IMG/VR virus record: IMGVR_UViG_3300037805_000644
Location: 124,001 to 188,000 of that record
DNA from: a virus
Direction: 5' to 3' (one strand)
DNA: 64,000 nucleotides
Part shown: positions 1 to 64,000 of the stretch, piece after piece
Numbering within the stretch: position 1 is the first letter of the stretch
Layout: each line of letters begins with the position of its first letter
Position numbers and translations under genes: made by a program
The notes under the pieces: model-generated
Databases searched by the model: none
The model's input: the letters and a program-made list of their open reading frames with translations, nothing else
What the model was told of the DNA's origin: nothing

Positions 1-1
1 G

Positions 2-733
2 GGGGTCATCCACCTGGTGAACGTGGAGGGCGGGACCACCTGGGTCAACCTGTCCGACCAGGGTCGAGAGATTCTTGGGAATTATGGTCCGGGTTGGGAT
101 CCCACAGCGCACTTTTACCAGGGCCACATCGGAACCGCTGTAGTGATCTGCGATGTCCTCCGGGAATTGGGCCGTGAGACCGACCTGGAAGAACTCGTCA
201 GGCTGACGGGCTGGAAAACGGTCGGCAGCAAGATCAGAGACTGGGAGCTGGATCACGCAGGCGTTGTCCTCATCGGGAAAAAGAACACCGGACGCTGCCT
301 CACCTACCAGCTTATCGGGAACCCCACCCCCCAGGAAGCTTACGCCCGGATCGACGCCCAGCGGGAGATTCGGAAGGCTCGGAAGGCGGCGAAGAGGGCG
401 GCAGCAGAGGCTTTGGTGATCGAGGCCGACACCCCGATCACCAAAGCCTCCGCCCTATGGGCCGCCCAGCTCTGGAAAACGAAACCAGCGGGCACCGAGA
501 CGAAAGGGGAGGAGGATCTGGATCTCCTGGTGAACTCCCTCCCGGATAGCCCGGAAACTCTGCACACCTCTCAGGGGTACAGCATTCAGGTTCTCCTGAC
601 CCGAGCCGTCCGTGTGGAGGGGGTTCATTTCACCACTCCGGCCGGCACACCCCTTTTGGCAGATAACCTGTCGGAGAAAGAGGCCCGCTCCCTACTTGAT
701 GTTTTTCGGGAAACCCTGAAAAACATCAAGTAG
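2..733 (+). CDS. Hypothetical protein, 5' end outside window
   Basis: The reading frame is open to the left edge, so this is probably the 3' part of a longer gene. The first in-window candidate start is a GTG at 17, which has no convincing ribosome binding site. About 240 residues are visible. The middle has a segment resembling a small DNA-binding fold (residues about 55-95 from the GTG, ending GRCLTYQLIG), followed by an Arg/Lys/Ala-rich helix and an acidic C-terminal part. I do not recognise a family. A GTAGAGT element (754-760) lies between it and the next gene. Confidence 0.6.
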   Translation, partial: GVIHLVNVEGGTTWVNLSDQGREILGNYGPGWDPTAHFYQGHIGTAVVICDVLRELGRETDLEELVRLTGWKTVGSKIRDWELDHAGVVLIGKKNTGRCLTYQLIGNPTPQEAYARIDAQREIRKARKAAKRAAAEALVIEADTPITKASALWAAQLWKTKPAGTETKGEEDLDLLVNSLPDSPETLHTSQGYSIQVLLTRAVRVEGVHFTTPAGTPLLADNLSEKEARSLLDVFRETLKNIK

Positions 734-804
734 GGGGGCCCACCCCCCCTATCGTAGAGTAATCCCCAAACCCGGGCTCCGGCCCACCCCAAAGGAGCAA
801 CGCC

Positions 805-1008
805 ATGAGCGTGCAAAGCGAAGTTCAGGACCTCATCACTATCCTCACCAACTCCCTGGAGGACGCAGGCAAGGTGGACCTGGGGGTCAAGGCCGCCTCC
901 CCCCGCCTCCGCAAGGAGCTGGCCTATGTCCGCGACACCTGCCAGGAACTGCGGAAAGCGTCCAGTGACGCCACCCGGAGCGTGAAGAAAGAAACTGTCG
1001 CGGACTGA
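805..1008 (+). CDS. Small hypothetical protein (67 aa)
   Basis: This is a short, charged, mostly helical protein (MSVQSEVQDLITILTNSL...) with no signal peptide or membrane segment. AAAGGAG lies upstream of the ATG at 805. A strong terminator follows directly after its stop. The helical composition and small size suit a phage accessory or regulatory peptide, but no family is recognised. Confidence 0.6.
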   Translation: MSVQSEVQDLITILTNSLEDAGKVDLGVKAASPRLRKELAYVRDTCQELRKASSDATRSVKKETVAD

Positions 1009-1021
1009 GAACCCCAAGCCG

Positions 1022-1069
1022 AAAAAACAAAGCCCCCGTCTGGTCCTCCAGGCGGGGGCTTTGTTTTTT
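1022..1069 (+). terminator. Rho-independent terminator
   Basis: An A-tract, a GC-rich stem (AAAGCCCCCG paired with CGGGGGCTTT) with inner CTGG/CCAG pairing, and a T-tract form a long near-perfect hairpin. It is symmetric enough to act in both directions. It separates the 67-residue gene from the next small gene. Confidence 0.85.
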
Positions 1070-1095
1070 CTGACCCTACACCAGAGGAGACAACA

Positions 1096-1308
1096 ATGGA
1101 CCAGCAAACCCGAGACCTGCTGAACGCAGCAATCAACGGAGCCCGAATGGCGGCTCGACGCGCCCGTCAGCCATTCGAGGGGCAGCGCAATGATCAGGCC
1201 CGTATCGCAAACGCTGCGGCCACCCAAATTGAGATGGCAGGGCTGGCCCTAGCCGGCCTGCGAGAGCAAGCCGATGCGGGGCCCGACCTTTTTGAGAATA
1301 GGGGGTAA
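1096..1308 (+). CDS. Small hypothetical protein (70 aa)
   Basis: The ATG at 1096 follows AGAGGAG at good spacing. The product is Ala/Arg-rich and predicted helical (MDQQTRDLLNAAINGARMAA...), with no recognised domain. Its stop codon overlaps the -35 part of the promoter-like motif that serves the next gene, a compact arrangement also seen at 5824. Confidence 0.55.
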   Translation: MDQQTRDLLNAAINGARMAARRARQPFEGQRNDQARIANAAATQIEMAGLALAGLREQADAGPDLFENRG

Positions 1309-1332
1309 CAATCCGGCTTTCGGTAGTAGGTG
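1304..1332 (+). promoter_or_regulatory. Class I phage promoter-like motif
   Basis: GGTAAC (1304-1309), 17 bp, TAGGTG (1327-1332), followed by AGGTGAAC and then a GGAGG ribosome binding site for the gene at 1353. The same bipartite arrangement recurs at least seven more times in the window, always directly upstream of a gene. Confidence 0.75.
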
Positions 1333-1352
1333 AGGTGAACGAAGGAGGCCAC

Positions 1353-2639
1353 ATGAGCCAGGACACCACCCGCTGCTACACCATCCCAGCCCACAATGAG
1401 GCCGAGTTGCAGAAGCGCCTGAACCTCATGGGTCGACGGGCGGCCAAGCTCGGTCTCCCTGCCCCCACGGCAACTCAGACGGCAGTCGAGTTCCGCCCCG
1501 TTCGGAAAAACGGCAAGCCCGTCCTCACCAGCTCGGGTGAAGCCGTCACCTCCAAGTGGCTCACCTTTGAGGTGAGCGCGGCCATTGTCAAGCTGGCCGG
1601 TTGGACCTTCCTGGGCACCGTCGAGCACACCCCCCATGGGAACATCCTCCGGGCCACTCCGGCGGGTGGTGACCTGGACCTCACCAAGTTCCGCAAGGAC
1701 AAGCCCACCTGCGACCACTGCAACACAAACCGGCAACGCAAGGACACCTACCTGGTTCTCCACGAGACCGGGGAGATTCGGCGAGTTGGCAAGAGCTGCA
1801 TCCAGGCGTTCCTGGGCAAGGATGCCCTGTCCAGCCTGACCTATGAGATTCAGCTCGATGATCTCGATGAGCTGGAAGAGTTCGGCGGGTTCGGGCGCTG
1901 CACGCCCTTCTACGGCATTGGGGATGTCTTGAGCACCACTGCCACCACCATCCGCCGCTTGGGGTGGGTGCCCCGCAGCAAGGCAGATGAGGGCTCCTGG
2001 GCCACCGCTGATGTCGTCTGCATGTGCCTTGCAAACCCTGAGGCTGCCCGTCGGGCGGGTCTCGGCCCCATCCTGGATGATTACACGGACAACGACACCA
2101 AGACGGCCAGCAAGGCCCTGGAGTGGGCACGCTCCATCGATGAGGACACCCCCAACGACTACCTGAGCAACCTGCGGGTTTCCTGCATGGCCGATGACAT
2201 TGAGGGTCGGGGGTTCGGCATCGTGTGTTCGGCGGTCTCCGCCTACAACCGGGAAATCTCCCGGGAAGCCCAACGCAAGGCGGAGCGTGAGGCCACGGCG
2301 GACTCCAAGCACCTGGGCAACATCGGTGACCGGATCAATGCCAAGAAGCTTCCCAAGAAAGACCGGGATGCGGGTAAGTCTGCCATCCCCCCCTTCGAGG
2401 CGACGATCACCCGCTGTTACGCTTTCGAGTCTGACTTCGGGGTCCGAACCCACCTCAAGTTCTGCACCCCTGAGGGCAACGTCCTCGGGTGGTGGGCGGC
2501 TGGCGACTACGACTACGCCGTTGGCGACAAGGTCTGGATCTCCGGCGGCACCGTCAAGAAGCACGGCGAGTACCAGGGTGTCCTTGAAACCACCCTCAAC
2601 CGGGTCAAGCTCCTCAAGCGGGAGCTGGTTGACGCATGA
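1353..2639 (+). CDS. Zinc-finger protein with OB-like C-terminus
   Basis: 428 residues. The ATG at 1353 was chosen over an upstream GTG because GGAGG precedes it. A CxxC pair (CDHC) followed by a Thr-Tyr-Leu-Val strand and a VGKSCIQAFLG segment (around residues 120-155) is an arrangement I have seen in uncharacterised plasmid and phage proteins. Residues about 340-425 look like an OB-type beta barrel ending in a KHGEYQGVLETTLNRV stretch, which suggests nucleic-acid binding. It has its own class I promoter and overlaps the next gene by 4 nt. The function in DNA metabolism is inferred, not shown. Confidence 0.65.
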   Translation: MSQDTTRCYTIPAHNEAELQKRLNLMGRRAAKLGLPAPTATQTAVEFRPVRKNGKPVLTSSGEAVTSKWLTFEVSAAIVKLAGWTFLGTVEHTPHGNILRATPAGGDLDLTKFRKDKPTCDHCNTNRQRKDTYLVLHETGEIRRVGKSCIQAFLGKDALSSLTYEIQLDDLDELEEFGGFGRCTPFYGIGDVLSTTATTIRRLGWVPRSKADEGSWATADVVCMCLANPEAARRAGLGPILDDYTDNDTKTASKALEWARSIDEDTPNDYLSNLRVSCMADDIEGRGFGIVCSAVSAYNREISREAQRKAEREATADSKHLGNIGDRINAKKLPKKDRDAGKSAIPPFEATITRCYAFESDFGVRTHLKFCTPEGNVLGWWAAGDYDYAVGDKVWISGGTVKKHGEYQGVLETTLNRVKLLKRELVDA

Positions 2640-3532
2640 GAGGCATCGACCCCCAAGACCTAAAGCAGTTCGCCCATTTCGGGCTTGCTGAGAACTCTGA
2701 GCGGCCCGAGGTTCAGAACCCCGGCGAGCGTTACCTGGAGGCGTTCCCTGCGCTTGGGGGGCGGTGGATTCAAAAGCCCGGGGATTTTGAGCGTTACCTC
2801 TCCCGGTTTCCCCTGGAGAGCCTGGAGCGGGTCTTCACCCTTGAGGAGAATTACCGGCTCTGGATGCAAAGTGCTTGGCAATGCCCTTTCGGGGAGCGGG
2901 TTCGTAAGTCCTTGGGACCGGAACGGGCCCTGTACAAGATCCAAAACTCCATGTGGCGGTCCCACTTCAAGCGGGACTGGAACCAGGTTGTGCGGGTCCT
3001 TGAGGGCATCCCGAAGTTCCGGCTCGGCGACCTGGAACTCCGGTTGGACATCACCACCGGATCCAATGACAAGGGTTACTGCGTCTTCCACCGGAGTGAG
3101 AAAGACGGGTTGCCCAAAGACAAGTACCTGTACCTAGATGGAACCATGGGCTTCGTGATCTACCACAAGGGCAAGCCCGTGGGGGTCATTGGGTTCTCCC
3201 CCATCATCGGCGGGGTCCTCCTCAACCAGGTGCAGATGATCAAGCCCAAGGGCAACCGCTGGCTCTACAAGCTGGAGAAGCCGCTGTTTGAGATGGTGGC
3301 TGAGGCCATGTGTGAGGCGTTTTCCGACTGCGGGGGGGTCTTCCTCGTGCAAGGTGCAAGTGCCGTCCAGCAGATTCGGCAGGCATATGGTACCGCAGAC
3401 TCCGTCAAACCCGAGGTAGCCAGCCGTATCCAAGCCTTTTACGACCAACCCCTCTCAAATCTGAACCGAGGAGAAACCCTCTCTGTGAGGGGGAACCTGT
3501 TCTACAGGCTGGAGGCTGCATGGCCGCAGTGA
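2636..3532 (+). CDS. Hypothetical protein, possible GNAT-like fold
   Basis: 298 residues, with the start in an ATGA overlap with the preceding gene, so the two are probably translationally coupled. The centre (about residues 175-240) has the pattern of strands FVIYHKGKPVGVIGF, then a linker, then a long helix KPLFEMVAEAMCEAF. This resembles the acetyl-CoA-binding half of GNAT-type proteins, but there is no clear R/QxxGxG loop. Treat it as a conserved-looking phage protein of unknown role, possibly acting with the zinc-finger/OB protein before it. Confidence 0.55.
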   Translation: MRGIDPQDLKQFAHFGLAENSERPEVQNPGERYLEAFPALGGRWIQKPGDFERYLSRFPLESLERVFTLEENYRLWMQSAWQCPFGERVRKSLGPERALYKIQNSMWRSHFKRDWNQVVRVLEGIPKFRLGDLELRLDITTGSNDKGYCVFHRSEKDGLPKDKYLYLDGTMGFVIYHKGKPVGVIGFSPIIGGVLLNQVQMIKPKGNRWLYKLEKPLFEMVAEAMCEAFSDCGGVFLVQGASAVQQIRQAYGTADSVKPEVASRIQAFYDQPLSNLNRGETLSVRGNLFYRLEAAWPQ

Positions 3533-3583
3533 CCATCGAAATGTCCCGCTTACTGCCCTGGAGCGCGTTCAGCTCCATCGTTT

Positions 3584-3612
3584 GGTAACTTTTGACCACT
3601 CGGCAGTAGGTA
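3584..3612 (+). promoter_or_regulatory. Class I phage promoter-like motif
   Basis: GGTAAC (3584-3589), 17 bp, TAGGTA (3607-3612), then AGGTGAAC and an AAAGGAGG ribosome binding site before the ATG at 3632. This is one of the best copies of the motif. Confidence 0.78.
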
Positions 3613-3631
3613 AGGTGAACAAAGGAGGACC

Positions 3632-3910
3632 ATGAACGTGCCCGTCGAAGAGTTCATCAAGAACGGCACCCAGGAGTTCATCGACCGCGACTTCCGGGTC
3701 ACCGTCGAGTTCTCGACCACCCCCGAAAAGATCGGGGTCATCTACCCGTTCATCCGAAAAGCCAACCAGGACCTCCGAGCGGCCTGGGTCAAGGCCACTG
3801 AGAGCAACCCCGAGGCGGCGCTCGGGCGTTGGACCATCACCACCTGTGAGGTCTGCAACGAGTACAGCGAAGGGCATTACCTGCTCGTCGAGATCGAAAG
3901 GATCCCATGA
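3632..3910 (+). CDS. Hypothetical protein (92 aa)
   Basis: It starts at the ATG after AAAGGAGGACC, under its own class I promoter. The product is a small alpha/beta protein (MNVPVEEFIKNGTQEF...) with a Cys pair near the end (CEVC), no membrane segment and no recognised family. It overlaps the following zinc-finger gene by 4 nt (ATGA), so both are probably made from one short transcript. Confidence 0.65.
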   Translation: MNVPVEEFIKNGTQEFIDRDFRVTVEFSTTPEKIGVIYPFIRKANQDLRAAWVKATESNPEAALGRWTITTCEVCNEYSEGHYLLVEIERIP

Positions 3911-4113
3911 TCTGCAAGGGTTGCGGGAAACAGCTCACAGGCAGGACCTACATGACGCCCCCTGAGGGGGACCGTTACTGCTCAAAGGAGTGCATCGTGA
4001 AGGACGCACTCCGCATCTACCACGGGCTTGGTGGGGGCCGGGGCGCTGAGGGGCGGATAAGGCGGAACCTAGAGCGGGGGGCAGGGATGTTCCTTAACCC
4101 TTACTCCCCATGA
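3907..4113 (+). CDS. Small zinc-finger protein (68 aa)
   Basis: The N-terminus carries CKGCGK and, about 20 residues later, YCSKEC. This gives a four-cysteine zinc-binding knuckle typical of small treble-clef or zinc-ribbon proteins. The C-terminus is Gly/Arg-rich. The start overlaps the stop of the preceding gene. It is probably a nucleic-acid- or protein-binding adaptor; no more specific assignment is possible. Confidence 0.65.
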   Translation: MICKGCGKQLTGRTYMTPPEGDRYCSKECIVKDALRIYHGLGGGRGAEGRIRRNLERGAGMFLNPYSP

Positions 4114-4136
4114 TCCTCAAGGATTGGGTCTTTGAA

Positions 4137-4166
4137 GGTAACACCTCAACCACTTGGTAGTAGTTA
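4137..4166 (+). promoter_or_regulatory. Class I promoter-like motif (18-bp spacer)
   Basis: GGTAAC (4137-4142), 18 bp, TAGTTA (4161-4166). This copy is slightly degenerate, with a spacer one base longer, but it shares the GTAGTAG context. It precedes the two-helix membrane protein gene at 4197. Confidence 0.6.
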
Positions 4167-4196
4167 GGGTAAGCGGAAGCCCTATTGGAGAAACTG

Positions 4197-4463
4197 ATGC
4201 CCGTAACCCTCGCCAACTTGTCGATAACCCCACCGCCAGTGCGACCCACTCCCACCAACACACAGGTGGTGCTCACTTTGTGGATCGTATGCACCCTCGG
4301 GGTTAGCTGTGCTTTCATCGGGCTCACCTGGGGTAATCTCATGGCCCTGCCCACTTGGTGGGCGGCTGTGGGGTTCACCGCAGGGTTACAGTTGTTCGCT
4401 GGGGTGTGTGCCGCCCTCGGGCTCATGGTGGGCATGGGACCCGCCCTTGCGGCGGCTCGATAG
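4197..4463 (+). CDS. Small membrane protein, two TM helices
   Basis: 88 residues from the ATG at 4197, which follows TTGGAG at good spacing. Two hydrophobic segments (about residues 25-45 and 53-80) are separated by a short Trp-containing loop, and the N-terminus is Pro/Thr-rich. This topology is compatible with a holin-like or superinfection-exclusion protein. There is no adjacent endolysin, so a lysis role is not supported. Confidence 0.6.
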   Translation: MPVTLANLSITPPPVRPTPTNTQVVLTLWIVCTLGVSCAFIGLTWGNLMALPTWWAAVGFTAGLQLFAGVCAALGLMVGMGPALAAAR

Positions 4464-4482
4464 CACTTACAGGAGAAAATCG

Positions 4483-5391
4483 ATGTCCACTCTGAAAGCC
4501 CTCATGCTGGCGTCTGCGGCGCTCGGCACCAACCTTGTGCAGCCGGAGCCAGGTCTCCCGTTTTACCGACGCGAGACTGACCCCTTCACGGGCACGTCCG
4601 GCTGGATGCTTGATCGGTTCGACCTGATCGCTGCGGCTGCCTTTGAGCAGCCCATGACCCGTAAGGTCGTCACCCGCGTCCGCACGGGTAAGACCGGACC
4701 TAAGCTGCGCCAGCGGCAGTATGGCTACACAACGACGTTTGAGCGGGACGCTGCCCATGTGCCCGCTGGTACCCCCATCCGCGTCCTTGAGACTCCTCAC
4801 GACAGCGATGGTGCCGTGCTGTGCATCATCGGAACAAAGGACCTCAAGGGGAAACGCCGCTATGTGGATCGCTCCCACATCGCACCTCATGCGGACTCGC
4901 CCGTGTATGCCTTCTGGCATGCCTGGGTCCGCAGTGCAGGGACGCACTACATCCCCACGTACGTCAAGCTACTGGACGCCTATGGGATCTCCGTCAAGGG
5001 CCCCTACAACCCCCTGGAGCTATCAGACGTTGAGGTGGTTGCCTGGGAGAGCGCGGAAACCGCGTTTGCGCCCACCTACAAGGGCCTTGGGGAACCCAGC
5101 GCCCACCCCTGGTTGATCACGGTGTTTGGGGATGTCGTGATCAAGTTTGAGTCCGACATCAAAACCGCAATGGAGGTTATCGCCGAACTTAATGGTGTGG
5201 CCGCGACGTTTAACGTCCGGGCAGGGCTTGAGCGTGCTCTGGTCAGATACCGCCACGTCGGGTCGTACCAACGAGGCAGCCTGGCCCTGCAAGAGCGCAC
5301 CCAAGCCGCATTCGCTCGGCGTGCTTTCCGGCTCATCGCGGACGCCAAGGGCGCCTCAAAGGTTGAAATCCTGGCGGCCTGCAAAGGATAG
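4483..5391 (+). CDS. Hypothetical protein (302 aa)
   Basis: The start is the ATG at 4483 after AGGAG; the frame extends further upstream but only inside the previous gene. The first 15 residues (MSTLKALMLASAALG) are hydrophobic but lack a clear cleavage site. The body is mixed alpha/beta with a basic segment (residues about 55-85) and many Tyr/Trp residues. No family is recognised. It sits between a small membrane protein and a predicted lipoprotein, so all three may act at the envelope. Confidence 0.55.
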   Translation: MSTLKALMLASAALGTNLVQPEPGLPFYRRETDPFTGTSGWMLDRFDLIAAAAFEQPMTRKVVTRVRTGKTGPKLRQRQYGYTTTFERDAAHVPAGTPIRVLETPHDSDGAVLCIIGTKDLKGKRRYVDRSHIAPHADSPVYAFWHAWVRSAGTHYIPTYVKLLDAYGISVKGPYNPLELSDVEVVAWESAETAFAPTYKGLGEPSAHPWLITVFGDVVIKFESDIKTAMEVIAELNGVAATFNVRAGLERALVRYRHVGSYQRGSLALQERTQAAFARRAFRLIADAKGASKVEILAACKG

Positions 5392-5393
5392 CC

Positions 5394-5828
5394 ATGAAGC
5401 GCGCCCTCCTCCTCGCCCTCCTTGCAAGTTGCTCGGCTCGACCGAGCCCTTGGGGACACCCCAAGGGCTCCCTCACGAGATGGCCACCCTCAACCCCGCA
5501 ATCCGTTGAGGTGGCCAACCCACACGCTGCATTCAACCGGGCACGCCGGGCAATGGACAACCTGGGGCTGAACTTGCAGGTAGCCGACCGATCCTTGGGG
5601 ATCCTCACCACGGAATGGACAAGCCGAGCCGCTGGGTGTGGGGAGATGTTCTCTTGCCCAAAGGGGCACATCCAGATCCGTTACCGGGTGGTGGTGACCA
5701 AGACCCAGGCCACGGTCTCCATCCAGTCTCGTAAGGGCTACCGTAAGCTAGAACACCACCCTGCGACCGAGGAAGCTCTCCGAAACCAGGAGTTCCTGGC
5801 TCAAGCTCTCGCAGATCTTTGGCGGTAA
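5394..5828 (+). CDS. Predicted lipoprotein (144 aa)
   Basis: The N-terminus MKRALLLALLASCS is a short type II signal peptide with lipobox LASC, predicting lipidation of Cys13. The mature part is soluble, with a Cys pair (CGEMFSC, about residues 82-88) and a beta-rich region carrying the pattern IQIRYRVVVTKTQATVSIQ. Small phage lipoproteins are often outer spanins or superinfection-exclusion factors; which applies here is unknown. It starts 3 nt after the preceding stop. A class I -35 element overlaps its stop codon. Confidence 0.6.
   Translation: MKRALLLALLASCSARPSPWGHPKGSLTRWPPSTPQSVEVANPHAAFNRARRAMDNLGLNLQVADRSLGILTTEWTSRAAGCGEMFSCPKGHIQIRYRVVVTKTQATVSIQSRKGYRKLEHHPATEEALRNQEFLAQALADLWR
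5435..5470. repeat. Overlapping inverted repeats inside lipoprotein gene
   Basis: A perfect 12-bp inverted repeat with a 3-base loop (arms 5444-5455 and 5459-5470) overlaps a second 6-bp inverted repeat (5435-5440 with 5443-5448). The two hairpins cannot form together. They lie just after the codons of the lipobox. Confidence 0.6.
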
Positions 5829-5852
5829 CTTTCAACCACTCGGTAGTAGGTA
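5824..5852 (+). promoter_or_regulatory. Class I phage promoter-like motif
   Basis: GGTAAC (5824-5829), 17 bp, TAGGTA (5847-5852), then AGGTGAAC. It is nearly identical to the copy at 3584, including the spacer end CCACTCGG. It precedes the gene starting at 5878. Confidence 0.78.
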
Positions 5853-5877
5853 AGGTGAACGCTTAGGGGGAATTTGC

Positions 5878-6291
5878 ATGAAACAGCTACCGCAGAATGC
5901 TCAAGAGTTGGTGGAGTACCTTGGCGACGGCTGGACCGTGTGGGTGCCGGAACCCTGGCCCGATTACCTGGGAGACCTGGGGCCGACGGCAGGGGACGAG
6001 CGTGTGGGTGCTCAGAAAGAAGGTTGGGCTGTTTTTATCGAGTATTTCGAGACGGACGGAACGCTCTACCAAGGAGAGTTGGCAGGTATCGACAACACAG
6101 GGTACCTGGACACGCCTGAGGAGGTACTGCGTAATCTCGAACGTACTCGCGAGATTGTTATTGAGAAAGCCCAAAAGAGGTTGGCTCAGTGGCAGCAGAT
6201 CAAAACGCTGGCGGAGTTGTCGGCTACGTCGACTCAAGGCAGCGGCTCTGCCCCGCATCTGGCTGCCGGAACCACTTGTCACGGGCGCTGA
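5878..6291 (+). CDS. Hypothetical protein (137 aa)
   Basis: The ATG at 5878 follows TAGGGGGAATTTGC. The first half is rich in Trp and acidic residues (GDGWTVWVPEPWPDYLGD). The middle contains a long helix (PEEVLRNLERTREIVIEKAQKRLAQWQQ). The last 20-25 residues look non-conserved and overlap the end of a minus-strand gene at 6224. No domain is recognised. Confidence 0.6.
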   Translation: MKQLPQNAQELVEYLGDGWTVWVPEPWPDYLGDLGPTAGDERVGAQKEGWAVFIEYFETDGTLYQGELAGIDNTGYLDTPEEVLRNLERTREIVIEKAQKRLAQWQQIKTLAELSATSTQGSGSAPHLAAGTTCHGR

Positions 6292-6448
6292 CCGCCTTGT
6301 CGAAGCTGTCAAGGCAACCCGACAGGAAAGACGCGAGCATGAAATCCGGCGAGTTGGACCCGTTCTCCATCGAGTGCTTGTTAATCAGACTGCGCAACTC
6401 TTCTTCAAAAGTCGGCTTCTCTGCGGTGGGTGTGCTGAGCGATTGCAT
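6224..6448 (-). CDS. Conserved phage hypothetical protein (74 aa)
   Basis: The segment FEEELRSLINKHSMENGS, followed by SPDFMLASFLSGCLDSFDKAV and RDKW, matches a small protein very common in environmental phages and prophages. It has no known function. The ATG at 6448 follows AGGGGGATAAGG. It runs convergently with the preceding plus-strand gene, overlapping by about 70 nt at the 3' ends. It was chosen over the opposing frames because of the family match. Confidence 0.75.
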   Translation of the reverse strand: MQSLSTPTAEKPTFEEELRSLINKHSMENGSNSPDFMLASFLSGCLDSFDKAVSARDKWFRQPDAGQSRCLEST

Positions 6449-6583
6449 CCTTATCCCCCTTGTTATGGGCCAGGGTACCTAGATTAGGCCCCTGTGGGTT
6501 GACTATGGTGCCCCGAGGCTATGGAAGCAACCTCTTTCAAGAAAACTCAGCCTGAGTACCAACTCAGTACCCGAAGGGACCAC

Positions 6584-9397
6584 ATGAACACCTTCACGCT
6601 CCGCCACAACCAGCATGAGGCATTCCACTACCTGTTCCGGCACCTTCTCTGCGGACACGGCGCAAATCGCCGTGAGGCGCTGATGAACAAGCCCACAGGG
6701 GCCGGCAAAACGCTGACATGCCACTACCTGCTCGGGAGGCTGCTAGAGACCGAACGGTACATCTCGGCCACCATCATCGCCCCCCAGCACCAAATCATGG
6801 ATGGGTTCTTCCTCAATGAGGATGAAGACACCGCGATCAAACCCCTCCCTGTCGAAGACCACCTGACGATCAGAGGAGAGGTGGAGATCAAGCCAGAAGA
6901 ATGGTGGGCCACCTCTGGCAAAAAAGGAGACAAGGCTGCCTTCTCCGCCCATATCCGCAGCACCAACCCCAGCACCAAAGGGCTGGTGTCGTCACACCAA
7001 GCTGTAGCTCGGTGGTACAAGGACAACCCCCAACTCCTGCCCGCCGACCTGGCGGGGCGGATCTTGGTCGTCGATGAGGCACACCATGCCTCAACCCGCA
7101 ACAGTTTGGGCAGCTTCGTCGGGGCATGGAAGGCCGCTGGCGGCACGGTTATCTACCTGACTGCGACAGCCTTCCGCACCGACGGCAAGACCATCATGGA
7201 GAATGCTGCACGGTTCACCTTGACCCTGGCAGAACACATCCAGTGTGGCTTTGCACCCCGCAATGTGAAGATCCGCAGTCACCACCTCCCAGTGACGGCC
7301 CGCACTGTGAATCAGTTGGCAGGCGTCGAGAAGAGCAGCGACGACCACGCAGATACCGTAGAGGTCATTGCAGACCTCCATGAGTCCGATGGCAACCCCA
7401 AGGCCGTGATCATCCTGCCGAGTGATTCCGGGGTGATGGCAGACGCTCTCCAGACCGAGCTGGGGGGTCGGGGCGTCCGAGTCTTCAACGCTGTGGGGGC
7501 GGGCAAGACCAAGGAGTTGATGGAGGTTTTGCAGCGTGAGCGGCAAGCCGACCGCTACGGCGGCTCAGAGTACGGCGTGATTCTGGCCTGCGCCCGCTTC
7601 AACGAAGGCACTGACTGGGCGTTTTGCAGCCATGTCTACAACATCGGGCTGTCTTACTCGTTTCTGCTCATCCTGCAACGCCTGGGGCGTGCCTTGCGCT
7701 TCAAAGGCAAGATCGACGAGTACCCTGAGCAGCACAAGGACCACGCGGTCTTCACCTTCATGGTCCCTGCCGTGTCCGATGACGTGTTCTCCAAGTTCGA
7801 GAGCAAGCACGATGACCACGCTTTCCTGTTGGCGTGCTTCATGGCGGACATGAACACCGCCCAAGACCACCTGGGTGTGATCCAGAGGTTTGCTGGTGCC
7901 GTCCGCACTGCCAAGGGCAGCACCCTCAAGCAGGCGCTGACGGATCTGGCACAGTCCCTCCATGCTGACGTGGAGGACAGCCGCGTTGCCGCAGGGCAGG
8001 TGGTGCTCGCCATCAGCGGGTTGCGGAGAGACGGCATCGAGAAGCCCACCTCAGATGATGTGAAATCGTACATGGCCAACGAGATGAGCTTGTCGGGAGA
8101 CGACCTCGCTGCTGCCGAAATGGCCGTCGATTACAAGGTGATGGGCGAGCACAAAGAGGTTTTCAATTCCCTGGTATCCCGCTTGCTCCGCAAGGTCGAA
8201 AACCGGGGCAAGACTCAGGACCCAAGCGACCCCAATGTCATCAAGACGGATCTACGGGCGGCCTTCGACGAGATGAAGGCCGAGTTCAAGTACAAGGTGA
8301 TGGGCACCGCCAACGTGGATGCCGCCTTGGTCCACCTCTCGCAGTTCACGGGGAAGACGGCTCAGGGAGTTGCCGAGTACCTGAGTGGCCGGCTCCACTG
8401 GTTCGCGGAGTTCATCAAGCATCTTCGGGCATACAAGGCTGAGCGTGGACACTGCAAGGTGCCCGGGACACACATCTGTGAAGACGGTTACACGCTCGGC
8501 TCAAGGGCCAATAGAGTCCGCTCTGGTGCTAACAAAGCCACAGAGGAACAACGAACAGAACTCGATTCCATGGGGTTCATCTGGGATCTGAAAGTGCATC
8601 AGTGGTCAAAGTTCACCATGCACTTTCGGGCTTACACAATGGAATTTGGCCACTGCTGCGTACCCGCCCTCTACTTATGTGCTGATGGGTACAAGCTCGG
8701 AAGCAAGGTCCGAGGCATCAGGTCTGGAAGCAAGATCACCGACCCCCAGAAAGCCGAACTCGATAGACTAGGGTTCGTCTGGGATTCTAAAGAATACAGG
8801 GACGCTCGTTTTTTCGAGCACTTACGGGCATTTGTTGGGGCGGCGAACCACTGTCGGGTCCCACAGCTCTATATATGTGCTGACGGATACAAACTTGGTC
8901 AGTACGTATCAGAAGTACGCTCAGGAGCATATAAGCTCTCCGATGATCAGCGGGCGAGACTCGACACCTGGGGCTTTGTTTGGGACTTATATGGCCTGAA
9001 ACGCGCTGACCTGTTCATGCACATCAGGGAATACGCCTCCGAGTTCGGCCACCCCAATGTGCATCAACGCCATGTATGTGTGGATGGCTACAAACTTGGA
9101 CGGAATGTTGCCCGAATCAGGTCGGGTCGTATCAAGACATCAAACACAGAGCGGGCAGAACTCAGCACCTTGGGTTTCATTTGGGATCTGCGGGCACACA
9201 ACCGTGCTGATCTGTTCACGCGAATTCAATCTTTCTGGGCAGAAAAGGGACACTGTGATGTGCCCACTTCCCACATCTGCGAGGATGGGTTCAAGCTCGG
9301 GTCGAGGGTCATCAGGATCCGATCAGGGAAATACAAAACCACTGAAACCGAGAAAGCCCTGCTTGACTCCTGTGGCTTCCGCTGGGGAAAGAAATGA
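6584..9397 (+). CDS. DEAH-box helicase with five helicase-associated repeats
   Basis: 937 residues from the ATG at 6584, which follows GAAGGGA; an ATG at 6521 is an alternative. Superfamily 2 motifs are clear: Walker A PTGAGKT (about 37-43), DEAH (about 164-167), TATA (about 193) and motif VI QRLGRALRF (about 365-375). From about residue 612 to the end there are five tandem copies of the helicase-associated (HA) domain. Each has the pattern GHxxVP, then a Cys-Asp-Gly-Tyr-Lys-Leu-Gly segment, RSG and LGFxWD. The HA repeats are probably nucleic-acid-binding modules. The stop overlaps the next start (ATGA), so it pairs with the methyltransferase-like protein. Confidence 0.88.
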   Translation: MNTFTLRHNQHEAFHYLFRHLLCGHGANRREALMNKPTGAGKTLTCHYLLGRLLETERYISATIIAPQHQIMDGFFLNEDEDTAIKPLPVEDHLTIRGEVEIKPEEWWATSGKKGDKAAFSAHIRSTNPSTKGLVSSHQAVARWYKDNPQLLPADLAGRILVVDEAHHASTRNSLGSFVGAWKAAGGTVIYLTATAFRTDGKTIMENAARFTLTLAEHIQCGFAPRNVKIRSHHLPVTARTVNQLAGVEKSSDDHADTVEVIADLHESDGNPKAVIILPSDSGVMADALQTELGGRGVRVFNAVGAGKTKELMEVLQRERQADRYGGSEYGVILACARFNEGTDWAFCSHVYNIGLSYSFLLILQRLGRALRFKGKIDEYPEQHKDHAVFTFMVPAVSDDVFSKFESKHDDHAFLLACFMADMNTAQDHLGVIQRFAGAVRTAKGSTLKQALTDLAQSLHADVEDSRVAAGQVVLAISGLRRDGIEKPTSDDVKSYMANEMSLSGDDLAAAEMAVDYKVMGEHKEVFNSLVSRLLRKVENRGKTQDPSDPNVIKTDLRAAFDEMKAEFKYKVMGTANVDAALVHLSQFTGKTAQGVAEYLSGRLHWFAEFIKHLRAYKAERGHCKVPGTHICEDGYTLGSRANRVRSGANKATEEQRTELDSMGFIWDLKVHQWSKFTMHFRAYTMEFGHCCVPALYLCADGYKLGSKVRGIRSGSKITDPQKAELDRLGFVWDSKEYRDARFFEHLRAFVGAANHCRVPQLYICADGYKLGQYVSEVRSGAYKLSDDQRARLDTWGFVWDLYGLKRADLFMHIREYASEFGHPNVHQRHVCVDGYKLGRNVARIRSGRIKTSNTERAELSTLGFIWDLRAHNRADLFTRIQSFWAEKGHCDVPTSHICEDGFKLGSRVIRIRSGKYKTTETEKALLDSCGFRWGKK

Positions 9398-10086
9398 GCA
9401 CCGAGACCCCAGGCGAGAAGGTCGAACGCCTGCTCACCGCCCTCGGCGTCCACCGATCCCGTTCGGGGATCGGGGGCAAGCACGCCTACCCCATCGACAG
9501 GAACCCCGCGAAGCACCAGACGAGGATGGACACCCTCGAACGGATGAAGCGGTCCGTGTTCTGGCTTGATGGCCAGCTCCACTGCGACTGGTTTGAGATC
9601 TGCGGTGACAAGGACGCCATGTGCGCTTGGTTGATTGCCCATGACCTCTTGGCCCCCGGCTACCGGTACATCGGCATCAACAACAACCCCGCCATCATCG
9701 AGGGGAACAGGGCGGACTATGCACCCCTTGGCAACAAGACGGAGTGGGTCTGTGGGGATGCCGTGGAGTACCTGGGCGACCGGGACAGGCCAGGCATGGG
9801 AAAAGTAGGCATCGTCGTGTACGACACGACTGAGAGCCTGTGCGGTGACGCACTGCCCAAGACCCTGAGAGTCCTTCTGTCTTTCTCAGAGCACCAGAAA
9901 AAACGCCTGGGCGGCTTCCTCTTGGTGACCAACCACTCGATGCGGGGGAAAGGTGGTCAGATCGCACGGTTCGGGCGGATCCTCACGAAACATTGTGGCA
10001 GGGACATCCCGGAGAACGCCTACACCGAGTACATCGGCACAGACACGAAAGCCAAGATGAGGATGATGAGACTGACCTACGGTTGA
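9394..10086 (+). CDS. Methyltransferase-like Rossmann-fold protein
   Basis: 230 residues, translationally coupled to the helicase by a 4-nt overlap. The order of strands suits a class I SAM-dependent methyltransferase: YRYIGINNNPAII (motif II-like), WVCGDAVEYL (motif III-like), VGIVVYDTTES (motif IV-like) and GGFLLVTNHS. The glycine-rich motif I is not obvious, so the protein may be divergent or inactive. Context suggests it works on the same substrate as the helicase, either nucleic-acid modification or a defence or counter-defence role. The function is inferred. Confidence 0.5.
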   Translation: MSTETPGEKVERLLTALGVHRSRSGIGGKHAYPIDRNPAKHQTRMDTLERMKRSVFWLDGQLHCDWFEICGDKDAMCAWLIAHDLLAPGYRYIGINNNPAIIEGNRADYAPLGNKTEWVCGDAVEYLGDRDRPGMGKVGIVVYDTTESLCGDALPKTLRVLLSFSEHQKKRLGGFLLVTNHSMRGKGGQIARFGRILTKHCGRDIPENAYTEYIGTDTKAKMRMMRLTYG

Positions 10087-10133
10087 GGGGCCTCCCTCCG
10101 GCATGTGGTTGGGGCGTCCCCGAAACCTCAAGC

Positions 10134-11576
10134 CTAGCCCACCAACTCGCTGACCCTCCCCCTCAACCACAGCACATCCGCCCAAGGGTCGTCGTACCAG
10201 ATGACCAACAGCTTCAACCCCACCTCCGCAGCTCGACGGGCCTTCAACTCGTCGAGCGCCTTCCGACGCTCAAACTCCACCTCCGTCTTGTGCCAGTAAG
10301 GCACGAACTTTCGGTGCTGTTTCCCGTGGTATTCAATCACCAGGTTGCTGTGCTCGAACCGCCCGTCGAAATACAAGTGGTAGCCCGTCTTGGGGTTCAC
10401 GATCTCAGGGTGCCACCACTCCCAGGCGTAAGGCTCACCCAGGATCTCGGCGATGGAATCTAACACCCGCTTCTGCGTTGCCAGCCGGTTCCGTGTCGTC
10501 AGACCCAGATTCTTGCAGTACCGAAGCACGGACTGCCCTGAACACCCCAGACTGAATGCTGCCAGCGCCACCTGCACCCGTCCCTTGGCGTCCTTGAAAG
10601 GGGACAGATCCGCCGCAGTGAGGTGGAGCTTGTGCGTGGGGAACACCATCACCCCGTCAGCAAACAAGGGGGCGTTGGGGTACTTGGAACGGTAATCCAG
10701 TCCTGGGTGCTCTGCGCCTAAGAGGTGGCCTGTCAGGCTCAACCCCTTCCACCCACACTCTCGACACTCGACATAATCGGCAGGCTCCGCCTTCCCTTCC
10801 CAGTAAGCGGCATCCTCCTGGGATTTTTCCGCTGCTCGGCACTCAGGGCATCGATCATCGTGCAGCGAGCCAAAGAACTTAGAGACCTCACGGTCGCGCT
10901 CGCAAGAAGAACAGGTGATCAGCTTCACCCCCTCGTAAGCATCCGCAGGAAGCCCCGCACGAATCGCCTCTGCACGCGTCCCAATGAGCTTCCGGGCTCG
11001 GATGAGCACTCCAGGGTGCGCTGCCCTGTATTCCTTTGCTGTGAGCCCGTGAGCGGCCTTTAGGTGCCCCACAAGGCTGCGGGCACGATGCCCGCACTCG
11101 CGGCACACCACGTAGTCCTCGTCAGGGTCCAGGTCCATCCACAAGGCATCCTCGGAGTCCTGTTCATAAAGGATATGGGCTTCGTCCTCAGCCTCTCGCC
11201 GATGCCGAAAGTGACCTGACAACCCACGCACCCCATCCACCTTCTGCATGCACACCGGACACTCCCGGTCGTACTTGCAGCCGTCGCAGATGAGCGCCGA
11301 ACGCTGCACCTGGTTCGCCTTGAGTGTAAAGCTGCCTTGGCAGGTCTCACACACCACAAGTACGTCACGGAAAATGCGGTTGGTTGCAAGACCCTTGGCG
11401 GTCTTGGCTGCGGCCTTCGCCTGGAGGGTCTTGCCCCTCGCCTTAAAGGCAGTTTCCCCGAACTCACCCTTCCAAATCGGGCGCAGCGTGTTGGGACTCA
11501 TGCCCAGACGCTTGGCGACCGCCTTGAAGGGCTCATCTGTGTGGAAAGCTAAAAGGGCGGTTTGTCGTCGGTCCAT
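10134..11576 (-). CDS. Zinc-finger endonuclease, Vsr/EDxHD-like (homing type)
   Basis: 480 residues. An N-terminal helix-turn-helix-like segment (AVAKRLGMSPNTLRPIWKG) is followed by several Cys-rich modules. Two of these have the ROS/MucR-like pattern CRECG, SLxGHL, H. The C-terminal part (about 385-475) carries DGRFEHSNLVIEYHGKQHRK and LLVIWYDD, resembling Vsr-like nucleases of the EDxHD/PD-(D/E)xK type used by free-standing homing endonucleases. AGGAGG precedes the ATG at 11576. It sits alone beside the tail sheath gene, a typical landing place for a mobile endonuclease. The nuclease assignment is by motif only. Confidence 0.75.
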   Translation of the reverse strand: MDRRQTALLAFHTDEPFKAVAKRLGMSPNTLRPIWKGEFGETAFKARGKTLQAKAAAKTAKGLATNRIFRDVLVVCETCQGSFTLKANQVQRSALICDGCKYDRECPVCMQKVDGVRGLSGHFRHRREAEDEAHILYEQDSEDALWMDLDPDEDYVVCRECGHRARSLVGHLKAAHGLTAKEYRAAHPGVLIRARKLIGTRAEAIRAGLPADAYEGVKLITCSSCERDREVSKFFGSLHDDRCPECRAAEKSQEDAAYWEGKAEPADYVECRECGWKGLSLTGHLLGAEHPGLDYRSKYPNAPLFADGVMVFPTHKLHLTAADLSPFKDAKGRVQVALAAFSLGCSGQSVLRYCKNLGLTTRNRLATQKRVLDSIAEILGEPYAWEWWHPEIVNPKTGYHLYFDGRFEHSNLVIEYHGKQHRKFVPYWHKTEVEFERRKALDELKARRAAEVGLKLLVIWYDDPWADVLWLRGRVSELVG

Positions 11577-11618
11577 CGGGACACCTCCTAGCTAAAGAGG
11601 TTAGACCCAACGGTGGTT

Positions 11619-11662
11619 GATTTCAAGGGGTTTGGCTAGGAAAGCCCTAACCCCTTGAAATC
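11619..11662 (-). terminator. Terminator-like hairpin after the sheath gene
   Basis: A perfect 14-bp inverted repeat (arms 11619-11632 and 11649-11662; GATTTCAAGGGGTT and its complement) lies 7 nt after the sheath stop. There is no long T-tract, so it may be a processing or stability hairpin rather than a classical terminator. Confidence 0.6.
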
Positions 11663-11669
11663 ATTGGGC

Positions 11670-14600
11670 TTACAAACTTGCCCGTAGGTGGAAAGTCAAA
11701 ACAATATAGAGGAGCGGAAACACAGGAGAATAGAACGCCTCCACCTCGGCCACCGTCGGGTCGTCAGCGGCCACGTTGGCCTTGACCCCCGTGTATGCCG
11801 AGATGATCTGCTGCTTCACCATCTGCTTGAGCATCATGGCGAGGCGGCCTTCGATCTGCGTCAAGATCCCGGGCAGGAACTTGATGCCGATGAACCGCTC
11901 CAGGACGGCCCGGCTCTGGCGCTGGACCTCATCGGAGATCATACGCACCGTCGGGACCTTCGTGAGCACGTTGCTCATATCGGTCGTCAGGCCGTGGCGG
12001 ACTCGGAGGTACGGCGGGCGCTCCTCCATGAGAATCACGCCCTTCTGGGCCACCTGGTTCATCTGAACCGCGTCGAGCCGGGTTGCAAGCTGGCTGAAAC
12101 CAACCAGGCGGCGACCCGTCCACGGGACAGCAACATCCACGTTCGGGGACACCACCGAGCCCGCGAGGGCCGCTGCGAGCATCGGGCCATCGACCAGGTG
12201 CTCCTTGGTGGTGTTGAACGCGTCGGTGAGCTGCACGATGGCCATGCTCGGGTACACGAGCCGCATGCGGTCCGAGTTCAAGAGCTGGGCCAGATCGCCC
12301 GCATCCTTGGGGGTGCGGCCTGCCGACATGCCGATGATGCTGGTCCGCTCCGAGCGGTACCGGATGCTCGACTGGATGCTGTTGGACCGGCTCAGGATCT
12401 GGTACAGCTCGGTCGAGTCGCCCCGCAACGGGGTGATGATGTCCGGGGTCACCTGACCGGGGAGGACGCCCTCCAGGTCGGTGATGGCATCACGGTATGA
12501 CTCGATGGAGGCGTAGTTGCTACCCTCCTCACGCTGGACCTGCTTGATGCCCACCAGGACGGCCCCGTTGAGGGTCGCCAGGAAGGACGCGAGGGTCACC
12601 GGGTTGTCCGGGTGGATCTCACCGTAAGCCGCCTCGATGGAGGCGACCTTGGTGTAGAACGCCGTCGAGAAGTCATCCTTGGAGTACGTGTACGTGGTGT
12701 AGTACACGTCACCGTTCAAGGGCTCATTCCCGCCTCGCTCATGGGTGCTCACCAGGGCCGTGTCACCGACTGCCATGCCCAGCGTGTTGGCCACCTTCAT
12801 CTCCAGACCCTTGAGGGCCAGGATAGGCAGGTTGGCATCCGTGCTGACGGTGCGGCTGATGCCGAACCGGAACGTGGCGTTGGCACCCGTCGGGTAAGCC
12901 ACCCAGGGGCCCGTCGGGTTGCTCTGCCAACCACGGGGGAGAACCGTGAAGGTCAAGCCCGTGACGGCATCCCGGTAGGTCTGACCCACCACACCATCGG
13001 AGCCGGTGCCGTTATTCAGCACCGAGTCAGCGGCCGAACCGGAACCCGTGGGCTGGTTCGAGGAGACGAAGAAGCCATCAAGACCGGCCTCACCGACCGC
13101 ACCATCGAGGTCCACGGCATCCACGCCCGTCCCAGGGAACAGCCAGGACTGGTTGACCACGGCAGCAACCGTCGGGTCACGCAGCTCAACGATGGAGCTG
13201 GTGCCGAGGCTGAGGCTCTGGAGGAACAGGAAGTCGTTACCCGCCGAGTCCTCGGCAACCCGGGCAAGACCCAGGCTGGCGAACATCTCGTTCGGGTTCG
13301 GGTTGACCGCCGTGAAGTCCAGGATCCAGGTGCCGAAGGTGGCGTGGCGGTTCTCGTTGAGAGCCGAAGCCAGTGCCTGCACCGACGGGATATCCCGCTG
13401 AGCAAGGTCACCCTCGGTGAAGCCCAAGACGCCTGCGCTGGAGCCACCGGTGATCTCCACCAGGGAGGTCACCTGCGACGTGGCCGAGCTGATCTCGATC
13501 CCTGCGCCAACCTGGTACACGATGCCATTGGCGAACACCGCTGCGGCGTTGGCACCAAACAGGGTGGTGGCACCTGCGATGGCGTCAATGACCTGATCGA
13601 GCACCGAGCCGTTGCCGGTACCCGATGCGGGGCCGAGGTCCGTCGCCGTACCCGCAGCCGAGGAGGTGAACTGCACCGTGATGGAGATCCCATCGAGGGT
13701 GAGTACCAGCTCATCATTGGCAGCTTGCACGCCCGTGCCGTCGTAGAACGTCACCTCGGGCTGGCTGGTGGCCACATCCTGACCGCCAGAGAACCCAATC
13801 TCACCCCGGAGGGTTGCAGGGGTGACCAGAGCCGAGCCGCCCGCGCCAAAGTCACCAGCCGCAAAACCGAAGCGGTCGAGTGCAGAACCTGCACCAACCC
13901 GCAGCTCGATCTGCTCCCCGTCTGCAATGCTGAGGAGCCCTGAGGAGGGGACCAGGCGGTTGCGGAGCGCCACATTGTCGTAAAGGGCACCCGAGGCACC
14001 CACCACCGAGAGCACCTTCGCCACGTCACCAGCACACACGAGGTGTGCCTGACCACTGGCGACAGCGGCACCGGCGGACCAGCCCAAGAGGAGGGCCAGG
14101 TTGTCCGCATCTGCGATGGCTGCGTTGATCAGGGTGAAGTACGCCTGGGTGTCGTCACCAGCCGCACGTACCTTGAGAACCATCCGACCGTCGGCATCTG
14201 CCGTAACCACGCAACCGGCACCGTCGAACGCGGCACCTGCTGCGGTCCAGCCAGCGGCGCCATTGAGGGCGGCCTCAATGGCGGGGGCCAGGTCTGCGGC
14301 GCTGGCGTAGGGGCCAGCACCCAAGGAGATGGCTGCACCGGGGGTGTATGTGCCCGACACGTCACCCACGTAGGTGAACAGGATGTCGCTGAAAGCGGTC
14401 AGGTCCACAGGACCGTTGACCCGCGTGGCACCCTTGTACTGGGCCATGGACTCGGGGTTGTAAACCCGCATCCCGGAGCCGCCGCCCACGTCCGAGGCAG
14501 CGCCCGACCAAGCAGCGACCGTAGCCGTGCGGGTGGCCGAAACATAGCTGGTGATGGTGCGAACATCCCCGGCCCCTGCGGCCATGGCGGGGATGCCGCT

Positions 14601-16973
14601 CACGTCCCCGACAACGACCTCCCAGTTCTCGAAGTACCCGTTGATACCCGAGCCCGGCACCGTCACCGGGATGAGGAACGTGGTCGCGGAACCACCGGCA
14701 TCCGAGCTGAGCTGGACACCGTTGGCGGCCTCGTTGACGGACTCGATGAGGTCGGATGCCGTGGAGGCATTCTGGGCCGGGATGGTTACCGGGACCTCAA
14801 CACCGTCAATGTAAAGGACCAGGTCCTCATTGGCTGCCAGGCTGTAGCTCTGGCCGATGGTGGCACCCGTGCCGCCGTCATAGTCAATCTGCTCACCGAC
14901 CAGGTTGGCCGGGGCACCACCGCTGTGGGTGGTGGGGTTGGTCAGGGGGATACCGCTGACACCCGCGTTCAGCTCGGTGTTATCCAAGCGGATGCGTACC
15001 CGGTCGGACTGGCTGGTGATGAACTCGTAGGGGCTGGCACCAGGCACAGCGAACCGGGCGGGCGTGGCGTCCTTCGACTCGAACTGAACCGTGACGATCT
15101 CATCCACAGGGCCAGTGAACAGGTCACCACCCACGCCCTCGAAGCGGGCGTCCGGGCTCAGCTCAGAGCCCGAAGGCCACTCAACGCTCACACCGAGGAG
15201 GGCAGAACCCTTGTCGCCGGTCGAGAACCCGACGTTGCGGACGGGGCTGCCAGCCTCATCCTCAATGGTGTACTGGCCCGTGCCGCTGGCCCCGATGAGG
15301 CTGGCGGTCAGGGTGTACTCATTGTCGGTCAGCGAGTTGTAGTAGAAGCTGGCGTAAACCGTGGCGCCCGTGGGCACCTCAGCGGCCAACTCGATGATGT
15401 TGCCCTCGACCTTGGTGACCGTGACGGCACCGCGATCCAAGGCGTCCTGCACACCGTAGCCCCAGTATGCATCCACCACATCAGGTCGGTTGACCGGCTG
15501 GTCAATGCGGCCGTTGGAGACGGTCTGGAACAGGCTGGCACCCAGAGGGGTGTTGCGGCCGTTGCCCAAGGTCGGGTCGAATGGAAGCTGGAACAGCTTC
15601 TTGCTCTCAACGGCGGAGCCGCCGGAAGCCTGAACCACCGAGGAGCAGGTGCTCAGGAAAGTCTTGTCATCCACCAGGGTGCCGCTGACCTGGGTGTCGT
15701 CGAACAGCTCAGACCCGGCACTCGTGTTGTCAGCCTCCACCGTCCAGGCGGTGCCCCAGAGGATCTTGTCATCCTTGAGGATGAAATCCGCGCCCTGGTT
15801 GAAGCCGGTGCCGTCAGGCACCTCACCGAGAGCGTTCACCTCAACCACGCTGTTGTGGGCGAGGTAATCGAAGGTGTTCTCCCAGGAGTTGAACCAGTAC
15901 GTCGCTGCTACCGTGGCGCCCGTTGCCGGGGCCTGGGGGAGGGTGATAGCCCGGGTGGAGCCATCCACGCTGGTCGGAATGACCTGGACGCCGTCCACCT
16001 TAACGGTGACGTGGCTCGGGTCGGTCGTGGTCACGCCGCCGTTGGTGCCATCCACGAGGGGGCCCTGGAAAGCGTAAAAGGTCTTGCGGCGGCTGGTGGT
16101 GGCACCTGAGAGCAAGCCCAGGTCCTGGTTGGCCGAGCCGCTGCCGATGGTGATGTCGTTGTCTGCCGACAGGCTCAAGGCACTCTTGCCGAAATGATTG
16201 ATGAAGGTGCCACCCACCAGCGAGCCCAGAGGAGCCGAGCTGATGAGGTTGGAGACCTGCTGCACCGTGTAGGAACCTGCCGTCAGCTCAACGCTGTACT
16301 CGGTGCCGTCCACGGTGGCGATCAGGACGTTGTTGCCGGGGGTGACGACATTGCCGTCCCCATCGAGCACGTCAGCACGCAGGGCGACGACCTCGGTGCC
16401 GGCATCTTGGGCGTTCACGTCGGAGATGCCCGAGATCGCCAGGATGAGGGCGGTGTCCACAGAGACCTGGTCGCTCAAGTCGTCGGTGACGAGCGTGTCG
16501 GTGCGGTTGAAGAAGTACGTGATCCGCACATCATCCGTCGCCAGGGGGGCCTGGGCCAGCTCCACGATGCCGTTGGCACCGTCCACCGACAGGACCACGA
16601 TGGGGAGCCCGTTGATGGTGGCGGAGACATCGGATCGGCTGTTCGTGATGGTCCCGTTACCGGAGCCGTTCACGAGAGGCAGGTCACGAACCTGGAGCCG
16701 GGTGAGCACGCCATCCCAGTTGCCCAGGGTGATCTCACCGGTACCTGAGATCGCAGCGACGGCGCGGCCGGAGGTGTCCTCCTTGACCTTGCGCTGGTCG
16801 ATGGTGGCGGAGCTACCGCGAACCACTTCGAGGTTCCGCTGAACCAGGAACTCGTTGCCCTCGCCAATGAAGACGGGGATCTTGATGGTGTCGAGACCAC
16901 CCTGAATGGGGTTCTCAAACTGCGTCCGGGAGTACGGAGCGGGAGGGGCGTAGTTGTTGCCGGGGAAAGCCAT
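11670..16973 (-). CDS. Giant phage tail sheath protein (1767 aa)
   Basis: The C-terminal domain (about 1420-1767) is sheath-like: an IVQLTDAFN segment, VDVAVPWTGRRLVGFSQL, the strongly sheath-like PPYLRVRHGLTTD, then a helical FIGIKFLPG region. The N-terminus (about 1-120) also fits a sheath start. Known sheaths are mostly 400-700 residues. Here more than 1000 residues of beta-rich inserts lie between the conserved ends. Three inserts end in a related pattern (VRITYFFN about 149, VAATYWFN about 355, VYASFYYN about 539). Short LGF/LGL-x-x-G motifs recur. The sheath is expected to contract around the tail tube during infection, with the inserts probably exposed on the outside. Confidence 0.85.
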   Translation of the reverse strand: MAFPGNNYAPPAPYSRTQFENPIQGGLDTIKIPVFIGEGNEFLVQRNLEVVRGSSATIDQRKVKEDTSGRAVAAISGTGEITLGNWDGVLTRLQVRDLPLVNGSGNGTITNSRSDVSATINGLPIVVLSVDGANGIVELAQAPLATDDVRITYFFNRTDTLVTDDLSDQVSVDTALILAISGISDVNAQDAGTEVVALRADVLDGDGNVVTPGNNVLIATVDGTEYSVELTAGSYTVQQVSNLISSAPLGSLVGGTFINHFGKSALSLSADNDITIGSGSANQDLGLLSGATTSRRKTFYAFQGPLVDGTNGGVTTTDPSHVTVKVDGVQVIPTSVDGSTRAITLPQAPATGATVAATYWFNSWENTFDYLAHNSVVEVNALGEVPDGTGFNQGADFILKDDKILWGTAWTVEADNTSAGSELFDDTQVSGTLVDDKTFLSTCSSVVQASGGSAVESKKLFQLPFDPTLGNGRNTPLGASLFQTVSNGRIDQPVNRPDVVDAYWGYGVQDALDRGAVTVTKVEGNIIELAAEVPTGATVYASFYYNSLTDNEYTLTASLIGASGTGQYTIEDEAGSPVRNVGFSTGDKGSALLGVSVEWPSGSELSPDARFEGVGGDLFTGPVDEIVTVQFESKDATPARFAVPGASPYEFITSQSDRVRIRLDNTELNAGVSGIPLTNPTTHSGGAPANLVGEQIDYDGGTGATIGQSYSLAANEDLVLYIDGVEVPVTIPAQNASTASDLIESVNEAANGVQLSSDAGGSATTFLIPVTVPGSGINGYFENWEVVVGDVSGIPAMAAGAGDVRTITSYVSATRTATVAAWSGAASDVGGGSGMRVYNPESMAQYKGATRVNGPVDLTAFSDILFTYVGDVSGTYTPGAAISLGAGPYASAADLAPAIEAALNGAAGWTAAGAAFDGAGCVVTADADGRMVLKVRAAGDDTQAYFTLINAAIADADNLALLLGWSAGAAVASGQAHLVCAGDVAKVLSVVGASGALYDNVALRNRLVPSSGLLSIADGEQIELRVGAGSALDRFGFAAGDFGAGGSALVTPATLRGEIGFSGGQDVATSQPEVTFYDGTGVQAANDELVLTLDGISITVQFTSSAAGTATDLGPASGTGNGSVLDQVIDAIAGATTLFGANAAAVFANGIVYQVGAGIEISSATSQVTSLVEITGGSSAGVLGFTEGDLAQRDIPSVQALASALNENRHATFGTWILDFTAVNPNPNEMFASLGLARVAEDSAGNDFLFLQSLSLGTSSIVELRDPTVAAVVNQSWLFPGTGVDAVDLDGAVGEAGLDGFFVSSNQPTGSGSAADSVLNNGTGSDGVVGQTYRDAVTGLTFTVLPRGWQSNPTGPWVAYPTGANATFRFGISRTVSTDANLPILALKGLEMKVANTLGMAVGDTALVSTHERGGNEPLNGDVYYTTYTYSKDDFSTAFYTKVASIEAAYGEIHPDNPVTLASFLATLNGAVLVGIKQVQREEGSNYASIESYRDAITDLEGVLPGQVTPDIITPLRGDSTELYQILSRSNSIQSSIRYRSERTSIIGMSAGRTPKDAGDLAQLLNSDRMRLVYPSMAIVQLTDAFNTTKEHLVDGPMLAAALAGSVVSPNVDVAVPWTGRRLVGFSQLATRLDAVQMNQVAQKGVILMEERPPYLRVRHGLTTDMSNVLTKVPTVRMISDEVQRQSRAVLERFIGIKFLPGILTQIEGRLAMMLKQMVKQQIISAYTGVKANVAADDPTVAEVEAFYSPVFPLLYIVLTFHLRASL

Positions 16974-17181
16974 CTCTTGACCTCTTTGGTAGTCAGATTG
17001 TCCAGCTCAAAGGCTCATCGGTGCTTGCTTCATCTCACCCTCCCTCTAGGGGAGGCGTTCCGAGGATCCCCTCGGCAGCCCAACTGAGTTCTGCTTTGCT
17101 GTCTATCTGACCACCGCACGGGGCGGGGATGGCTTTCGGAGAACAAGAGCCCTCCTCTGATAAGCCTGGGGTATAGGGGAG
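16974..17181 (-). other. Untranslated leader region of the sheath gene
   Basis: No gene is seen here. It contains two compact inverted repeats near 17038-17075 (CCTCCC/GGGAGG and CCGAGG/CCTCGG) and, at its far end (about 17170-17179), the element CCCTATACCCC on the minus strand. A leader of about 200 nt is longer than for other genes in the window and could hold post-transcriptional control of the abundant sheath. Confidence 0.5.
17169..17179 (-). promoter_or_regulatory. Class II (CTATACCC) promoter-like element
   Basis: The minus strand reads CCCTATACCCC, matching the shared core G(C/T)CTATACCC. It overlaps the end of the 62-residue gene region and is about 200 nt upstream of the sheath start. 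Confidence 0.45.
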
Positions 17182-17370
17182 CTATCGACCCAGCCGTGAA
17201 CCTTCATCCTGAGACTCGCCCTCAACCGGAAAGAAAGTCATCTTTCTAATGCCGGTCAGGCGAAGCCGCACCACGCCCACCTTCTTGAGGATCAGAGGTG
17301 CATCGTCAACCCAGCCGTCCGCCTCGGTCGCCAGGGAGCTGGGCGGGGGCAAGAGAATCGGGTCGCTCAT
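17182..17370 (-). CDS. Small hypothetical protein (62 aa)
   Basis: The start codon at 17370 overlaps the stop of the upstream gene (ATGA), which supports real translation. It is a short beta-rich peptide with a Pro-rich N-terminus and a charged C-terminus. No family is recognised. It ends just before the sheath leader. Confidence 0.5.
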   Translation of the reverse strand: MSDPILLPPPSSLATEADGWVDDAPLILKKVGVVRLRLTGIRKMTFFPVEGESQDEGSRLGR

Positions 17371-17699
17371 TCCTCTTGCCCCCTGTCGAATCGAGCCCGG
17401 AGCCGTCGGTACTCTGCGTGGTCCTGAGCTTCCTTCTCCGCCAGGGCCTCAGCAGCCTTACGTCCCCGGAATGCCTTTTTCGCCTCAGCGAGATCGAAGG
17501 GGACCTTGTCGCCCACGGGGTAAACGTAAACCTCATCCACGCTGGACTCATCGTTACCCAGGCGGTCTCCCTCTTCCAGAAAAGCATGTACCTCCTGGTG
17601 CAGAGTCTCAGGAGTGGCCTCCACAAAATCGAAAGCCTGGCCACACCCAATGGTGTAGTCGCACCCACCATTTTGCTCCATAATCACAATGTACTGCAT
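17367..17699 (-). CDS. Hypothetical protein (110 aa)
   Basis: The ATG at 17699 was chosen because it overlaps the upstream stop (TGATG); a GTG 3 nt earlier is possible. The N-terminal half is alpha/beta (MQYIVIMEQNGGCDYTIGCG) and the C-terminal half is a charged helix (AEKEAQDHAEYRRLRARFD). It is embedded in a translationally coupled run of three small genes upstream of the sheath. Unknown function. Confidence 0.6.
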   Translation of the reverse strand: MQYIVIMEQNGGCDYTIGCGQAFDFVEATPETLHQEVHAFLEEGDRLGNDESSVDEVYVYPVGDKVPFDLAEAKKAFRGRKAAEALAEKEAQDHAEYRRLRARFDRGQEE

Positions 17700-18130
17700 C
17701 ACGGATTCTTCTTCCCCAGGCCCTTCTTCATGGCCCGGCTGTTGATGACGTTTGCCCGCACGGCAAACCCCTTCTCGTCTTTGGTGATCGTCCGGTACTG
17801 GCCGTCAGGGTCCCGGGTGATGAGGTTGGGGTCAGCCCCGTCCCGCACCAGCCGCCGCTTCGCTTTCTGACGCTCCTCGATGACCGCCATGCTCTGCTCG
17901 GTGGACTTGCCAATCACCCGGTCGATGTGGGTGTCCAGGCCGTGGATGCCCGTGTTCTGGGGGCCGGGCCCATCCACGTCCTTATTGAAATGCCCACTCA
18001 CGGTGTTAGGCATGGCCCGAGGGGCGGCCTCGTCGCAGCCGGGGCAAGGCATCGGGTCCTTGGACTTGGACGCCTTGTTGGCGGCAGAGAACTGCACGCC
18101 GCATTCGCATTGGTACTTGTAAGTGGGCAA
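17699..18130 (-). CDS. FmdB-type zinc-ribbon protein (143 aa)
   Basis: The start is a TTG at 18130 with GGAG upstream. The N-terminus MPTYKYQCECGVQF plus a later CPGCDEAAPR is the four-cysteine FmdB/CxxC_CxxC_SSSS-type zinc ribbon. The remainder contains a VSGHFNKDVDGP segment and a basic tail ending GLGKKNP. The same ribbon type occurs again at 45297-45671. Both lie in virion gene clusters, so a structural or assembly role is plausible. Confidence 0.7.
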   Translation of the reverse strand: MPTYKYQCECGVQFSAANKASKSKDPMPCPGCDEAAPRAMPNTVSGHFNKDVDGPGPQNTGIHGLDTHIDRVIGKSTEQSMAVIEERQKAKRRLVRDGADPNLITRDPDGQYRTITKDEKGFAVRANVINSRAMKKGLGKKNP

Positions 18131-18172
18131 TTGGATCTCCAGGGCGGTTCCTGGCCTATCGTACCCCGCTGG

Positions 18173-18202
18173 GGTAACAACCTACCCCTTTCAGAGTAAG
18201 GG
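18173..18202 (+). promoter_or_regulatory. Weak class I promoter-like motif
   Basis: GGTAAC (18173-18178), 18 bp, TAAGGG (18197-18202), then GTAAGGAC. It is degenerate compared with the best copies. It is correctly placed to serve the short plus-strand membrane-protein gene at 18227. Confidence 0.4.
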
Positions 18203-18226
18203 GTAAGGACTGACCGGAGGGTTCAA

Positions 18227-18472
18227 TTGGAACGGAATAGCAAACTGGGGAAGATGCTCAGGCAAACCACAGAGCTTGCCTGGGAGCGAAGGGCCAAATC
18301 TGCGGAGGAGTGGGCGAAAGCAGCAGAGGTCAGGCTGGTGGCGGCTCATGCTCGGGCGGAAACCTTTAAGGGTGAACTCGGCACTACCCGGCGCTTGAGC
18401 CTGACACTGGTGCTCCTGGTGATCCCCCTCAGTGCCGAAATGCTCCTGCGGGGGCTAGGCTGGGTGGGCTAA
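18227..18472 (+). CDS. Small protein with C-terminal membrane helix (81 aa)
   Basis: The start is a TTG at 18227 with GGAGG six bases upstream. The N-terminal 55 residues form a charged helix with probable coiled-coil character (AWERRAKSAEEWAKAAEVRL). Residues about 57-78 are one hydrophobic segment (LSLTLVLLVIPLSAEMLL). It is the only plus-strand gene in this stretch and is flanked by convergent virion genes. The layout resembles small lysis or inner-membrane phage proteins, but no family is recognised. Confidence 0.5.
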   Translation: MERNSKLGKMLRQTTELAWERRAKSAEEWAKAAEVRLVAAHARAETFKGELGTTRRLSLTLVLLVIPLSAEMLLRGLGWVG

Positions 18473-18475
18473 CCC

Positions 18476-19684
18476 TCAACGGATAATGGGGTACCCTCGC
18501 CCGACCTGGTAAAAGGGGTCCTGCACAGACTCAAGGCCCAACCCCACCTTGGCTTTGATGTTCCCCTCATGTCCGTCCAGCTCATCATCGGACAAGGAGG
18601 CGATGTAGTTGGCTTGCTCTTGCGTCAGGGGGGTGGCCTGGCGCAGGGAGACGTTCAGTGGCACAAAGGCTGCCCACTCCGTCTCGACGTTCAGAGAGAA
18701 GCTGGAGTTGAAGAAATAATCGTTCCCCGTCTCATCATAGATCTCCTCAGACTCCCCCCCAATGCTGATGTTCATGACCTCCAGGCCCTCCGAGGAGAGC
18801 CGCCCGCGAGCCGAGCCAAACAGGTACATCACCGAGTTGTCGGCGATCTCCCGCTGGTCGTAAACGTCTCGGGCAAACACCTCGAACTCCATGGCCATCT
18901 CCCACCGACCCCCGTACTCCATGGCAGAGGCCATGCGGGTGGCCTCCACGACCACGGCAAGCTGGTCCTTATCCTGCACCCTCCGACCAAACGCCAACAC
19001 CACGCCGGGGATGGCGGTGTTGTTGGCGTGACGCTCTCGGATGGGGTAAGGGCCACTGCTCTCGGCCACATAACGGTAATCGGCCTGGATCCAGCGGCCA
19101 TTGCTCAAGGGGGTGTTGAAATTGACGACACCGGTGGGTGCCCCGGAACCAGGGTCGGTCTCCAAGGTGTAATTGGTACCTGCCACCAGCTTGTACCGGG
19201 CGGGCATCTCGTACAGCCTGAGAGACCCGCTCAGTGGTGGGGTCTGTAGCATCCCGGTGGTGGCGTCCGTCATCATCACCTGCTCTTGGTAAGCATTGAG
19301 GAGGGGGTCCACATAGAAGACGTTCTTGTTGTTCTCTTCCCGTACATCTAGGTAATAGACGCCAGGGGGGCTGGGGAAAGTGCCCCCGTTCGCCTGGATG
19401 GCCCTGCCGTCCTCACGGACCCACTCCACGGAATACCCAGGCTTGTTGTTGGCCTTGGCCAGGTGGCAGTGGCTGTAAATGATGCCCTTGTAGTTGTCCG
19501 CTGAGAGAGGGGAGTGCGTCCCCCCAGTGGACTTAACGACGATGCCCCTCTGGGGGCGCTCCCGGAAGCTGTACTTGCCCTGGATGTTCTCGGGCAGGTC
19601 TTCAAACTTGGGGTGTGTCGTCCAGTACGTGCGGAGTTCCTGGGTGAAACGCCGGGTCAGGTAATCGGTGAGGTGGAAAAACAC
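18476..19684 (-). CDS. Probable virion structural protein (402 aa)
   Basis: The protein is mostly beta and has no enzyme motif. The N-terminus is helical (MFFHLTDYLTRRFTQELRTYW), followed by many Gly/Tyr/Asn-rich strands and a segment LAVVVEATRMASAMEYGGRWEMAMEFEVFARD. The size, composition and position between the GroES-like gene and the sheath suggest a tail or neck component. A class II element lies 40 nt upstream. The specific role is unknown. Confidence 0.6.
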   Translation of the reverse strand: MFFHLTDYLTRRFTQELRTYWTTHPKFEDLPENIQGKYSFRERPQRGIVVKSTGGTHSPLSADNYKGIIYSHCHLAKANNKPGYSVEWVREDGRAIQANGGTFPSPPGVYYLDVREENNKNVFYVDPLLNAYQEQVMMTDATTGMLQTPPLSGSLRLYEMPARYKLVAGTNYTLETDPGSGAPTGVVNFNTPLSNGRWIQADYRYVAESSGPYPIRERHANNTAIPGVVLAFGRRVQDKDQLAVVVEATRMASAMEYGGRWEMAMEFEVFARDVYDQREIADNSVMYLFGSARGRLSSEGLEVMNISIGGESEEIYDETGNDYFFNSSFSLNVETEWAAFVPLNVSLRQATPLTQEQANYIASLSDDELDGHEGNIKAKVGLGLESVQDPFYQVGRGYPIIR

Positions 19685-19714
19685 GGGTAGCCTCCAAAGT
19701 CCTACAGAGAGGAC

Positions 19715-19725
19715 TGGATAGGCTA
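19715..19725 (-). promoter_or_regulatory. Class II promoter-like element
   Basis: The minus strand reads AGCCTATCC in the spacing expected for the gene starting at 19684. It is a partial match to the CTATACCC core. Confidence 0.35.
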
Positions 19726-19776
19726 CCCACCGGAGAGCTTATTCGCCGGGAGGCAGCTCCCCCTGAAACATCTGCC

Positions 19777-20103
19777 TCACGGGACCAGCACGGATCCTGA
19801 GGACTTCTCCTCGATGTGCCCGAGGACTTGCGGCACGACCAGAAGGACGCACTTCTGGTCCAGGCCCTCCAGGCCCTCCATCTCGATCTGCCCGGCACTC
19901 AGATAAGCGACCCGCTGGCCGGGCTTGAATCCGGTTGGGACCACCTTGCCGTTGTCGAAGGTACGGCCGGAGCCCACCTCAACCACCAGGCCCGTCTCAT
20001 AGCTCTTGGTCTGGATGCCCCGGGGGATGATGAGCCCCTTTTGGGTTTCGCTCTCGATGTCGGGTGCGACCAGAATTCGGTTACCATTGGGGATAAAACG
20101 CAT
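19777..20103 (-). CDS. GroES-like co-chaperonin
   Basis: 108 residues with the Cpn10 pattern: NRILVAPDIESETQKGLIIP, then GLVVEVGSG, then FKPGQRVAYLSAG, and an LLVVPQVLGHI end strand. This resembles phage-encoded GroES substitutes such as T4 gp31, which cap GroEL and help fold the capsid protein. AAGGAG precedes the ATG at 20103. It lies among virion genes, two genes from an actin/Hsp70-fold ATPase. No GroEL partner is in the window, so use of host GroEL is inferred. Confidence 0.8.
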   Translation of the reverse strand: MRFIPNGNRILVAPDIESETQKGLIIPRGIQTKSYETGLVVEVGSGRTFDNGKVVPTGFKPGQRVAYLSAGQIEMEGLEGLDQKCVLLVVPQVLGHIEEKSSGSVLVP

Positions 20104-20146
20104 CAGCTCAACTCCTTGAGGTTCAGTACCTCAGTCAAAAAATCCA

Positions 20147-20545
20147 TCAGGTAGTCACCACCGGAGCCTCATGGGGGCCCCGGCCAGGGAAAGTCAGCCG
20201 GTCCGCCAGGAGCTGGGTCCACCCCGTAAACTCATGGGTCATGGAATTCAGGGTCCTCGGTGAAGGACCCGTGGCGTCAAACAGGGTGGCAGGGTTGCCG
20301 CACGGGTTGTGGCGGCTCGGGCTTGCATCAGGCCCCTCCAGGATGAAGGCTGCCCAGAGAGCCTTGTGAGCACTGCCCACACCCCACACCTCGACCAGCT
20401 CCAGCACCTCTTCGTCCTTGGCCCGGAACTCCCAACAATTACGCCCGGCTGTCCCGTACTGTTCGAGGTCATAGGGGGTGAACTCAGCCACCATCCGCTG
20501 AGCCGTCAAGAAATCGCCCTTGGGGACGTAAGTGCGTGCCTTCAT
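20147..20545 (-). CDS. Hypothetical protein (132 aa)
   Basis: The start overlaps the stop of the actin-like gene (TGATG), so the two are coupled. The sequence (MKARTYVPKGDFLTAQRMVAEF...) has a small helical N-terminus, an acidic middle (RAKDEEVLELVEVWGVG) and a Pro/His-rich tail. No family is recognised. Coupling suggests it may be a partner of the ATPase. Confidence 0.6.
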   Translation of the reverse strand: MKARTYVPKGDFLTAQRMVAEFTPYDLEQYGTAGRNCWEFRAKDEEVLELVEVWGVGSAHKALWAAFILEGPDASPSRHNPCGNPATLFDATGPSPRTLNSMTHEFTGWTQLLADRLTFPGRGPHEAPVVTT

Positions 20546-21564
20546 CAGTCGTCCTCGTGCTCAATGATAGCCTGGGTAAGCATCCCGTTGGCCACTGCAT
20601 TCAGAGGGTCTGAGGCGTGTCGGATCTCCGACACCTTGAGGGGGAACCGCTTCTGCCGCTTCTTGAACTCTTTCTCGAAGAGCTGCACGAAATTCCCAGC
20701 CTTGCTCGTACCGCCTGAGATCACCAGGGGGATCGGCTTGGGCATCTCAAACTGCCCCTGGATCTGCTTGAAACGCTTGGCGATCTCGTCGAGGGTGTAG
20801 CGGATCAGTTCCTTGTAATAGAAAGAGACGGCCTCCTCCTCACGCCCTTGCGGGTTGAGCAGGTCCACCCCAGCCTCCTTGAGGGCACAGATACGGGCCT
20901 GGGTGGACCCGAGGGACCCCGCCACCCCCGCATCAATCCAGTCCCCACCCCGGGCCACTGAGAACGCCAGACCTTCGATGGTATTGATGGCCAGTGCCAC
21001 GTTGGTCATGCCGGCCCCGAAACTCAGGGCGATGCCGCTGAACCCGTCGCCAGAGCACTCGGAGAAAATGATGGACATCGCCTCGTTGGCGGGCCAGGGG
21101 GTGTAGCCGCACTCCTCCACGATCCGCTCAAACACACCCTTGTGGTAAATCACGTCCCGGTCAGGTCGATCAATGGGTGCTGCGGGGACCGAGAAATAGC
21201 AGTGCTCATCAGGCACCCGAGGCGGGCCGAGGATCTGCTTGATCATCAAGCCCAGCACCTCCAGTGCCTCTACCTCACCGGCGGAGACCAGGCCCGCCTG
21301 GAGGGGTCGGCGTGCCTCTTTGCCAAACACGTTGGCTGTCTCCATCGCAGCGTCCCCCAAGAGGAGAACGTCCTCACCTCGCTCAACGAAACTGGTGCCC
21401 GAGAGCTTGAGCATCTTCTTGGCGGAGGGGGGGAGGTCCAGGAAAGCATCCCGCATCCGGGTGTGCTCTACCGCAGTACCCGTGTGCCGAGCAGCCACCA
21501 GGTTCATGGTGCCGATATCGAGGCCAACCCCCAAAGGGGTCTTGGTGTCGTTCTTTGCAGGCAT
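20545..21564 (-). CDS. Actin/Hsp70-superfamily ATPase
   Basis: 339 residues with the three nucleotide-site signatures of the actin/ParM/Hsp70 fold: phosphate 1 LGVGLDIGTMNLVAA (about 11-25), phosphate 2 GIALSFGAGMTNVAL (about 177-191) and adenosine IPLVISGGTSKAG (about 283-295). ANEAMSIIFSE and ARGGDWID also match connecting motifs. The length fits ParM/MreB/PilM-like filament proteins and is too short for a full DnaK. It lies inside a virion gene operon. Candidate roles are a DNA- or capsid-positioning filament or an assembly factor. Filament formation is inferred, not shown. Confidence 0.8.
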   Translation of the reverse strand: MPAKNDTKTPLGVGLDIGTMNLVAARHTGTAVEHTRMRDAFLDLPPSAKKMLKLSGTSFVERGEDVLLLGDAAMETANVFGKEARRPLQAGLVSAGEVEALEVLGLMIKQILGPPRVPDEHCYFSVPAAPIDRPDRDVIYHKGVFERIVEECGYTPWPANEAMSIIFSECSGDGFSGIALSFGAGMTNVALAINTIEGLAFSVARGGDWIDAGVAGSLGSTQARICALKEAGVDLLNPQGREEEAVSFYYKELIRYTLDEIAKRFKQIQGQFEMPKPIPLVISGGTSKAGNFVQLFEKEFKKRQKRFPLKVSEIRHASDPLNAVANGMLTQAIIEHEDD

Positions 21565-21573
21565 TCGGTGTCC

Positions 21574-22167
21574 TTACTTCTTTTTCTTTCGGGCAGCCTT
21601 GAGGGCTGCGGTGGCGTCACCCACACCTGAGTCTGAGGACTCGGACTTGCTGGTTCGGATATCACCCTTCACCTCCCGGGCAACGAGATTGCCGGGGATG
21701 AACATGGGAGTATCGTCCTGCACCTTACCCACCGAGGGTGGAGTTATGGGGGGTGTTGCACCAGAATGGTGAACCACTTGGGGCTGCATGTTGCTGAGGG
21801 CTGCCAACAGGCGCGACTCCATCTCAACAAGCTGGGCCTTGACCTCGTCAGCCACCTCTTTGCGGGTGAGCCCTGGAGGGATCCGATCCACCACCGCCTG
21901 AACCACGGGTGGCACCTGGGTTACCGGCTGGGGGTTCAGGCGGGGCCTCGCCGGCTCAGGGGTTGGGAGCATCGAAGCGGGTCGCTTCTGGTTGTACCTC
22001 TTGATGGGGCGGACGGCCACGGCACCATTGCGGCGGGCATTGTACAGATCGGAGGAGGCTTCGGCATCCGCGTACGGAATGCAGATCTTCTTTTTCCGAG
22101 TCAGGATCAAACCCAGATCGGGCAGCTCGATCCTTCGGCAAATGCAGGTAAGCTCAGCTTCAATCAT
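21574..22167 (-). CDS. Hypothetical protein with Pro-rich and basic tail (197 aa)
   Basis: The ATG at 22167 overlaps the stop of the upstream gene (ATGA); longer in-frame extensions lie only within that gene. The N-terminal 60 residues (MIEAELTCICRRIELPDLGLILTRKKK) include a Cys pair and resemble a small beta domain. Next come a Pro-rich linker, a helical segment (LTRKEVADEVKAQLVEMESRLLAAL) and a C-terminus ending KAARKKKK. It is probably a structural or adaptor protein. It sits just before the ATPase gene. Confidence 0.6.
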   Translation of the reverse strand: MIEAELTCICRRIELPDLGLILTRKKKICIPYADAEASSDLYNARRNGAVAVRPIKRYNQKRPASMLPTPEPARPRLNPQPVTQVPPVVQAVVDRIPPGLTRKEVADEVKAQLVEMESRLLAALSNMQPQVVHHSGATPPITPPSVGKVQDDTPMFIPGNLVAREVKGDIRTSKSESSDSGVGDATAALKAARKKKK

Positions 22168-22778
22168 TGTGTAGGGTCCCCCTGGAGGAGGTGCTTCACC
22201 ACCTCCTGGGTCAGGCGCTGGGCGCATCGTTCTCTCCCCTTGCGGATCCCCCGCTGCATGAACGTAAACTTGGCGATGCCCGGGTGGATCCATGCATCTC
22301 TGGTCTCAAAGGGGGCGAACCTCAGCACCACACCACCACCTTTCTGCTTGAGAGGCACCACCAGCGGCAGGCGCTCACCCTTGGAGATCTTGCCTGATTG
22401 CTTCATGCCCCTCTCGCGTTCGCCTTTGGTGAGCTTGAACTTCTCAGGGTGGTCTTCCTTGTGTTTCTGGGTCATCCAGGTCATCCGCCGGCTGGGGATG
22501 TCCCCTGAGGCCAGCTCAACCATCCCATACCAGGTGGATTGGATCTCGATGGTGGATCCACCTCGGATGCGGTAGCTCCAGGACTTAGGGAAATCGGCAC
22601 CCCCGTCCGGGTCCCGCACAGACCACCCCCGCTTGGCGAAGTCTTTGAGACCTTCCTCAACCACAGACGCAATGAGGCATTTGGCTAGGTCCTCCAGCAC
22701 CTCGGGGGTGATGGGGATACTAGACATCTTCGACCACGGCTTACCGTAAACACCACGTACTCGGCGAGTATCACTCAT
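22164..22778 (-). CDS. Possible tail-completion/connector protein (204 aa)
   Basis: A long N-terminal helix (ITPEVLEDLAKCLIASVVEEGLKDFAKR) is followed by a Trp-rich beta region. The ending, AWIHPGIAKFTFMQRGIRKGRER, recalls the HPG-containing end of HK97 gp10-like tail-completion proteins. The ATG at 22778 lacks a good ribosome binding site; an ATG at 22727 is an alternative start. The head-tail connection role is a weak inference from the HPG pattern and context. Confidence 0.5.
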   Translation of the reverse strand: MSDTRRVRGVYGKPWSKMSSIPITPEVLEDLAKCLIASVVEEGLKDFAKRGWSVRDPDGGADFPKSWSYRIRGGSTIEIQSTWYGMVELASGDIPSRRMTWMTQKHKEDHPEKFKLTKGERERGMKQSGKISKGERLPLVVPLKQKGGGVVLRFAPFETRDAWIHPGIAKFTFMQRGIRKGRERCAQRLTQEVVKHLLQGDPTQ

Positions 22779-22809
22779 GGCCCATTGTACCCTCTATCTC
22801 AGAAAAAAC

Positions 22810-22838
22810 GGTAACTCCTGAGGAGTTGGTAGTAGGCA
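22810..22838 (+). promoter_or_regulatory. Class I phage promoter-like motif
   Basis: GGTAAC (22810-22815), 17 bp, TAGGCA (22833-22838), then AGGTGAAC. The gene at 22860 begins 21 nt further on. Confidence 0.75.
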
Positions 22839-22859
22839 AGGTGAACAAGGGAGAGCAAA

Positions 22860-23294
22860 ATGAACGTGAACATCGCAAGTGTCAAGGCCCTCTACACCAA
22901 CCCTGAGTTTCTGGTCCTCCTTGCTGTGCTGGAGCTGGCTCAGGAGGAATCCGCCCGACTCCGAGCCCTGGTTGACGCCTACTCCCAGCCCATTCTGGAC
23001 AAGGCGGGGCTGGTGGACGATGAGGGAAACCCCATCACCGACCTGCGCCGGGCTTGGCTCTGCCAGGACGGCGATGCCTGCGACGCCTACTATGCTGCCC
23101 GCCTCCAGGCCAACAACGACAACGGGTTCGACCTGGGGGATAGCTGCCCGGCTCTCGTCGCTGAGAGCAGTGTCACTGACGCTGAGAATGCCTTGATTGC
23201 TGCTGCCAACACCCACTATGGGCTGCCCACCATCTACAACCTGGACCTGCGGGCAAAGTACCTGGACTTGCTCACCAACCCACCCCGCCACTAA
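22860..23294 (+). CDS. Conserved-looking hypothetical protein (144 aa)
   Basis: It starts after GGGAGAG. The protein is largely helical and acidic: NPEFLVLLAVLELAQEESARLRALVDAYSQPILD, then DACDAYYAARLQA and a C-terminal YGLPTIYNLDLRAKYLDLL. It resembles an uncharacterised family I have seen in phage and plasmid genomes; no function is known. It is isolated on the plus strand under its own class I promoter and overlaps the end of the minus-strand endonuclease by 4 nt. Confidence 0.65.
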   Translation: MNVNIASVKALYTNPEFLVLLAVLELAQEESARLRALVDAYSQPILDKAGLVDDEGNPITDLRRAWLCQDGDACDAYYAARLQANNDNGFDLGDSCPALVAESSVTDAENALIAAANTHYGLPTIYNLDLRAKYLDLLTNPPRH

Positions 23295-24289
23295 CCCCAC
23301 TCCTCTCGCAGGGGATGCCAAAGCCGCAGCATCCGCTCACCGGCGGCAATACGGGTGGCGGACCTTCCCAGATGAGCCAGGGCCCACCCCGAATGGATCT
23401 CTGATTCCGAGTACCGCACCACTGAATACCCCAAGGTATAAAACCCTTGTGCTGTCTGCACGTCATCCGCAATCCGGGCACGGGCATCCCCGAAAATGTA
23501 GCCAGGGCCATGGAAAGCTTCCCCATCACACAGAACAACCAGCTTTTGCTTGCCGAGAATAACTTTGATGTCTGCTTCCCGAGGTCTCCACACCCCCTCG
23601 AAATCAAGGCTAATCCAATCGTTCAAGACATGGGAATACCCCTGAGCGGCCAGAGTTTCCCCAAAGCCCCTCTCCAATGCGGATCCGCCACCAAATCTAC
23701 GTTTGATTTCTGCGGCTTTCTGCTCTGGGGTCATGGCGTTCCATGCCTGGTGTGCTTTTTGGATGTTAGCTGTGCAGGCCACCTTTTTCCGCAGGGCTGC
23801 CAATTCTCGGTAGCCCCCGACACCAAAATGATCTTCTGCGATGGCCTTGAAAGTTTTGTAAGGGATCCCGAGCCTCCGGGTAAGCCCGCCCACCGTCTCC
23901 CCCGCCCTGTAACCAGAGGCCACTTCACGGTAAAGGGGGTCCCCTTTCTGCCAGTTGCAGATGTCTTCGGGTTGGGGTCGGGAGATGACCTCGGGCAGGG
24001 TCGGGTGCTGCACCTGGGTTTTCTCATACCTGCGCTTGCCCAGCCGATTGCGGAGTTCCTGGCAGGAAGGGCACCTTTTACGGTGAACCTTTTTGGGGTC
24101 CTGAACCTCCCAAACCCCGCCACACTTACGACATTCGGGGTACCCCCGATACTGGGCACGACCCTGCCGCCACCGCTCTCGGAGGGCCAGGTGCTCGGGA
24201 TCGGGGTTGAACCGGAAATGCTGAGACAACGCTCGGTTGTTCCTTACGGACTTACCGCACACCTCACAGGAACCAAGAAACGACCCCAT
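23291..24289 (-). CDS. Zinc-finger endonuclease, Vsr-like (homing type)
   Basis: 332 residues, with the ATG at 24289 preceded by GGAGG. The N-terminus has a Cys/His finger (CEVCGKSVRNNRALSQHF) and a second four-Cys module (CRKCGGVW, CPSCQE). A helical DNA-binding middle follows (RLGIPYKTFKAIAEDHFG). The C-terminal nuclease-like domain contains READIKVILGKQKLVVLCDGEAFHG, resembling Vsr/EDxHD homing nucleases. Its 5' end overlaps the 3' end of the structural gene at 24264 by 26 nt, consistent with insertion exactly at the gene end. Confidence 0.72.
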   Translation of the reverse strand: MGSFLGSCEVCGKSVRNNRALSQHFRFNPDPEHLALRERWRQGRAQYRGYPECRKCGGVWEVQDPKKVHRKRCPSCQELRNRLGKRRYEKTQVQHPTLPEVISRPQPEDICNWQKGDPLYREVASGYRAGETVGGLTRRLGIPYKTFKAIAEDHFGVGGYRELAALRKKVACTANIQKAHQAWNAMTPEQKAAEIKRRFGGGSALERGFGETLAAQGYSHVLNDWISLDFEGVWRPREADIKVILGKQKLVVLCDGEAFHGPGYIFGDARARIADDVQTAQGFYTLGYSVVRYSESEIHSGWALAHLGRSATRIAAGERMLRLWHPLREEWG

Positions 24290-25781
24290 CACAAACCTCC
24301 ACTACCAGCCGGTACACCAAGTACAGGCTGATAGGGGAAATACCGTAGCTGGTGTTCTCCCAAACCTTGGTGCGCCCGCGCTTCTCATTGTGGTCTGGGA
24401 CGGAGCCCTTCTCAGTCTGGAGCGGGGTGACCACCTCGGGCCCTTCGGGGTAGGTGGGCCCTGCCCAGCCTTCATCCTGATCGTAAGACCGCTCACCGGT
24501 CACCGGCATCCGGGGGTACATCGGAGCAGGCTCACCCGACTTCGGGCGGGTCTCGGGCCAGGGGAGTTCCGTGGTCCCGTCGATGGGCATCCGGTACCGG
24601 ATGTCGCCCTCAGCGAGATATCCGATGTTGAAATGCTGCTGGAGCAGGTTACCCCGGTGCGTGGGCCTCCGCACTGGACCCACGCTGTACCGCTCATTGG
24701 TCTGCTTGACGATGAAATCCCGCTGGGTGAGGAGAGGAGAGGGACCCGTCCACACCTCGTACTGGTGTTCCTTGTGCCGCCCCAGGGAGGTCTGGGAGAT
24801 GCGGCGCTCCGCGTCGTCAGGGGCGATGATGGTCTCAAAGGGGCCGTCGTACCCACCAACGAATCCTGTCCCATAGCAGGTCAGGCAGTTGTTCTCAGGC
24901 TGCTTGCTGTACTCCAGCGCACGCACATCCTCACGGGTGCATTCGCAGGGTGATCCACAATGCTTGCGGATAAACAGCTTCACCCGTTCACCACCACACC
25001 CGAGGATCCACTGGTTGCGGCGCACCGCCTCTTCCCAGATGTAATCCATGCTCTCAACCTCGGCGGTTGAGAGTGGTTTGGTTTGGTTGAGGGGGGTCTC
25101 AGTGTAGCCGGAAGGGGTCTCGGAGTCGATGACCACAGTGGTCAGCCGATACCAGTTCCACTTGTCTAGGCCCGAGGCCACGTAGTTGGCGGGGGCCCAG
25201 TATTCGACACGAACAACGGAATCCGCTGTCGGGATGACAGCGTGCTCTACGCTCTCGGTCCCCACCTCAAACCGTGCCTGGTTGATGAGGGTCACCTCAC
25301 CCGCAGGGCCAAACACCTCCGAAACGGGGACCTCTACATCATCAATGTAGACGGTCAGGTCAGCAGGGTGGTTGGCGAATGTCGGTTTGTCATAGGGGGC
25401 CGCATCACGCTGCTTGCAGATTCGGCGGGTGGTTCGGAACTGGAACCTGCGATCATTGGGCTTGTCGCCCTTGAAATTCCAGGCGACATCCCACCGCACT
25501 GTCTCTGAGACGAACTGGAGGTCCGTCCGGTCCCGGTAAAACCCGGACCCGATGGGGAACTCGTTGATGCGGTAAAAGGGCCCCCGGTCGGAGCTGTCCG
25601 ACCGATAGACGTTCACACCTACAACGTGATAGGGGGTGTTGCCGGATAGGAGGGTGGGGTTATCCCACCGGAGATCGATCACCCCTGGCAGGTACGGGCT
25701 TACCGCCGCCCCGTCACTGGGAGGGAGGGGGTAGCCCCCCCCACCAAACCCAGAACTCTTAGGATCCCATCCAGCGGCCAT
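24264..25781 (-). CDS. Probable virion protein with Cys-rich zinc motif (505 aa)
   Basis: The N-terminus is Gly/Pro-rich (GWDPKSSGFGGGGYPLPPSDG), followed by beta-rich domains. A four-cysteine module lies at about residues 275-310 (CGSPCEC, then NNCLTCYGTGFVGGY). This Cys arrangement occurs in head-tail connector or neck-type proteins of large phages. The last 20 residues overlap the downstream endonuclease gene. The structural role is inferred from composition and context. Confidence 0.6.
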   Translation of the reverse strand: MAAGWDPKSSGFGGGGYPLPPSDGAAVSPYLPGVIDLRWDNPTLLSGNTPYHVVGVNVYRSDSSDRGPFYRINEFPIGSGFYRDRTDLQFVSETVRWDVAWNFKGDKPNDRRFQFRTTRRICKQRDAAPYDKPTFANHPADLTVYIDDVEVPVSEVFGPAGEVTLINQARFEVGTESVEHAVIPTADSVVRVEYWAPANYVASGLDKWNWYRLTTVVIDSETPSGYTETPLNQTKPLSTAEVESMDYIWEEAVRRNQWILGCGGERVKLFIRKHCGSPCECTREDVRALEYSKQPENNCLTCYGTGFVGGYDGPFETIIAPDDAERRISQTSLGRHKEHQYEVWTGPSPLLTQRDFIVKQTNERYSVGPVRRPTHRGNLLQQHFNIGYLAEGDIRYRMPIDGTTELPWPETRPKSGEPAPMYPRMPVTGERSYDQDEGWAGPTYPEGPEVVTPLQTEKGSVPDHNEKRGRTKVWENTSYGISPISLYLVYRLVVEVCDGVVSWFL

Positions 25782-25787
25782 CTAACC

Positions 25788-26090
25788 TCACTCCTCAGTC
25801 GTAACCGGGAGGTCCTTGTGGTTCTTCTGCACCACCTGGACCTTGTTGTCCGGGGTGATCTTCCACGGCGTGCCCTTCTCAATGCCGCACCGCTTGGCAA
25901 TGCCTTCCATGACGCCCTGACCCTGGCCCTCGATGGCGCCGATCCGGCCAAGGATGGCCGCCTTGCGGACTTCGAGCTGGCCGATCTGGTTGTAGCTGGC
26001 GTTGGCCTGGGCCTGGAGCTGCTGGAGCTGTGCGATCTCAGCCGGAGCCAACTCACCCTGAATGCCGTTGTTGTTCTCGTTCTTACTCAT
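25788..26090 (-). CDS. Coiled-coil protein (100 aa)
   Basis: The ATG at 26090 has GGAGAC upstream; an ATG 15 nt earlier is possible. The middle is a Gln/Ala-rich heptad-like helix (AEIAQLQQLQAQANASYNQIGQLEVRKAAILGRI), with a short beta end (KITPDNKVQVV). The pattern resembles small prefoldin-like or tail-chaperone-like phage proteins, without a firm family match. Confidence 0.6.
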   Translation of the reverse strand: MSKNENNNGIQGELAPAEIAQLQQLQAQANASYNQIGQLEVRKAAILGRIGAIEGQGQGVMEGIAKRCGIEKGTPWKITPDNKVQVVQKNHKDLPVTTEE

Positions 26091-26136
26091 GATACGGGTC
26101 TCCATTTATCTCCCCCTACATTAAGGGGTGCCGACT

Positions 26137-26409
26137 CTACCCGCCCGGCTGGGCATCCGTACCCATCTCCACCGCCGTCTCCACCTCTGCTCTCACCCGC
26201 AAGGCGGAGAGGAAATTGAGCAGGTGGACACCAAGACGGCTACCTAGCACTAGCCGTCGGGGGGTCATCCTTTGGGTGTTCTTGTGGAAAGAGTAATACA
26301 CCACACCATCCTGGTCCGTGTACTCGTAAACCCTCTTGCCGGCAACAGCAGCCTCCATCAGGCGCTGTTCAGAGGTCGCCTCAAGGCTTGAGGATTTGCT
26401 GGTGGTCAT
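26137..26409 (-). CDS. Hypothetical protein (90 aa)
   Basis: The start at 26409 follows AGGAG; the frame extends upstream into the thyX region but without a ribosome binding site. The N-terminus is Ser/Thr-rich, then RVYEYTDQDGVVYYSFHKNT and a basic RRLVLGSRLGVHLLNFL segment. No family is recognised. A good class II element lies 46 nt upstream. Confidence 0.55.
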   Translation of the reverse strand: MTTSKSSSLEATSEQRLMEAAVAGKRVYEYTDQDGVVYYSFHKNTQRMTPRRLVLGSRLGVHLLNFLSALRVRAEVETAVEMGTDAQPGG

Positions 26410-26445
26410 AGGGAACTCCTGGCGGGGGGTCTTCTCACTTGGGGT

Positions 26446-26456
26446 GCGGGTATAGG
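26446..26456 (-). promoter_or_regulatory. Class II (CTATACCC) promoter-like element
   Basis: The minus strand reads GCCTATACCCG, one of the best matches to the shared core. It is 46 nt upstream of the gene starting at 26409. On the plus strand the same bases sit about 35 nt upstream of thyX, so direction cannot be settled from this site alone. Confidence 0.45.
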
Positions 26457-26485
26457 CAGAAGACCGCAACCCCAAAGGAGCAAGG

Positions 26486-27424
26486 ATGCCTCTTCCAGAC
26501 CACCTCCAGCAATTCCAGGACCACCCCATCAGGGTGCTGGATGACGGCCACGTCCAGCTCATTGACGTGATGGGCGACGACATGACCATCGTTGACGCTG
26601 CACGGGTCAGCTATGGCAAGGGCACCAAGCGGATGTCCGCAGACCGCCACCTCATCCGCTACCTCATGCGGCACCGCCACACGAGCCCCTTCGAGATGTG
26701 CTCGATCACCGTCAGGGTGCGAGTCCCTATGGACTGCTGGCGCCAGTGGATCCGCCACCGCACTGCCTCGGTCAACGAGTACAGCACCCGCTACTCCGAG
26801 GCCATCGACTCCGCCCAGGCTGCCGAGGGCAACTGGCGTGCCCAGGCCAAGGACAACAAGCAGGGCTCTGCGGGGGTGGTCACCGAGTTCCCCAAGGGGT
26901 TCCGCATGATGGACATTGAGAACACCCCTGCCATCATGGTGCCGACGACCGGCTCAGGGTACCTGAGCTTCCGGGAGCAGCAGCTCCAGGCGCTGTCCCG
27001 TGTGGTGTATGAGGAGCGTCTGGCTTTCGGCGTCGCTCGTGAGCAAGCCCGCAAAGACCTCCCGCTCTCCACGTACACCGAGGCGTACTGGAAGATGGAC
27101 CTGCACAACCTCTTCCACTTTCTCCGGCTCCGCATGGACCCCCACGCCCAGTCGGAGATCCGGGAGTTCGCCAACGCCATCGCTGAGATCGTCAAGGAGT
27201 GGGTGCCTTGGGCCTGGGAAGCCTTCGAGGACTACCAGCTCGGGGGCATGTACCTCACCAAGTTTGAGCAGCAGGGCATCTCAGCCCTGCTGACCGATCT
27301 GATGGACCTCGCCAATGCAGGCGGCCCTGAGTCCGTGATGCCTGTTGCAGAGAAAGGCTCAGGGCTTACCAAGGGTCGAGAGCTGCGTGCTTTCCGGGAC
27401 AAGCTCATGAGGCTCCTGGGCTGA
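26486..27424 (+). CDS. thyX: Flavin-dependent thymidylate synthase
   Basis: 312 residues with the ThyX signature RHRTASVNEYSTR (about 90-102; consensus RHRxxSxNExSxR) that binds FAD and dUMP. RHTSPFEM and a C-terminal EAYWKMDLHNLFHFLRLR region also fit the family. It makes dTMP from dUMP using methylene-tetrahydrofolate and NAD(P)H. AAAGGAG precedes the ATG. It is longer than minimal ThyX proteins (about 220-250 aa), with an insert around residues 108-140. It works with the dCMP deaminase at 37.5 kb to supply dTTP for phage DNA. Confidence 0.95.
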   Translation: MPLPDHLQQFQDHPIRVLDDGHVQLIDVMGDDMTIVDAARVSYGKGTKRMSADRHLIRYLMRHRHTSPFEMCSITVRVRVPMDCWRQWIRHRTASVNEYSTRYSEAIDSAQAAEGNWRAQAKDNKQGSAGVVTEFPKGFRMMDIENTPAIMVPTTGSGYLSFREQQLQALSRVVYEERLAFGVAREQARKDLPLSTYTEAYWKMDLHNLFHFLRLRMDPHAQSEIREFANAIAEIVKEWVPWAWEAFEDYQLGGMYLTKFEQQGISALLTDLMDLANAGGPESVMPVAEKGSGLTKGRELRAFRDKLMRLLG

Positions 27425-27457
27425 CACCCTCCCGTCTTTCGGGCGGTAGAGTCCCCC

Positions 27458-27805
27458 ATGAATGGCGGACTTCACCTTTATCTAATCCAGGCGCACACCA
27501 CTGGGGCCTTCAAGGTCGGCCGCTCCTCTAACCCGGAGCGGCGCTTGAAGGAACTCCAGACAGGCAGCCCTTTCGAGCTTCGGATCATCCTCGTGATCGA
27601 GAACTCAGGGCACCGTGAGAAACCCCTCCACCGCCGACTGCACGGGTACCGATCCCAGGGCCACCTCAAGGGAGAGTGGTTCATTGAACCCGCCCTGGGT
27701 GAGCTTCCTGACGATGTCTATGATCAGCTCGATCTGGACACGGTCAATGAGTGGTGGGTGTCCGAAGCCGGGCCCATCCACCACCCGGGACCCCCCACCC
27801 GGTAA
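27458..27805 (+). CDS. T5orf172/GIY-YIG-like protein
   Basis: 115 residues. HLYLIQAHTTGAFKVGRSSNPERRLKELQTGSP followed by HREKPLHRRL and GEWF matches the T5orf172/Mug113 branch of the GIY-YIG nuclease superfamily. In this branch Y-I, K-V-G, R and H positions replace the classical GIY..YIG. A GTAGAGT element ends only 5 nt before the ATG and no ribosome binding site is visible, so the mRNA could be leaderless. It may be a small DNA-cutting or mobile protein; activity is unproven. Confidence 0.8.
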   Translation: MNGGLHLYLIQAHTTGAFKVGRSSNPERRLKELQTGSPFELRIILVIENSGHREKPLHRRLHGYRSQGHLKGEWFIEPALGELPDDVYDQLDLDTVNEWWVSEAGPIHHPGPPTR

Positions 27806-27830
27806 CAGCACACCCCCTTTCGAGTAGAGA
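27801..27830 (+). promoter_or_regulatory. Weak class I promoter-like motif
   Basis: GGTAAC (27801-27806), 18 bp, TAGAGA (27825-27830). The -35 overlaps the stop of the preceding gene, as at 1304 and 5824. It precedes the membrane protein gene at 27854. Confidence 0.45.
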
Positions 27831-27853
27831 CCCTGAACTTCTAGGGGACCCCC

Positions 27854-28102
27854 ATGGATGAAGACCTGGACAACCTGCCCCTCTGGGTGGCAGCTCTTGC
27901 GGTATTGACCCTGATGATCACCCACATGATCCCGCTGGTGTTCCTGGCAACCGCCGCTTGGGTGCTGGGTTCTGCGGTCTCAAGCTCCACCTGGGTATCT
28001 GCCCTATTGATTATTCTGACGGTAGCCGTTTACGACACCCTGTGGAACCGCACGGTGGACCGCCTCATTCTGAGGTACGGCGATCCAGGAGAGCAAGAAT
28101 GA
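27854..28102 (+). CDS. Small membrane protein, two TM helices (82 aa)
   Basis: Residues about 9-34 and 36-57 are hydrophobic (LWVAALAVLTLMITHMI and VFLATAAWVLGSAV...LLIILTVAV), with an acidic N-terminus (MDEDLDN) and a charged tail. It is probably an inner-membrane protein. It overlaps the next gene by 4 nt (ATGA). No family is recognised. Confidence 0.6.
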   Translation: MDEDLDNLPLWVAALAVLTLMITHMIPLVFLATAAWVLGSAVSSSTWVSALLIILTVAVYDTLWNRTVDRLILRYGDPGEQE

Positions 28103-28455
28103 ACGACGACGATAACATCATCTTTTACGAGAACGGCCGGGGTGGCGCAGCAGTGTCCTTGGATGGCGGGGTCTCCGTGATCGTCCCCACCGGAAGGTCC
28201 CTCAACCTAGCGGACACCCCCGTATGGGAAGAAACCGACTTTGAGCATACGGAGGTCCTGCTCACGAGGGTGCAACAGAAAGCCCTCCAGGATCACCTGG
28301 ACCGGGGGCCCCTCACCCCCTTGGAGGAGATGGCAGAGAACTTGCGGCGGGAGTCAACCCTGCGGAAACGTCGTGAGAACGCCCCTCAGAACTTCTGCAA
28401 GTATCGGGGCAAGCTAGGCGAGCGCACCTTGGTGGTCCTGTCCGAGACAGATTGA
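28099..28455 (+). CDS. Hypothetical protein (118 aa)
   Basis: The ATG overlaps the stop of the membrane-protein gene. The protein starts acidic (MNDDDNIIFYENG), has a small beta region and ends in a basic helical part (AENLRRESTLRKRRENAP). Its 3' end overlaps the convergent GIY-YIG gene by 42 nt. Unknown function. Confidence 0.6.
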   Translation: MNDDDNIIFYENGRGGAAVSLDGGVSVIVPTGRSLNLADTPVWEETDFEHTEVLLTRVQQKALQDHLDRGPLTPLEEMAENLRRESTLRKRRENAPQNFCKYRGKLGERTLVVLSETD

Positions 28456-29124
28456 GCGCCACTCTCCTGGCGTAGGGGGCTTCCAGGTGGGGTCGGACAC
28501 CCAAGGGTGGCTCGGCCCCTCACCCCTGCACAGCAACGAATTCGAGGGGGTCCAGCACAGGCGTGCTTTCCCCCGCTTCCCCCTCTTGAGTGCGTACTCT
28601 GCCCTCAGCGCCTCCGACCTGCTGTAGTAAGGCCCGTGCAGAGCCCTCGCCTCCCAGGGACGATGCTTTGAGGTGTACCTCCCCCCCAGAGGGTTCCCAG
28701 GCTTCCCATTTGCATAGAGCCCGTTATGCTCCCGTAGCCGCCTCGCCGGCTCAGTGGTCATGCCTACATAAAAGAACCCGGGCAAGGGGCCCCGCTTCCC
28801 CACGCGGGCCTGGAGGCTCTGCACCACATACACCCAAAAGAGCCGCAAGGGGAGTTCAGGAACTTTCTTGTTGAGGCACCCTTCCCCCGCTGCCTGAGCA
28901 AGCAAGATCGCCCTGGCCTCACCCTCCCGGGCAGACTCCTCACTCGGGAACTCTTCGAGTATGGTGGAGGTCACCCCCTCCCAGGTGTGTGAGTCGTGGA
29001 AAGTCAGGGCTCGGGCGGAGGTCACCCCAAAAGTAAATCCACCCTCCTCGAAAACCATCCGGTACAGCAACCAGGGGTGGACCTGGGGAGCTTTTCTGGG
29101 GGATCGCCTTTTTTTTCGTTTCAT
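28414..29124 (-). CDS. GIY-YIG endonuclease-like protein (236 aa)
   Basis: A basic N-terminus (MKRKKRRSPRKAP) precedes two related segments. The first (about 19-95) has LYRMVFEEGGFTFGVTSARALTFH and a conserved Glu, like a degenerate T5orf172/GIY-YIG unit. The second (about 97-190) is clearer: FWVYVVQSL, FFYVGMTTEPARRLREHNG, KHRPWEARALHGPYYSRSEALRAEYALKR. Tandem GIY-YIG-like domains are unusual. The ATG at 29124 has no ribosome binding site, because the divergent class I promoter starts 3 nt away. It is probably a mobile or DNA-processing nuclease. Confidence 0.72.
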   Translation of the reverse strand: MKRKKRRSPRKAPQVHPWLLYRMVFEEGGFTFGVTSARALTFHDSHTWEGVTSTILEEFPSEESAREGEARAILLAQAAGEGCLNKKVPELPLRLFWVYVVQSLQARVGKRGPLPGFFYVGMTTEPARRLREHNGLYANGKPGNPLGGRYTSKHRPWEARALHGPYYSRSEALRAEYALKRGKRGKARLCWTPSNSLLCRGEGPSHPWVSDPTWKPPTPGEWRSICLGQDHQGALA

Positions 29125-29126
29125 CG

Positions 29127-29155
29127 GGTAACTCTGAGAAAGTCAGTAGTAGGTA
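29127..29155 (+). promoter_or_regulatory. Class I phage promoter-like motif
   Basis: GGTAAC (29127-29132), 17 bp, TAGGTA (29150-29155), then AGGTGAAC. It lies 47 nt upstream of the lipoprotein gene at 29203 and abuts the divergent GIY-YIG gene. Confidence 0.75.
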
Positions 29156-29202
29156 AGGTGAACTGAGGACGCTGTGGAGCAAAACCTCATAAGGAGATCG
29201 TC

Positions 29203-30576
29203 ATGCGTAACTGGATCGCCCTCGTCACTCTTACCCTCGCCACCACCTTCACCGGGTGCGGAGATGGCGGATTTTCAGCAGAGAACCCCATGCAGGTGCT
29301 CACAGATGTCTCTGTGAGCGGGGAGGTGAACCCCGACGCCGAACCTGATGAGGCGGTCTTTGATGCGGGCGTCCCTGATGCGGACGCCGAAGCCGACGCG
29401 GGGCCCGACGCCGAAGCCGACGCGGGGCCCGACGCCGAAGCATCCGACTCAGGCCCCCCCGATGTGGGGGTGCCGGACAGCGGGCCGATCACTGAGCCGG
29501 ACCCCTTGCCGGCCCCTGTGGGGGATGGGGACGCCTGCACCTGGGACGTGTGTGATAACGAGGGCTGCATCCAGGTACCCCGCTCCAGCTTCCACGGGCT
29601 GCCGGACAACCGGGGCATCCTTTACGGGGGCGTTGTCCTTCCCGGGGGCGACTTTGTTTTCGCGGGTAACAACGGCAACCAGGCCCGCCACACCCGGATG
29701 GGGCACTCTGGGGCGTGGGATCCCTGGCCCCTCGGTGCGGGGATTGGGCGAAACATCCTTGTGCAAGGCAACACCCTGGTTGGCTTTGTTGGTCGTGTTA
29801 TCCTAGAGGGGGGCATTCGGGGTCTCCGGCTGGTGACGCAAGACCCCGAGGATGGTGACCTCTTGGTGGATACGACCATCACAGGAGCGGACATGCTGGG
29901 ATTCACCCCCCACCCCGATGGGGGGTATGCCGCCCTGATTTACATCCGGGGCTCGGGGTTCGCCACCGTTCGTTACTCCTCACAGGGGGCGGTGCTGTGG
30001 TCTTACCCCCTGCATTCGGGACTCGGTCGAGACCTGGTGCCTGCCCCCGACGGGTTCTACACCTCAGCAGACGTGATGGGTGCCTCCGAGGTGATCCGGT
30101 ACGGCTTCGACGGCCAGGAGCTGTGGGTTGCCTCAATTCCGAGCAAGGTAGGTATCAGCATCCAGATGTTGGCCGCCACTGCCGAGGGGGGCGTCCTTCT
30201 CAGCACCGTCGCACCGGATGGGGTCCCCCAGGTTACTTACCTGAGCCCCGAGGGGCATGAGCATTGGACCACCCGCCTGGAGATGGAGGCTGAGGAGTTT
30301 CGGACCGATCCGGTTGGCGTCATTGCCTCGGCTGATGGCATCTATGTGGTGGGGAATCGCAGGTCCATTGCCACCAACCAGGAAAATGTCTTCGTGGGCC
30401 GGCTGAGCGAAGAAGGCAACCTGGAAGACCTGTGGCTCTGGGAAGGTGCGGAGGGGACAGCGCGGCTGTACGGGGTGATGGCCCTCCCCGAGGGGGGTGT
30501 GGTGGCTTACGGTGAGATGGGGTTCACCCCATACTGGCAGGTCCTGGACGCCCGTGGGCGGTGCCCTTTCCTCTAG
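29203..30576 (+). CDS. Secreted lipoprotein with DA/DP-rich linker and propeller-like body
   Basis: 457 residues. The signal peptide MRNWIALVTLTLATTFTGC ends in a lipobox (FTGC), predicting a lipid anchor. Residues about 40-105 are an Asp/Ala/Pro/Glu/Gly low-complexity linker encoded partly by a 24-bp tandem repeat. A CxxxxCDNEGC cluster follows. The body from about 120 has repeated strand blocks with GG(V/Y) turns (for example HPDGGYAALIY, AEGGVLLSTV, PEGGVVAYG), as in beta-propellers. The architecture is typical of surface lipoproteins of Myxococcota-type bacteria. It sits under a phage class I promoter, so it is probably an acquired gene expressed during infection. Confidence 0.75.
   Translation: MRNWIALVTLTLATTFTGCGDGGFSAENPMQVLTDVSVSGEVNPDAEPDEAVFDAGVPDADAEADAGPDAEADAGPDAEASDSGPPDVGVPDSGPITEPDPLPAPVGDGDACTWDVCDNEGCIQVPRSSFHGLPDNRGILYGGVVLPGGDFVFAGNNGNQARHTRMGHSGAWDPWPLGAGIGRNILVQGNTLVGFVGRVILEGGIRGLRLVTQDPEDGDLLVDTTITGADMLGFTPHPDGGYAALIYIRGSGFATVRYSSQGAVLWSYPLHSGLGRDLVPAPDGFYTSADVMGASEVIRYGFDGQELWVASIPSKVGISIQMLAATAEGGVLLSTVAPDGVPQVTYLSPEGHEHWTTRLEMEAEEFRTDPVGVIASADGIYVVGNRRSIATNQENVFVGRLSEEGNLEDLWLWEGAEGTARLYGVMALPEGGVVAYGEMGFTPYWQVLDARGRCPFL
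29383..29440 (+). repeat. 24-bp tandem repeat in lipoprotein linker
   Basis: Two full copies plus 10 bases of a 24-bp unit (starting GACGCCGAAGCC) encode DAEADAGP repeats. Such perfect repeats expand and contract by slippage, so linker length may vary between isolates. Confidence 0.85.
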
Positions 30577-30590
30577 AGGGAGTGCCGAGA

Positions 30591-31544
30591 TCAGCGTTTC
30601 GAGACCACCTTCTGGGGGGTCTTCTTCGCCTGGTGCTCCTCAACGGCCACAATGATGGAGGCCACCAGAGGGTGCCGCACCACGTCAACCGTGCCAAACT
30701 CATGCAGCCCAATGCCAGGGACATGCTGGAGAGCGGCCGTCATCTCAGCGAAGCCAGACTTGGTCCGCTCCAGGTCAACCTGGGTCACATCTCCCGTCAG
30801 GATACACCGGCTGTCCTCACCCAGGCGGGTGAGGAGCATCACGAGCTGCTGCCAGGTGCAGTTCTGAGCCTCATCAAGGAGCACGTAGGCATCTGAAAGG
30901 GTTCGCCCCCGCATGTACGCCAGGGGGGCAATCTCGATCTTGCCCTCTTTCTTGAGACGTTCCACAACAGCTTTGCCGGTGAGGGTGTTCAAGGAGTCGA
31001 AAAGGGGCTGGAGGTACGGGTTCACCTTCTCGTCGAAGGTGCCAGGGAGGAAGCCCAGACTCTCCCCCGCCTCGACAGCGGGTCGAGTCAGGATGATGCG
31101 CTTCACCTTCCCCTCATGGAACGCCTTGAGAGCGGCGGCCACGGCCAGGAAGGTCTTGCCAGTGCCCGCAGGTCCAAGCCCAAAGACGATGTCGTTGGAG
31201 GCGATGACATCCAGGTACTCCGCCTGACCCTCCGTCTTGGGCTTGACGTTGCTGTAGGTGACCGGCTTCCGATTGCTGCGGCTTTTCATGTAGGCATCCA
31301 TCACTGGGGGGCTTGTCTCGTTACCTTGGTGGGACCTCAACGAAATGAAGTTCACCAGATCCGTGACGTACTCCAGGTCATGCTCCGAGCGAGCGTTCAG
31401 CACAAGCTTTTTGGATTGGATTCGGGTACGCACCCCGAGGCGTTTGAGGAACTTGATAGTTGCCCAGTCAGGCCCGCAAAATTTCGCGAGTACCGACTCG
31501 TCCTTGAACTTGAACACCCTTTTGTGAGGGAAGACTACGTTCAT
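30591..31544 (-). CDS. phoH: PhoH-like ATPase
   Basis: 317 residues from the ATG at 31544, preceded by GGAG; an ATG pair at 31557-31562 is an alternative. Walker A GLGPAGTGKT (about 122-131) and Walker B AYVLLDEAQN (about 219-228) are intact, and the LTRPAVEAGESLGFLPG and ILTGDVTQVDL blocks are diagnostic of PhoH. The family is common in phages. It is linked to phosphate stress in some hosts and to RNA handling in others; its role in infection is unsettled. It follows a small gene and the acetyltransferase-like gene on the same strand. Confidence 0.92.
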   Translation of the reverse strand: MNVVFPHKRVFKFKDESVLAKFCGPDWATIKFLKRLGVRTRIQSKKLVLNARSEHDLEYVTDLVNFISLRSHQGNETSPPVMDAYMKSRSNRKPVTYSNVKPKTEGQAEYLDVIASNDIVFGLGPAGTGKTFLAVAAALKAFHEGKVKRIILTRPAVEAGESLGFLPGTFDEKVNPYLQPLFDSLNTLTGKAVVERLKKEGKIEIAPLAYMRGRTLSDAYVLLDEAQNCTWQQLVMLLTRLGEDSRCILTGDVTQVDLERTKSGFAEMTAALQHVPGIGLHEFGTVDVVRHPLVASIIVAVEEHQAKKTPQKVVSKR

Positions 31545-31595
31545 AGAGGCTCCGTTCATCATTCCCCTACAGCATACGATAGCAGGGCTACCGGA

Positions 31596-31910
31596 TCACC
31601 ACTTTTGAGTGGGGTGGTCCTGGAAATACTGGGCATAGGCAATCAGCCACCTTGCCATGGCGGATGTGATGGTACGGTCATAGCGCACCACCAGACGGGT
31701 GCAGGCGGCACAACGCACCCCTCCGGGGTCAAGGGCGTGTCGGTCGATATAGGCAATCAGCTCGGCCACCGTGTCGATGCCCAGACGCTGGGCCTCTTTC
31801 AGATTGAACATGGAGTTGGTGGGGAGGGGTTGCCCTAGGGCCTCGGGGGCCTCGGGGGCCTCGGGGGCCTCCCCAAAGAGAGAGGACACGGCGTCATCTT
31901 CAAAAACCAC
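31596..31910 (-). CDS. Hypothetical protein with EAP repeats and CxxC (104 aa)
   Basis: The start is a GTG at 31910 with GGGAG upstream. After an acidic start comes APEAPEAPEA, encoded by a 9-bp tandem repeat. A helical region with LGIDTVAELIAYIDRHALDPGG, a Cys pair (CAAC) and TSAMARWLIAYAQYF follows. The helical order could be a small DNA-binding fold, but no family is recognised. A strong hairpin sits immediately upstream of the ribosome binding site. Confidence 0.6.
   Translation of the reverse strand: MVFEDDAVSSLFGEAPEAPEAPEALGQPLPTNSMFNLKEAQRLGIDTVAELIAYIDRHALDPGGVRCAACTRLVVRYDRTITSAMARWLIAYAQYFQDHPTQKW
31841..31867 (-). repeat. 9-bp tandem repeat, three copies
   Basis: CCTCGGGGG is repeated three times on the plus strand and encodes the Glu-Ala-Pro repeat of the small protein. 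The repeat keeps the reading frame if copies are gained or lost. Confidence 0.8.
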
Positions 31911-31918
31911 GGTAAACT

Positions 31919-31964
31919 CCCAAGATCCGGTCTGGTGGCTTTACCCCCCAGACCGGATCTTGGG
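31919..31964 (-). terminator. Strong 17-bp hairpin between genes
   Basis: Perfect inverted repeat (arms 31919-31935 and 31948-31964, 12-base loop). It lies after the stop of the acetyltransferase-like gene and reaches into the ribosome binding region of the GTG-started gene at 31910. It lacks a T-tract, so it may attenuate translation or stabilise the upstream mRNA as well as terminate. Confidence 0.65.
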
Positions 31965-31969
31965 GGGGA

Positions 31970-33301
31970 TCAACCCCACTTAGACTCAGCCATCTCCAGC
32001 AGCGCACTGTACTTGTCGCCGTAAGGGTCGCGTTTCCGACGCACCCCCTTTTCCAATCGTGCTATCTGAGGCAGATTCAGGATGTCGCCGGTCAAGGCGA
32101 CATAATCACCGCTGGCATCCGCCTCAGCCTGACGGATGAGGTTCCACTCCAGGGTGTCGCCATAACCCTCACCGACATAGATCGGCTTACCGTCATCCCG
32201 AGCCATTTGGAGAGCGATGGCCGTGGCGAGCTTGTCGTGCCCCCGGTCATAATCAATGGTGTACAGGAACGACTTACCAAGGGAGTCTCGGAAAAACCCG
32301 TACGCGTAGATGTACTGGTCATCGGGGTCATCCAGGAAAGCTTGATCGTACACCGCGAATACAGGGTGGTCCACCAAGACCAGCATCTTCGAGGTGACTT
32401 TCTTCTCCTCCACCACCACAGCCCTGGGCTTCTTACCGGGCAACCCGGCCAGGATCTCCTTGACCTTGGCCATAGGCAGCCTCCCCGCCCGCACCAACTC
32501 GGAGTACCAGCCGTTGGAGAGGAACTGACGAACTCGGTCAGCCCACAGCCGGAGAGCGTTTGCCTGACCCCGAGGGGTGAATCCACCGGAAGGCGTGTGA
32601 GGGTTCCACCGGTACCAGAGCTTACCGATGATTTGGCCCAGCCCCCTACCTCGGTACTCCTGAGCCACCACTAGGAGAGTGGCACCCCATTCGTCCTGAG
32701 CAGAAGCCACCTTCAAGCCGCCCGAGTTGAGGACCACAATGGAGGCACGCTCGCCCTTCTTCAAAGTACCCTCAGCGCGAACCTGGCAAGGCTCACCCTG
32801 GACGAGGATATTCTGCAAGAGCACCGGGTTCGCGGCCAGGTTGTTCCTGGCTATATTGCTGACCAGGGCGGCAGCTTCCGTGATGTATTTGACGACCTTG
32901 CGGCGCTTCACCTCAAAGTAAACCACTGCTAGGTTGCTCAGGTAGCTCTCGGGAAACTTCGAGCCCGACCACTTGTCGTGGTAAAGGGTGCCTCGGTGGA
33001 TCACCCCGATCACCTGCTCCTTTTCCTTGAGCAGGATCCCTTCTCGGTTCCCCCACACACCCAACCCCTCCCCCAGCATACCGGTTTGACCGAGGTGCCT
33101 GAGAGAGTGGTCCTTATTCATCTGCTGGAGGTCCCAGTCGTAACTCTCAGCCTCGTGGGACTCCCCCTTAGGGTTACGGAGGGTGAGGAATTCTGCCCAA
33201 GTCAGAAGACCCGGCTCCGTCGTCTCGAATTTGTCAGGTAGGGGTGTGGTCGCTGACACACGGGTAAGCCAGCGGCAGGCTAGGCGGTGGGCTGGGGTCA
33301 T
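31970..33301 (-). CDS. GNAT-like acetyltransferase domain protein (443 aa)
   Basis: The ATG at 33301 was chosen because AGGAGG precedes it. A segment WGATLLVVAQEYRGRGLGQIIGKLWYRWNP (about 205-235) matches GNAT motif A (R/QxxGxG/A loop YRGRGLG). The N-terminus (HRLACRWLTRVS) is a short amphipathic helix of the kind often found on virion-associated proteins of large phages. The C-terminal part (about 300-440) is separate and unrecognised. The substrate is unknown. It follows the VWA gene and precedes phoH. Confidence 0.6.
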   Translation of the reverse strand: MTPAHRLACRWLTRVSATTPLPDKFETTEPGLLTWAEFLTLRNPKGESHEAESYDWDLQQMNKDHSLRHLGQTGMLGEGLGVWGNREGILLKEKEQVIGVIHRGTLYHDKWSGSKFPESYLSNLAVVYFEVKRRKVVKYITEAAALVSNIARNNLAANPVLLQNILVQGEPCQVRAEGTLKKGERASIVVLNSGGLKVASAQDEWGATLLVVAQEYRGRGLGQIIGKLWYRWNPHTPSGGFTPRGQANALRLWADRVRQFLSNGWYSELVRAGRLPMAKVKEILAGLPGKKPRAVVVEEKKVTSKMLVLVDHPVFAVYDQAFLDDPDDQYIYAYGFFRDSLGKSFLYTIDYDRGHDKLATAIALQMARDDGKPIYVGEGYGDTLEWNLIRQAEADASGDYVALTGDILNLPQIARLEKGVRRKRDPYGDKYSALLEMAESKWG

Positions 33302-33348
33302 GGGATCCTCCTGTTGGGGATCAACCATAGAGGGGATACCGGCAGCCC

Positions 33349-35826
33349 TTAGGGGCGGGACACCGAGAAATACTCACCCTTCACCGAAACACTGAGGAGC
33401 AACCCACCCCCCAACTGGAAAAAGGTGCCCTCTTCCTTCTCAGCCTTGTTCAGCTTGATGCCGGGGATGTCCTCAGCGATCTGCTCGGCCGTCCGTGCCT
33501 GTGCTGCGAAGCTCTCTGGGACCAGCCCTGTGGATCCGACATAGAAAGCGACAGGCACGACCCGCTCGATGTACAGATTGGAGACGGCCCGGTTCACTGC
33601 CTTCTCGGCTGAGGTCAGGATCGCAACCGCATCCTCCACGTCCTCACAGCCGCCCTGGATGGCCCAGAGGAAATCATGGCGTGCATCAGCATCGAGACCC
33701 GCCTCTTCGAGAGCCCCTGTGAGGTGCAGGGGGCTCTCCAACCCCAGGAACTCCGCGTACAGGGGGTAACTCAAGGCATCCACAGCATCGAGCTTCGTGC
33801 GGGCACTGAGAGACTTGATGCCCCAGACCACATCCAACGGAGGATCCCCGGCCATCGTCTGGTTCTGCATGAACAGCGCCAGGGTGGGCTTCTTCACGGC
33901 CTCCCCGGCCACCGTGGCGGTGAACCGACGCTGGAGGTATGCATTGCCCGACTTGAGCTTGCCCAGATTGGTGATGTCCCCCGTGCCGATCTCCACCTTG
34001 TAAGACAGGCGGGTGTCGATGTCGCCCTTGGCGATGGCCTCCTTGAGATCCGCGTAAGGGGTGGTCGTAGGTGCCGCAAAATACATGGCCGGGCTGAGGT
34101 TGTACCCCTTGAGTTCGGCGATCTGATCCGGGCTGAGGCTGGTCGAGCTGTCCTTGAGGACCCCCGAAAGGATCTTGCTGAGGACCTGGAGCTTGGCCAG
34201 CTTGTCGAAGGTGTCTGCCGGGAGGTCAAATCCCTGATCGAAGTCCACCAAGGGGAGGTCCCCCAAGTTGATGGTCAACATCACCTGGGGGTCGAAATCC
34301 CCATCCACCACACCCAGCTTCTTGAGGGCCCGGAAGGCACGCTTATCACTGGTCTGGATGGGGAGCTGGGCCACGGTGACCTCACCGTCCCCAACCACCG
34401 TGTAGTTGCGGAAATCCTTGAGATCGAGAGGGATGCCCGCAACCTTGTGGATGGCCTCCCCCGTCTCCCGCTCCACCAGGTTGCAGTCCTGGGTCAGCTT
34501 GATGTTCGCTGTTGCCGTGTTGCGGTTGATGTCTACTGAGCTGATTTGGACATACCCGTCCTCATCGGCCTTGCGGTGCAGCGCATACTTCGGCTTGGTG
34601 ATCGTGCCGTCCTCGTTGCGGACCCCCGCGATCCGCTGAACCCCTCGGCGCTTGTACGTGCCCAAGAGGGTCGGGACGTGGACCCGGATGTGTCGGCTGT
34701 ACTCATTGAGGGTCTGGAGCACCGAGAGGACGGAGGGGCCCTCAAAGGCAAGACCGTAAGTGCTCCCGAGGGTGTCACCCGGCCAGTTCGGCGTGCGGAA
34801 AAGGTAGCTCTCCACTTCCTCGGCCATGCGGGCGACCGCAGTGGCTGTCAGTGCCTTGTAGTTGCGCTCCAGCAGCCCCTGCCACCGGCTGGACACCAGG
34901 GCAAACTTGGCAGCATTGAGATTGCCATCGGAGATCGCAGCTCGGGCGAACGCCACGGCCAGATCGTGGGCCGCCTCCTGCTCAATGCAGTCGAAAGCCT
35001 GCTTGTCGATCTCGTACAGCCGGTACGTCGTGGCCCAGCCGGCACCCAAGCCCCGGACGTTGATCGTCTCACTCGACCCAAGCACCTTCCGCCCACCGAG
35101 GCTCACAAACAGGACGTAGTCGGCATCGCCGATGCCCACCTCAACCGTAGGGCTCAGATCCCCAGCAAGGAGCTTCTGGGTGTCATAGAACGCCTGGTAG
35201 ACCTGCTTGATGTTCTTGGCCTGGATGCAGGTGCCCGAGAGCTGGTTGGCGATCCCGGCCAGGAGGTTGAAGTCCGCCCAGTCCCGGTAGGCAACCGTGT
35301 TGACGAACACGTTGGGGTGTGCCTTGAGGGTGTCCACCGCTTCCTGGATGGCCCGGTTCTCTCGGCTCGGGGAGCGGTCGTTGGCGTACCCGTCCGAGTG
35401 CAGCGAGATGCAGGTGATCTCACTGTCGTCGATCATCGTCTCAGCCTTGGCCAATCCCTGGCTGATGCAGGTGAGACCTCGTGTGCGGAGGTTACGGATC
35501 TCCTGAACCTGGGGAGAACCCACGCCCATGACCTGCTCAATGGGGGCACGCTCGAAGTGGACCTTGACATCCCCCATCGAACTGTACGTGACGAGGCTGA
35601 CCACCAAGCCGGGGTTGTTGAACTCATCGAGGGTCAGCACCTTCTCGACGGTCGCCTTGAGGTCCTTGAGGTCGTAGTACATTGACCCCGACACGTCAAA
35701 GACGAAAATGTGGTGTGCCGGGGCTGAGACGGGGGTGCTCCCTGCCTCGAACTTCTCGGACTCGACACGATAAAACTTGACCGGCTGGCCATTGAAATTG
35801 CGAAGTGCGAAACGGGTCTGGCTCAT
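33349..35826 (-). CDS. Large VWA-domain protein (825 aa)
   Basis: A von Willebrand factor A domain (about 38-230) has an intact MIDAS motif DVSGSMYYD (D44, S46, S48), a threonine loop TRGLTCISQGL and the Asp of LHSDGYANDRSPS. This predicts metal-dependent protein binding. The remaining 600 residues are soluble and unrecognised. The basic arrangement resembles stand-alone VWA proteins of giant phages and of bacterial stress or defence loci. No MoxR-type AAA partner is in the window. It is the first gene of a minus-strand run ending in phoH. The role is unknown. Confidence 0.78.
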   Translation of the reverse strand: MSQTRFALRNFNGQPVKFYRVESEKFEAGSTPVSAPAHHIFVFDVSGSMYYDLKDLKATVEKVLTLDEFNNPGLVVSLVTYSSMGDVKVHFERAPIEQVMGVGSPQVQEIRNLRTRGLTCISQGLAKAETMIDDSEITCISLHSDGYANDRSPSRENRAIQEAVDTLKAHPNVFVNTVAYRDWADFNLLAGIANQLSGTCIQAKNIKQVYQAFYDTQKLLAGDLSPTVEVGIGDADYVLFVSLGGRKVLGSSETINVRGLGAGWATTYRLYEIDKQAFDCIEQEAAHDLAVAFARAAISDGNLNAAKFALVSSRWQGLLERNYKALTATAVARMAEEVESYLFRTPNWPGDTLGSTYGLAFEGPSVLSVLQTLNEYSRHIRVHVPTLLGTYKRRGVQRIAGVRNEDGTITKPKYALHRKADEDGYVQISSVDINRNTATANIKLTQDCNLVERETGEAIHKVAGIPLDLKDFRNYTVVGDGEVTVAQLPIQTSDKRAFRALKKLGVVDGDFDPQVMLTINLGDLPLVDFDQGFDLPADTFDKLAKLQVLSKILSGVLKDSSTSLSPDQIAELKGYNLSPAMYFAAPTTTPYADLKEAIAKGDIDTRLSYKVEIGTGDITNLGKLKSGNAYLQRRFTATVAGEAVKKPTLALFMQNQTMAGDPPLDVVWGIKSLSARTKLDAVDALSYPLYAEFLGLESPLHLTGALEEAGLDADARHDFLWAIQGGCEDVEDAVAILTSAEKAVNRAVSNLYIERVVPVAFYVGSTGLVPESFAAQARTAEQIAEDIPGIKLNKAEKEEGTFFQLGGGLLLSVSVKGEYFSVSRP

Positions 35827-35900
35827 CTGGTTTTCCCCTCATGGATGCCCTTCTTTTACTCTGCTGAGGGTTGAGGAAACCCCTCAAGGCTCAGAAAAAG

Positions 35901-35929
35901 GGTAACTCTGAGCCCTTTCCTAGTAGATA
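35901..35929 (+). promoter_or_regulatory. Class I phage promoter-like motif
   Basis: GGTAAC (35901-35906), 17 bp, TAGATA (35924-35929), then AAACGAAC. The downstream half is more A-rich than in other copies. It serves the CCA-adding enzyme gene at 35953. Confidence 0.68.
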
Positions 35930-35952
35930 AAACGAACAGCTTCGGAGACGAC

Positions 35953-37128
35953 ATGGGAAACCTCGAAAACCTGACCCTCATGCGGATGCTTGCCCAGGTC
36001 ACCTCCGACCTTGGAGTCAGTGAGCACACCTATGTTGTGGGGGGTGCTGTCCGGGACTTTGCCCTGGAGCGCCCCATCAAAGACATCGACGTGGTCACAG
36101 ACACCGTCAGCGGCGGAATGAGCAGTGAGCAACTGGCCAAGGCTCTGGCCTCCCTTTCCCCGGGATCCGGTCTGGTCACCAACAACTATGGGGTGGCCAT
36201 CCTCACCCTGGGCCGTCGTGACTGGGAGGGGGTATCCCTCAAAGGGATGGTGGTCGAGATCGCCAACGCTCGCAAGGAGAGTTACGGGGGTCATGGGGGG
36301 AAAGGATACAAACCCCACATGGTGGAACCTGCCACCATCCTGGAGGATGTGGTCCGGCGTGAGTTCCGGTTCAACACCCTCCTGCTGCGAATGTCCGATC
36401 TCCGTGAGGGCCCCCAGAGGGCAAAGGTTCTTGACCTGACCGGAGAGGGCCTGGGGGATCTGGCACGCGGAGAGATGATCTGCCCTGCGAACCCAAACAA
36501 GGTGTTCACCGATGATCCGACTCGGATGCTTCGGGCCATCAAGTTCGGGATGCGCTTTGGGTTCACCCTTGGTGACCAGGAGTGCCGGGCCATCCGGGCC
36601 CATGCACACGCCCTGGCCAAGGTGCCTCAGAACGCAGTCGCCACGATCCTGATCGAGAACATCTTCAAGGTGGACACGAGCCGGGGTCTGGATTGGCTGT
36701 ACCAGCTTGGTCTGGTGCCCGTCATCCAGGACATGCTGGAGGATGAGCCCAACTTCAAGACAACCCTGACCAACTGGGCACGGACCAATGTCGAGGACAT
36801 GCTCTGCCTGGCCATTTACGGGGGGTTTCAGGTCACGGGGGGCTTACGACACCTCCTGGGGGGAGATCCCGTCGGCAAGTCCTCGGAGGGGCTGTACCGC
36901 CTCGAAAAAGCCCTTGCAATCTTTGAGGGGGATGCTGAGAAGGCCCTGGCCCTCGTCGAAGCCATCAAGCAGCCGGGGCGGGTGATGGACACCCGAGCCC
37001 TTGCCGCCCAGCGGGGGCTCAAGGGGGCGGGGATGCGGATTCTGATGGTGGAGGCTCGGGAGCTTCTACTGGAGAACCCGAGCCTGGTGTTCGGCGGCCT
37101 CAATGAGGCAATGGGTCTCCAGGGGTAA
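35953..37128 (+). CDS. tRNA nucleotidyltransferase (CCA-adding type)
   Basis: 391 residues of the class II nucleotidyltransferase family. Present are GGAVRD (30-35), the catalytic pair DIDVV (D44, D46), RREFRFN (135-141) and DDPTRMLRAIKF (about 185-196). The length matches bacterial CCA-adding or poly(A) polymerases, but the motifs cannot tell the two apart. It would repair or complete tRNA 3' ends, useful if host tRNAs are attacked during infection. It has its own class I promoter. The last 29 nt overlap a convergent small gene. Confidence 0.88.
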   Translation: MGNLENLTLMRMLAQVTSDLGVSEHTYVVGGAVRDFALERPIKDIDVVTDTVSGGMSSEQLAKALASLSPGSGLVTNNYGVAILTLGRRDWEGVSLKGMVVEIANARKESYGGHGGKGYKPHMVEPATILEDVVRREFRFNTLLLRMSDLREGPQRAKVLDLTGEGLGDLARGEMICPANPNKVFTDDPTRMLRAIKFGMRFGFTLGDQECRAIRAHAHALAKVPQNAVATILIENIFKVDTSRGLDWLYQLGLVPVIQDMLEDEPNFKTTLTNWARTNVEDMLCLAIYGGFQVTGGLRHLLGGDPVGKSSEGLYRLEKALAIFEGDAEKALALVEAIKQPGRVMDTRALAAQRGLKGAGMRILMVEARELLLENPSLVFGGLNEAMGLQG

Positions 37129-37270
37129 CCTCCCGGGGTTGGTCTGCACGTAAGGTGGTGATCTCGGCTTCCAGCCGAGCCGTCCTGATGCGGAGCCCTG
37201 AGATGGTCCCGTACTGTGCCTGGATCTTCTCCAATTGAGCGATCCGGCCCTTCATTTCTTTTTCAGTCAT
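37100..37270 (-). CDS. Small coiled-coil protein (about 56 aa)
   Basis: The ATG pair at 37268-37273 overlaps the end of the upstream gene. The product (MTEKEMKGRIAQLEKIQAQYG...) is a short heptad-like helix with a Pro-rich tail. Its 3' end overlaps the CCA enzyme gene on the other strand. Coupling supports translation, but no function can be given. Confidence 0.45.
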   Translation of the reverse strand: MTEKEMKGRIAQLEKIQAQYGTISGLRIRTARLEAEITTLRADQPREVTPGDPLPH

Positions 37271-37502
37271 CATCACCAGCACTCCCCGGAAGGTCTCCAC
37301 TGAAAGCAGTGCAGTGGGGGTTCTCGCCCTTGCTGCCCTGCACCCACTCCCGGGGGTACTCGGGCTCGTGGATCTCATGAAGCATGGCACGCAGCATGAT
37401 GCCACACCCCTCCTCCGGGTCGTCCTTGGCGCAACGGTCGCACCATCTCCCCTCGAAAATCATCCCCTCAGATCCATTGCTCGGTCGGTATGGCTTGGTC
37501 AT
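37263..37502 (-). CDS. Small Cys-containing hypothetical protein (79 aa)
   Basis: The start overlaps the stop of the dCMP deaminase gene (ATGA). It contains CDRCAKDDPEEGCGI, a potential metal-binding cluster, and a His/Glu-rich stretch (MLHEIHEPEYPREWV). Unknown function. It is part of the nucleotide-metabolism operon by position. Confidence 0.6.
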   Translation of the reverse strand: MTKPYRPSNGSEGMIFEGRWCDRCAKDDPEEGCGIMLRAMLHEIHEPEYPREWVQGSKGENPHCTAFSGDLPGSAGDDD

Positions 37503-38191
37503 GCTTTAATCCTTGGATCCTTGGGGCCGTCCACACGCAGGACCTCCACCCCGTTTTTCTCTAGGTACTCGATGCCGTTCTCTCCGGCATAGCCACCCTC
37601 GATGATGTAAACTCGCTGGATGCCCGAGTGGTGGATGAGCTTACTGCACATCCGGCAGGGCTCCCCAGTGCAGATGAGCCACGCCCCTTCGGTGGCCACC
37701 CCACCAGCCGCTGCGTTGCAGACCACGTTCATCTCAGCATGGTGGCAGCCCACCTCCATACAGGTCCCCGACTTGACCCCGGGATATTTCACCAAAAGGG
37801 CAGCGGCATACTGATGGGCCTCAGCCTTTCCATCCGGCCGGGGGACTTCCTTACCCCCTGAGTGCAAGGTCGGGTAAACTTTTGGGAACGTCTTCTCGAC
37901 CTCCCCCTTGACCCGGACCAGGTAACTGTCCTCCCGGCGAACAGGGATGCGGAGGGGAGGCAAACCCTCGGTGATCTCGATGTCCTCTCGCTTGAGCCCG
38001 TCCCGCTCACAGAAAGATCCGCCGCAAAGGGTGCCCTCTGCTCCCCGGGGGCCTCCGTTGTACCCGTCCATCAGGACGACGTTCCGCTTGGGGTCCAGGA
38101 GCATGGCCCCGAACTTGCGGCGGGGGCAGTTGCTGGCATTCGAGAGGGACAGGCACTGTTCGATGCGGATGGCAAGGTGCTTAGGCTTCAC
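37499..38191 (-). CDS. Deoxycytidylate (dCMP) deaminase
   Basis: 230 residues. The zinc-site residues are in CHHAEMN (H151, E153) and EPCRMC (C179, C182), with the N-terminal NCPRRKFGAMLLD strand typical of dCMP deaminases. Two extra Cys (CGGSFC, about 56-61) suit the second structural zinc of the T4-type enzyme. It converts dCMP to dUMP, the substrate of ThyX. The start is a GTG that overlaps the upstream stop. A 60-residue insert (about 65-130) separates the two halves of the domain. Confidence 0.9.
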   Translation of the reverse strand: MKPKHLAIRIEQCLSLSNASNCPRRKFGAMLLDPKRNVVLMDGYNGGPRGAEGTLCGGSFCERDGLKREDIEITEGLPPLRIPVRREDSYLVRVKGEVEKTFPKVYPTLHSGGKEVPRPDGKAEAHQYAAALLVKYPGVKSGTCMEVGCHHAEMNVVCNAAAGGVATEGAWLICTGEPCRMCSKLIHHSGIQRVYIIEGGYAGENGIEYLEKNGVEVLRVDGPKDPRIKA

Positions 38192-38547
38192 GAGAATAGC
38201 TCCTCAAGGGGGTTGGGCTCAGGGGGAGGGGCAGGGTTCAGCTCACCCGCCAAACGCTCCAGGATGGAGGCGTGGCAGGGTTTAGGGGCACAGAAGCACA
38301 CCAGGTTCTTGCCGTGCAGCTCAGAAACCTTCTGGCGGTACTCGGGGTCCTCCTCTAGCCTTTGCCGGGCCCAAACCTCAAAGCAGGCAAGGGTAGTCCC
38401 CTTGCCCAAGTGGACTTCACCGCAGATCTGGCAGGTCTGGCTCCGCCGCACGGGGTTCCCGAAGTATCCGTCCACACCCCGCCCTGGGCGTCCGACATAC
38501 ACGTCATCGGGCCGGAGCCCCCTGCGGTGTAGGTTGAACACAGGCAT
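38188..38547 (-). CDS. DUF4326 family protein (119 aa)
   Basis: MPVFNLHRRGLRPDDVYVGRPGRGVDGYFGNP followed by LVCFCAPKPCHASILERL is the DUF4326 signature. The family is widespread in phages, often beside nucleotide-metabolism genes, and is of unknown function. Conserved Cys and His residues suggest metal or substrate binding. It overlaps the upstream stop by 1 nt (TGATG) and the downstream GTG by 4 nt. Confidence 0.85.
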   Translation of the reverse strand: MPVFNLHRRGLRPDDVYVGRPGRGVDGYFGNPVRRSQTCQICGEVHLGKGTTLACFEVWARQRLEEDPEYRQKVSELHGKNLVCFCAPKPCHASILERLAGELNPAPPPEPNPLEELFS

Positions 38548-39269
38548 CAGTGCTCCTTGCGCACAAGGCCGGTGCAGGAGACCCTTTCGGACTCCGCCCA
38601 CTCACGACAGGTTCGGGTGCGCTGCACATAATGGGGGGATCCCGGTCCAGGAGCGGATAGCTCACTCAGAGCCACACAGGTCAGTGTCAGCTTGTCCTCA
38701 GGGGTAACCTCACTCCGATCATGGAGGAGCCCCACATTGCAGTAATAACCGGGCCGGGAGTCACAGTGCAGAAGGGGCACGAGATCTCCACCGTGGTGGA
38801 TGAACCGGTCCACCGTTTCGCCCCGAAGCAATGCCGCCCTGTTGGGTTCTAGCCACCTTGAGGAGAGGCCCCCCAAGATGTTTTTCAGCTCGGCCTCACA
38901 AACACGGGGGCCTTCAAGGCCCTCAAACAGGGTCCCGCAATCCCCACACACATACCGATCCACTTGTGCCTCCCCCTTGAAGGGGAAGCCCTCAAGGGAG
39001 GGCTGGGTCAGGAGGGCATCGCACTTCTTGTTGATGTGGTCGAAAACCTCGGCGAGATCGATATCGTGAGCACGGAGCATGGAGAGCAGGACGAAGAGAA
39101 CGTCCCCCGCTTCGGATGCGGGGGACTCATCCCCCTTGCCCCGCAAAGCCTCGATGAACTCCGAGACCTCAAGGTGCAGGTAACAGCCGCCATTGTTCCA
39201 GGTCCGCTCCCACTCATGGAGGCGGCAGACCGCAATGGACTTGTCAGCGAGATCGTTGATGTTGGGCAT
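38547..39269 (-). CDS. MazG-like nucleotide pyrophosphohydrolase, extended (240 aa)
   Basis: Residues about 10-85 match the all-alpha NTP-PPase (MazG-like) fold: HLEVSEFIEAL followed by SEAGDVLFVLLSML supplies the EExxE- and ExxD-type metal ligands. The C-terminal 150 residues hold a Cys pair (CGDCGTLF) and other Cys/His and are unrecognised. MazG-like phage enzymes hydrolyse (d)NTPs or alarmone-type nucleotides; the substrate here is unknown. GGGGGAG precedes the ATG. It is the first gene of the compact cluster with DUF4326 and dCMP deaminase. Confidence 0.78.
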   Translation of the reverse strand: MPNINDLADKSIAVCRLHEWERTWNNGGCYLHLEVSEFIEALRGKGDESPASEAGDVLFVLLSMLRAHDIDLAEVFDHINKKCDALLTQPSLEGFPFKGEAQVDRYVCGDCGTLFEGLEGPRVCEAELKNILGGLSSRWLEPNRAALLRGETVDRFIHHGGDLVPLLHCDSRPGYYCNVGLLHDRSEVTPEDKLTLTCVALSELSAPGPGSPHYVQRTRTCREWAESERVSCTGLVRKEH

Positions 39270-39319
39270 GAAGCTCCCCCTTTGAGGGGATTACCCGGGC
39301 CGCTGAGACAGCGACCCCC

Positions 39320-39643
39320 TCAAGCCCTAGGGAAGCCCAAGGCTTCCCGCATCGAGATAACCTCCCGACCCACCAGCTCGGACATTGAGAGAACCCGGGT
39401 CGATTTGGAGGCCCCCTTGCTCAGGAGGGCGTGAACTACCCCCGTGTTGATCTCCTCAACCTCGGTTCGGCTCAGGCGAGGGGTCCCGTCGGGGGTGGGC
39501 CAGGGCATCACCTCACGGAGGGTAGCATACAGGTCCCGGGACCGGTGGGCGGCTTCCTGGCGGGAAGCGACTTTGGCCCGGTAGCCTGCAACAGTGCCGA
39601 CCAGGTAACTGTTCACCTGGGGGGTGGGTGTGGAGTTCTGCAT
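39320..39643 (-). CDS. Hypothetical protein (107 aa)
   Basis: The ATG at 39643 was chosen because the longer frame runs into the promoter-like region. The protein is helical and basic in the middle (YRAKVASRQEAAHRSRDLYATLREVM), with a second helical part (TEVEEINTGVVHALLSKGASKSTRVLSMSELV). It is possibly DNA-binding. A class II element lies 41 nt upstream. Confidence 0.55.
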   Translation of the reverse strand: MQNSTPTPQVNSYLVGTVAGYRAKVASRQEAAHRSRDLYATLREVMPWPTPDGTPRLSRTEVEEINTGVVHALLSKGASKSTRVLSMSELVGREVISMREALGFPRA

Positions 39644-39674
39644 TGGGGTCTCTCCTCTAGGGTCTACCCGAGGA

Positions 39675-39686
39675 AAGATATAGGCC
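39675..39686 (-). promoter_or_regulatory. Class II promoter-like element
   Basis: The minus strand reads GGCCTATATC, about 35-40 nt upstream of the start at 39643. Confidence 0.4.
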
Positions 39687-39722
39687 GAATACCGGGGGGA
39701 GTTTCGATTGCCACCACCCTCC

Positions 39723-40619
39723 TTACAGGAACCCTCGGGGGGAGAGCACACCCCGGCCTACATGAGGGCCGAAAGCGGATCGAATGCCCATACCAAACTT
39801 AGGCTGCTGGAGACCCCGGATGAACTTGGTGGTCCGCACCTTGGCTTCGGCCGCTTTGTCGAGCTGACCCTCAGCGTTCTGTTTCAGGCTCTCATACTTG
39901 CTCGATTTCTCGATGGAGAGGCTAACCCCTCCGATGGAGTAATCAAATTCGTCAGCCACCCAGTTGGCTGCCACCGCAAACATGGCGTGGACGATGGCCC
40001 CCCACAGAACTGCTGTCCTCCACGAGGGCTTCTGGTTTACCAGGCGATCAATGGAGCAGAGGCTTTCTGTGCTTGGCGGAAGGCTGTTCCAGTAATCCAG
40101 AGCCGTCTCCAGATAGCACAACAACTCTGCATCCTCCCAGATCTGCCCAAACACCCTGTCGTAATTACCCACCCGCCCGGAGTGCTCCGGGGGTCGGAAA
40201 TGGTAAAACTTGTCGGGGTTCTGATCTCGGAGGAGCACCCGCAACTTGCTGATCATCGCCCGTTCCGCCGAGCTGTACTGGATCTGAGTTGCCTCCTCAT
40301 CCGCAGCCACCGTGAACTCCTGGGTGACCGTCTGCTGAGGGCTGTTGGCATACTGACGGAAAGTCCAACGGATGCGGTAGGTGCCACCTGTTGCCGCCGG
40401 CGGCACCATGAGGGCGGCCCAATACTCACCCATGCTTGGGTTCACCGGCATTCGGTTGGGGTCCCCGATCAGAACCTCCATCTCCGGCGGTCCGGCATCC
40501 ACAAAATAGATGGCGTAAGTGATCTCGTAAGCGTTGACGGGACTCTCATTCGAGTCCACAAGGAACATGTTGAGATCCTTGCGGGCTGTGGTGTACCCGG
40601 GGAAAAACTGGGTGGCCAT
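39723..40619 (-). CDS. Probable virion/neck protein (298 aa)
   Basis: The N-terminal 110 residues are beta-sandwich-like, with an Ig-like ending (GGTYRIRWTFRQYANSPQQTVTQEFTV). The C-terminal part is helical, with AMISKLRVLLRDQNPDKFYHFRPPE and LCYLETALDYWNSLPP. This combination recurs in structural proteins of large phages. AGGAG precedes the ATG at 40619. A head-tail or baseplate-linked role is inferred from position at the head of the virion cluster. Confidence 0.6.
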   Translation of the reverse strand: MATQFFPGYTTARKDLNMFLVDSNESPVNAYEITYAIYFVDAGPPEMEVLIGDPNRMPVNPSMGEYWAALMVPPAATGGTYRIRWTFRQYANSPQQTVTQEFTVAADEEATQIQYSSAERAMISKLRVLLRDQNPDKFYHFRPPEHSGRVGNYDRVFGQIWEDAELLCYLETALDYWNSLPPSTESLCSIDRLVNQKPSWRTAVLWGAIVHAMFAVAANWVADEFDYSIGGVSLSIEKSSKYESLKQNAEGQLDKAAEAKVRTTKFIRGLQQPKFGMGIRSAFGPHVGRGVLSPRGFL

Positions 40620-40622
40620 CGG

Positions 40623-40838
40623 TCAGACTCCTACGGTGGTGCAGCGGTCGATAAGGGAAGGGACAAACCCTCGGGCAACCCGGATACGGGCCTGGACTTG
40701 TGCCTGGGCACCGGCCACCTCCACAAAATCAAGCAAGAAATCTGGGCCGTCAGGGAGCACACGGAAAGCGTTGGCCTCGACTGTCTGAACAGCCACACCC
40801 TCAACCACCTCCACCTCTACATCAACTCGTCCCGGCAT
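40623..40838 (-). CDS. DUF3467-like small protein (71 aa)
   Basis: The sequence contains ANAFRVLPDGPDFLLDFVEV followed by ARIRVARGFVPSLIDRC. This pattern resembles DUF3467-type proteins, and a second copy exists in this window at 49828-50088 (ANAFRVLDGD..., ARVRVSPKLLPVMI). It is a small beta-rich protein, probably a structural or assembly factor. Confidence 0.65.
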   Translation of the reverse strand: MPGRVDVEVEVVEGVAVQTVEANAFRVLPDGPDFLLDFVEVAGAQAQVQARIRVARGFVPSLIDRCTTVGV

Positions 40839-40846
40839 AGCCTGCC

Positions 40847-41101
40847 TTACATGTGGGTCATGGCCTTGAGCATCTGGATTTCCTGGGAGTACGCCAGGGG
40901 GGAGATCTTGACCTGCTCCCGACGGAACCAGACGTTTTTCAACTCTTTGACAGTTTCGGTGTACTCAAACAGGAATTCCTTGCGGTGCCTTTCACCCTCT
41001 TTGGGGACGCAATCCACAAAGGGCACATCCGCTACCTTGAGGAAAGCGGCAAAGTACAAGTCCGTTGTTCGGTAGCACTTGCTGTGATCAATCTCAGGCA
41101 T
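40847..41101 (-). CDS. DUF5659-like protein (84 aa)
   Basis: The ATG at 41101 (GGAGAG upstream) was chosen over one 12 nt earlier. The start MPEIDHSKCYRTTDLYFAAFLKVADVPFVDC resembles DUF5659: a short helix then a beta unit with a Cys. The rest includes RHRKEFLFEYTETVKELKNVW. Unknown function. A class II element precedes it by about 55 nt. Confidence 0.6.
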   Translation of the reverse strand: MPEIDHSKCYRTTDLYFAAFLKVADVPFVDCVPKEGERHRKEFLFEYTETVKELKNVWFRREQVKISPLAYSQEIQMLKAMTHM

Positions 41102-41148
41102 TGTTCTCTCCATCTGCTCCAGCCCTTGAGGGCGGTCTACTACAGGCG

Positions 41149-41160
41149 AGCCTATAGCCA
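41149..41160 (-). promoter_or_regulatory. Class II promoter-like element
   Basis: The minus strand reads TGGCTATAGGC, about 50 nt upstream of the 41101 start and just downstream of the terminator at 41177-41215. Confidence 0.42.
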
Positions 41161-41176
41161 GTCCACCATACCAACG

Positions 41177-41215
41177 AAAAAGCCCTACCGGCCGAGAGGG
41201 GCTGATAGGGCTTTT
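41177..41215 (-). terminator. Rho-independent terminator
   Basis: AAAAGCCCTA pairs with TAGGGCTTTT, flanked by A and T tracts; the inner GGCCGAGAGGGGCTG partly pairs. It lies between the end of the third paralogous structural gene and the next minus-strand unit. Confidence 0.8.
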
Positions 41216-41236
41216 CAGAGGGTTGAGGGCTGGGGG

Positions 41237-42196
41237 TCAGTCGATGCGGATGCCCGCCTGGTCAAAGACCGTGCAGAGGGGGGCGATCCCGTTTGCCGGG
41301 ATGACCACGTTGTCAAACGGGTTCTGAGCAAAGGGCCGGGCGGCGGTCGGCGTCATGCCCACACGAGAGAAGTTCGGGTTGAGCACCGCAACGCCTGTGG
41401 GGGCTGCGAACGCCGCCAGGACGCCTGCCTTGGCAGAGAGCCTAAGCGCCCCATTCGGCACCAGGCCAGGAACGGCACGGAAACCGACCTCAGCGGTGGC
41501 CAGGAAGCCACCCTGAGCATACACAGGGAACGCCAATTGGTTGCCCGTGACTCGGGTGTTGCGGTCCGTCAGACTCAGGAACGCGCCTGCCTGGTCTGCG
41601 ACACAGGTGTTCTCTCGGGTTCGGTAAACCTCACCAGAGAGAATGCGGATGATGTCCTCGACCGAGCCGAACGAGTCGGAGGTCGCCCCCGCACCATCAA
41701 GGTCAGTCCCTGCACCCGCATGGGCAACCAAGAACCCGTTGATGTCGGCGAGGGCAAGGTTGTTGCTGCCGCCGGGGATGAGGTTTTGGGGATCAGCTCG
41801 GGCCGCGATGGAGTTGAACATCAGGTTCAGCTCCGCCTGGTTGAGGGTGTCATCATTGACGCCGGGGTTAACGTGTACCCGCTCTCGCAGGTACGCCTTG
41901 AGCCCGAAATCGGTGGCCTGGGTCAGCAGGGTCTCGTTGCCGCCGGGGGCGATAACGTCCGCCGCTGCGGTTGCAGCGATGGTGATCCTGTTGGGTGAGC
42001 CGCTGACCAGACCCTCAGCAGCATTCACCACCTGGTCATCGGCCTGAGCATTGAACGAGTGGTGGAGGTAATGGGACTGACCCACACCGTCCAGGACACT
42101 GCTCTTCTGCGACCCGTTGGGCTTGAGGTCATAGACGTACAAGCCCATCCCCGCCAAGTCGTCACGCAGAGGAACCATGTAAGCTCGATTGGCCAT
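41237..42196 (-). CDS. Virion protein paralogue 1 (319 aa)
   Basis: This is one of three tandem genes with the same plan. The start is MANRAYMVPLRDDLAGMGLYVYDLKPNGSQKS and then a GVGQSHYL segment, a middle repeat-like helical/beta region, a conserved VEDIIRILSGEVYR block (about 185-200) and a C-terminus with CTVFDQAGIRID. The beta-rich Ala/Asn/Gly composition is typical of abundant capsid or tail surface proteins. Function as a decoration protein or fibre subunit is inferred. Confidence 0.68.
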   Translation of the reverse strand: MANRAYMVPLRDDLAGMGLYVYDLKPNGSQKSSVLDGVGQSHYLHHSFNAQADDQVVNAAEGLVSGSPNRITIAATAAADVIAPGGNETLLTQATDFGLKAYLRERVHVNPGVNDDTLNQAELNLMFNSIAARADPQNLIPGGSNNLALADINGFLVAHAGAGTDLDGAGATSDSFGSVEDIIRILSGEVYRTRENTCVADQAGAFLSLTDRNTRVTGNQLAFPVYAQGGFLATAEVGFRAVPGLVPNGALRLSAKAGVLAAFAAPTGVAVLNPNFSRVGMTPTAARPFAQNPFDNVVIPANGIAPLCTVFDQAGIRID

Positions 42197-42208
42197 TGAC
42201 CTCTCCTA

Positions 42209-43108
42209 TCAGGCGATGACGGTGCCGTCGGCGGCGTAAACCGTCACGGCTCGATGAGCACCCGTTGCCGGGATGGCCACGCCGTCCAGGTCCGTCGCGG
42301 TACCGCCCGCACCATAGGTGAAGGCGGGGTTGAGGAACGTGAACGCGGGGGCGACCAGCTCGGACAGAACCCCGCTCAGGGCACTGAGCTGGAGGGCTCC
42401 CGTGTTCACGATGGGCAGCACCTGGTTGTGGTTGCCGTCCTGCGTTCCGGTGTTGACCACCGCAGTGGTGGGGACAACCCGGCCCGAGAAGGGGTTACGG
42501 CCACGGATGCCTGCGCCGTTGAGGGCACGAACCGATTCGGGCTGCTCGATGTTGGCGGCAGTGGTGAAGAAACCACGGACGGCGGCATCGAAAGTGCCAC
42601 CGACAACCTGCACCTGGGAGTTGTCCGGGAGCTTCCAACGCTCGCCTGCGAGGATGCGGAGGACTTCCTCCACACTCCCGGTCGAGGCGCCGAGGATGCC
42701 ATCGAGGTCCGAACCACCTACACCAGCGGGGGTGTTGATGTGGATGTTGATGGCCGCCAAGGTGAGGGCGACACCATTCGAGGCATCCTGCTCAATGAGA
42801 GCCGAAATCTGACCAGCTTCCACAGCCGTCAACGCCTGTGTGCCCAGGGTGTCCTCAACATTGTCGATGAGGTAAGCGGACAGCCCGTAGGTGTCGCCGT
42901 CCGAATCGAGAGAGGCACCGCCAGCCAGGCCCGCCTGCGTCGCGACGGCGGCATTCACCGCGTCGAGCAAGAAATGGGTCTGGTAGTGGGTCTGGCCAGC
43001 GCCGGCATAGACCGAGTTGCGCTGGGACTTGTTGGGGCTGAGATCGAGGACCTGGAGGAGGTTGTCGTCCAGGTCGTTGCGAGCCAGCACGATGTATGCA
43101 CGAGCCAT
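42209..43108 (-). CDS. Virion protein paralogue 2 (299 aa)
   Basis: It shares its start with the neighbours (ARAYIVLARNDLDDNLLQVLDLSPNKSQRNS, GAGQTHYQTH), the block VEEVLRILAGERWKLPDNS and the ending AVTVYAADGTVIA. It lies 12 nt from paralogue 1 and paralogue 3, so the three are co-transcribed. It is the shortest copy. Good ribosome binding sites precede all three. The identity of the family is not known to me. Confidence 0.68.
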   Translation of the reverse strand: MARAYIVLARNDLDDNLLQVLDLSPNKSQRNSVYAGAGQTHYQTHFLLDAVNAAVATQAGLAGGASLDSDGDTYGLSAYLIDNVEDTLGTQALTAVEAGQISALIEQDASNGVALTLAAINIHINTPAGVGGSDLDGILGASTGSVEEVLRILAGERWKLPDNSQVQVVGGTFDAAVRGFFTTAANIEQPESVRALNGAGIRGRNPFSGRVVPTTAVVNTGTQDGNHNQVLPIVNTGALQLSALSGVLSELVAPAFTFLNPAFTYGAGGTATDLDGVAIPATGAHRAVTVYAADGTVIA

Positions 43109-43120
43109 GATGATTCTCCT

Positions 43121-44395
43121 TTAAGCCAGCGTGCCGTCGTCGTTGTAGACGGTCACGATCCGAGCCGGGGTAACGGCGGCGTTGTTGGGGCCGGGCTGGT
43201 AGTGGGTTGCCTGGAAGGGCACCAGGTCACTGTCTGGGAAAAGGGTGACGGAACCGTCCTGCATCTTGCTCAGGTAGCCGCCCAGGAGAGATTGCTGGAA
43301 GCTGCCGTCATCGACGGTGTCCCGAATCCCCTTGTGCTCAGTCTGCTCGATGTCGCCACCGTTCGTGACGGCGAGACCCTTGTGGCGGATCCAGGGGTTC
43401 ACGGGACCGATCACACCGCCGACCATCTGGGTGTCAAACACCGTGTTGGCCCGGGTGAAAGAACCGAGCTGGGTCGAGTCCCAGACGGTGAGCGGGAGGG
43501 CCGCAGCCACCAGCTTCACGCTCCCGGAGGGAAGCTGGTAACCTCGACCGGCCATCAGCTCCAGGATGTCCAGGGCTACCCCAGTGGAGGCTGATCCACC
43601 AGCGGAGGTCAGCTCGGTCCCCGCAGCGGCTGCTGCAAGCACCGTGTTGATGTTGCCGAGGGCGAGCACCTGTCCCGCATCCACCCGAGCAAGCAAGGCT
43701 GCTGCTGCCGCTGCCACGGTGGCTGCCGTCCAGCTCTGCACTGCCCGAGTCATCGTGGCGCCGCCAAGGGTGATTTCAACTGCACCCGAGTCCTCAGCCA
43801 CAGTCGTCTGGAGGTAGTTGGTACCCGGACGCACATCGGCGACGATGGTCACCGTGTCCACGGTGCCGGCGGTGTTGTCTGCGGAGATGGTCTCCCCAGA
43901 GGCCACCCCTCCGATGCTCGTTTCCAAGAGAGCCTGAGAGGCCGCATCATTGATGGCGCCCACCAGGCTGGTGGCCGTGTTGATGGCCGAGCCCGAGTTG
44001 GCTACGTCGTTGAACTCTTGGTTCGCTGCGACGGCACCACCGGCTACTGCCGTGAAATCCACCTGGATGCCGGAGGGGCCATCGATGGTGATGATGGTCC
44101 CTGCGGCGAGGCCGGCGAGAATCTGGATGGTCTGTGACTCCGCAGTCAGCCCACCTGCCTCAACTCGGTCCGCCAGGTAGGCAGCCAGCCCCCGAGCGGC
44201 GCTTGCGGGCTCATCGGTGCGAGTCACCTGACCCGTGGCCGCATCGAACGACAGGGCGTCGATCTGGGCACGGTTGAGGTAACGGGTTTGGCCTGGCGGG
44301 TCCAGATCGCTCCGAAGACTCGTGTTGGGCACGAGGTCGAGAACCTGGAGCACGCCGTCGGGAATGTCGGTCCGTGCAAGGCAGATGTACGGCAT
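43121..44395 (-). CDS. Virion protein paralogue 3 (424 aa)
   Basis: It has the same start (PYICLARTDIPDGVLQVLDLVPNTSLRSD, PGQTRYLNR), the block ALDILELMAGRGYQLPSGS and the ending IVTVYNDDGTLA. It is about 110 residues longer because of an insert (about 70-200) rich in Ala/Gly/Thr. It is first in the operon, with a class II element 50-60 nt upstream. Triplication suggests related subunits at different virion positions. Confidence 0.68.
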   Translation of the reverse strand: MPYICLARTDIPDGVLQVLDLVPNTSLRSDLDPPGQTRYLNRAQIDALSFDAATGQVTRTDEPASAARGLAAYLADRVEAGGLTAESQTIQILAGLAAGTIITIDGPSGIQVDFTAVAGGAVAANQEFNDVANSGSAINTATSLVGAINDAASQALLETSIGGVASGETISADNTAGTVDTVTIVADVRPGTNYLQTTVAEDSGAVEITLGGATMTRAVQSWTAATVAAAAAALLARVDAGQVLALGNINTVLAAAAAGTELTSAGGSASTGVALDILELMAGRGYQLPSGSVKLVAAALPLTVWDSTQLGSFTRANTVFDTQMVGGVIGPVNPWIRHKGLAVTNGGDIEQTEHKGIRDTVDDGSFQQSLLGGYLSKMQDGSVTLFPDSDLVPFQATHYQPGPNNAAVTPARIVTVYNDDGTLA

Positions 44396-44443
44396 GTCTT
44401 CGGTCTCCTATCTTCGGCAAGTCTGTACTCGCCTATCTGGGCC

Positions 44444-44455
44444 AGGCTATAGGCT
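44444..44455 (-). promoter_or_regulatory. Class II promoter-like element
   Basis: The minus strand reads GCCTATAGCCT, upstream of the three-paralogue operon starting at 44395. Confidence 0.45.
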
Positions 44456-44460
44456 CTCTA

Positions 44461-45300
44461 TCAGACCCCGCCTGAGGCACCCTGGTCCAAGTTGGCGATG
44501 ATAACGAACGTGGGGTTGCTCCCCGGGGTTACACTGGACAGGTAAATCTCTTTCACGGACCCGAAAGTCGTGATCTCAAAGTCACCACCACCGAGGGCCC
44601 CCAGGGCCAGGTAAGGCTGGTTCCAGCCGAAACTCACGGCGAGGCCGTTGGCGGCGTCCTTGTTACGCACCGTCACCGAGGTGGTTGGCCAGGGGAGGAC
44701 AACACCTGTGGGAGGACCGTTACCGGCGCCCCCGTTGTCAAGAGTCTGATCGAAACCCGAGGGGGCGTCCCCTTCGGAGACGCCGAGATCGGTGACTCCC
44801 CCGGTGATGACCACGGTGCCTTCACGGAGGCTCAATACCTCCGGGGGCGGGAGGGCCAGGATCGGACCGGTGATGTCAAACCCTGCGTTTGCCCCTGCAA
44901 GGGCCTGGGCGGGGCCCGCAGCGCGGATCTGCTGAACAGCCAAGTACACCTGGGCGTTGTTCGACAGATTCAGGGCAGGGAAATCCTGCAAGGTGAAGAT
45001 GGCCCTGGTGGCCTTGCCCAGCTTTTCATCACAGGCACCCCACCCGTTGCGGCGGATGGTCGGGCTGCGGAACATGCGACCCGCCAGTACGGTGAACAGG
45101 TTCTGCCGCACGGCGGGGGCTACAACCCCCGACCCGATGGGAGCACCATACAGGCTATCCACGCTGGACGACGCCCACACCCGGTACCCGGAGGCGTCCG
45201 GGGAGTGTGGGATCTGGATGGAGATGCGGTCAGATGTCCGCAAGACGATGCCCGGGAACTGACCCCAAGGGCCCATATCAAAGTTGTGTGGCACGCTCAT
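44461..45300 (-). CDS. Probable virion protein (279 aa)
   Basis: Beta-rich with Gly/Pro/Asn loops and no enzyme motif. Notable stretches are GIVLRTSDRISIQIPHSPDASGYRVWAS and the ending EIYLSSVTPGSNPTFVIIANLD. The start overlaps the stop of the zinc-ribbon gene (ATGA). It is probably a structural component, role unknown. Confidence 0.6.
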   Translation of the reverse strand: MSVPHNFDMGPWGQFPGIVLRTSDRISIQIPHSPDASGYRVWASSSVDSLYGAPIGSGVVAPAVRQNLFTVLAGRMFRSPTIRRNGWGACDEKLGKATRAIFTLQDFPALNLSNNAQVYLAVQQIRAAGPAQALAGANAGFDITGPILALPPPEVLSLREGTVVITGGVTDLGVSEGDAPSGFDQTLDNGGAGNGPPTGVVLPWPTTSVTVRNKDAANGLAVSFGWNQPYLALGALGGGDFEITTFGSVKEIYLSSVTPGSNPTFVIIANLDQGASGGV

Positions 45301-45671
45301 GCGTTCTTCTCCTCGCGGATCTTCGCATCATAGGCGGCGGTGTCTCGACCCTTTGAGGTCGCCAACTTCTTGGCGTCTGACCAAGAGTCCACACGTTCCC
45401 CGCCTACATTGGGGGCCAGGGTCAAAGCAGGAGCATCTTTCAACTTCACCTTGCCCTTGGCGGTCAGCCGGCGGTTCTTTTCCCGCATCTGCTGCTTGAT
45501 CTTCATGTTCTTACCAACCCAGTCGTCTCCTCGTTGGAGGAACGACACTTGTCCGACCACCCGCTTAGCAGGCTCGCCGCAGTCGCAGGGTTGGGGCTGG
45601 GTGCATTCGGACCGATCAACGCTCTTCTCGAACGTCTCGCCGCAAGGACACTTATAGCTGTAGAGGGGCAT
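45297..45671 (-). CDS. FmdB-type zinc-ribbon protein (124 aa)
   Basis: MPLYSYKCPCGETFEKSVDRSECTQPQPCDCGEPAKRV has the four-cysteine FmdB-type ribbon. The C-terminal half is basic and helical (KNMKIKQQMREKNRRLTAKGKVKLKD). It overlaps the upstream SWIM-protein gene by 20 nt and the downstream gene by 4 nt. It is the second ribbon of this type in the window (see 17699-18130), again inside a virion operon. Confidence 0.72.
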   Translation of the reverse strand: MPLYSYKCPCGETFEKSVDRSECTQPQPCDCGEPAKRVVGQVSFLQRGDDWVGKNMKIKQQMREKNRRLTAKGKVKLKDAPALTLAPNVGGERVDSWSDAKKLATSKGRDTAAYDAKIREEKNA

Positions 45672-47352
45672 GGGTACTCCTTCCTTTCAGCTCAAGATAC
45701 CGAGCTGCGAGGGTCCGAATCTCGACAGACGGGATGGTGTGTACAGTCCACACCTCACCGTTGATGAGCATATCGGAGAGATACCGAGGGTCAGGCGCCT
45801 CAGACCCACGCTTGTGGCGGGGTCGGGGGATGTCCCAATCCAGGCCGAGAGCATGATCGAGCACTGCAAGGACATGCTTGCAAACCCCATGCTCATGCAC
45901 AGGATCCTTGATCACGGGGAAGCTGGCCGTGCCCCGAGGCTTCCCATACAGGTAGCCGTTCTGCTTGGCCCAGTGCTCGGGCCCCTGCCAACGCCAGTAA
46001 GGGCAGTCGCAGGAAAGAAACACGTCAGCCTTGGACAGCCGTCGGGCATTGCCCTTGGTCTTGCCCTGAACCCGGACCCTGTAAGTACCGGAATTGCCGT
46101 TCACGTCGAAAAGCCACATCCCGTTGCGCTGGTCTACCTTCTTGAGCTTCCAGGTCAGGCCGGTCACCTTCTCCCGGATGCTGTCGTCCACACCCGACAT
46201 GATGTCGGAGATGCGGAAAGCGAACCTCCGACCCTCTTTATTTTGGAAATCGTGCCCCTCGGGGATGACCTTAGCGGACCCGGGGTTGTTCGTAACCTCA
46301 CCGAAATCGTTGAAGGTTTTCATCCCGGGGTTCCGCTTCTTTTTGCGCACCCGCTCTTTGCGGTCCGTGGCCCGGTCGTATGCCTGCCCTGGGGGGTCTT
46401 TGCGGTCCACCCGCTCATACAGCATCTCTGCGGTGTGCATCGCCTCTTGGTACCCTAGGGCCTTGTCCAGGTACCCGAAAAAGTAATCATCATCGATGAC
46501 GGCCTCGTCGAAAAACTCCACCAAAGGCCGGCTCTGGTACATGCCCCCCACCTGGAAAGTCACCCACCCTGTGAGCTGGGAGACGCCCATCACCACACCC
46601 CAAGCCTGAGTGGGGAGATGGTAAAACCCAACGGGGCGGAACAGCGCCTCAGCCTTCTTCTCGCCGGGCTTGTCTTTCCGGTTCTTCAACTTCTCGCGGT
46701 ACTCGGTCCCCCGCTGCTTGAGAGTGCTGGCCCCCCCAGGCTTGCGCTCGAACCTCTCAGGCTTCTCCTTTCGCCTCTCCTGGTCCCGCTGGTAGGTCCC
46801 CTTGTTCTTGGCCCGGGCATACCACCGCTCCATGCGGCTGCGTACCTTGCCCCGGTTTTTCTGGTACCACTTCTGGAAGTACCGCTTGGCCTGGCCACGC
46901 TGTTCTTTCTGTCGGTCGGACCCTGGGTAAGGCTTGCCCTGGGCCGCGCCCATGCGTTGAAGTACCGACAGGATCTCCTCCTGGGTGGGCATGATGGGAT
47001 CATAAAGCTGGGACTCCTCCTCGCTCTCCCCATACACGCCAGGTCGACGGGTGTTCATCCCTGGACCCGACTGGGCTGGAGAGCCCTTAGAGCCAGGGTG
47101 TTCACCCCCGGGCTCGCTTTGGGTGCGAGCCTTGTCCTTGTGGATGGACTTGTTGCCCTCACCTGTGCCGCTCGGGCCCGGGGTGTTGAAGTTGTGGGGG
47201 CCGCTCTTGGTCGTGTTGGTCCACTGAGGGCTAGGGAGCGCAGAAGGCTTCCTCTCATCCCTCCCCGGCACCGTGGGCTTGGTTCCCGGTGACGGATTCT
47301 TGACGACGGTACGGACCCCACTCAGGTCCTGGGAGCGGCTTGATGTCTTCAT
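45652..47352 (-). CDS. SWIM zinc-finger protein with disordered basic N-terminus (566 aa)
   Basis: Residues 1-240 are Pro/Ser/Lys/Arg-rich and probably disordered. Residues about 245-430 form a mixed domain (GFYHLPTQAWGVVMGVSQLTGWVTFQVGG). Residues about 447-492 contain CDCPYWRW... and GVCKHVLAVL, the CxC...CxH pattern of SWIM zinc fingers, with an insert between the halves. SWIM domains bind DNA or protein. Placement within the virion cluster suggests a DNA-binding internal virion protein. It overlaps the zinc-ribbon gene. Confidence 0.68.
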   Translation of the reverse strand: MKTSSRSQDLSGVRTVVKNPSPGTKPTVPGRDERKPSALPSPQWTNTTKSGPHNFNTPGPSGTGEGNKSIHKDKARTQSEPGGEHPGSKGSPAQSGPGMNTRRPGVYGESEEESQLYDPIMPTQEEILSVLQRMGAAQGKPYPGSDRQKEQRGQAKRYFQKWYQKNRGKVRSRMERWYARAKNKGTYQRDQERRKEKPERFERKPGGASTLKQRGTEYREKLKNRKDKPGEKKAEALFRPVGFYHLPTQAWGVVMGVSQLTGWVTFQVGGMYQSRPLVEFFDEAVIDDDYFFGYLDKALGYQEAMHTAEMLYERVDRKDPPGQAYDRATDRKERVRKKKRNPGMKTFNDFGEVTNNPGSAKVIPEGHDFQNKEGRRFAFRISDIMSGVDDSIREKVTGLTWKLKKVDQRNGMWLFDVNGNSGTYRVRVQGKTKGNARRLSKADVFLSCDCPYWRWQGPEHWAKQNGYLYGKPRGTASFPVIKDPVHEHGVCKHVLAVLDHALGLDWDIPRPRHKRGSEAPDPRYLSDMLINGEVWTVHTIPSVEIRTLAARYLELKGRSTHAPLQL

Positions 47353-47355
47353 CCG

Positions 47356-48306
47356 TTACTTTCCCAGGTGTTTCTTCACGATATTCTGGATGCCGTGATT
47401 GTGGCTGTGAGGCAACACGCAGATGCCAGGGGCCTTCGGGTCAGGCATCCCTTTCCAGTACACGGTGATGATCCGGGCCGTCCTCTTGGACGGGACAGCG
47501 AACACCAGGAAGAGGTTCCATTTCTTGAAAAGGAACTCAATGGGCTCTCCCCGGCGGATGGTCATCATGGCGTGTTCGTACTCGTAACTCTTCTGACTTT
47601 TCCAGTCATTGAGGCTCTGGCCGAACTGTTTGAGGCCGACGCGGATATCCGGGATGCTGATCCCCCGCAGGTCCATGCGGTACTGGGCGTGGCTTGTCAG
47701 CTCGATCTGCTTGAACAACCCAGCACCTTGCTCCTTGAGCGGCTTGTAAACCACTCGGGCCTCCGGGTTGCTCAGGGACTTGCCTTCCTCTACCTTCTCT
47801 TGGAGGACATCACGCACCCGGGGTGAGCGAACCTTATCCTCGATACGGTTGACGACATAGCAGGGACCCGCCTCGGTGGGCAGACCCAAGGCGGGCATGA
47901 GGTCCGCCTGCTTGCCCACCCAAGCCGAGGATACCCTCTGAGAGGCGCTTTCCGACTCGGAGTTCCGATCCATCCCCCCGCCGAAAGCGGGGGATAGGGT
48001 CTCCTCGACGAGCTGCTTTTCGGAGAGAGGGAGACGGGCCCCCAGATAGCTCTCACCCATCTTGACGAGAGCCAGGGCAGTGCGATCCAACACCTGCTCC
48101 AGGGCATCCATGCGCTCAGGGGCGGCGATGATAATGTCGCCAGCCACCTCGAACAGGTGCTCTTTCTGATCCGAAGAGGAGATTAGCTTGCCTGCCCTGT
48201 TTACCAGGTGGCGGAGTCGGTGGGTGTCCAAACGAGCCTGGGTCACACCCTCAGTGATGAGGGCCCAGGCTGCTTGGGAACTGGCGGTTTTGTCGGTCTT
48301 GCTCAC
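47356..48306 (-). CDS. Protein with C-terminal DUF4258/RelE-like domain (316 aa)
   Basis: The start is the GTG at 48306 with GGAGAC upstream; the open frame extends further but overlaps the upstream gene. The first 200 residues are helical and unrecognised. Residues about 225-300 read HAQYRMDLRGISIPDIRVGLKQFGQ..., then a strand LFLVFAVPSKRTARIITVYW. This matches the His-Arg-Met and strand pattern of DUF4258/BrnT/RelE-like proteins, which include mRNA-cleaving toxins. Catalytic competence is unknown. It lies between two virion-cluster genes. Confidence 0.58.
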   Translation of the reverse strand: MSKTDKTASSQAAWALITEGVTQARLDTHRLRHLVNRAGKLISSSDQKEHLFEVAGDIIIAAPERMDALEQVLDRTALALVKMGESYLGARLPLSEKQLVEETLSPAFGGGMDRNSESESASQRVSSAWVGKQADLMPALGLPTEAGPCYVVNRIEDKVRSPRVRDVLQEKVEEGKSLSNPEARVVYKPLKEQGAGLFKQIELTSHAQYRMDLRGISIPDIRVGLKQFGQSLNDWKSQKSYEYEHAMMTIRRGEPIEFLFKKWNLFLVFAVPSKRTARIITVYWKGMPDPKAPGICVLPHSHNHGIQNIVKKHLGK

Positions 48307-48368
48307 AACGGTCTCCGATGCAGACACAGAAGTCCTCACCCAGAGTCGCTGATAGGCGGGCAACCGAA

Positions 48369-49760
48369 TCAGCCGTTGAGGTTGGCGATTGCGGAGCGGA
48401 TGCGCTTCACGATACCCGGACCCTCGATGGCGCAGATGGCGTCGATGATCGCAGGGGAGTCCGGGTAGCACTCCACTGCCTCAGAGACCCGGGCACGCCA
48501 GTGCTGGCTCTTGTCCCAGGTGGCCACGATCTCTTTGATCGAGTCCTCAGGGCTCTTCCGCTGCGGGCCCGTGTGCTTGAGTCCCTGAGTCAACTCCTGA
48601 ACTGCCTCCTCGGGGGGTCGTGCGGCGGCGGCGAAAAGGGAGTCACCCGGTGTTGGTGTGGAGACCGCACCCGCCCCCATGGCGTCCCCAATGGAGCGAT
48701 CAATGGTCACGATCAGGTCATCGTGCTGGACGACCGGCATCGAGGCTCGCCGCATGTGCGCGGGGTCTACCCCGTCGTCAATGGCGGCGACCTGAGGGGC
48801 CGACCCCACGGTCACAGTGGGGTTCTGCCACTGAGGGGTCCCCCCCACCTGGGCCTGTAGGTTGCGGATGGCGCCCTGATCCCGAATCAAGGTGCCCGCA
48901 GACTCACTGTTCAGGACGGCTCCCGACTGGGAGTCCACCATGACTCCCCGGGTGTTGGTGTATTCCTTGAGCTTGGGATCACCCTCATAGCTCGCAGGGG
49001 CCGAGATGGAGCTGGTCTTGACCTGCCCGATGGAGGTGCCCTGCTGGCTATCCATCGCCTGCACGGTGAACTGCCCCTTGGCGCCGACACGGCGGCCACT
49101 GGACCCATCCGCCGAGTTGTGTCGCTCCCCCCCCATGCTGACCGGCTTCTGGATGGGCTGACCGTACGCGATCTGGTTGATCACAGCGCCATTGTACTCG
49201 TCAGTGGCAAGGCTGAACTCAGCCTCCGACTTGTACTCTTTGCGGACAGGCCAGGGCGGGATGACCCCCTCATCAAACCATGCAGGGACGACCTGCCCGT
49301 TGGGGAGCTGCTTACGGCCAGGCACGTACTGCACCTGGGCCTGACGCCCCGCAGCCTGCTGTTGGGCAGTCTGCGGCTGCTGTGGGGCAGTCTGCGGCTG
49401 CTGTGCTGCCTGCACGGAGCGAGGGGCGTGGACCTGGCCGACGACCTGCTCCTCCTCGGTGATCACTGCCGTCCGCATGGCGACCCGGTCACCCTTGGTG
49501 GTGTCCGCCTGATGAAGCTGCACGCCCGCAGGCTGCGCCCGGTAGGTCGAGGAGGTGTCCGAAACGGGCACCAACCAGCCCCCCAGGACGGCGCCCTTGA
49601 GGGTGGGCATGGGGTGGCTCTCACCGCCCATCTTGAGGGTAATGCCGTCGAACTCAACCTCCTGGTCTTTAACCAGGTCCGTTTGGATGGGGCCGAGGTG
49701 GAAGGTGGTTGTGGCACGAAGCTTATGAAAGGTGCCGTGCTTGAATTGAATCTGACTCAT
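48369..49760 (-). CDS. Virion-cluster protein with Gln-rich linker (463 aa)
   Basis: N-terminal beta domain (about 1-75; FHKLRATTTFHLGPIQTDLVKDQEVEFDG), a Gln/Ala/Pro linker (about 105-140) encoded by short repeats, a middle region with repeated Ser/Thr strands, and a helical C-terminus (SIKEIVATWDKSQHWRARVSEAVECYPDSPAIIDAI). This domain plan fits a structural or assembly protein. AAAGGA precedes the ATG. No family name can be given. Confidence 0.6.
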   Translation of the reverse strand: MSQIQFKHGTFHKLRATTTFHLGPIQTDLVKDQEVEFDGITLKMGGESHPMPTLKGAVLGGWLVPVSDTSSTYRAQPAGVQLHQADTTKGDRVAMRTAVITEEEQVVGQVHAPRSVQAAQQPQTAPQQPQTAQQQAAGRQAQVQYVPGRKQLPNGQVVPAWFDEGVIPPWPVRKEYKSEAEFSLATDEYNGAVINQIAYGQPIQKPVSMGGERHNSADGSSGRRVGAKGQFTVQAMDSQQGTSIGQVKTSSISAPASYEGDPKLKEYTNTRGVMVDSQSGAVLNSESAGTLIRDQGAIRNLQAQVGGTPQWQNPTVTVGSAPQVAAIDDGVDPAHMRRASMPVVQHDDLIVTIDRSIGDAMGAGAVSTPTPGDSLFAAAARPPEEAVQELTQGLKHTGPQRKSPEDSIKEIVATWDKSQHWRARVSEAVECYPDSPAIIDAICAIEGPGIVKRIRSAIANLNG

Positions 49761-49827
49761 GTGCCTGTCCTTTAGGGTAATGGGAACCCGCGACTCGCCA
49801 CAATACCCTGCGGATCTCGGGATCAGT

Positions 49828-50088
49828 TCAGTGGGCTGCGCTGGGTGTCATCTCGACCAGGGCCAGGGTCCCTCGGAGCTGGTTGATCATGACGGGCAAG
49901 AGTTTCGGGGAGACCCGCACCCGGGCTACCACCAGGGCTCGGTGCAGGGTGGGGCTGTACAGCAAGAATTCCAAGAACACCCGGGAGGGGAGATCTCCGT
50001 CGAGTACCCGAAAAGCATTGGCATAGACCCCGAGTTCCAGGGGGGGCTCGATGCTGATAGCGAGGTCCACCGTGTGGCTGTCCGTCAT
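49828..50088 (-). CDS. DUF3467-like small protein, second copy (86 aa)
   Basis: The start is the ATG at 50088 (AAGG upstream); a TTG further up is less likely. It shares YANAFRVLDGDLPSRVFLEFLLYS and ARVRVSPKLLPVMINQL with the protein at 40623-40838. The paralogous pair brackets the virion cluster. A small beta protein of unknown function. Confidence 0.62.
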   Translation of the reverse strand: MTDSHTVDLAISIEPPLELGVYANAFRVLDGDLPSRVFLEFLLYSPTLHRALVVARVRVSPKLLPVMINQLRGTLALVEMTPSAAH

Positions 50089-50157
50089 CCGGTGCCTTTG
50101 GAAGGGGTTCAAGGTTAAACCTTACCGGGTAAGATGGTCAGATTGATGGAGGTAACT

Positions 50158-50589
50158 ATGCAAGAATATGTCGCCGGGTTCATGTTCAACCCTTCCATGA
50201 CCCAGGTCGCCCTGATCAGGAAAAACAGGCCCCCTTGGCAGGCAGGCAAGCTCAATGCTGTAGGCGGGAAAGTTGAGCCTGGGGAGGACCCTTTGAGGGC
50301 GATGGTTCGGGAGTTTGAGGAGGAGACCGGAGTTCACCATGAGAACTGGGAACCCACGGTCATCCTGTCTAAGGATGGGGCGTTCCGGGTCCATTTCTTC
50401 CGAACTTTCTCAGAGAAAGCTTATCAGGTAAAGACCGCCACGGATGAACCCATCGATCTCTATATGCTGGACGATCTGAATGATCTGAATGCAGGACCCT
50501 CTTCGACGACGGTCCCTAACTTGGCCTGGCTGGTTCCAATCCAACTGGATCTCCACCTGGCTTTCCCGGTGGTGCTCGTAGAGAAGTAG
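50158..50589 (+). CDS. NUDIX hydrolase
   Basis: 143 residues, with GGAGG upstream of the ATG at 50158. The Nudix box is complete: G37-x5-E43-x7-R51-E52-x2-E55-x-x-G58 (GKVEPGEDPLRAMVREFEEETG). NUDIX enzymes hydrolyse nucleoside diphosphates linked to another moiety. Phage members can target dNTPs, ADP-ribose-type compounds or mRNA caps. The substrate here is unknown. It is a single-gene plus-strand unit closed by a strong terminator. Confidence 0.9.
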   Translation: MQEYVAGFMFNPSMTQVALIRKNRPPWQAGKLNAVGGKVEPGEDPLRAMVREFEEETGVHHENWEPTVILSKDGAFRVHFFRTFSEKAYQVKTATDEPIDLYMLDDLNDLNAGPSSTTVPNLAWLVPIQLDLHLAFPVVLVEK

Positions 50590-50600
50590 TTGGGAAAAGA

Positions 50601-50633
50601 AAAACCCTCGACACACAAGGTGTCGAGGGTTTT
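50601..50633. terminator. Bidirectional rho-independent terminator
   Basis: AAAACCCTCGACAC and GTGTCGAGGGTTTT form a perfect 14-bp stem with a 5-base loop and A/T flanks. It ends the NUDIX gene. Confidence 0.88.
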
Positions 50634-50816
50634 AGAGGATCCGAAATGCTGCGGACTGCACGAAAGCTTCCAGACAGCAGTGGGTATTCACGAAGGCAAC
50701 GGCACCTTCCTCCCCACTCGGGAGGCTTGACGTGTCTGTCAAGCCCAACCACCTTAGATGGTTCCGTCTTTAAGGGGACTGGGAATCTACACTGTGGTGC
50801 CCCGCCAGTCAAGTAA
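50634..50816. other. Structured intergenic region, possible non-coding RNA
   Basis: There is no convincing ORF over 183 bases. It contains a perfect 8-bp hairpin (GGCTTGAC, loop, GTCAAGCC; about 50722-50743), a second small hairpin (AACCA/TGGTT, about 50747-50763) and further short pairings. It lies between convergent genes, directly after a terminator. It does not fit tRNA or any riboswitch I know. Confidence 0.45.
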
Positions 50817-52196
50817 CTAGCGGTACTTATCCGCAGTGTAAGAGATTTCGGGAACCTCCACCGAACTCTTGGGGGTGACCCCCGCCTCTGCCTCGATCCG
50901 TGCCGTCAGGTTACGCTGGGACTTGTCCGCCAAGGCGGTTCGCCGCTCATGGGCAGCCTGCACCTGCACCAACTCCAGGTGCAGCTCCTTGATGCGAATC
51001 GACTCCTGCCGCAAAATCTCCAGGCTTGCGTCCAGGTCGATCTGCTCCTGCACATGTCGCAGACGTGCCCGCTCCAGAGCGGCCTCCTCTCGGGCTTCCT
51101 GGTCGGCGGCCAGCTTGGGCAACCATTCCTGGTTGAGGTAATAAGAGAGCGCCGCAGCATGACCCCCACTCAGCTTGAGGTGCCGGGCCTCTGCCTCCAG
51201 GACTACCTCGTACTGCGTCTCGATGTGGAACATGCTTGGGGCCTCCTCGGGCAGCAAGTCCTCGGGGATCTCCTCGGGATCCAAGCCCTCGGGGGTCAGG
51301 CTCGGAGGCTCAGGCGACGCGGAGAGGGGCCCCCACAGGGTGGGAGACGCGGAGGCCAAGGTCACCAGGGCGGGACGGGGGACCGGCTTCGGCGCGAGGC
51401 GTGCCCGCATCGGACAGGCTCCTTCAAGCAGGGCGTCAAAATCGACATCCTCATCGCCCCCACCCGTCTCTGGCTCCGAGAGGGCCTTGGTGGTGTCCGA
51501 GATCACCCTGGAGACCACCTCCTCAGTGATATCCCGCTCAGGAGCCTTGGTGGTGAGCGCATTCGCAGCCACACCCTCTGCCAGCGCAGTATCCCTCGCG
51601 ATCACGGGTGTGGCCTGCCAGGCCCCTCCGATGCGCTCGACGGCACCCGCCCAGGCCCAGGCGGCACCCGGGGGGGCGTCAGGCACCTCAAGGCCGTTGC
51701 GGAGTGCCCGGAGTGCCCGGAGTGCCTGATTCGGAGTCAGGGCACTACGCTGGGCCACCTGGAGAGGAGTCAGCAAACCATCTGCCTGCTGGAGGATGGC
51801 CATCACCAAAAGGCTGGCGGCATGATCCTTCGAGCGGGGGCTCAGCAGGAAAGATGCCCAGTCCGCAGCCTCCAGGCGGGCCCAGACCAGGGACCCATAG
51901 TGGGTGATCTTGAACAGGGGGTCCCCAACGCCGGAACCAGTCCCTTGGTAGAAGACAAGGTTGGAGCCCTCAGCCAGAAGGGCAAGGTGTGCGAACACCC
52001 GGTTGTAGCTCCCGGACGACCGGAAAGTCTTCCCCGTGTGGAGGGACACATGGCCGCCAATGGTGGCCATGTCCAGGCGTCGGCCCTGCTTAGCAAGCTG
52101 AGCAGCAGCTCCGAAAGTCAGGAGGGTGGCCCAAGAGGGCGTGTTGACCCTGCGATGGATACCGTGAATGTCGAAAATGTTGGTCGTATCGGCCAC
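50817..52196 (-). CDS. Hypothetical protein with C-terminal coiled coil (459 aa)
   Basis: The start is a GTG at 52196 with GGAG upstream. The N-terminal 180 residues resemble a helical DNA-binding region with winged-helix-like blocks (LTPLQVAQRSALTPNQALRALRALRNG, about 140-170). The middle is acidic and Pro-rich. Residues about 345-430 are a long charged coiled coil (LAADQEAREEAALERARLRHVQEQIDLD). A weak class I motif lies upstream. It is possibly a transcription- or replication-associated protein; unproven. Confidence 0.58.
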   Translation of the reverse strand: MADTTNIFDIHGIHRRVNTPSWATLLTFGAAAQLAKQGRRLDMATIGGHVSLHTGKTFRSSGSYNRVFAHLALLAEGSNLVFYQGTGSGVGDPLFKITHYGSLVWARLEAADWASFLLSPRSKDHAASLLVMAILQQADGLLTPLQVAQRSALTPNQALRALRALRNGLEVPDAPPGAAWAWAGAVERIGGAWQATPVIARDTALAEGVAANALTTKAPERDITEEVVSRVISDTTKALSEPETGGGDEDVDFDALLEGACPMRARLAPKPVPRPALVTLASASPTLWGPLSASPEPPSLTPEGLDPEEIPEDLLPEEAPSMFHIETQYEVVLEAEARHLKLSGGHAAALSYYLNQEWLPKLAADQEAREEAALERARLRHVQEQIDLDASLEILRQESIRIKELHLELVQVQAAHERRTALADKSQRNLTARIEAEAGVTPKSSVEVPEISYTADKYR

Positions 52197-52224
52197 AGGT
52201 TTTTTACTCCTTGTCCTGTCGAGA

Positions 52225-52254
52225 GAACTACCCTTTATGAGGTAGATCGTTACC
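52225..52254 (-). promoter_or_regulatory. Weak class I promoter-like motif
   Basis: On the minus strand: GGTAAC (52254-52249), 18 bp, TAGTTC (52230-52225). It is degenerate, but it has the correct geometry and lies 29 nt from the GTG at 52196. Confidence 0.42.
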
Positions 52255-52372
52255 CCCTATCTCCACCAGCCCGGTACTGCGGCTATCCTCAACGGGTAAA
52301 GAGTCGGTGGCGACCTGCCTCTCGGTGGTTTCTGGGCTCGCTGTTTTACCTCGACGACTCAAAGGAGTTGCC

Positions 52373-53872
52373 ATGAATCATTGGTGGGAAGAATACGCCG
52401 ACCTATACTCGGACCGTATTGTCAAAGGAAGGCGATCAGCGAGCCGCATCGCCAGCATGACGGGACTCACTCTGACACATGCCTCCGCCCTGGCCGCTTT
52501 CTGTCGCCGAGGTATCACACCTTGCCCCGATCTGGACGACCCCCGCGCCACCAGCACACCCCCGGACGCGGTGCCCCCTGTAGAAGAGGGTGATGGCGAG
52601 GTCACTGAGAAAGAGGCCAGCCAGTTTTTCCTCGACTCCGACTACTTCTACAACAAAGCTGACGACAGCTACGTCACCTGGATCCCGGGCCTCCCCAAGC
52701 CCCTGAACCTCCCCGGCGAGGTCCACCGAGAGATCGTACGGGCCTACAGCAACTACGATGATCAGCCTGCCAGCATCAACCAGATCGCCAGGACCGTGGG
52801 CTTCCCTCGATCCTGGTTGGTCAAGTACCTGCGAGTTCACGGTATCACCCACGACCGGGAGCCCTTCACACCCGAGGAGCTGATGGGCCGCACGGATGAT
52901 GACCTCATCCAGGATGCTCTCCAGCTTCGACGCATGGCGGTCTACAAGAAACTGGAGAAAGCCAAGTGGGCAGATATCCGCAATGATGCCATGAAGTGGC
53001 GGGACCTGGAGACCCATTTTGTGCTCCCGCTCCTGTCGGCATTGGCCGACCGGGAGCCAGCGGTGGTGCGGCCCATCCCCATGAAAACTGCCCAGACCCC
53101 CTTTGCAGGGGTGGTCGGCCTCACTGACTTCCACTGGGGCAAGTACAGCGACCCGGCTGAGAACTTTGAGGCGTTTGACAAGAACATGGCGCGGGAGCGT
53201 CTGTTCGGGGCCACCGAGGACATTGCCTCCAGGCTCCAGCATCTCGGTCGGCCTGAGAAGCTGTATGTGCCCATCGGCTCGGACTTCCTGCATGTGGACA
53301 CCGAGCAGGGCACCACCACCAGCGGGACTCAGCAAGATATGGACGGGACACCTGCTGAGATGCTGGTTTCTGGTTGCCAGCTCATGGAGGAGTGGATCCT
53401 CACACTCACCCAGATCGCACCTGTTGAGCTGGTCCTCATGAGTGGGAACCACGACCGTCTGACGGGCTTGGCTATTCTGCTGTACCTGGAGGGGGTCTTC
53501 CGCACCAATGACAAGGTGACCGTGCGGCTGGACCGGACCCCGAGGGTGTACCGGGCCTACGGGAAAAACCTGATCGGGTTCATCCACGGCGATGGTGTCA
53601 AGAAAACTACGGACATGGCAGGCCACATGAGCCGGGAGGCTTCCCGACACTGGCACGCCTGCCCGCACAAGACCGTCTACACGGGACACCTCCACCACGA
53701 GAAAACCGAGACCGACGTGGCTTTCGGGGTGACTCGCCGCCAGCTCCCCTCCCTGGCGGGCTCAGATCGTTGGCACGCCCTTAATGGGTACGTTGGGGCA
53801 CCTAAGGCTCTCCCACTCTACCTGCATGATCGGGAGCGGGGCCTCCTGACGGTTCTCTACAGCCCCGCCTAA
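52373..53872 (+). CDS. Calcineurin-like metallophosphoesterase with HTH domains (499 aa)
   Basis: The ATG at 52373 follows AAAGGAG. The N-terminal 180 residues have two helix-turn-helix-like regions (SASRIASMTGLTLTHASAL, and ASINQIARTVGFPRSWLVKYLRVHGI). The catalytic part carries DFHWGK (about 250), SGNHDR (about 357), HGD (about 403) and TGHLHH (about 437), the ordered motifs of the metallophosphoesterase superfamily. It is probably a DNA-acting nuclease or phosphatase. The type is common in large phages, and the upstream DNA-binding segment supports a nucleic-acid substrate. Confidence 0.82.
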   Translation: MNHWWEEYADLYSDRIVKGRRSASRIASMTGLTLTHASALAAFCRRGITPCPDLDDPRATSTPPDAVPPVEEGDGEVTEKEASQFFLDSDYFYNKADDSYVTWIPGLPKPLNLPGEVHREIVRAYSNYDDQPASINQIARTVGFPRSWLVKYLRVHGITHDREPFTPEELMGRTDDDLIQDALQLRRMAVYKKLEKAKWADIRNDAMKWRDLETHFVLPLLSALADREPAVVRPIPMKTAQTPFAGVVGLTDFHWGKYSDPAENFEAFDKNMARERLFGATEDIASRLQHLGRPEKLYVPIGSDFLHVDTEQGTTTSGTQQDMDGTPAEMLVSGCQLMEEWILTLTQIAPVELVLMSGNHDRLTGLAILLYLEGVFRTNDKVTVRLDRTPRVYRAYGKNLIGFIHGDGVKKTTDMAGHMSREASRHWHACPHKTVYTGHLHHEKTETDVAFGVTRRQLPSLAGSDRWHALNGYVGAPKALPLYLHDRERGLLTVLYSPA

Positions 53873-54138
53873 TCGGCATCGTGGTAAGCCTCCTCCCGGG
53901 TGAGCACATTGAAGCACCGGGGGGCAGTCCCGTCGGCCAACATCGCCTCCCGCACCTTCTGAGGGACGTAGCTGTTCATGAGCTGCATGTCGGCCCGAGA
54001 AAGCAACACACCCCCTTCGATGTCGATGACCTCAGGCACCGTGCCCTTGAGGCGCATCTCCTGCCGGGCCTCTTCCGAGAGGAGGCCCAGCAGGAGGTTG
54101 ATGTCGTTGGTGCTCATGTAAACGGTAGCGGTGCTCAC
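53869..54138 (-). CDS. Small hypothetical protein (89 aa)
   Basis: It has its own strong class I promoter on the minus strand. The sequence (MSTNDINLLLGLLSEEARQEMRLKGTVPEVIDIEGGVLLSRADMQL...) is alpha/beta, with two similar halves: LL-SEEARQEM-LKGTVPE and VREAMLADGTAPR. No family is recognised. It runs convergently into the metallophosphoesterase gene with a 4-nt overlap. Confidence 0.62.
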   Translation of the reverse strand: MSTATVYMSTNDINLLLGLLSEEARQEMRLKGTVPEVIDIEGGVLLSRADMQLMNSYVPQKVREAMLADGTAPRCFNVLTREEAYHDAD

Positions 54139-54172
54139 AGTGTCCCCTTTGTCCCTGTTTTCTCTCTCACCT

Positions 54173-54201
54173 CACCTACTACCGAGGCGCCGAGAGTTAC
54201 C
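54173..54201 (-). promoter_or_regulatory. Class I phage promoter-like motif (minus strand)
   Basis: On the minus strand: GGTAAC (54201-54196), 17 bp, TAGGTG (54178-54173), then AGGTGAGAG. It is the only full-quality copy on this strand and shows that the motif is directional, since the gene it precedes (54138) also reads leftward. Confidence 0.75.
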
Positions 54202-54212
54202 TTTTTCCGGGG

Positions 54213-55403
54213 TTACCGCAGGAACTTCTTGATGCGGATCACCGCCTCAGGGGGGATTCGGTACTCCTTCTCCCCGGGATGGTAACTGATGCTGGGGTGG
54301 GTCATGTCCACCTCCACCGCCAGCACCCCGATATCCCCGGGGCGCTTCGCCAGATACTCCGCCGTCCTACGGATGTGTAGGAAAAAGGGGTTGAAGCGGC
54401 TTGTCGTTGTGCTGAGGTATGCCTTGTACAGCTTGACCCTGTCCCTGGGCGTGGAGAACACCTTATCGGGGTCACGGTATCGACGGGTCCGCTCCACAGG
54501 GTCTGGCTCAAACAGGTGCCACTTGCCGCCTTCAAAGCTGAAAATGAGTGCGTAGTCACGCCACTCTGTGTCAAGGAAGCTGAGGAACCCTTTTGGATTC
54601 CCCTCCCGCCGGACCCAATCAAGGATCTGAGCAGGCTTCACCCCGCCTTTGTACACCAGTGCCAGCTCCTTATACACCCGAGCAATGCCGAAAGCAGCCT
54701 TTTGGTCATAGGTCATGGAGATGGCACGGCCCCCCGATTTGTCCTCCTGAGATCCCCCCAACCCCATCCCCAAAGCCTCATCGGGGACCGAGCTAGAGAA
54801 CCCTGTGGAGTACAGCTTCCGAGCATTCGCTGAGGCGTGGTAAAGGGTCTCAACAGCCCCAGGCTTCACATCCTTGGTGCGTGTTGCCTCATACCGGGCT
54901 AGATGTACTGCCAGTGCCTTATGCAGCCCTGAGAGAGCATCCTTGAGCCGTGCGGGGCCCGCCAGGACCTGGGGCGGCACACCCTCTTTCCACTCGGCAT
55001 CCCACAGGTACCCCTCCTCCTCCGCAGCTCCTTCAAGAGCCCTGAGTGTGACCTTGCGGAAGGAAGGGACGTGCTTGGACAGGGTGTCCTGAATGCTCTG
55101 AACATCCCCAGCGTAGTCCTGCAACCAAGTGTCGTAAGGGCCGGTGCCCATGTACTCCAGGTGGCTGAGCCTGTACTGGATTTTCCGGTAAACCTCACCC
55201 TGGGGGTTGAGTTCAAACCAGAGCTGGGCCTCACCTGTCAGAGCTTCGAGGAGGTTCCTCAGCTCATAGTCAAAATCGCCAGCACCCTCGTACGCCTGTG
55301 CCCACTCTTGCAAGGCTTTGGACACTGCGGCTTGGGTCTTCTTAACGAACAGGCGTTCGCTGCGGATGGGCTGGGTAAGGGCAACCCGGTCTTGGTTCTG
55401 CAT
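54213..55403 (-). CDS. ADP-ribosyltransferase-like protein (396 aa)
   Basis: Residues 1-175 are helical. From about 184 the sequence ETLYHASANARKLYSTGF, then GMGLGGSQEDKSGGRAISMTYDQKAAFGIA, follows the order of an ART-like fold: a Tyr-His strand, a GF turn and a Ser-x-Thr strand with a following helix. The C-terminal EKEYRIPPEAVIRIKKF could hold the acidic end motif. Phages such as T4 package ADP-ribosyltransferases (Alt) to modify host proteins. It sits immediately downstream of the capsid gene, behind a terminator and a class II element. Activity is inferred only. Confidence 0.55.
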   Translation of the reverse strand: MQNQDRVALTQPIRSERLFVKKTQAAVSKALQEWAQAYEGAGDFDYELRNLLEALTGEAQLWFELNPQGEVYRKIQYRLSHLEYMGTGPYDTWLQDYAGDVQSIQDTLSKHVPSFRKVTLRALEGAAEEEGYLWDAEWKEGVPPQVLAGPARLKDALSGLHKALAVHLARYEATRTKDVKPGAVETLYHASANARKLYSTGFSSSVPDEALGMGLGGSQEDKSGGRAISMTYDQKAAFGIARVYKELALVYKGGVKPAQILDWVRREGNPKGFLSFLDTEWRDYALIFSFEGGKWHLFEPDPVERTRRYRDPDKVFSTPRDRVKLYKAYLSTTTSRFNPFFLHIRRTAEYLAKRPGDIGVLAVEVDMTHPSISYHPGEKEYRIPPEAVIRIKKFLR

Positions 55404-55422
55404 GTTTCACCTCACCAGGTGA

Positions 55423-55433
55423 GGGGTATAAAC
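55423..55433 (-). promoter_or_regulatory. Class II promoter-like element
   Basis: The minus strand reads GTTTATACCCC, 25 nt upstream of the ATG at 55403 and directly after the terminator of the capsid gene. Confidence 0.45.
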
Positions 55434-55468
55434 AAAAAACCCTGGCAGGTTGCCCTGCCAGGGGTTTT
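55434..55468 (-). terminator. Rho-independent terminator after capsid gene
   Basis: AAAACCCTGGCAGG pairs with CCTGCCAGGGGTTTT (loop TTGC), with A/T flanks. It lies 45 nt beyond the major capsid stop. Confidence 0.85.
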
Positions 55469-55512
55469 AATGGGTGTGCTCATCAGAGCCGCTGTCTAGC
55501 CTCTAAGGGCTA

Positions 55513-56385
55513 TTAGCGGGTGACGGTGAGGCGGGCCAACCCACGGGGGTTGTAGGCGCCGATACCCAGGTTCTCGAAGACCGAGAAACCGATGGTACGT
55601 GCCTTGGGGTCGTCGGCGCTGAGCACGGTCAGCTCGGTGCGGACCGGGATCCGACCGAAGTGCTCGGGCTCGCAGCACAGGTAGACCGTGCCGACGGGAA
55701 CCAGGCGGCTCACGACGATCTGGGCACCGTAGATGACGCCCATGAGACCAGTCTTGAGCAGGGTGCCCTGGGACTCGATGTCCAAGATGTCACGACCGAA
55801 CTTACGGATGTCCGCGTAGTCACGGGCGTTCATGTAGACACGAGCAACGCGGAGGTCCCAACGCTCGATGAGAGCGAAGGCATCAGCCAGGACCGCACCC
55901 GAGATGGGGGCGATGACCGGGATGTCCGGGTTGAGCTGACCAGGCAGCGAGTCGAAGCCCGCAGTGGCGATGGAGTCGAGCACGGCAAAGACGCGCTCAT
56001 CCTCGGCAGCCTGCACCTGGGCACGGGCCAGGTCCTGAGCACGCTCAATCAGATCGAAGCGGCGCTCCTTGATCTGGGTGAGCGGGATCTCCGGGTTCGA
56101 GGCAATCTCGAACAGGGGGAAGATCACACGACGAGGCTTGGTGATGGCCAGGATGTTCTGACCTTCCTCACCAATCACGAATGCGGTCACATCCGGGTCT
56201 TTGTCGTAGATCGGCAGGGCCCCGTCAGGAAGCTGCTCGACCAGGAAGGTCTTGCGGCCGACTGCGGCGTAGTCACGCCGGGTACGGAGGGGCTGCGTCA
56301 TACTGGCAGCGAGCTTGGCCCGTCCCTGGGGGGACTGGATCAGCTCGCCGATGAGGCGTTGCTTGACGGCGTTTGTAACGGCCAT
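55513..56385 (-). CDS. Major capsid protein (HK97-fold)
   Basis: 290 residues. The order of features fits HK97-type major capsid proteins of large myoviruses: a basic helical N-terminus, PLRTRRDYAAVGRKTFLVEQLPDGALPIYDKD, then VIFPLFEIASNPEIPLTQIKERRFDLIERAQDLARAQVQAAEDERVFAVLDSIA (the long spine helix), then RVYMNARDYADIRKFG and GAQIVVSRLVPVGTVYLC. AAGGAG precedes the ATG and a terminator follows. Its place after protease-like and scaffold-like genes supports the call. Confidence 0.85.
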   Translation of the reverse strand: MAVTNAVKQRLIGELIQSPQGRAKLAASMTQPLRTRRDYAAVGRKTFLVEQLPDGALPIYDKDPDVTAFVIGEEGQNILAITKPRRVIFPLFEIASNPEIPLTQIKERRFDLIERAQDLARAQVQAAEDERVFAVLDSIATAGFDSLPGQLNPDIPVIAPISGAVLADAFALIERWDLRVARVYMNARDYADIRKFGRDILDIESQGTLLKTGLMGVIYGAQIVVSRLVPVGTVYLCCEPEHFGRIPVRTELTVLSADDPKARTIGFSVFENLGIGAYNPRGLARLTVTR

Positions 56386-56413
56386 GATTTTATCTCCTTG
56401 AACCCGTCAGGGA

Positions 56414-57121
56414 TCAGACGCGCTGGTCGTAGACCAGCTCGTTCTGGGTTGCGTCAGGTGCCATCTTGAGCACCGCGAGGGTGGTCACGGCGGCGGCACC
56501 GAGGCCACCTGCGTGGACGAAGCCTTCGGCACTCTCGGCGGCAACGGCATCCAACGCCTGGAGGGCGGCGGCGCCATCGACGATGCGACGGGGCTGGAGG
56601 TAACCATTGCGGCTGGCCATGAGGCGCATACCGGCGATGTACGTCAGGGCAGCACCCTGGGCATCCGCACCGATGGCGTTCTGGAGCTGCGTCTCAAACA
56701 GGCCGTTGGCATGGGTGCCCTGGCTGCTGAGGTAGGTGTTCTTACCGCTGGCGGTACCAGGGGTGTTCTCGAAGGCATTGCCGTTCACCGAGTTGATGAA
56801 CACACCCAGAGCGCGGTAGCCGATCTCCTGGGCGTTGGCTGCCGCGATGGCGGTCTGCGTGGCCGCATCACCCGGGCCGCCGATCATGTTCTCGCCAGCA
56901 TCGGGGCGCACAAAGGCGACCGAGCCAGAGAGGACACCGACGAGGGTGCTGTCGACCTGCTGAGAGGTGGTGGTCCCAGCGACGGGATCCACAACGGGGT
57001 TGGCCTGGATGAACGAGTCGGCTGTCATGACGCCGGTTGCGTTCCGTACACCAATGTGCAACGGGCGCAGCGCCGAAGACGACTCGGTCCAACCACCACT
57101 GGCCTGTCCGAGAAGGGGCAT
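56414..57121 (-). CDS. Probable head-associated protein (235 aa)
   Basis: The ATG at 57121 (GGAGG upstream) was chosen over one 12 nt earlier. The protein is Ala/Gly/Asn-rich, without charge clusters, and ends VLKMAPDATQNELVYDQRV. Its position between scaffold-like and capsid genes suggests a head decoration or accessory capsid protein. A terminator and a class II element precede it, so it and the capsid gene probably form one strong late unit. Confidence 0.6.
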   Translation of the reverse strand: MPLLGQASGGWTESSSALRPLHIGVRNATGVMTADSFIQANPVVDPVAGTTTSQQVDSTLVGVLSGSVAFVRPDAGENMIGGPGDAATQTAIAAANAQEIGYRALGVFINSVNGNAFENTPGTASGKNTYLSSQGTHANGLFETQLQNAIGADAQGAALTYIAGMRLMASRNGYLQPRRIVDGAAALQALDAVAAESAEGFVHAGGLGAAAVTTLAVLKMAPDATQNELVYDQRV

Positions 57122-57237
57122 AGTGTCCTCCATTCTCCTGTTTACAGGAGGGTGAGTCTCAAAGGGCTACCCCCCAACAAGGAGGACAGCGGCAAGCTGG
57201 AAGGGCTCCCAGACCGGGGCCTTCACTGAATAGGGGG

Positions 57238-57249
57238 AGGGATAGACGC
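57238..57249 (-). promoter_or_regulatory. Class II promoter-like element
   Basis: The minus strand reads GCGTCTATCCC, upstream of the head protein/major capsid operon and immediately after the terminator at 57278-57307. Confidence 0.42.
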
Positions 57250-57277
57250 TCTATTGAGAACCCCCCCCTAAAAAAGT

Positions 57278-57307
57278 AAAGCCCACCCGATTTCTCGGAT
57301 GGGCTTT
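57278..57307 (-). terminator. Rho-independent terminator
   Basis: AAAGCCCACCCGA pairs with TCGGATGGGCTTT (one mismatch/wobble), with an A-tract on the far side. It lies after the acidic scaffold-like gene. Confidence 0.78.
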
Positions 57308-57343
57308 AGAGGCCGAAACGGGGTTAGAACCCCCGGCTGGGGG

Positions 57344-58828
57344 TCAGACGCCGAACACCTTGCTCACGTCGGGGGCGGACTTCCAGAGCTTTTCCAGCAT
57401 ATCCACCGAACCCGGGGCCGCCGAGGCGACGCGAGTCTGGTTCCCAAGGGCGGTGACGCCGTTGCTGGCCTGGCGGGGCTGAGGGGACAGCTCCAGCTCT
57501 TCACCGGCCGTGTGGCCAGGGAGACCGGCGGAGAAAATCTCCTCCAGCAGCTCTTCGTCGGCAGCGGAGAGGGACATGCTGCTGCCCCCACTCAGGCCCA
57601 TGGGGTCATGGCCAGCCGTGTCGAACAGGTTGGCAGCCTTGTCGGCACCATCCTCGTCGTCGTCCTCGTCGCCGTCGTCAGTGGCCTTCTTGCCAGCTTC
57701 GACCGCGTCGTCGTCCTCATCCTCGTCGTCGCCTGCCTTCTTCTTCTTGAGGAAGTCGGGGAACTTGTCGTCCTTCTTGTCGTCCTTCTTGTCGTCCTTC
57801 TTGTCGTCCTTCTTGTCGCCCTTGTCCCACTGCTTCTTGAAAGCTTCGGGGACCTCACCGGCCAGGACCATCTCGCCACAGGCGCTCATCATCCCGACTT
57901 CATCGTCCATGAAGTCGTCAGCCATGCCCATCATCTCATCCGAGGGGTCGAACATGGCGGTGATCAGCTCACCCGAGGTGACCACACCGTCAGAGTCGGT
58001 GTCCACGGCGGCGAAGAGCGCCTTCGATCCGGTCCAATCGTCGGCCAGGGCAAACCCGTCCTCACCACCACCATGGGTGGCGAAGTAGCTGGCAACTCGC
58101 CCCTGGAGGCTGGCGAAACGGGCCGAACCCTTCTTCTCGCCCTTGGCGGTGGAAGACGCCTCAGCACGCTCCTGCTCCTTCGGATCGTTCTGGCTGGCGG
58201 TGATCTGAGCCTTGAGGCCACGGATCTCGGAGGCCATGTGCTGCATCATGGACATCATGTCGTCGCCGGGGGCGCCAACATCGAGATCGTCATCCATGCC
58301 GAACATGTCGTCATCCATGCCGAACATCTCGTCGCCCATGTCGTCCATGTCGTCGCCGAGGAACATGTCATCATCCATGGCCAGGAAGCCGCCACCGACG
58401 CGCTTGAGGCTGGCCGCAAGGTACGAGTTGGGCAGATCCATCATGTCGAGGGCCTGCGACTCAACCAGATCCTGCGTCGCATTCTTGCCGAGCTGATGCT
58501 TGGCGAGAACGAGGCACTTGGCGGCCTTGCGCTGGATCCCAGCAGACAGCTTGGCATCCTTCTGAACCCGGGGGTTCCGCTTGTGCGCCGGGTGGTCACC
58601 ATCCTCGGTGTCGTAGCCGGGAACTGCCGGGGGGTTACCCTCGGGGTACGGGCCCTGGTGGACATCCTCGGCCCAAGCCGAGGTGTCGCCCTTTTGGTAC
58701 TTCTCGTAGGCAGGATCGGCCTGGTGGGCCGGGTGGCCCTGGTCTTCCTTGCCGTAACCGGGAACTGCGGGTGCGGCAGACGCCTTACGGTCCGTCTTGC
58801 TCCACGTCGTGCGAGTGCGATTGCTCAT
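57344..58828 (-). CDS. Acidic EF-hand scaffold-like protein (494 aa)
   Basis: The ATG at 58828 was chosen (GGAG upstream); the frame extends upstream into another gene. Two copies of a VPGY, HPAH unit lie in the first 75 residues. Met/Asp-rich repeats (MFGMDDDMFGMDDD, about 165-185), an EF-hand loop (DTDSDGVVTSGEL, about 272-284), a KKDD tandem repeat and long Asp/Glu runs follow. The extreme acidity and the position directly upstream of the capsid genes suit a capsid scaffold or core protein. Calcium binding is predicted from the loop residues. Confidence 0.65.
   Translation of the reverse strand: MSNRTRTTWSKTDRKASAAPAVPGYGKEDQGHPAHQADPAYEKYQKGDTSAWAEDVHQGPYPEGNPPAVPGYDTEDGDHPAHKRNPRVQKDAKLSAGIQRKAAKCLVLAKHQLGKNATQDLVESQALDMMDLPNSYLAASLKRVGGGFLAMDDDMFLGDDMDDMGDEMFGMDDDMFGMDDDLDVGAPGDDMMSMMQHMASEIRGLKAQITASQNDPKEQERAEASSTAKGEKKGSARFASLQGRVASYFATHGGGEDGFALADDWTGSKALFAAVDTDSDGVVTSGELITAMFDPSDEMMGMADDFMDDEVGMMSACGEMVLAGEVPEAFKKQWDKGDKKDDKKDDKKDDKKDDKFPDFLKKKKAGDDEDEDDDAVEAGKKATDDGDEDDDEDGADKAANLFDTAGHDPMGLSGGSSMSLSAADEELLEEIFSAGLPGHTAGEELELSPQPRQASNGVTALGNQTRVASAAPGSVDMLEKLWKSAPDVSKVFGV
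57764..57823 (-). repeat. 12-bp tandem repeat encoding KKDD units
   Basis: Four exact copies and one variant copy of a 12-bp unit (plus strand CTTGTCGTCCTT) encode repeated Lys-Lys-Asp-Asp. It is a likely site of slippage that changes linker length in frame. Confidence 0.88.
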
Positions 58829-58859
58829 CGTGGTTCTCCTCTGGCGCTCTGCCAGGTCT

Positions 58860-60317
58860 TTACTGTTGTCCCCGAAGGGCCTGGCCCCTTCGGGACATGA
58901 TAGAGCCGAGCCGCAGGAACTTCCTGGCCTCAACTGGATTGGGCTGACGCCCAAAGGCGGAGGCGCAAGCCCCCAGAAAATCTCTGCCGGTACTGTACCG
59001 ACTGGTCGGGCCTGCACTCAGTGCTGCCCGGTATAGGTCTCGATCAACACTAATGCCGGCTGCCTTATCCAGAGCCGCCACGCCCTCAACGAGGGCGATA
59101 TCGGTGCTGGCAATGCGAGTGAGGACACCTACGGCGGCCTCACGCTGGATGGTGTCATTCGGGGCGGTCGAGTCGCCAACGGACTTGGACAGGTCTCGGC
59201 CCCGCATCTCATCTTTGATGCGCTTTTTCACACGCTGCTGCATGTGCTCGGTCAACTCATCCTCGGTCTCATCGAGCGGGGATTTCTTCTCCGCAGGGGG
59301 GGCTTCACCACCCTCCTCAGCAGCGGGGGCATCCCCTTCTTCATCATCCCAGCCGGCGAGGAAAGCATCACCGCCCAGGGAGGCGCCTGTGTGCGTCGCA
59401 CGAGCAGCACGCTGCATCTGGTCCGCATTCCACTCCGGCGGTGGGGTGTTCAGCACCTTGGCAGCCTTGTCGAGCATGGCCTGAGTCGGCTCCAACACAT
59501 TCCGCAGGACTGCTCCCGTGAACGCGGGAGTCTCTACCCAGCTCGCCTCGATGAACCGGACACCGCCCGTGGGGTCGATGCTCTCATGGCCACACAGCTC
59601 TGCAATCCGATGCTGGCGACCCAGCTCATCGAAAAATGCGGTGCCTTTGGCGTACTTGATGTGAGAACACATCTCGGTTTCGTCAGCGGCCCAGTGCCCG
59701 CAACGGGTGCAGACCGTGCCGTCCACGGTGCAACCCATGGACATCGTGGCCATCTTGCCGGACGTGATGGCCTTAACCAACTCGGTGTGCTTGCGGTCCG
59801 TGGCCACCAGAATGTCGATGTAGATCGAATCCCCGATGTCCCGAGCCACTGCATCAATGATGCGGCCCTTGGACTGCTCCTCAATCTGTACGTGCTCGAC
59901 GAAATTGTGCCCACCCACAAACGTCTCAAATGCCTTGAGCAGGACGGGCCGGCTCCAGGCATCGAGGTTGTTGTTGATGAATTTGTCGCAGCTCTGGCGG
60001 ATACGGTACTCGGCGTAACGGCGGTTGACCCGGAAGCCCCCCTCCATGACATGACCGAGCCTCACCCCTTGCGGAGACTCCACATCCACCGAGGCCACGA
60101 TAGTGGCATGGGTGAGCAGGAAGTTCTCAGGGTTGAAGGGCTTGCCCAAGATTTGGGTAGCCCGCTCCACCAGGTTGGAGGACATCGCCACCTTGGTCGG
60201 GCGAAAGGATGAGGCAACCTTCCCGTGCTGCTTAGCGGCGGCTCGGACATTGCCCCATTGCTCTTTCCTGATGGAAGGGGTGGCAACACTGGCGTATGCA
60301 TACTTCATCAAAGGCAT
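58860..60317 (-). CDS. Prohead-protease-like protein with zinc-binding insert (485 aa)
   Basis: Residues about 65-290 resemble a phage head-maturation protease. NFLLTHATIVASVDVE is followed by FVEHVQIEEQSKGRIIDAVARD (candidate catalytic H142) and KAITSGKMATMSMGCTVDG (candidate S193 in the SMG turn). A four-Cys/His insert (C203, C206, C217 and H219) follows. The C-terminal 200 residues include an acidic linker and helical segments, possibly scaffold. Gene order (protease, scaffold, capsid) fits. The protease call rests on motif order and should be treated as probable. Confidence 0.65.
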   Translation of the reverse strand: MPLMKYAYASVATPSIRKEQWGNVRAAAKQHGKVASSFRPTKVAMSSNLVERATQILGKPFNPENFLLTHATIVASVDVESPQGVRLGHVMEGGFRVNRRYAEYRIRQSCDKFINNNLDAWSRPVLLKAFETFVGGHNFVEHVQIEEQSKGRIIDAVARDIGDSIYIDILVATDRKHTELVKAITSGKMATMSMGCTVDGTVCTRCGHWAADETEMCSHIKYAKGTAFFDELGRQHRIAELCGHESIDPTGGVRFIEASWVETPAFTGAVLRNVLEPTQAMLDKAAKVLNTPPPEWNADQMQRAARATHTGASLGGDAFLAGWDDEEGDAPAAEEGGEAPPAEKKSPLDETEDELTEHMQQRVKKRIKDEMRGRDLSKSVGDSTAPNDTIQREAAVGVLTRIASTDIALVEGVAALDKAAGISVDRDLYRAALSAGPTSRYSTGRDFLGACASAFGRQPNPVEARKFLRLGSIMSRRGQALRGQQ

Positions 60318-60319
60318 GA

Positions 60320-60940
60320 TTACATCCCCCCCATCATGCGCTGGCGGGCCAGCCGGATGCCGGAGAACGGCTGAGGGGCAGGCCCCGCAGCATCCGCATC
60401 GAAGTAATCAGGGTGACCCATGATATCGCACTTCTTCACCAGGAACATGCACTCAGGGCACCCGAGTAGCTTCTCCCGGGCTCCATCACGCATCTTGTAA
60501 GCAGCAGGGCGGAGACACCCCATCTTGCATTTGGGGCAGGTGTAACTGCCCGTATCAAGCTCTGCTTTTGTAGCCCTGTAATTGCGGTTCTTGGCCGCCC
60601 AATACAGAGACTTTTTGACAAAAGCCTGGGCAACTCGAAGAGAGCTGGCTGCCTTCGGCCCACCGGGGACAGACACGGTTCCGGCCCCACCGGGGACGTT
60701 GTCGTGCTCTGCCTTTGGCGGGATAAGATCTTTGGGTTCGTAACGCCCCAGCTCTTCAACTGGGTAACGCTCACTCCCGTGAGGCCACTCAACATCGACC
60801 ATGCCGATAGCAGGGTAAACCGCCACGACACGACCGCTGTTTTCGTAGTTGCCGCTCATGAAAGGATACACCAGGTCACCGACCCCAAACTCTGAGGCCC
60901 GCTGCTGAAAATCCACGTATGCCGAGCGGTCTTTACTCAC
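60320..60940 (-). CDS. Virion-cluster zinc-ribbon protein (206 aa)
   Basis: The start is a GTG at 60940 with GGAG upstream. A KOW/SH3-like N-terminus (GDLVYPFMSGNYENSGRVVAVYPAIGMVDVEWPHGSERYPVEEL) is followed by a helix and a zinc ribbon (CPKCKMGCL about 137-145, CPEC about 168-171). The protein ends FSGIRLARQRMMGGM. Similar KOW-plus-ribbon proteins occur beside protease and portal genes in large phages. The role is unknown. Confidence 0.65.
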   Translation of the reverse strand: MSKDRSAYVDFQQRASEFGVGDLVYPFMSGNYENSGRVVAVYPAIGMVDVEWPHGSERYPVEELGRYEPKDLIPPKAEHDNVPGGAGTVSVPGGPKAASSLRVAQAFVKKSLYWAAKNRNYRATKAELDTGSYTCPKCKMGCLRPAAYKMRDGAREKLLGCPECMFLVKKCDIMGHPDYFDADAAGPAPQPFSGIRLARQRMMGGM

Positions 60941-60954
60941 GTCAGTTCTCCGAA

Positions 60955-61533
60955 TCAGGCGTACAGGTTGAAGCCGTGGGCCTTCTTGCCGGACTCTTTC
61001 TCGTCGCCCTCATCCTCATCCTCATCATCCTCAGCAGACTTGACGATCTGGGAGGCAAGGCGTAGAGCTTTGGCAACCCGGGCCTCCTCGGCGAAGCTGA
61101 GGTTGGTGCTCTGGAGAGCAGCCACGAGGCTCAGGAAGCTGGCTTGGACGCCGGCCCGTGCGGGCTGCTCCGCCATGCTCGGAGCAGCAAGGTTGCCACC
61201 CTCCACTTCCTCGCGAAGCTCCCGGTTCTCCTGCTGGGAGAACTGGCCGCCCATGTAACCGGACTCGTCGCCGTCACCCTCAAGAGGACCGCCATCCTCC
61301 CGGCCGATCTCCGAGGGATCGAAGTCAGCGTTCTTGACCTCACCCCCCTCGTCACGCTCAAGGCCAGCGGTGACCTCAATGCGGTCCGAGAGGAGGTCGC
61401 AGCGGTGGGCGAAGTCAGCAGCGATTTTCTCGGGGATCCCGAGTGCTGCGTGCTCTGCCTGAATGAGGGTGGCAACGCGATCCAAAGCGGTAGAAGCCTG
61501 GAAAGCGCCCTTCTTGGTGATACGGTTGGGCAT
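60955..61533 (-). CDS. Acidic helical head-module protein (192 aa)
   Basis: A helical start (FQASTALDRVATLIQAEHAALGIPEKIAADFAHRCDLLSDRIE) is followed by an acidic Gly-rich middle, a helix (FAEEARVAKALRLASQIVKSA) and a DEDEDEGDE tail. It is possibly a scaffold or core protein. AGGAG precedes the ATG and a class II element lies about 80 nt upstream. Confidence 0.6.
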   Translation of the reverse strand: MPNRITKKGAFQASTALDRVATLIQAEHAALGIPEKIAADFAHRCDLLSDRIEVTAGLERDEGGEVKNADFDPSEIGREDGGPLEGDGDESGYMGGQFSQQENRELREEVEGGNLAAPSMAEQPARAGVQASFLSLVAALQSTNLSFAEEARVAKALRLASQIVKSAEDDEDEDEGDEKESGKKAHGFNLYA

Positions 61534-61609
61534 GTCTTCGTTCTCCTGTTCCGTCAGGGCCTCAGCGGGATGACAGCTCGGGCGTTGAATGCCCTTCGCT
61601 GATATGGGC

Positions 61610-61620
61610 TGGGTATAGAC
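61610..61620 (-). promoter_or_regulatory. Class II (CTATACCC) promoter-like element
   Basis: The minus strand reads GTCTATACCCA, in the gap between the metallopeptidase-domain gene and the acidic head gene. Confidence 0.48.
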
Positions 61621-61671
61621 GAACGATTGAAAATCGGTGGTTGTAACCCGGTTTACCAGGTCGGTTAAAGT

Positions 61672-64000
61672 TCACGACTTCTTACCTTTACCCTTACCGC
61701 CCGGCCCCACCTTTCTGCCGTCGTTGTGGGCCTCAACCTTCTGGTCAAGGACATCCACCTCGCCTGTCTCACAGACGTGGCGCACACGGGCGACCTGGGG
61801 GTTCAGCTTGTCCGGCGCCTTACCTGTCACCTTCTCGGCGGCGGCGTATGTAGCGCACATGTCCGTCACCTGGAGAGAGTCTGCACCGCCCTTGCATTTC
61901 TCCAGCTCTGCCTGAGTGGTTGCCTTGGCAATGCAGCCTGCCAGCTTGTCGACCGCGTCCTTGAGGGTGCGGTCATTGCCTTTCTCGGCACGTACACGCT
62001 CCGCCAAATCCTCAGGCTTTGTGGTGGGGGCTCCCTTTTCGGGCTCGTCTCCACCACCGCCAAGAGAGTTGAGGAAACCTTGCATGGTGGTCATGTCGTT
62101 GACTGCCAGCATCTTGAGCAGATCTCGGGCGAAAGCTCTCTGCTCTCCGCCCATCAGGTTGTCCTCCCCCTCATCCAGGAGGGCGGCCCCGATGGGCCCA
62201 TATGCGGTGTCCTTGCTGGCGACCACCTCTACCAGATCGGCGTCCGGTAGCGAGTCCAGCGCCTCACGCACCCTAGAGCGTCCCTCAGGCCCGTAAATCT
62301 CAGACCCACCCCGGAGTAGCAGACTATGGTCCCCCTGGGCTGCTAGGGCCTGTGAGAGCACCTGGAAGCTCTTGGAGACCTCATCGGCACCGGGGAGTTG
62401 GCGACCTTGCACTGAGGCAGCTAGAACCATCCCAGACTTGATGGCGTCCAGCTCAATGAACTCGTCGGACTCTGGGTCCAGGTTGCTCAACTGATCTTCA
62501 AGCTTCCGGGCAGCGACATCCATCAGCTCTGTGCCAGCCTTGAGGAACTGCCGGAAAGCATCCTCAGCGCGAGATTGGAGCTGATCAGCGGACTTGGTGC
62601 TGTCGTTGATTGGCACCCCACCCACCAAAGAGGGATCGGACACCACCTGCCGGGCGAACACGTACTCGGCCAGCATCTCTGCCTGAGCCTCTAGGCTCCT
62701 GTCCCCTAGGCCCTTGAGATCCTGCTTGAGTGCCTTGTTGGCGGCCTTGAACGCCTCGGCCCGGAGCCCGTCAGCAGTGAACCGACCTTCCCGAAGCTGG
62801 CTCATATGGGCAGTGTATGCCTCCGCCAGAGCAGCGGCTCCCTTCTCATCCAAATCTCGAATCAGTCGATCTGCGTCCCGAGGGAGATCCTTGGTGACCT
62901 TGCTGAAATCGTCGAGCTGACGCTCATGTTTGGCCCGCTGTTTCTCCCGAGCCTTGCCTCGGTCAGCTTTTTCCTGCTCGGCAGCGGCCTCAGGGTCGGG
63001 CTCCTCTTCCTCAGACTTGCGGTTGCCCTCGGCCATCCGCTTGGCGGCGGGCTCATCCGTGGCAGAGGTGGGCTGCTTGGCGCCCGGAGGCCAGACCCCC
63101 CACCCGTTTCGGGTTTGCCAGTAATCGCCCTCTTTCTTGTCAGCGTCTGGGGCGACCCGAGCTGCGATCCTGGTGGCCGTGGCACTGCCCCACCCGCCGA
63201 CCCGCACGGCTGCGTCCTGGGCCTTCAAGTGCGTGTGGACCCCCTTGAGGATGATCTGCTTGTTCCTCGGGGTCAGGTACGGCTCGATGTCTGGCCACTT
63301 GGAGTCCTTCAACGCCTCCCTGACGGCCATATTGAAACCCATGCCGTAACCCATGAACTCTTGAACGGAGTCCCCCACCTGGGTCACCACATCGCGCATC
63401 AGCGCCCGGACCTCTGCGGGGTGGTTGTGGTGGTGCCGCTTCAAATCTTCCATTGACCCGGAGAGATCACCCGCCGAACCCTTGCCAGACCAAACGTCTG
63501 CCGCGTGGGTCAACTCATGGGCGAGGAGACGGTACAGCTCATCCTCGATGATCCGAGTGGGACGTTGCTCGAACGACCGAAGGTAAGGGTTGACGAACAC
63601 CCTCATCAGCGGACCCTCCCCACGGCGCTTGAGGAAGCCCCCGTGAAGCAATTCGTTGTTGAACGGGTCAGGGTGCCTGCGTGGGGATCCCGTCAACAGG
63701 ATCTCCACATCAATCTCATTGCCCAGGACGTTGGTGATGTACAGATACTCCTGAGCAACCACCTGACCTGGCCTGGGGAGCCCCCGCTGGCGGAGTTGTA
63801 GGGCCAGCTTCTTGGAGAGGGCCTTGATCTCCCGAGTGGGCAACCGGATGGGACGGGCCGCCTGTTTGGTGGAGGCGAGATCTCGGCCCTTGGGGGCGTC
63901 GTCAGGGTTGACCACACGCACGACTTCAAGGGCACGAGGGTCGTAGGTCTGGTTGCCCACTGTGGACTGCCAACCCTCCATCCAGAAACCCACAGCGCCC
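61672..64000 (-). CDS. Large protein with HExxH metallopeptidase domain, 5' end outside window
   Basis: The frame is open to the right edge, so the N-terminus may be missing; a GTG at 63993 and an ATG at 63981 are in-window candidates. Counting from the GTG, HELTH (159-163) in YRLLAHELTHAADVWSG is the zincin HExxH signature. Downstream, residues about 300-770 are charged and helical (EKADRGKAREKQRAKHERQLDD...) with a Lys/Gly-rich end. It is probably a virion-associated or assembly protein with a peptidase domain. The third zinc ligand is not clear. It is first in the head module seen here. Confidence 0.62.
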   Translation of the reverse strand, partial: GAVGFWMEGWQSTVGNQTYDPRALEVVRVVNPDDAPKGRDLASTKQAARPIRLPTREIKALSKKLALQLRQRGLPRPGQVVAQEYLYITNVLGNEIDVEILLTGSPRRHPDPFNNELLHGGFLKRRGEGPLMRVFVNPYLRSFEQRPTRIIEDELYRLLAHELTHAADVWSGKGSAGDLSGSMEDLKRHHHNHPAEVRALMRDVVTQVGDSVQEFMGYGMGFNMAVREALKDSKWPDIEPYLTPRNKQIILKGVHTHLKAQDAAVRVGGWGSATATRIAARVAPDADKKEGDYWQTRNGWGVWPPGAKQPTSATDEPAAKRMAEGNRKSEEEEPDPEAAAEQEKADRGKAREKQRAKHERQLDDFSKVTKDLPRDADRLIRDLDEKGAAALAEAYTAHMSQLREGRFTADGLRAEAFKAANKALKQDLKGLGDRSLEAQAEMLAEYVFARQVVSDPSLVGGVPINDSTKSADQLQSRAEDAFRQFLKAGTELMDVAARKLEDQLSNLDPESDEFIELDAIKSGMVLAASVQGRQLPGADEVSKSFQVLSQALAAQGDHSLLLRGGSEIYGPEGRSRVREALDSLPDADLVEVVASKDTAYGPIGAALLDEGEDNLMGGEQRAFARDLLKMLAVNDMTTMQGFLNSLGGGGDEPEKGAPTTKPEDLAERVRAEKGNDRTLKDAVDKLAGCIAKATTQAELEKCKGGADSLQVTDMCATYAAAEKVTGKAPDKLNPQVARVRHVCETGEVDVLDQKVEAHNDGRKVGPGGKGKGKKS

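Follow-up and report, generated by a model that had tools for sequence, protein, structure and literature searches.

A giant contractile tail sheath protein with an enlarged, partly duplicated insert, encoded in an environmental virus record

Results and discussion

A protein of 1,767 amino acids with a genuine contractile sheath core, i.e. a larger-than-usual form of the protein that builds the outer, contracting tube of viral tails, is encoded within the window analysed here (64,000 nucleotides, bases 124001-188000 of a 222,939-base virus record, which is possibly incomplete). Its gene is a single uninterrupted open reading frame (ORF) with an ATG start; the extent proposed in the first-pass annotation (11670-16973) was correct, and the minus strand can now be added to it. 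Searches with PHROG 2839 and with the protein's own sequence identified one sheath copy in the whole record. The features of the gene are collected in Table 1.

Sheath core

Since Pfam PF04984 (Phage_sheath_1) had no match anywhere in the record and Phage_sheath_1C gave a weak match in only one of six relatives, the sheath assignment rests on PHROG 2839, profile-profile comparison and the predicted fold. PF04984 is a model of one lineage, and sheath status does not require it; filing of the protein under this family was dropped for want of a match and the broader sheath claim was kept.

Residues 1420-1762 matched PHROG 2839 ("tail sheath") with an E-value of 6.6e-27. A profile of the C-terminal core (23 relatives) was aligned over 331 columns (residues 1395-1767, E = 6.8e-39) with a profile of ordinary sheaths built from four sequences (phage G, Finch, Nappy and LE2-3). 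Residues 640-1767 were modelled with AlphaFold2 (61 sequences, mean pLDDT 84), and the best structures found for the core with Foldseek were solved sheaths: that of phage 812 (E = 2.8e-12, TM 0.72 by target length), as well as those of pyocin (3j9q, TM 0.62), AFP/PVC and T4 (E = 7.6e-8). The best viral predicted structure was gp178 of phage G (E = 5e-25). The first-pass annotation had described the ends of the protein as those of an ordinary contractile sheath, and had pointed to structure prediction and a C-terminal profile search as the means of checking this, with a C-terminus lacking sheath matches as grounds for rejection. Both analyses uphold its description of the C-terminus, and alignment with phage G residues 3-38 extends this to the N-terminal arm. 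A contracting tube in the virion would be expected from the fold and from the relative Tunturi_5.

Position and layout of the insert

The N-terminal arm (residues 8-43) is collinear with residues 3-38 of the phage G sheath, with a modest score of 24.4 against 17.9 for the best of 40 column shuffles; a weaker, longer alignment joins residues 7-59 with phage G residues 2-54. Residues 1-60 showed low pLDDT in the model folded without the C-terminal core. On the other side of the insert, residues 1383-1470 align with phage G residues 191-289. Because the flanks align in this way, residues ~60-1383 (about 1,320 residues) stand in the slot of about 136 residues in the 579-aa sheath of phage G. The earlier estimate of more than 1000 inserted residues therefore holds, the protein being 1,188 residues longer than its phage G counterpart. 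As the outermost domain of the phage G sheath comprises residues 120-218 (PMC8570332), the expansion lies in an outward-facing slot, and the inserted domains would project outward on the tail.

Small beta-rich domains, arranged in a string, account for most of the additional mass. The AlphaFold2 model of the N-terminal 720 residues was modest (pLDDT 71, pTM 0.39) and Foldseek found no PDB match for it with an E-value below 0.001, so the placement of the domains on the tail is one that we infer. Family searches of this region returned short segments: PHROG 19400 (unknown function) at residues 203-239, a partial match to Pfam DUF2460 at residues 320-362 (E = 4.2e-6; 26.8 bits, below the curated cutoff of 30.4) and DUF4815 at residues 363-408 (E = 0.0023; 16.7 bits, below the cutoff of 30). 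The segment returning into the core is conserved, and Tunturi_5 matched residues 1292-1470 with an E-value of 6e-21.

Table 1 Features of the giant tail sheath gene (positions in the window)
Feature	Residues	Position	Strand	Basis
Giant tail sheath gene	1-1767	11670..16973	-	1,767 aa plus stop; PHROG 2839
N-terminal sheath arm/core segment	1-60	16794..16973	-	Alignment with phage G sheath 3-38
Strand-turn (alpha-type) beta domain, copy 1	61-163	16485..16793	-	84-157 similar to 290-363; pLDDT mostly 77-91
LGL-type domain, copy 1	164-297	16083..16484	-	210-297 similar to 1082-1195
Strand-turn (alpha-type) domain, copy 2	298-372	15858..16082	-	84-157 similar to 290-363
Conserved region with weak DUF4815-like segment	373-456	15606..15857	-	Pfam
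Possible third strand-turn domain	457-570	15264..15605	-	Motif; self-match at noise; aligns with Tunturi_5 433-515
Variable block	571-1290	13104..15263	-	Largely missing from Tunturi_5; some relatives with added inserts of 92-124 aa; modelled from residue 640, high confidence
Borderline LGL-type copy	711-755	14709..14843	-	Score 41-45 against control ceiling of 38
LGL-type domain, distal copy	1082-1195	13389..13730	-	Score 75 against 210-297
Conserved return segment into core	1291-1394	12792..13103	-	Conserved in Tunturi_5; part low pLDDT
C-terminal contractile sheath core	1395-1767	11673..12791	-	PHROG 2839, profile-profile, modelled fold

Internal duplications

Windows taken from the family profile were aligned against its remainder (hhalign), and the best score of the column-reversed profile (38) was used as the noise ceiling. 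Two pairs lie well above it, namely residues 84-157 with 290-363 (score 118, hhalign E = 6.8e-19) and residues 210-297 with 1082-1195 (score 75, E about 1e-9 to 4e-10), and domain duplication, suggested earlier from recurring motifs, is thereby supported. The motif reading was right in kind, but too generous in copy number. Of at least three strand-turn inserts proposed, units 1 and 2 form the first pair, whereas the third (residues 513-551, score 37) does not rise above the ceiling. The LGL-type repeat stands for the second pair and is borderline for residues 711-755 against 210-252 (score 41-45), but residues 857-928 (score 35) fall below the ceiling, and the LGW/FGF motifs near residues 961 and 1037 have no support beyond the motif itself.

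Two further origins were considered and rejected. Derivation of the inserts from a duplicated native sheath outer domain was unsupported in the profile comparison with the four ordinary sheaths, to which the inserts show no detectable similarity. Additional inserts of 92-124 residues, present in some relatives, were considered as further LGL-type copies; their best score was 27, with shuffles reaching 24, and they had no Pfam match above cutoff.

Relatives of the giant sheath

The first search returned relatives with 76%, 52% and 45% identity. An alignment search then detected a relative on 298 viral contigs (80 of which were kept for further work), and relatives were also present on four contigs in prokaryotic genome bins; several of the source contigs are 402-536 kb long. 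The 52 complete relatives that were aligned range from 1,454 to 1,892 aa and, apart from the most divergent one (1,454 aa), have about 1,600-1,890 aa; some of these ORFs are identical or near-identical and come from related samples, and two (L025 and L051) are shortened by a frame break. Among 50,697 deposited phage records, protein coverage of at least 80% was found only in LR745208.1 (485 kb, unannotated), with Tunturi_5 reaching 59%. Judging from these sequences, relatives are common in environmental giant bacterial viruses, and the family appears to be widespread and largely length-conserved, not an oddity.

The first-pass annotation had named a fusion artefact of assembly as a finding that would overturn its proposal. 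Since dozens of relatives on independent contigs and assemblies, including the deposited 485-kb phage genome, share the same architecture, such an origin of the long ORF can be dismissed with near certainty.

Several relatives show irregularities of their own. In L025 and L056 the sheath frame is split into two ORFs, by a frameshift or a sequencing error, and the frame break of L051 lies near residue 1614. L051 also forms a mosaic pair with L064, in which much of the region encoding residues ~481-1360 is 95-100% identical at the DNA level (with a dip at 801-960) and the flanks are 82-90% identical; this pattern suggests that recombination has occurred within the insert.

Gene neighbourhood

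Most genes neighbouring the sheath loci had no family match. In relatives, a recurring order was often found upstream of the sheath, comprising (i) a ~460-aa gene, (ii) genes of unknown function, (iii) an actin-like (Volactin) gene, (iv) a ~400-aa gene and (v) a ~150-aa gene. In the window, the 339-aa protein encoded at 20545-21564 (minus strand) matched Pfam Volactin with an E-value of 3.4e-69; this cluster is located upstream of the sheath in 18 of the 32 loci examined (E = 3.1e-72 for the copy in L053). Volactin, an actin-like protein, has been characterised in the archaeon Haloferax volcanii (PMC10869688), and the conservation of such a gene close to the tail sheath of a phage merits separate study.

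Other genes of this region include a GroES-like co-chaperonin of 108 aa (19777-20103, minus strand; PHROG 3188, E = 1.6e-9) and, directly downstream of the sheath, a gene for an HNH/homing-endonuclease-like protein (10134-11576, minus strand; PHROG 559, E = 7.6e-10), whose cluster has members after the sheath in several relatives too. In the relative L013, a MerR-like gene followed by a gene for an 834-aa VIT and VWA protein (15791-18693 of that locus) lies downstream of the sheath, and these clusters recur in several loci. A 505-aa protein encoded at 24264-25781 (minus strand), whose gene is conserved ahead of the sheath gene in most relatives, is a homologue of Tunturi_5 gp322, which is annotated as a minor tail protein. 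Single-linkage clustering had hinted at shared ancestry of this gene with the sheath, but this was rejected, as a direct search found no sheath match. A search of the record for an S77 protease gave no match, a result of no weight, since no control matched either.

Two tiers of constraint

Comparison of 2,345 pairs gave mean pairwise identities of 0.557 for residues 61-570, 0.398 for residues 571-1290 and 0.578 for residues 1291-1767. Pooled dN/dS values, obtained from 24 close, non-independent pairs, were about 0.10-0.14, 0.16-0.23 and 0.115 for residues 61-570, residues 571-1290 and the C-terminal core, respectively. Among nine chosen pairs, dN/dS of the 571-1290 block exceeded that of residues 61-570 in seven, with the order reversed in L077/L083 and in the pair of the window and L001; the figures are rough, dS being high in several pairs and near saturation in some. 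The sequences thus indicate that residues 61-570 are conserved about as strongly as the core. The 571-1290 block has a higher dN/dS and is still under purifying selection; there was no sign of positive selection in it, and in the pooled close pairs no region had a dN/dS near 1. The extra 92-124-residue inserts of relatives occur at several sites between residues 703 and 953.

As the N-terminus, the core and the 61-570 units are all retained in Tunturi_5, where most of the 571-1290 block is missing, a stepwise growth of the sheath is suggested by this comparison.

Comparison with known sheaths

Multi-domain sheaths of large phages have been classified as type 3; the longest one in the published table has 1,283 aa, and roles in stability or adhesion have been proposed (Evseev et al. 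2022, PMC9230969). Examples are LacPavin_0818_WC45 (1,283 aa), Mad1_20_16 (1,248 aa) and Atu_ph07 (1,086 aa). The range of 400-700 residues initially quoted for typical sheaths is fair, but leaves out the multi-domain sheaths of 800-1,283 aa already published (PMC9230969). Like the type 3 sheaths of jumbo phages, the window protein has N- and C-terminal core parts with several extra domains (often Ig-like in type 3) between them. Compared by description only, it differs in being about 38% longer than the largest sheath of the survey, internally duplicated and divided into a conserved and a variable block. Type 3 is defined by at least three domains, the additional ones lying between the core parts and facing away from the tube; multiple insert domains and the insertion point are supported here, and an orientation away from the tube would be expected. 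Since such sheaths of up to 1,283 aa have been described, the protein is a larger variant of the multi-domain sheaths, extreme in size and not unprecedented in kind. The literature searched, with most subscription journals outside its scope, contained no description of the present family and nothing closer than type 3.

The cultured relative is gp326 (1,204 aa) of Tunturiibacter phage Tunturi_5 (host Tunturiibacter psychrotolerans X4BP1), whose N-terminus, 61-570 region and core are homologous to those of the window protein (about 31% identity). The tail of Tunturi_5 has been seen extended and contracted (PMC11924767). No imaged virion is known for the full-length members. Among the latter, the 1,665-aa unannotated ORF of the uncultured phage LR745208.1 is alike in its full architecture (43-44% identity) and slightly shorter. 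The sheaths of Bacillus phage G (gp178, 579 aa) and mycobacteriophages of Bixzunavirus (581 aa) share the core family (PHROG 2839; 27% identity in the C-terminal core profile alignment), but have a small native outer domain in place of the about 1,320 inserted residues.

Proposed role of the inserted domains

The protein, the one sheath detected for this jumbo myovirus, probably combines a contracting sheath core with a structural, lattice-stabilising layer (residues 61-570) and a tolerant, exposed decoration (residues 571-1290). Residues 1-60 and about 1395-1767 constitute the standard core, as homology and modelling show for its fold; it is expected to surround the tail tube as six-start rings and to contract. 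The slot between them is expanded with small beta-rich domains, partly via duplication (two pairs). Because residues 61-570 are constrained about like the core, they are read as a second, "inner" layer, which may contact neighbouring subunits and stiffen or stabilise the tail. Residues 571-1290 tolerate substitutions and whole extra domains, and are read as an "outer" surface decoration, possibly making weak adhesive contacts; both terms denote an inferred, not a measured, placement. For phage 812, a stabilising effect of an added domain on the sheath disk has been suggested (cited in PMC9230969). The core-like conservation of residues 61-570 could instead reflect a conserved ligand. A bolder version, to which we give little credence, is that the 61-570 domains interlock across subunits into a second concentric wall, giving a double-walled contractile tail, the outer wall of which would have to rearrange during contraction.

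The inserts may alternatively serve mainly in host binding, a role raised in the first-pass annotation for inserts projecting from the tail. Ig-like or beta-sandwich units would then protrude from the tail and adhere weakly to surface polysaccharide. Adhesion has already been suggested for additional sheath domains (PMC9230969), and the 571-1290 block, being variable and having gained domain-sized inserts, behaves like many exposed adhesive modules in these respects. Host binding nevertheless appears unlikely as the main role, given that residues 61-570 match the core in conservation throughout the family, no region has a dN/dS near 1 and no carbohydrate-binding family was found in Pfam, PHROGs or NCBIfam. 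Contacts among neighbouring tails or virions, or the anchoring along the tail of whiskers or fibres made of separate proteins, would find a parallel in the hair-like appendages on the tail sheath of some jumbo phages (PMC5259590, PMC13282480), and exposed beta-rich domains could serve as docking sites; with no partner whisker protein identified next to the gene, we regard such a role as improbable. The correlation between sheath size and genome size reported in the survey (PMC9230969) and the many indels tolerated in residues 571-1290 would also suit a neutral accretion of domains in a large genome, without specific function, but the length of most complete members (about 1,600-1,890 aa) and the purifying selection acting throughout make this very hard to accept.

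The structural layer with an exposed decoration therefore remains the preferred reading. The protein raises the upper size of contractile sheaths roughly 40% above the largest one in the published survey. The split in constraint makes the role of added sheath domains testable, for the conserved and the variable block separately, and Tunturi_5, as a cultured relative, makes such tests practical.
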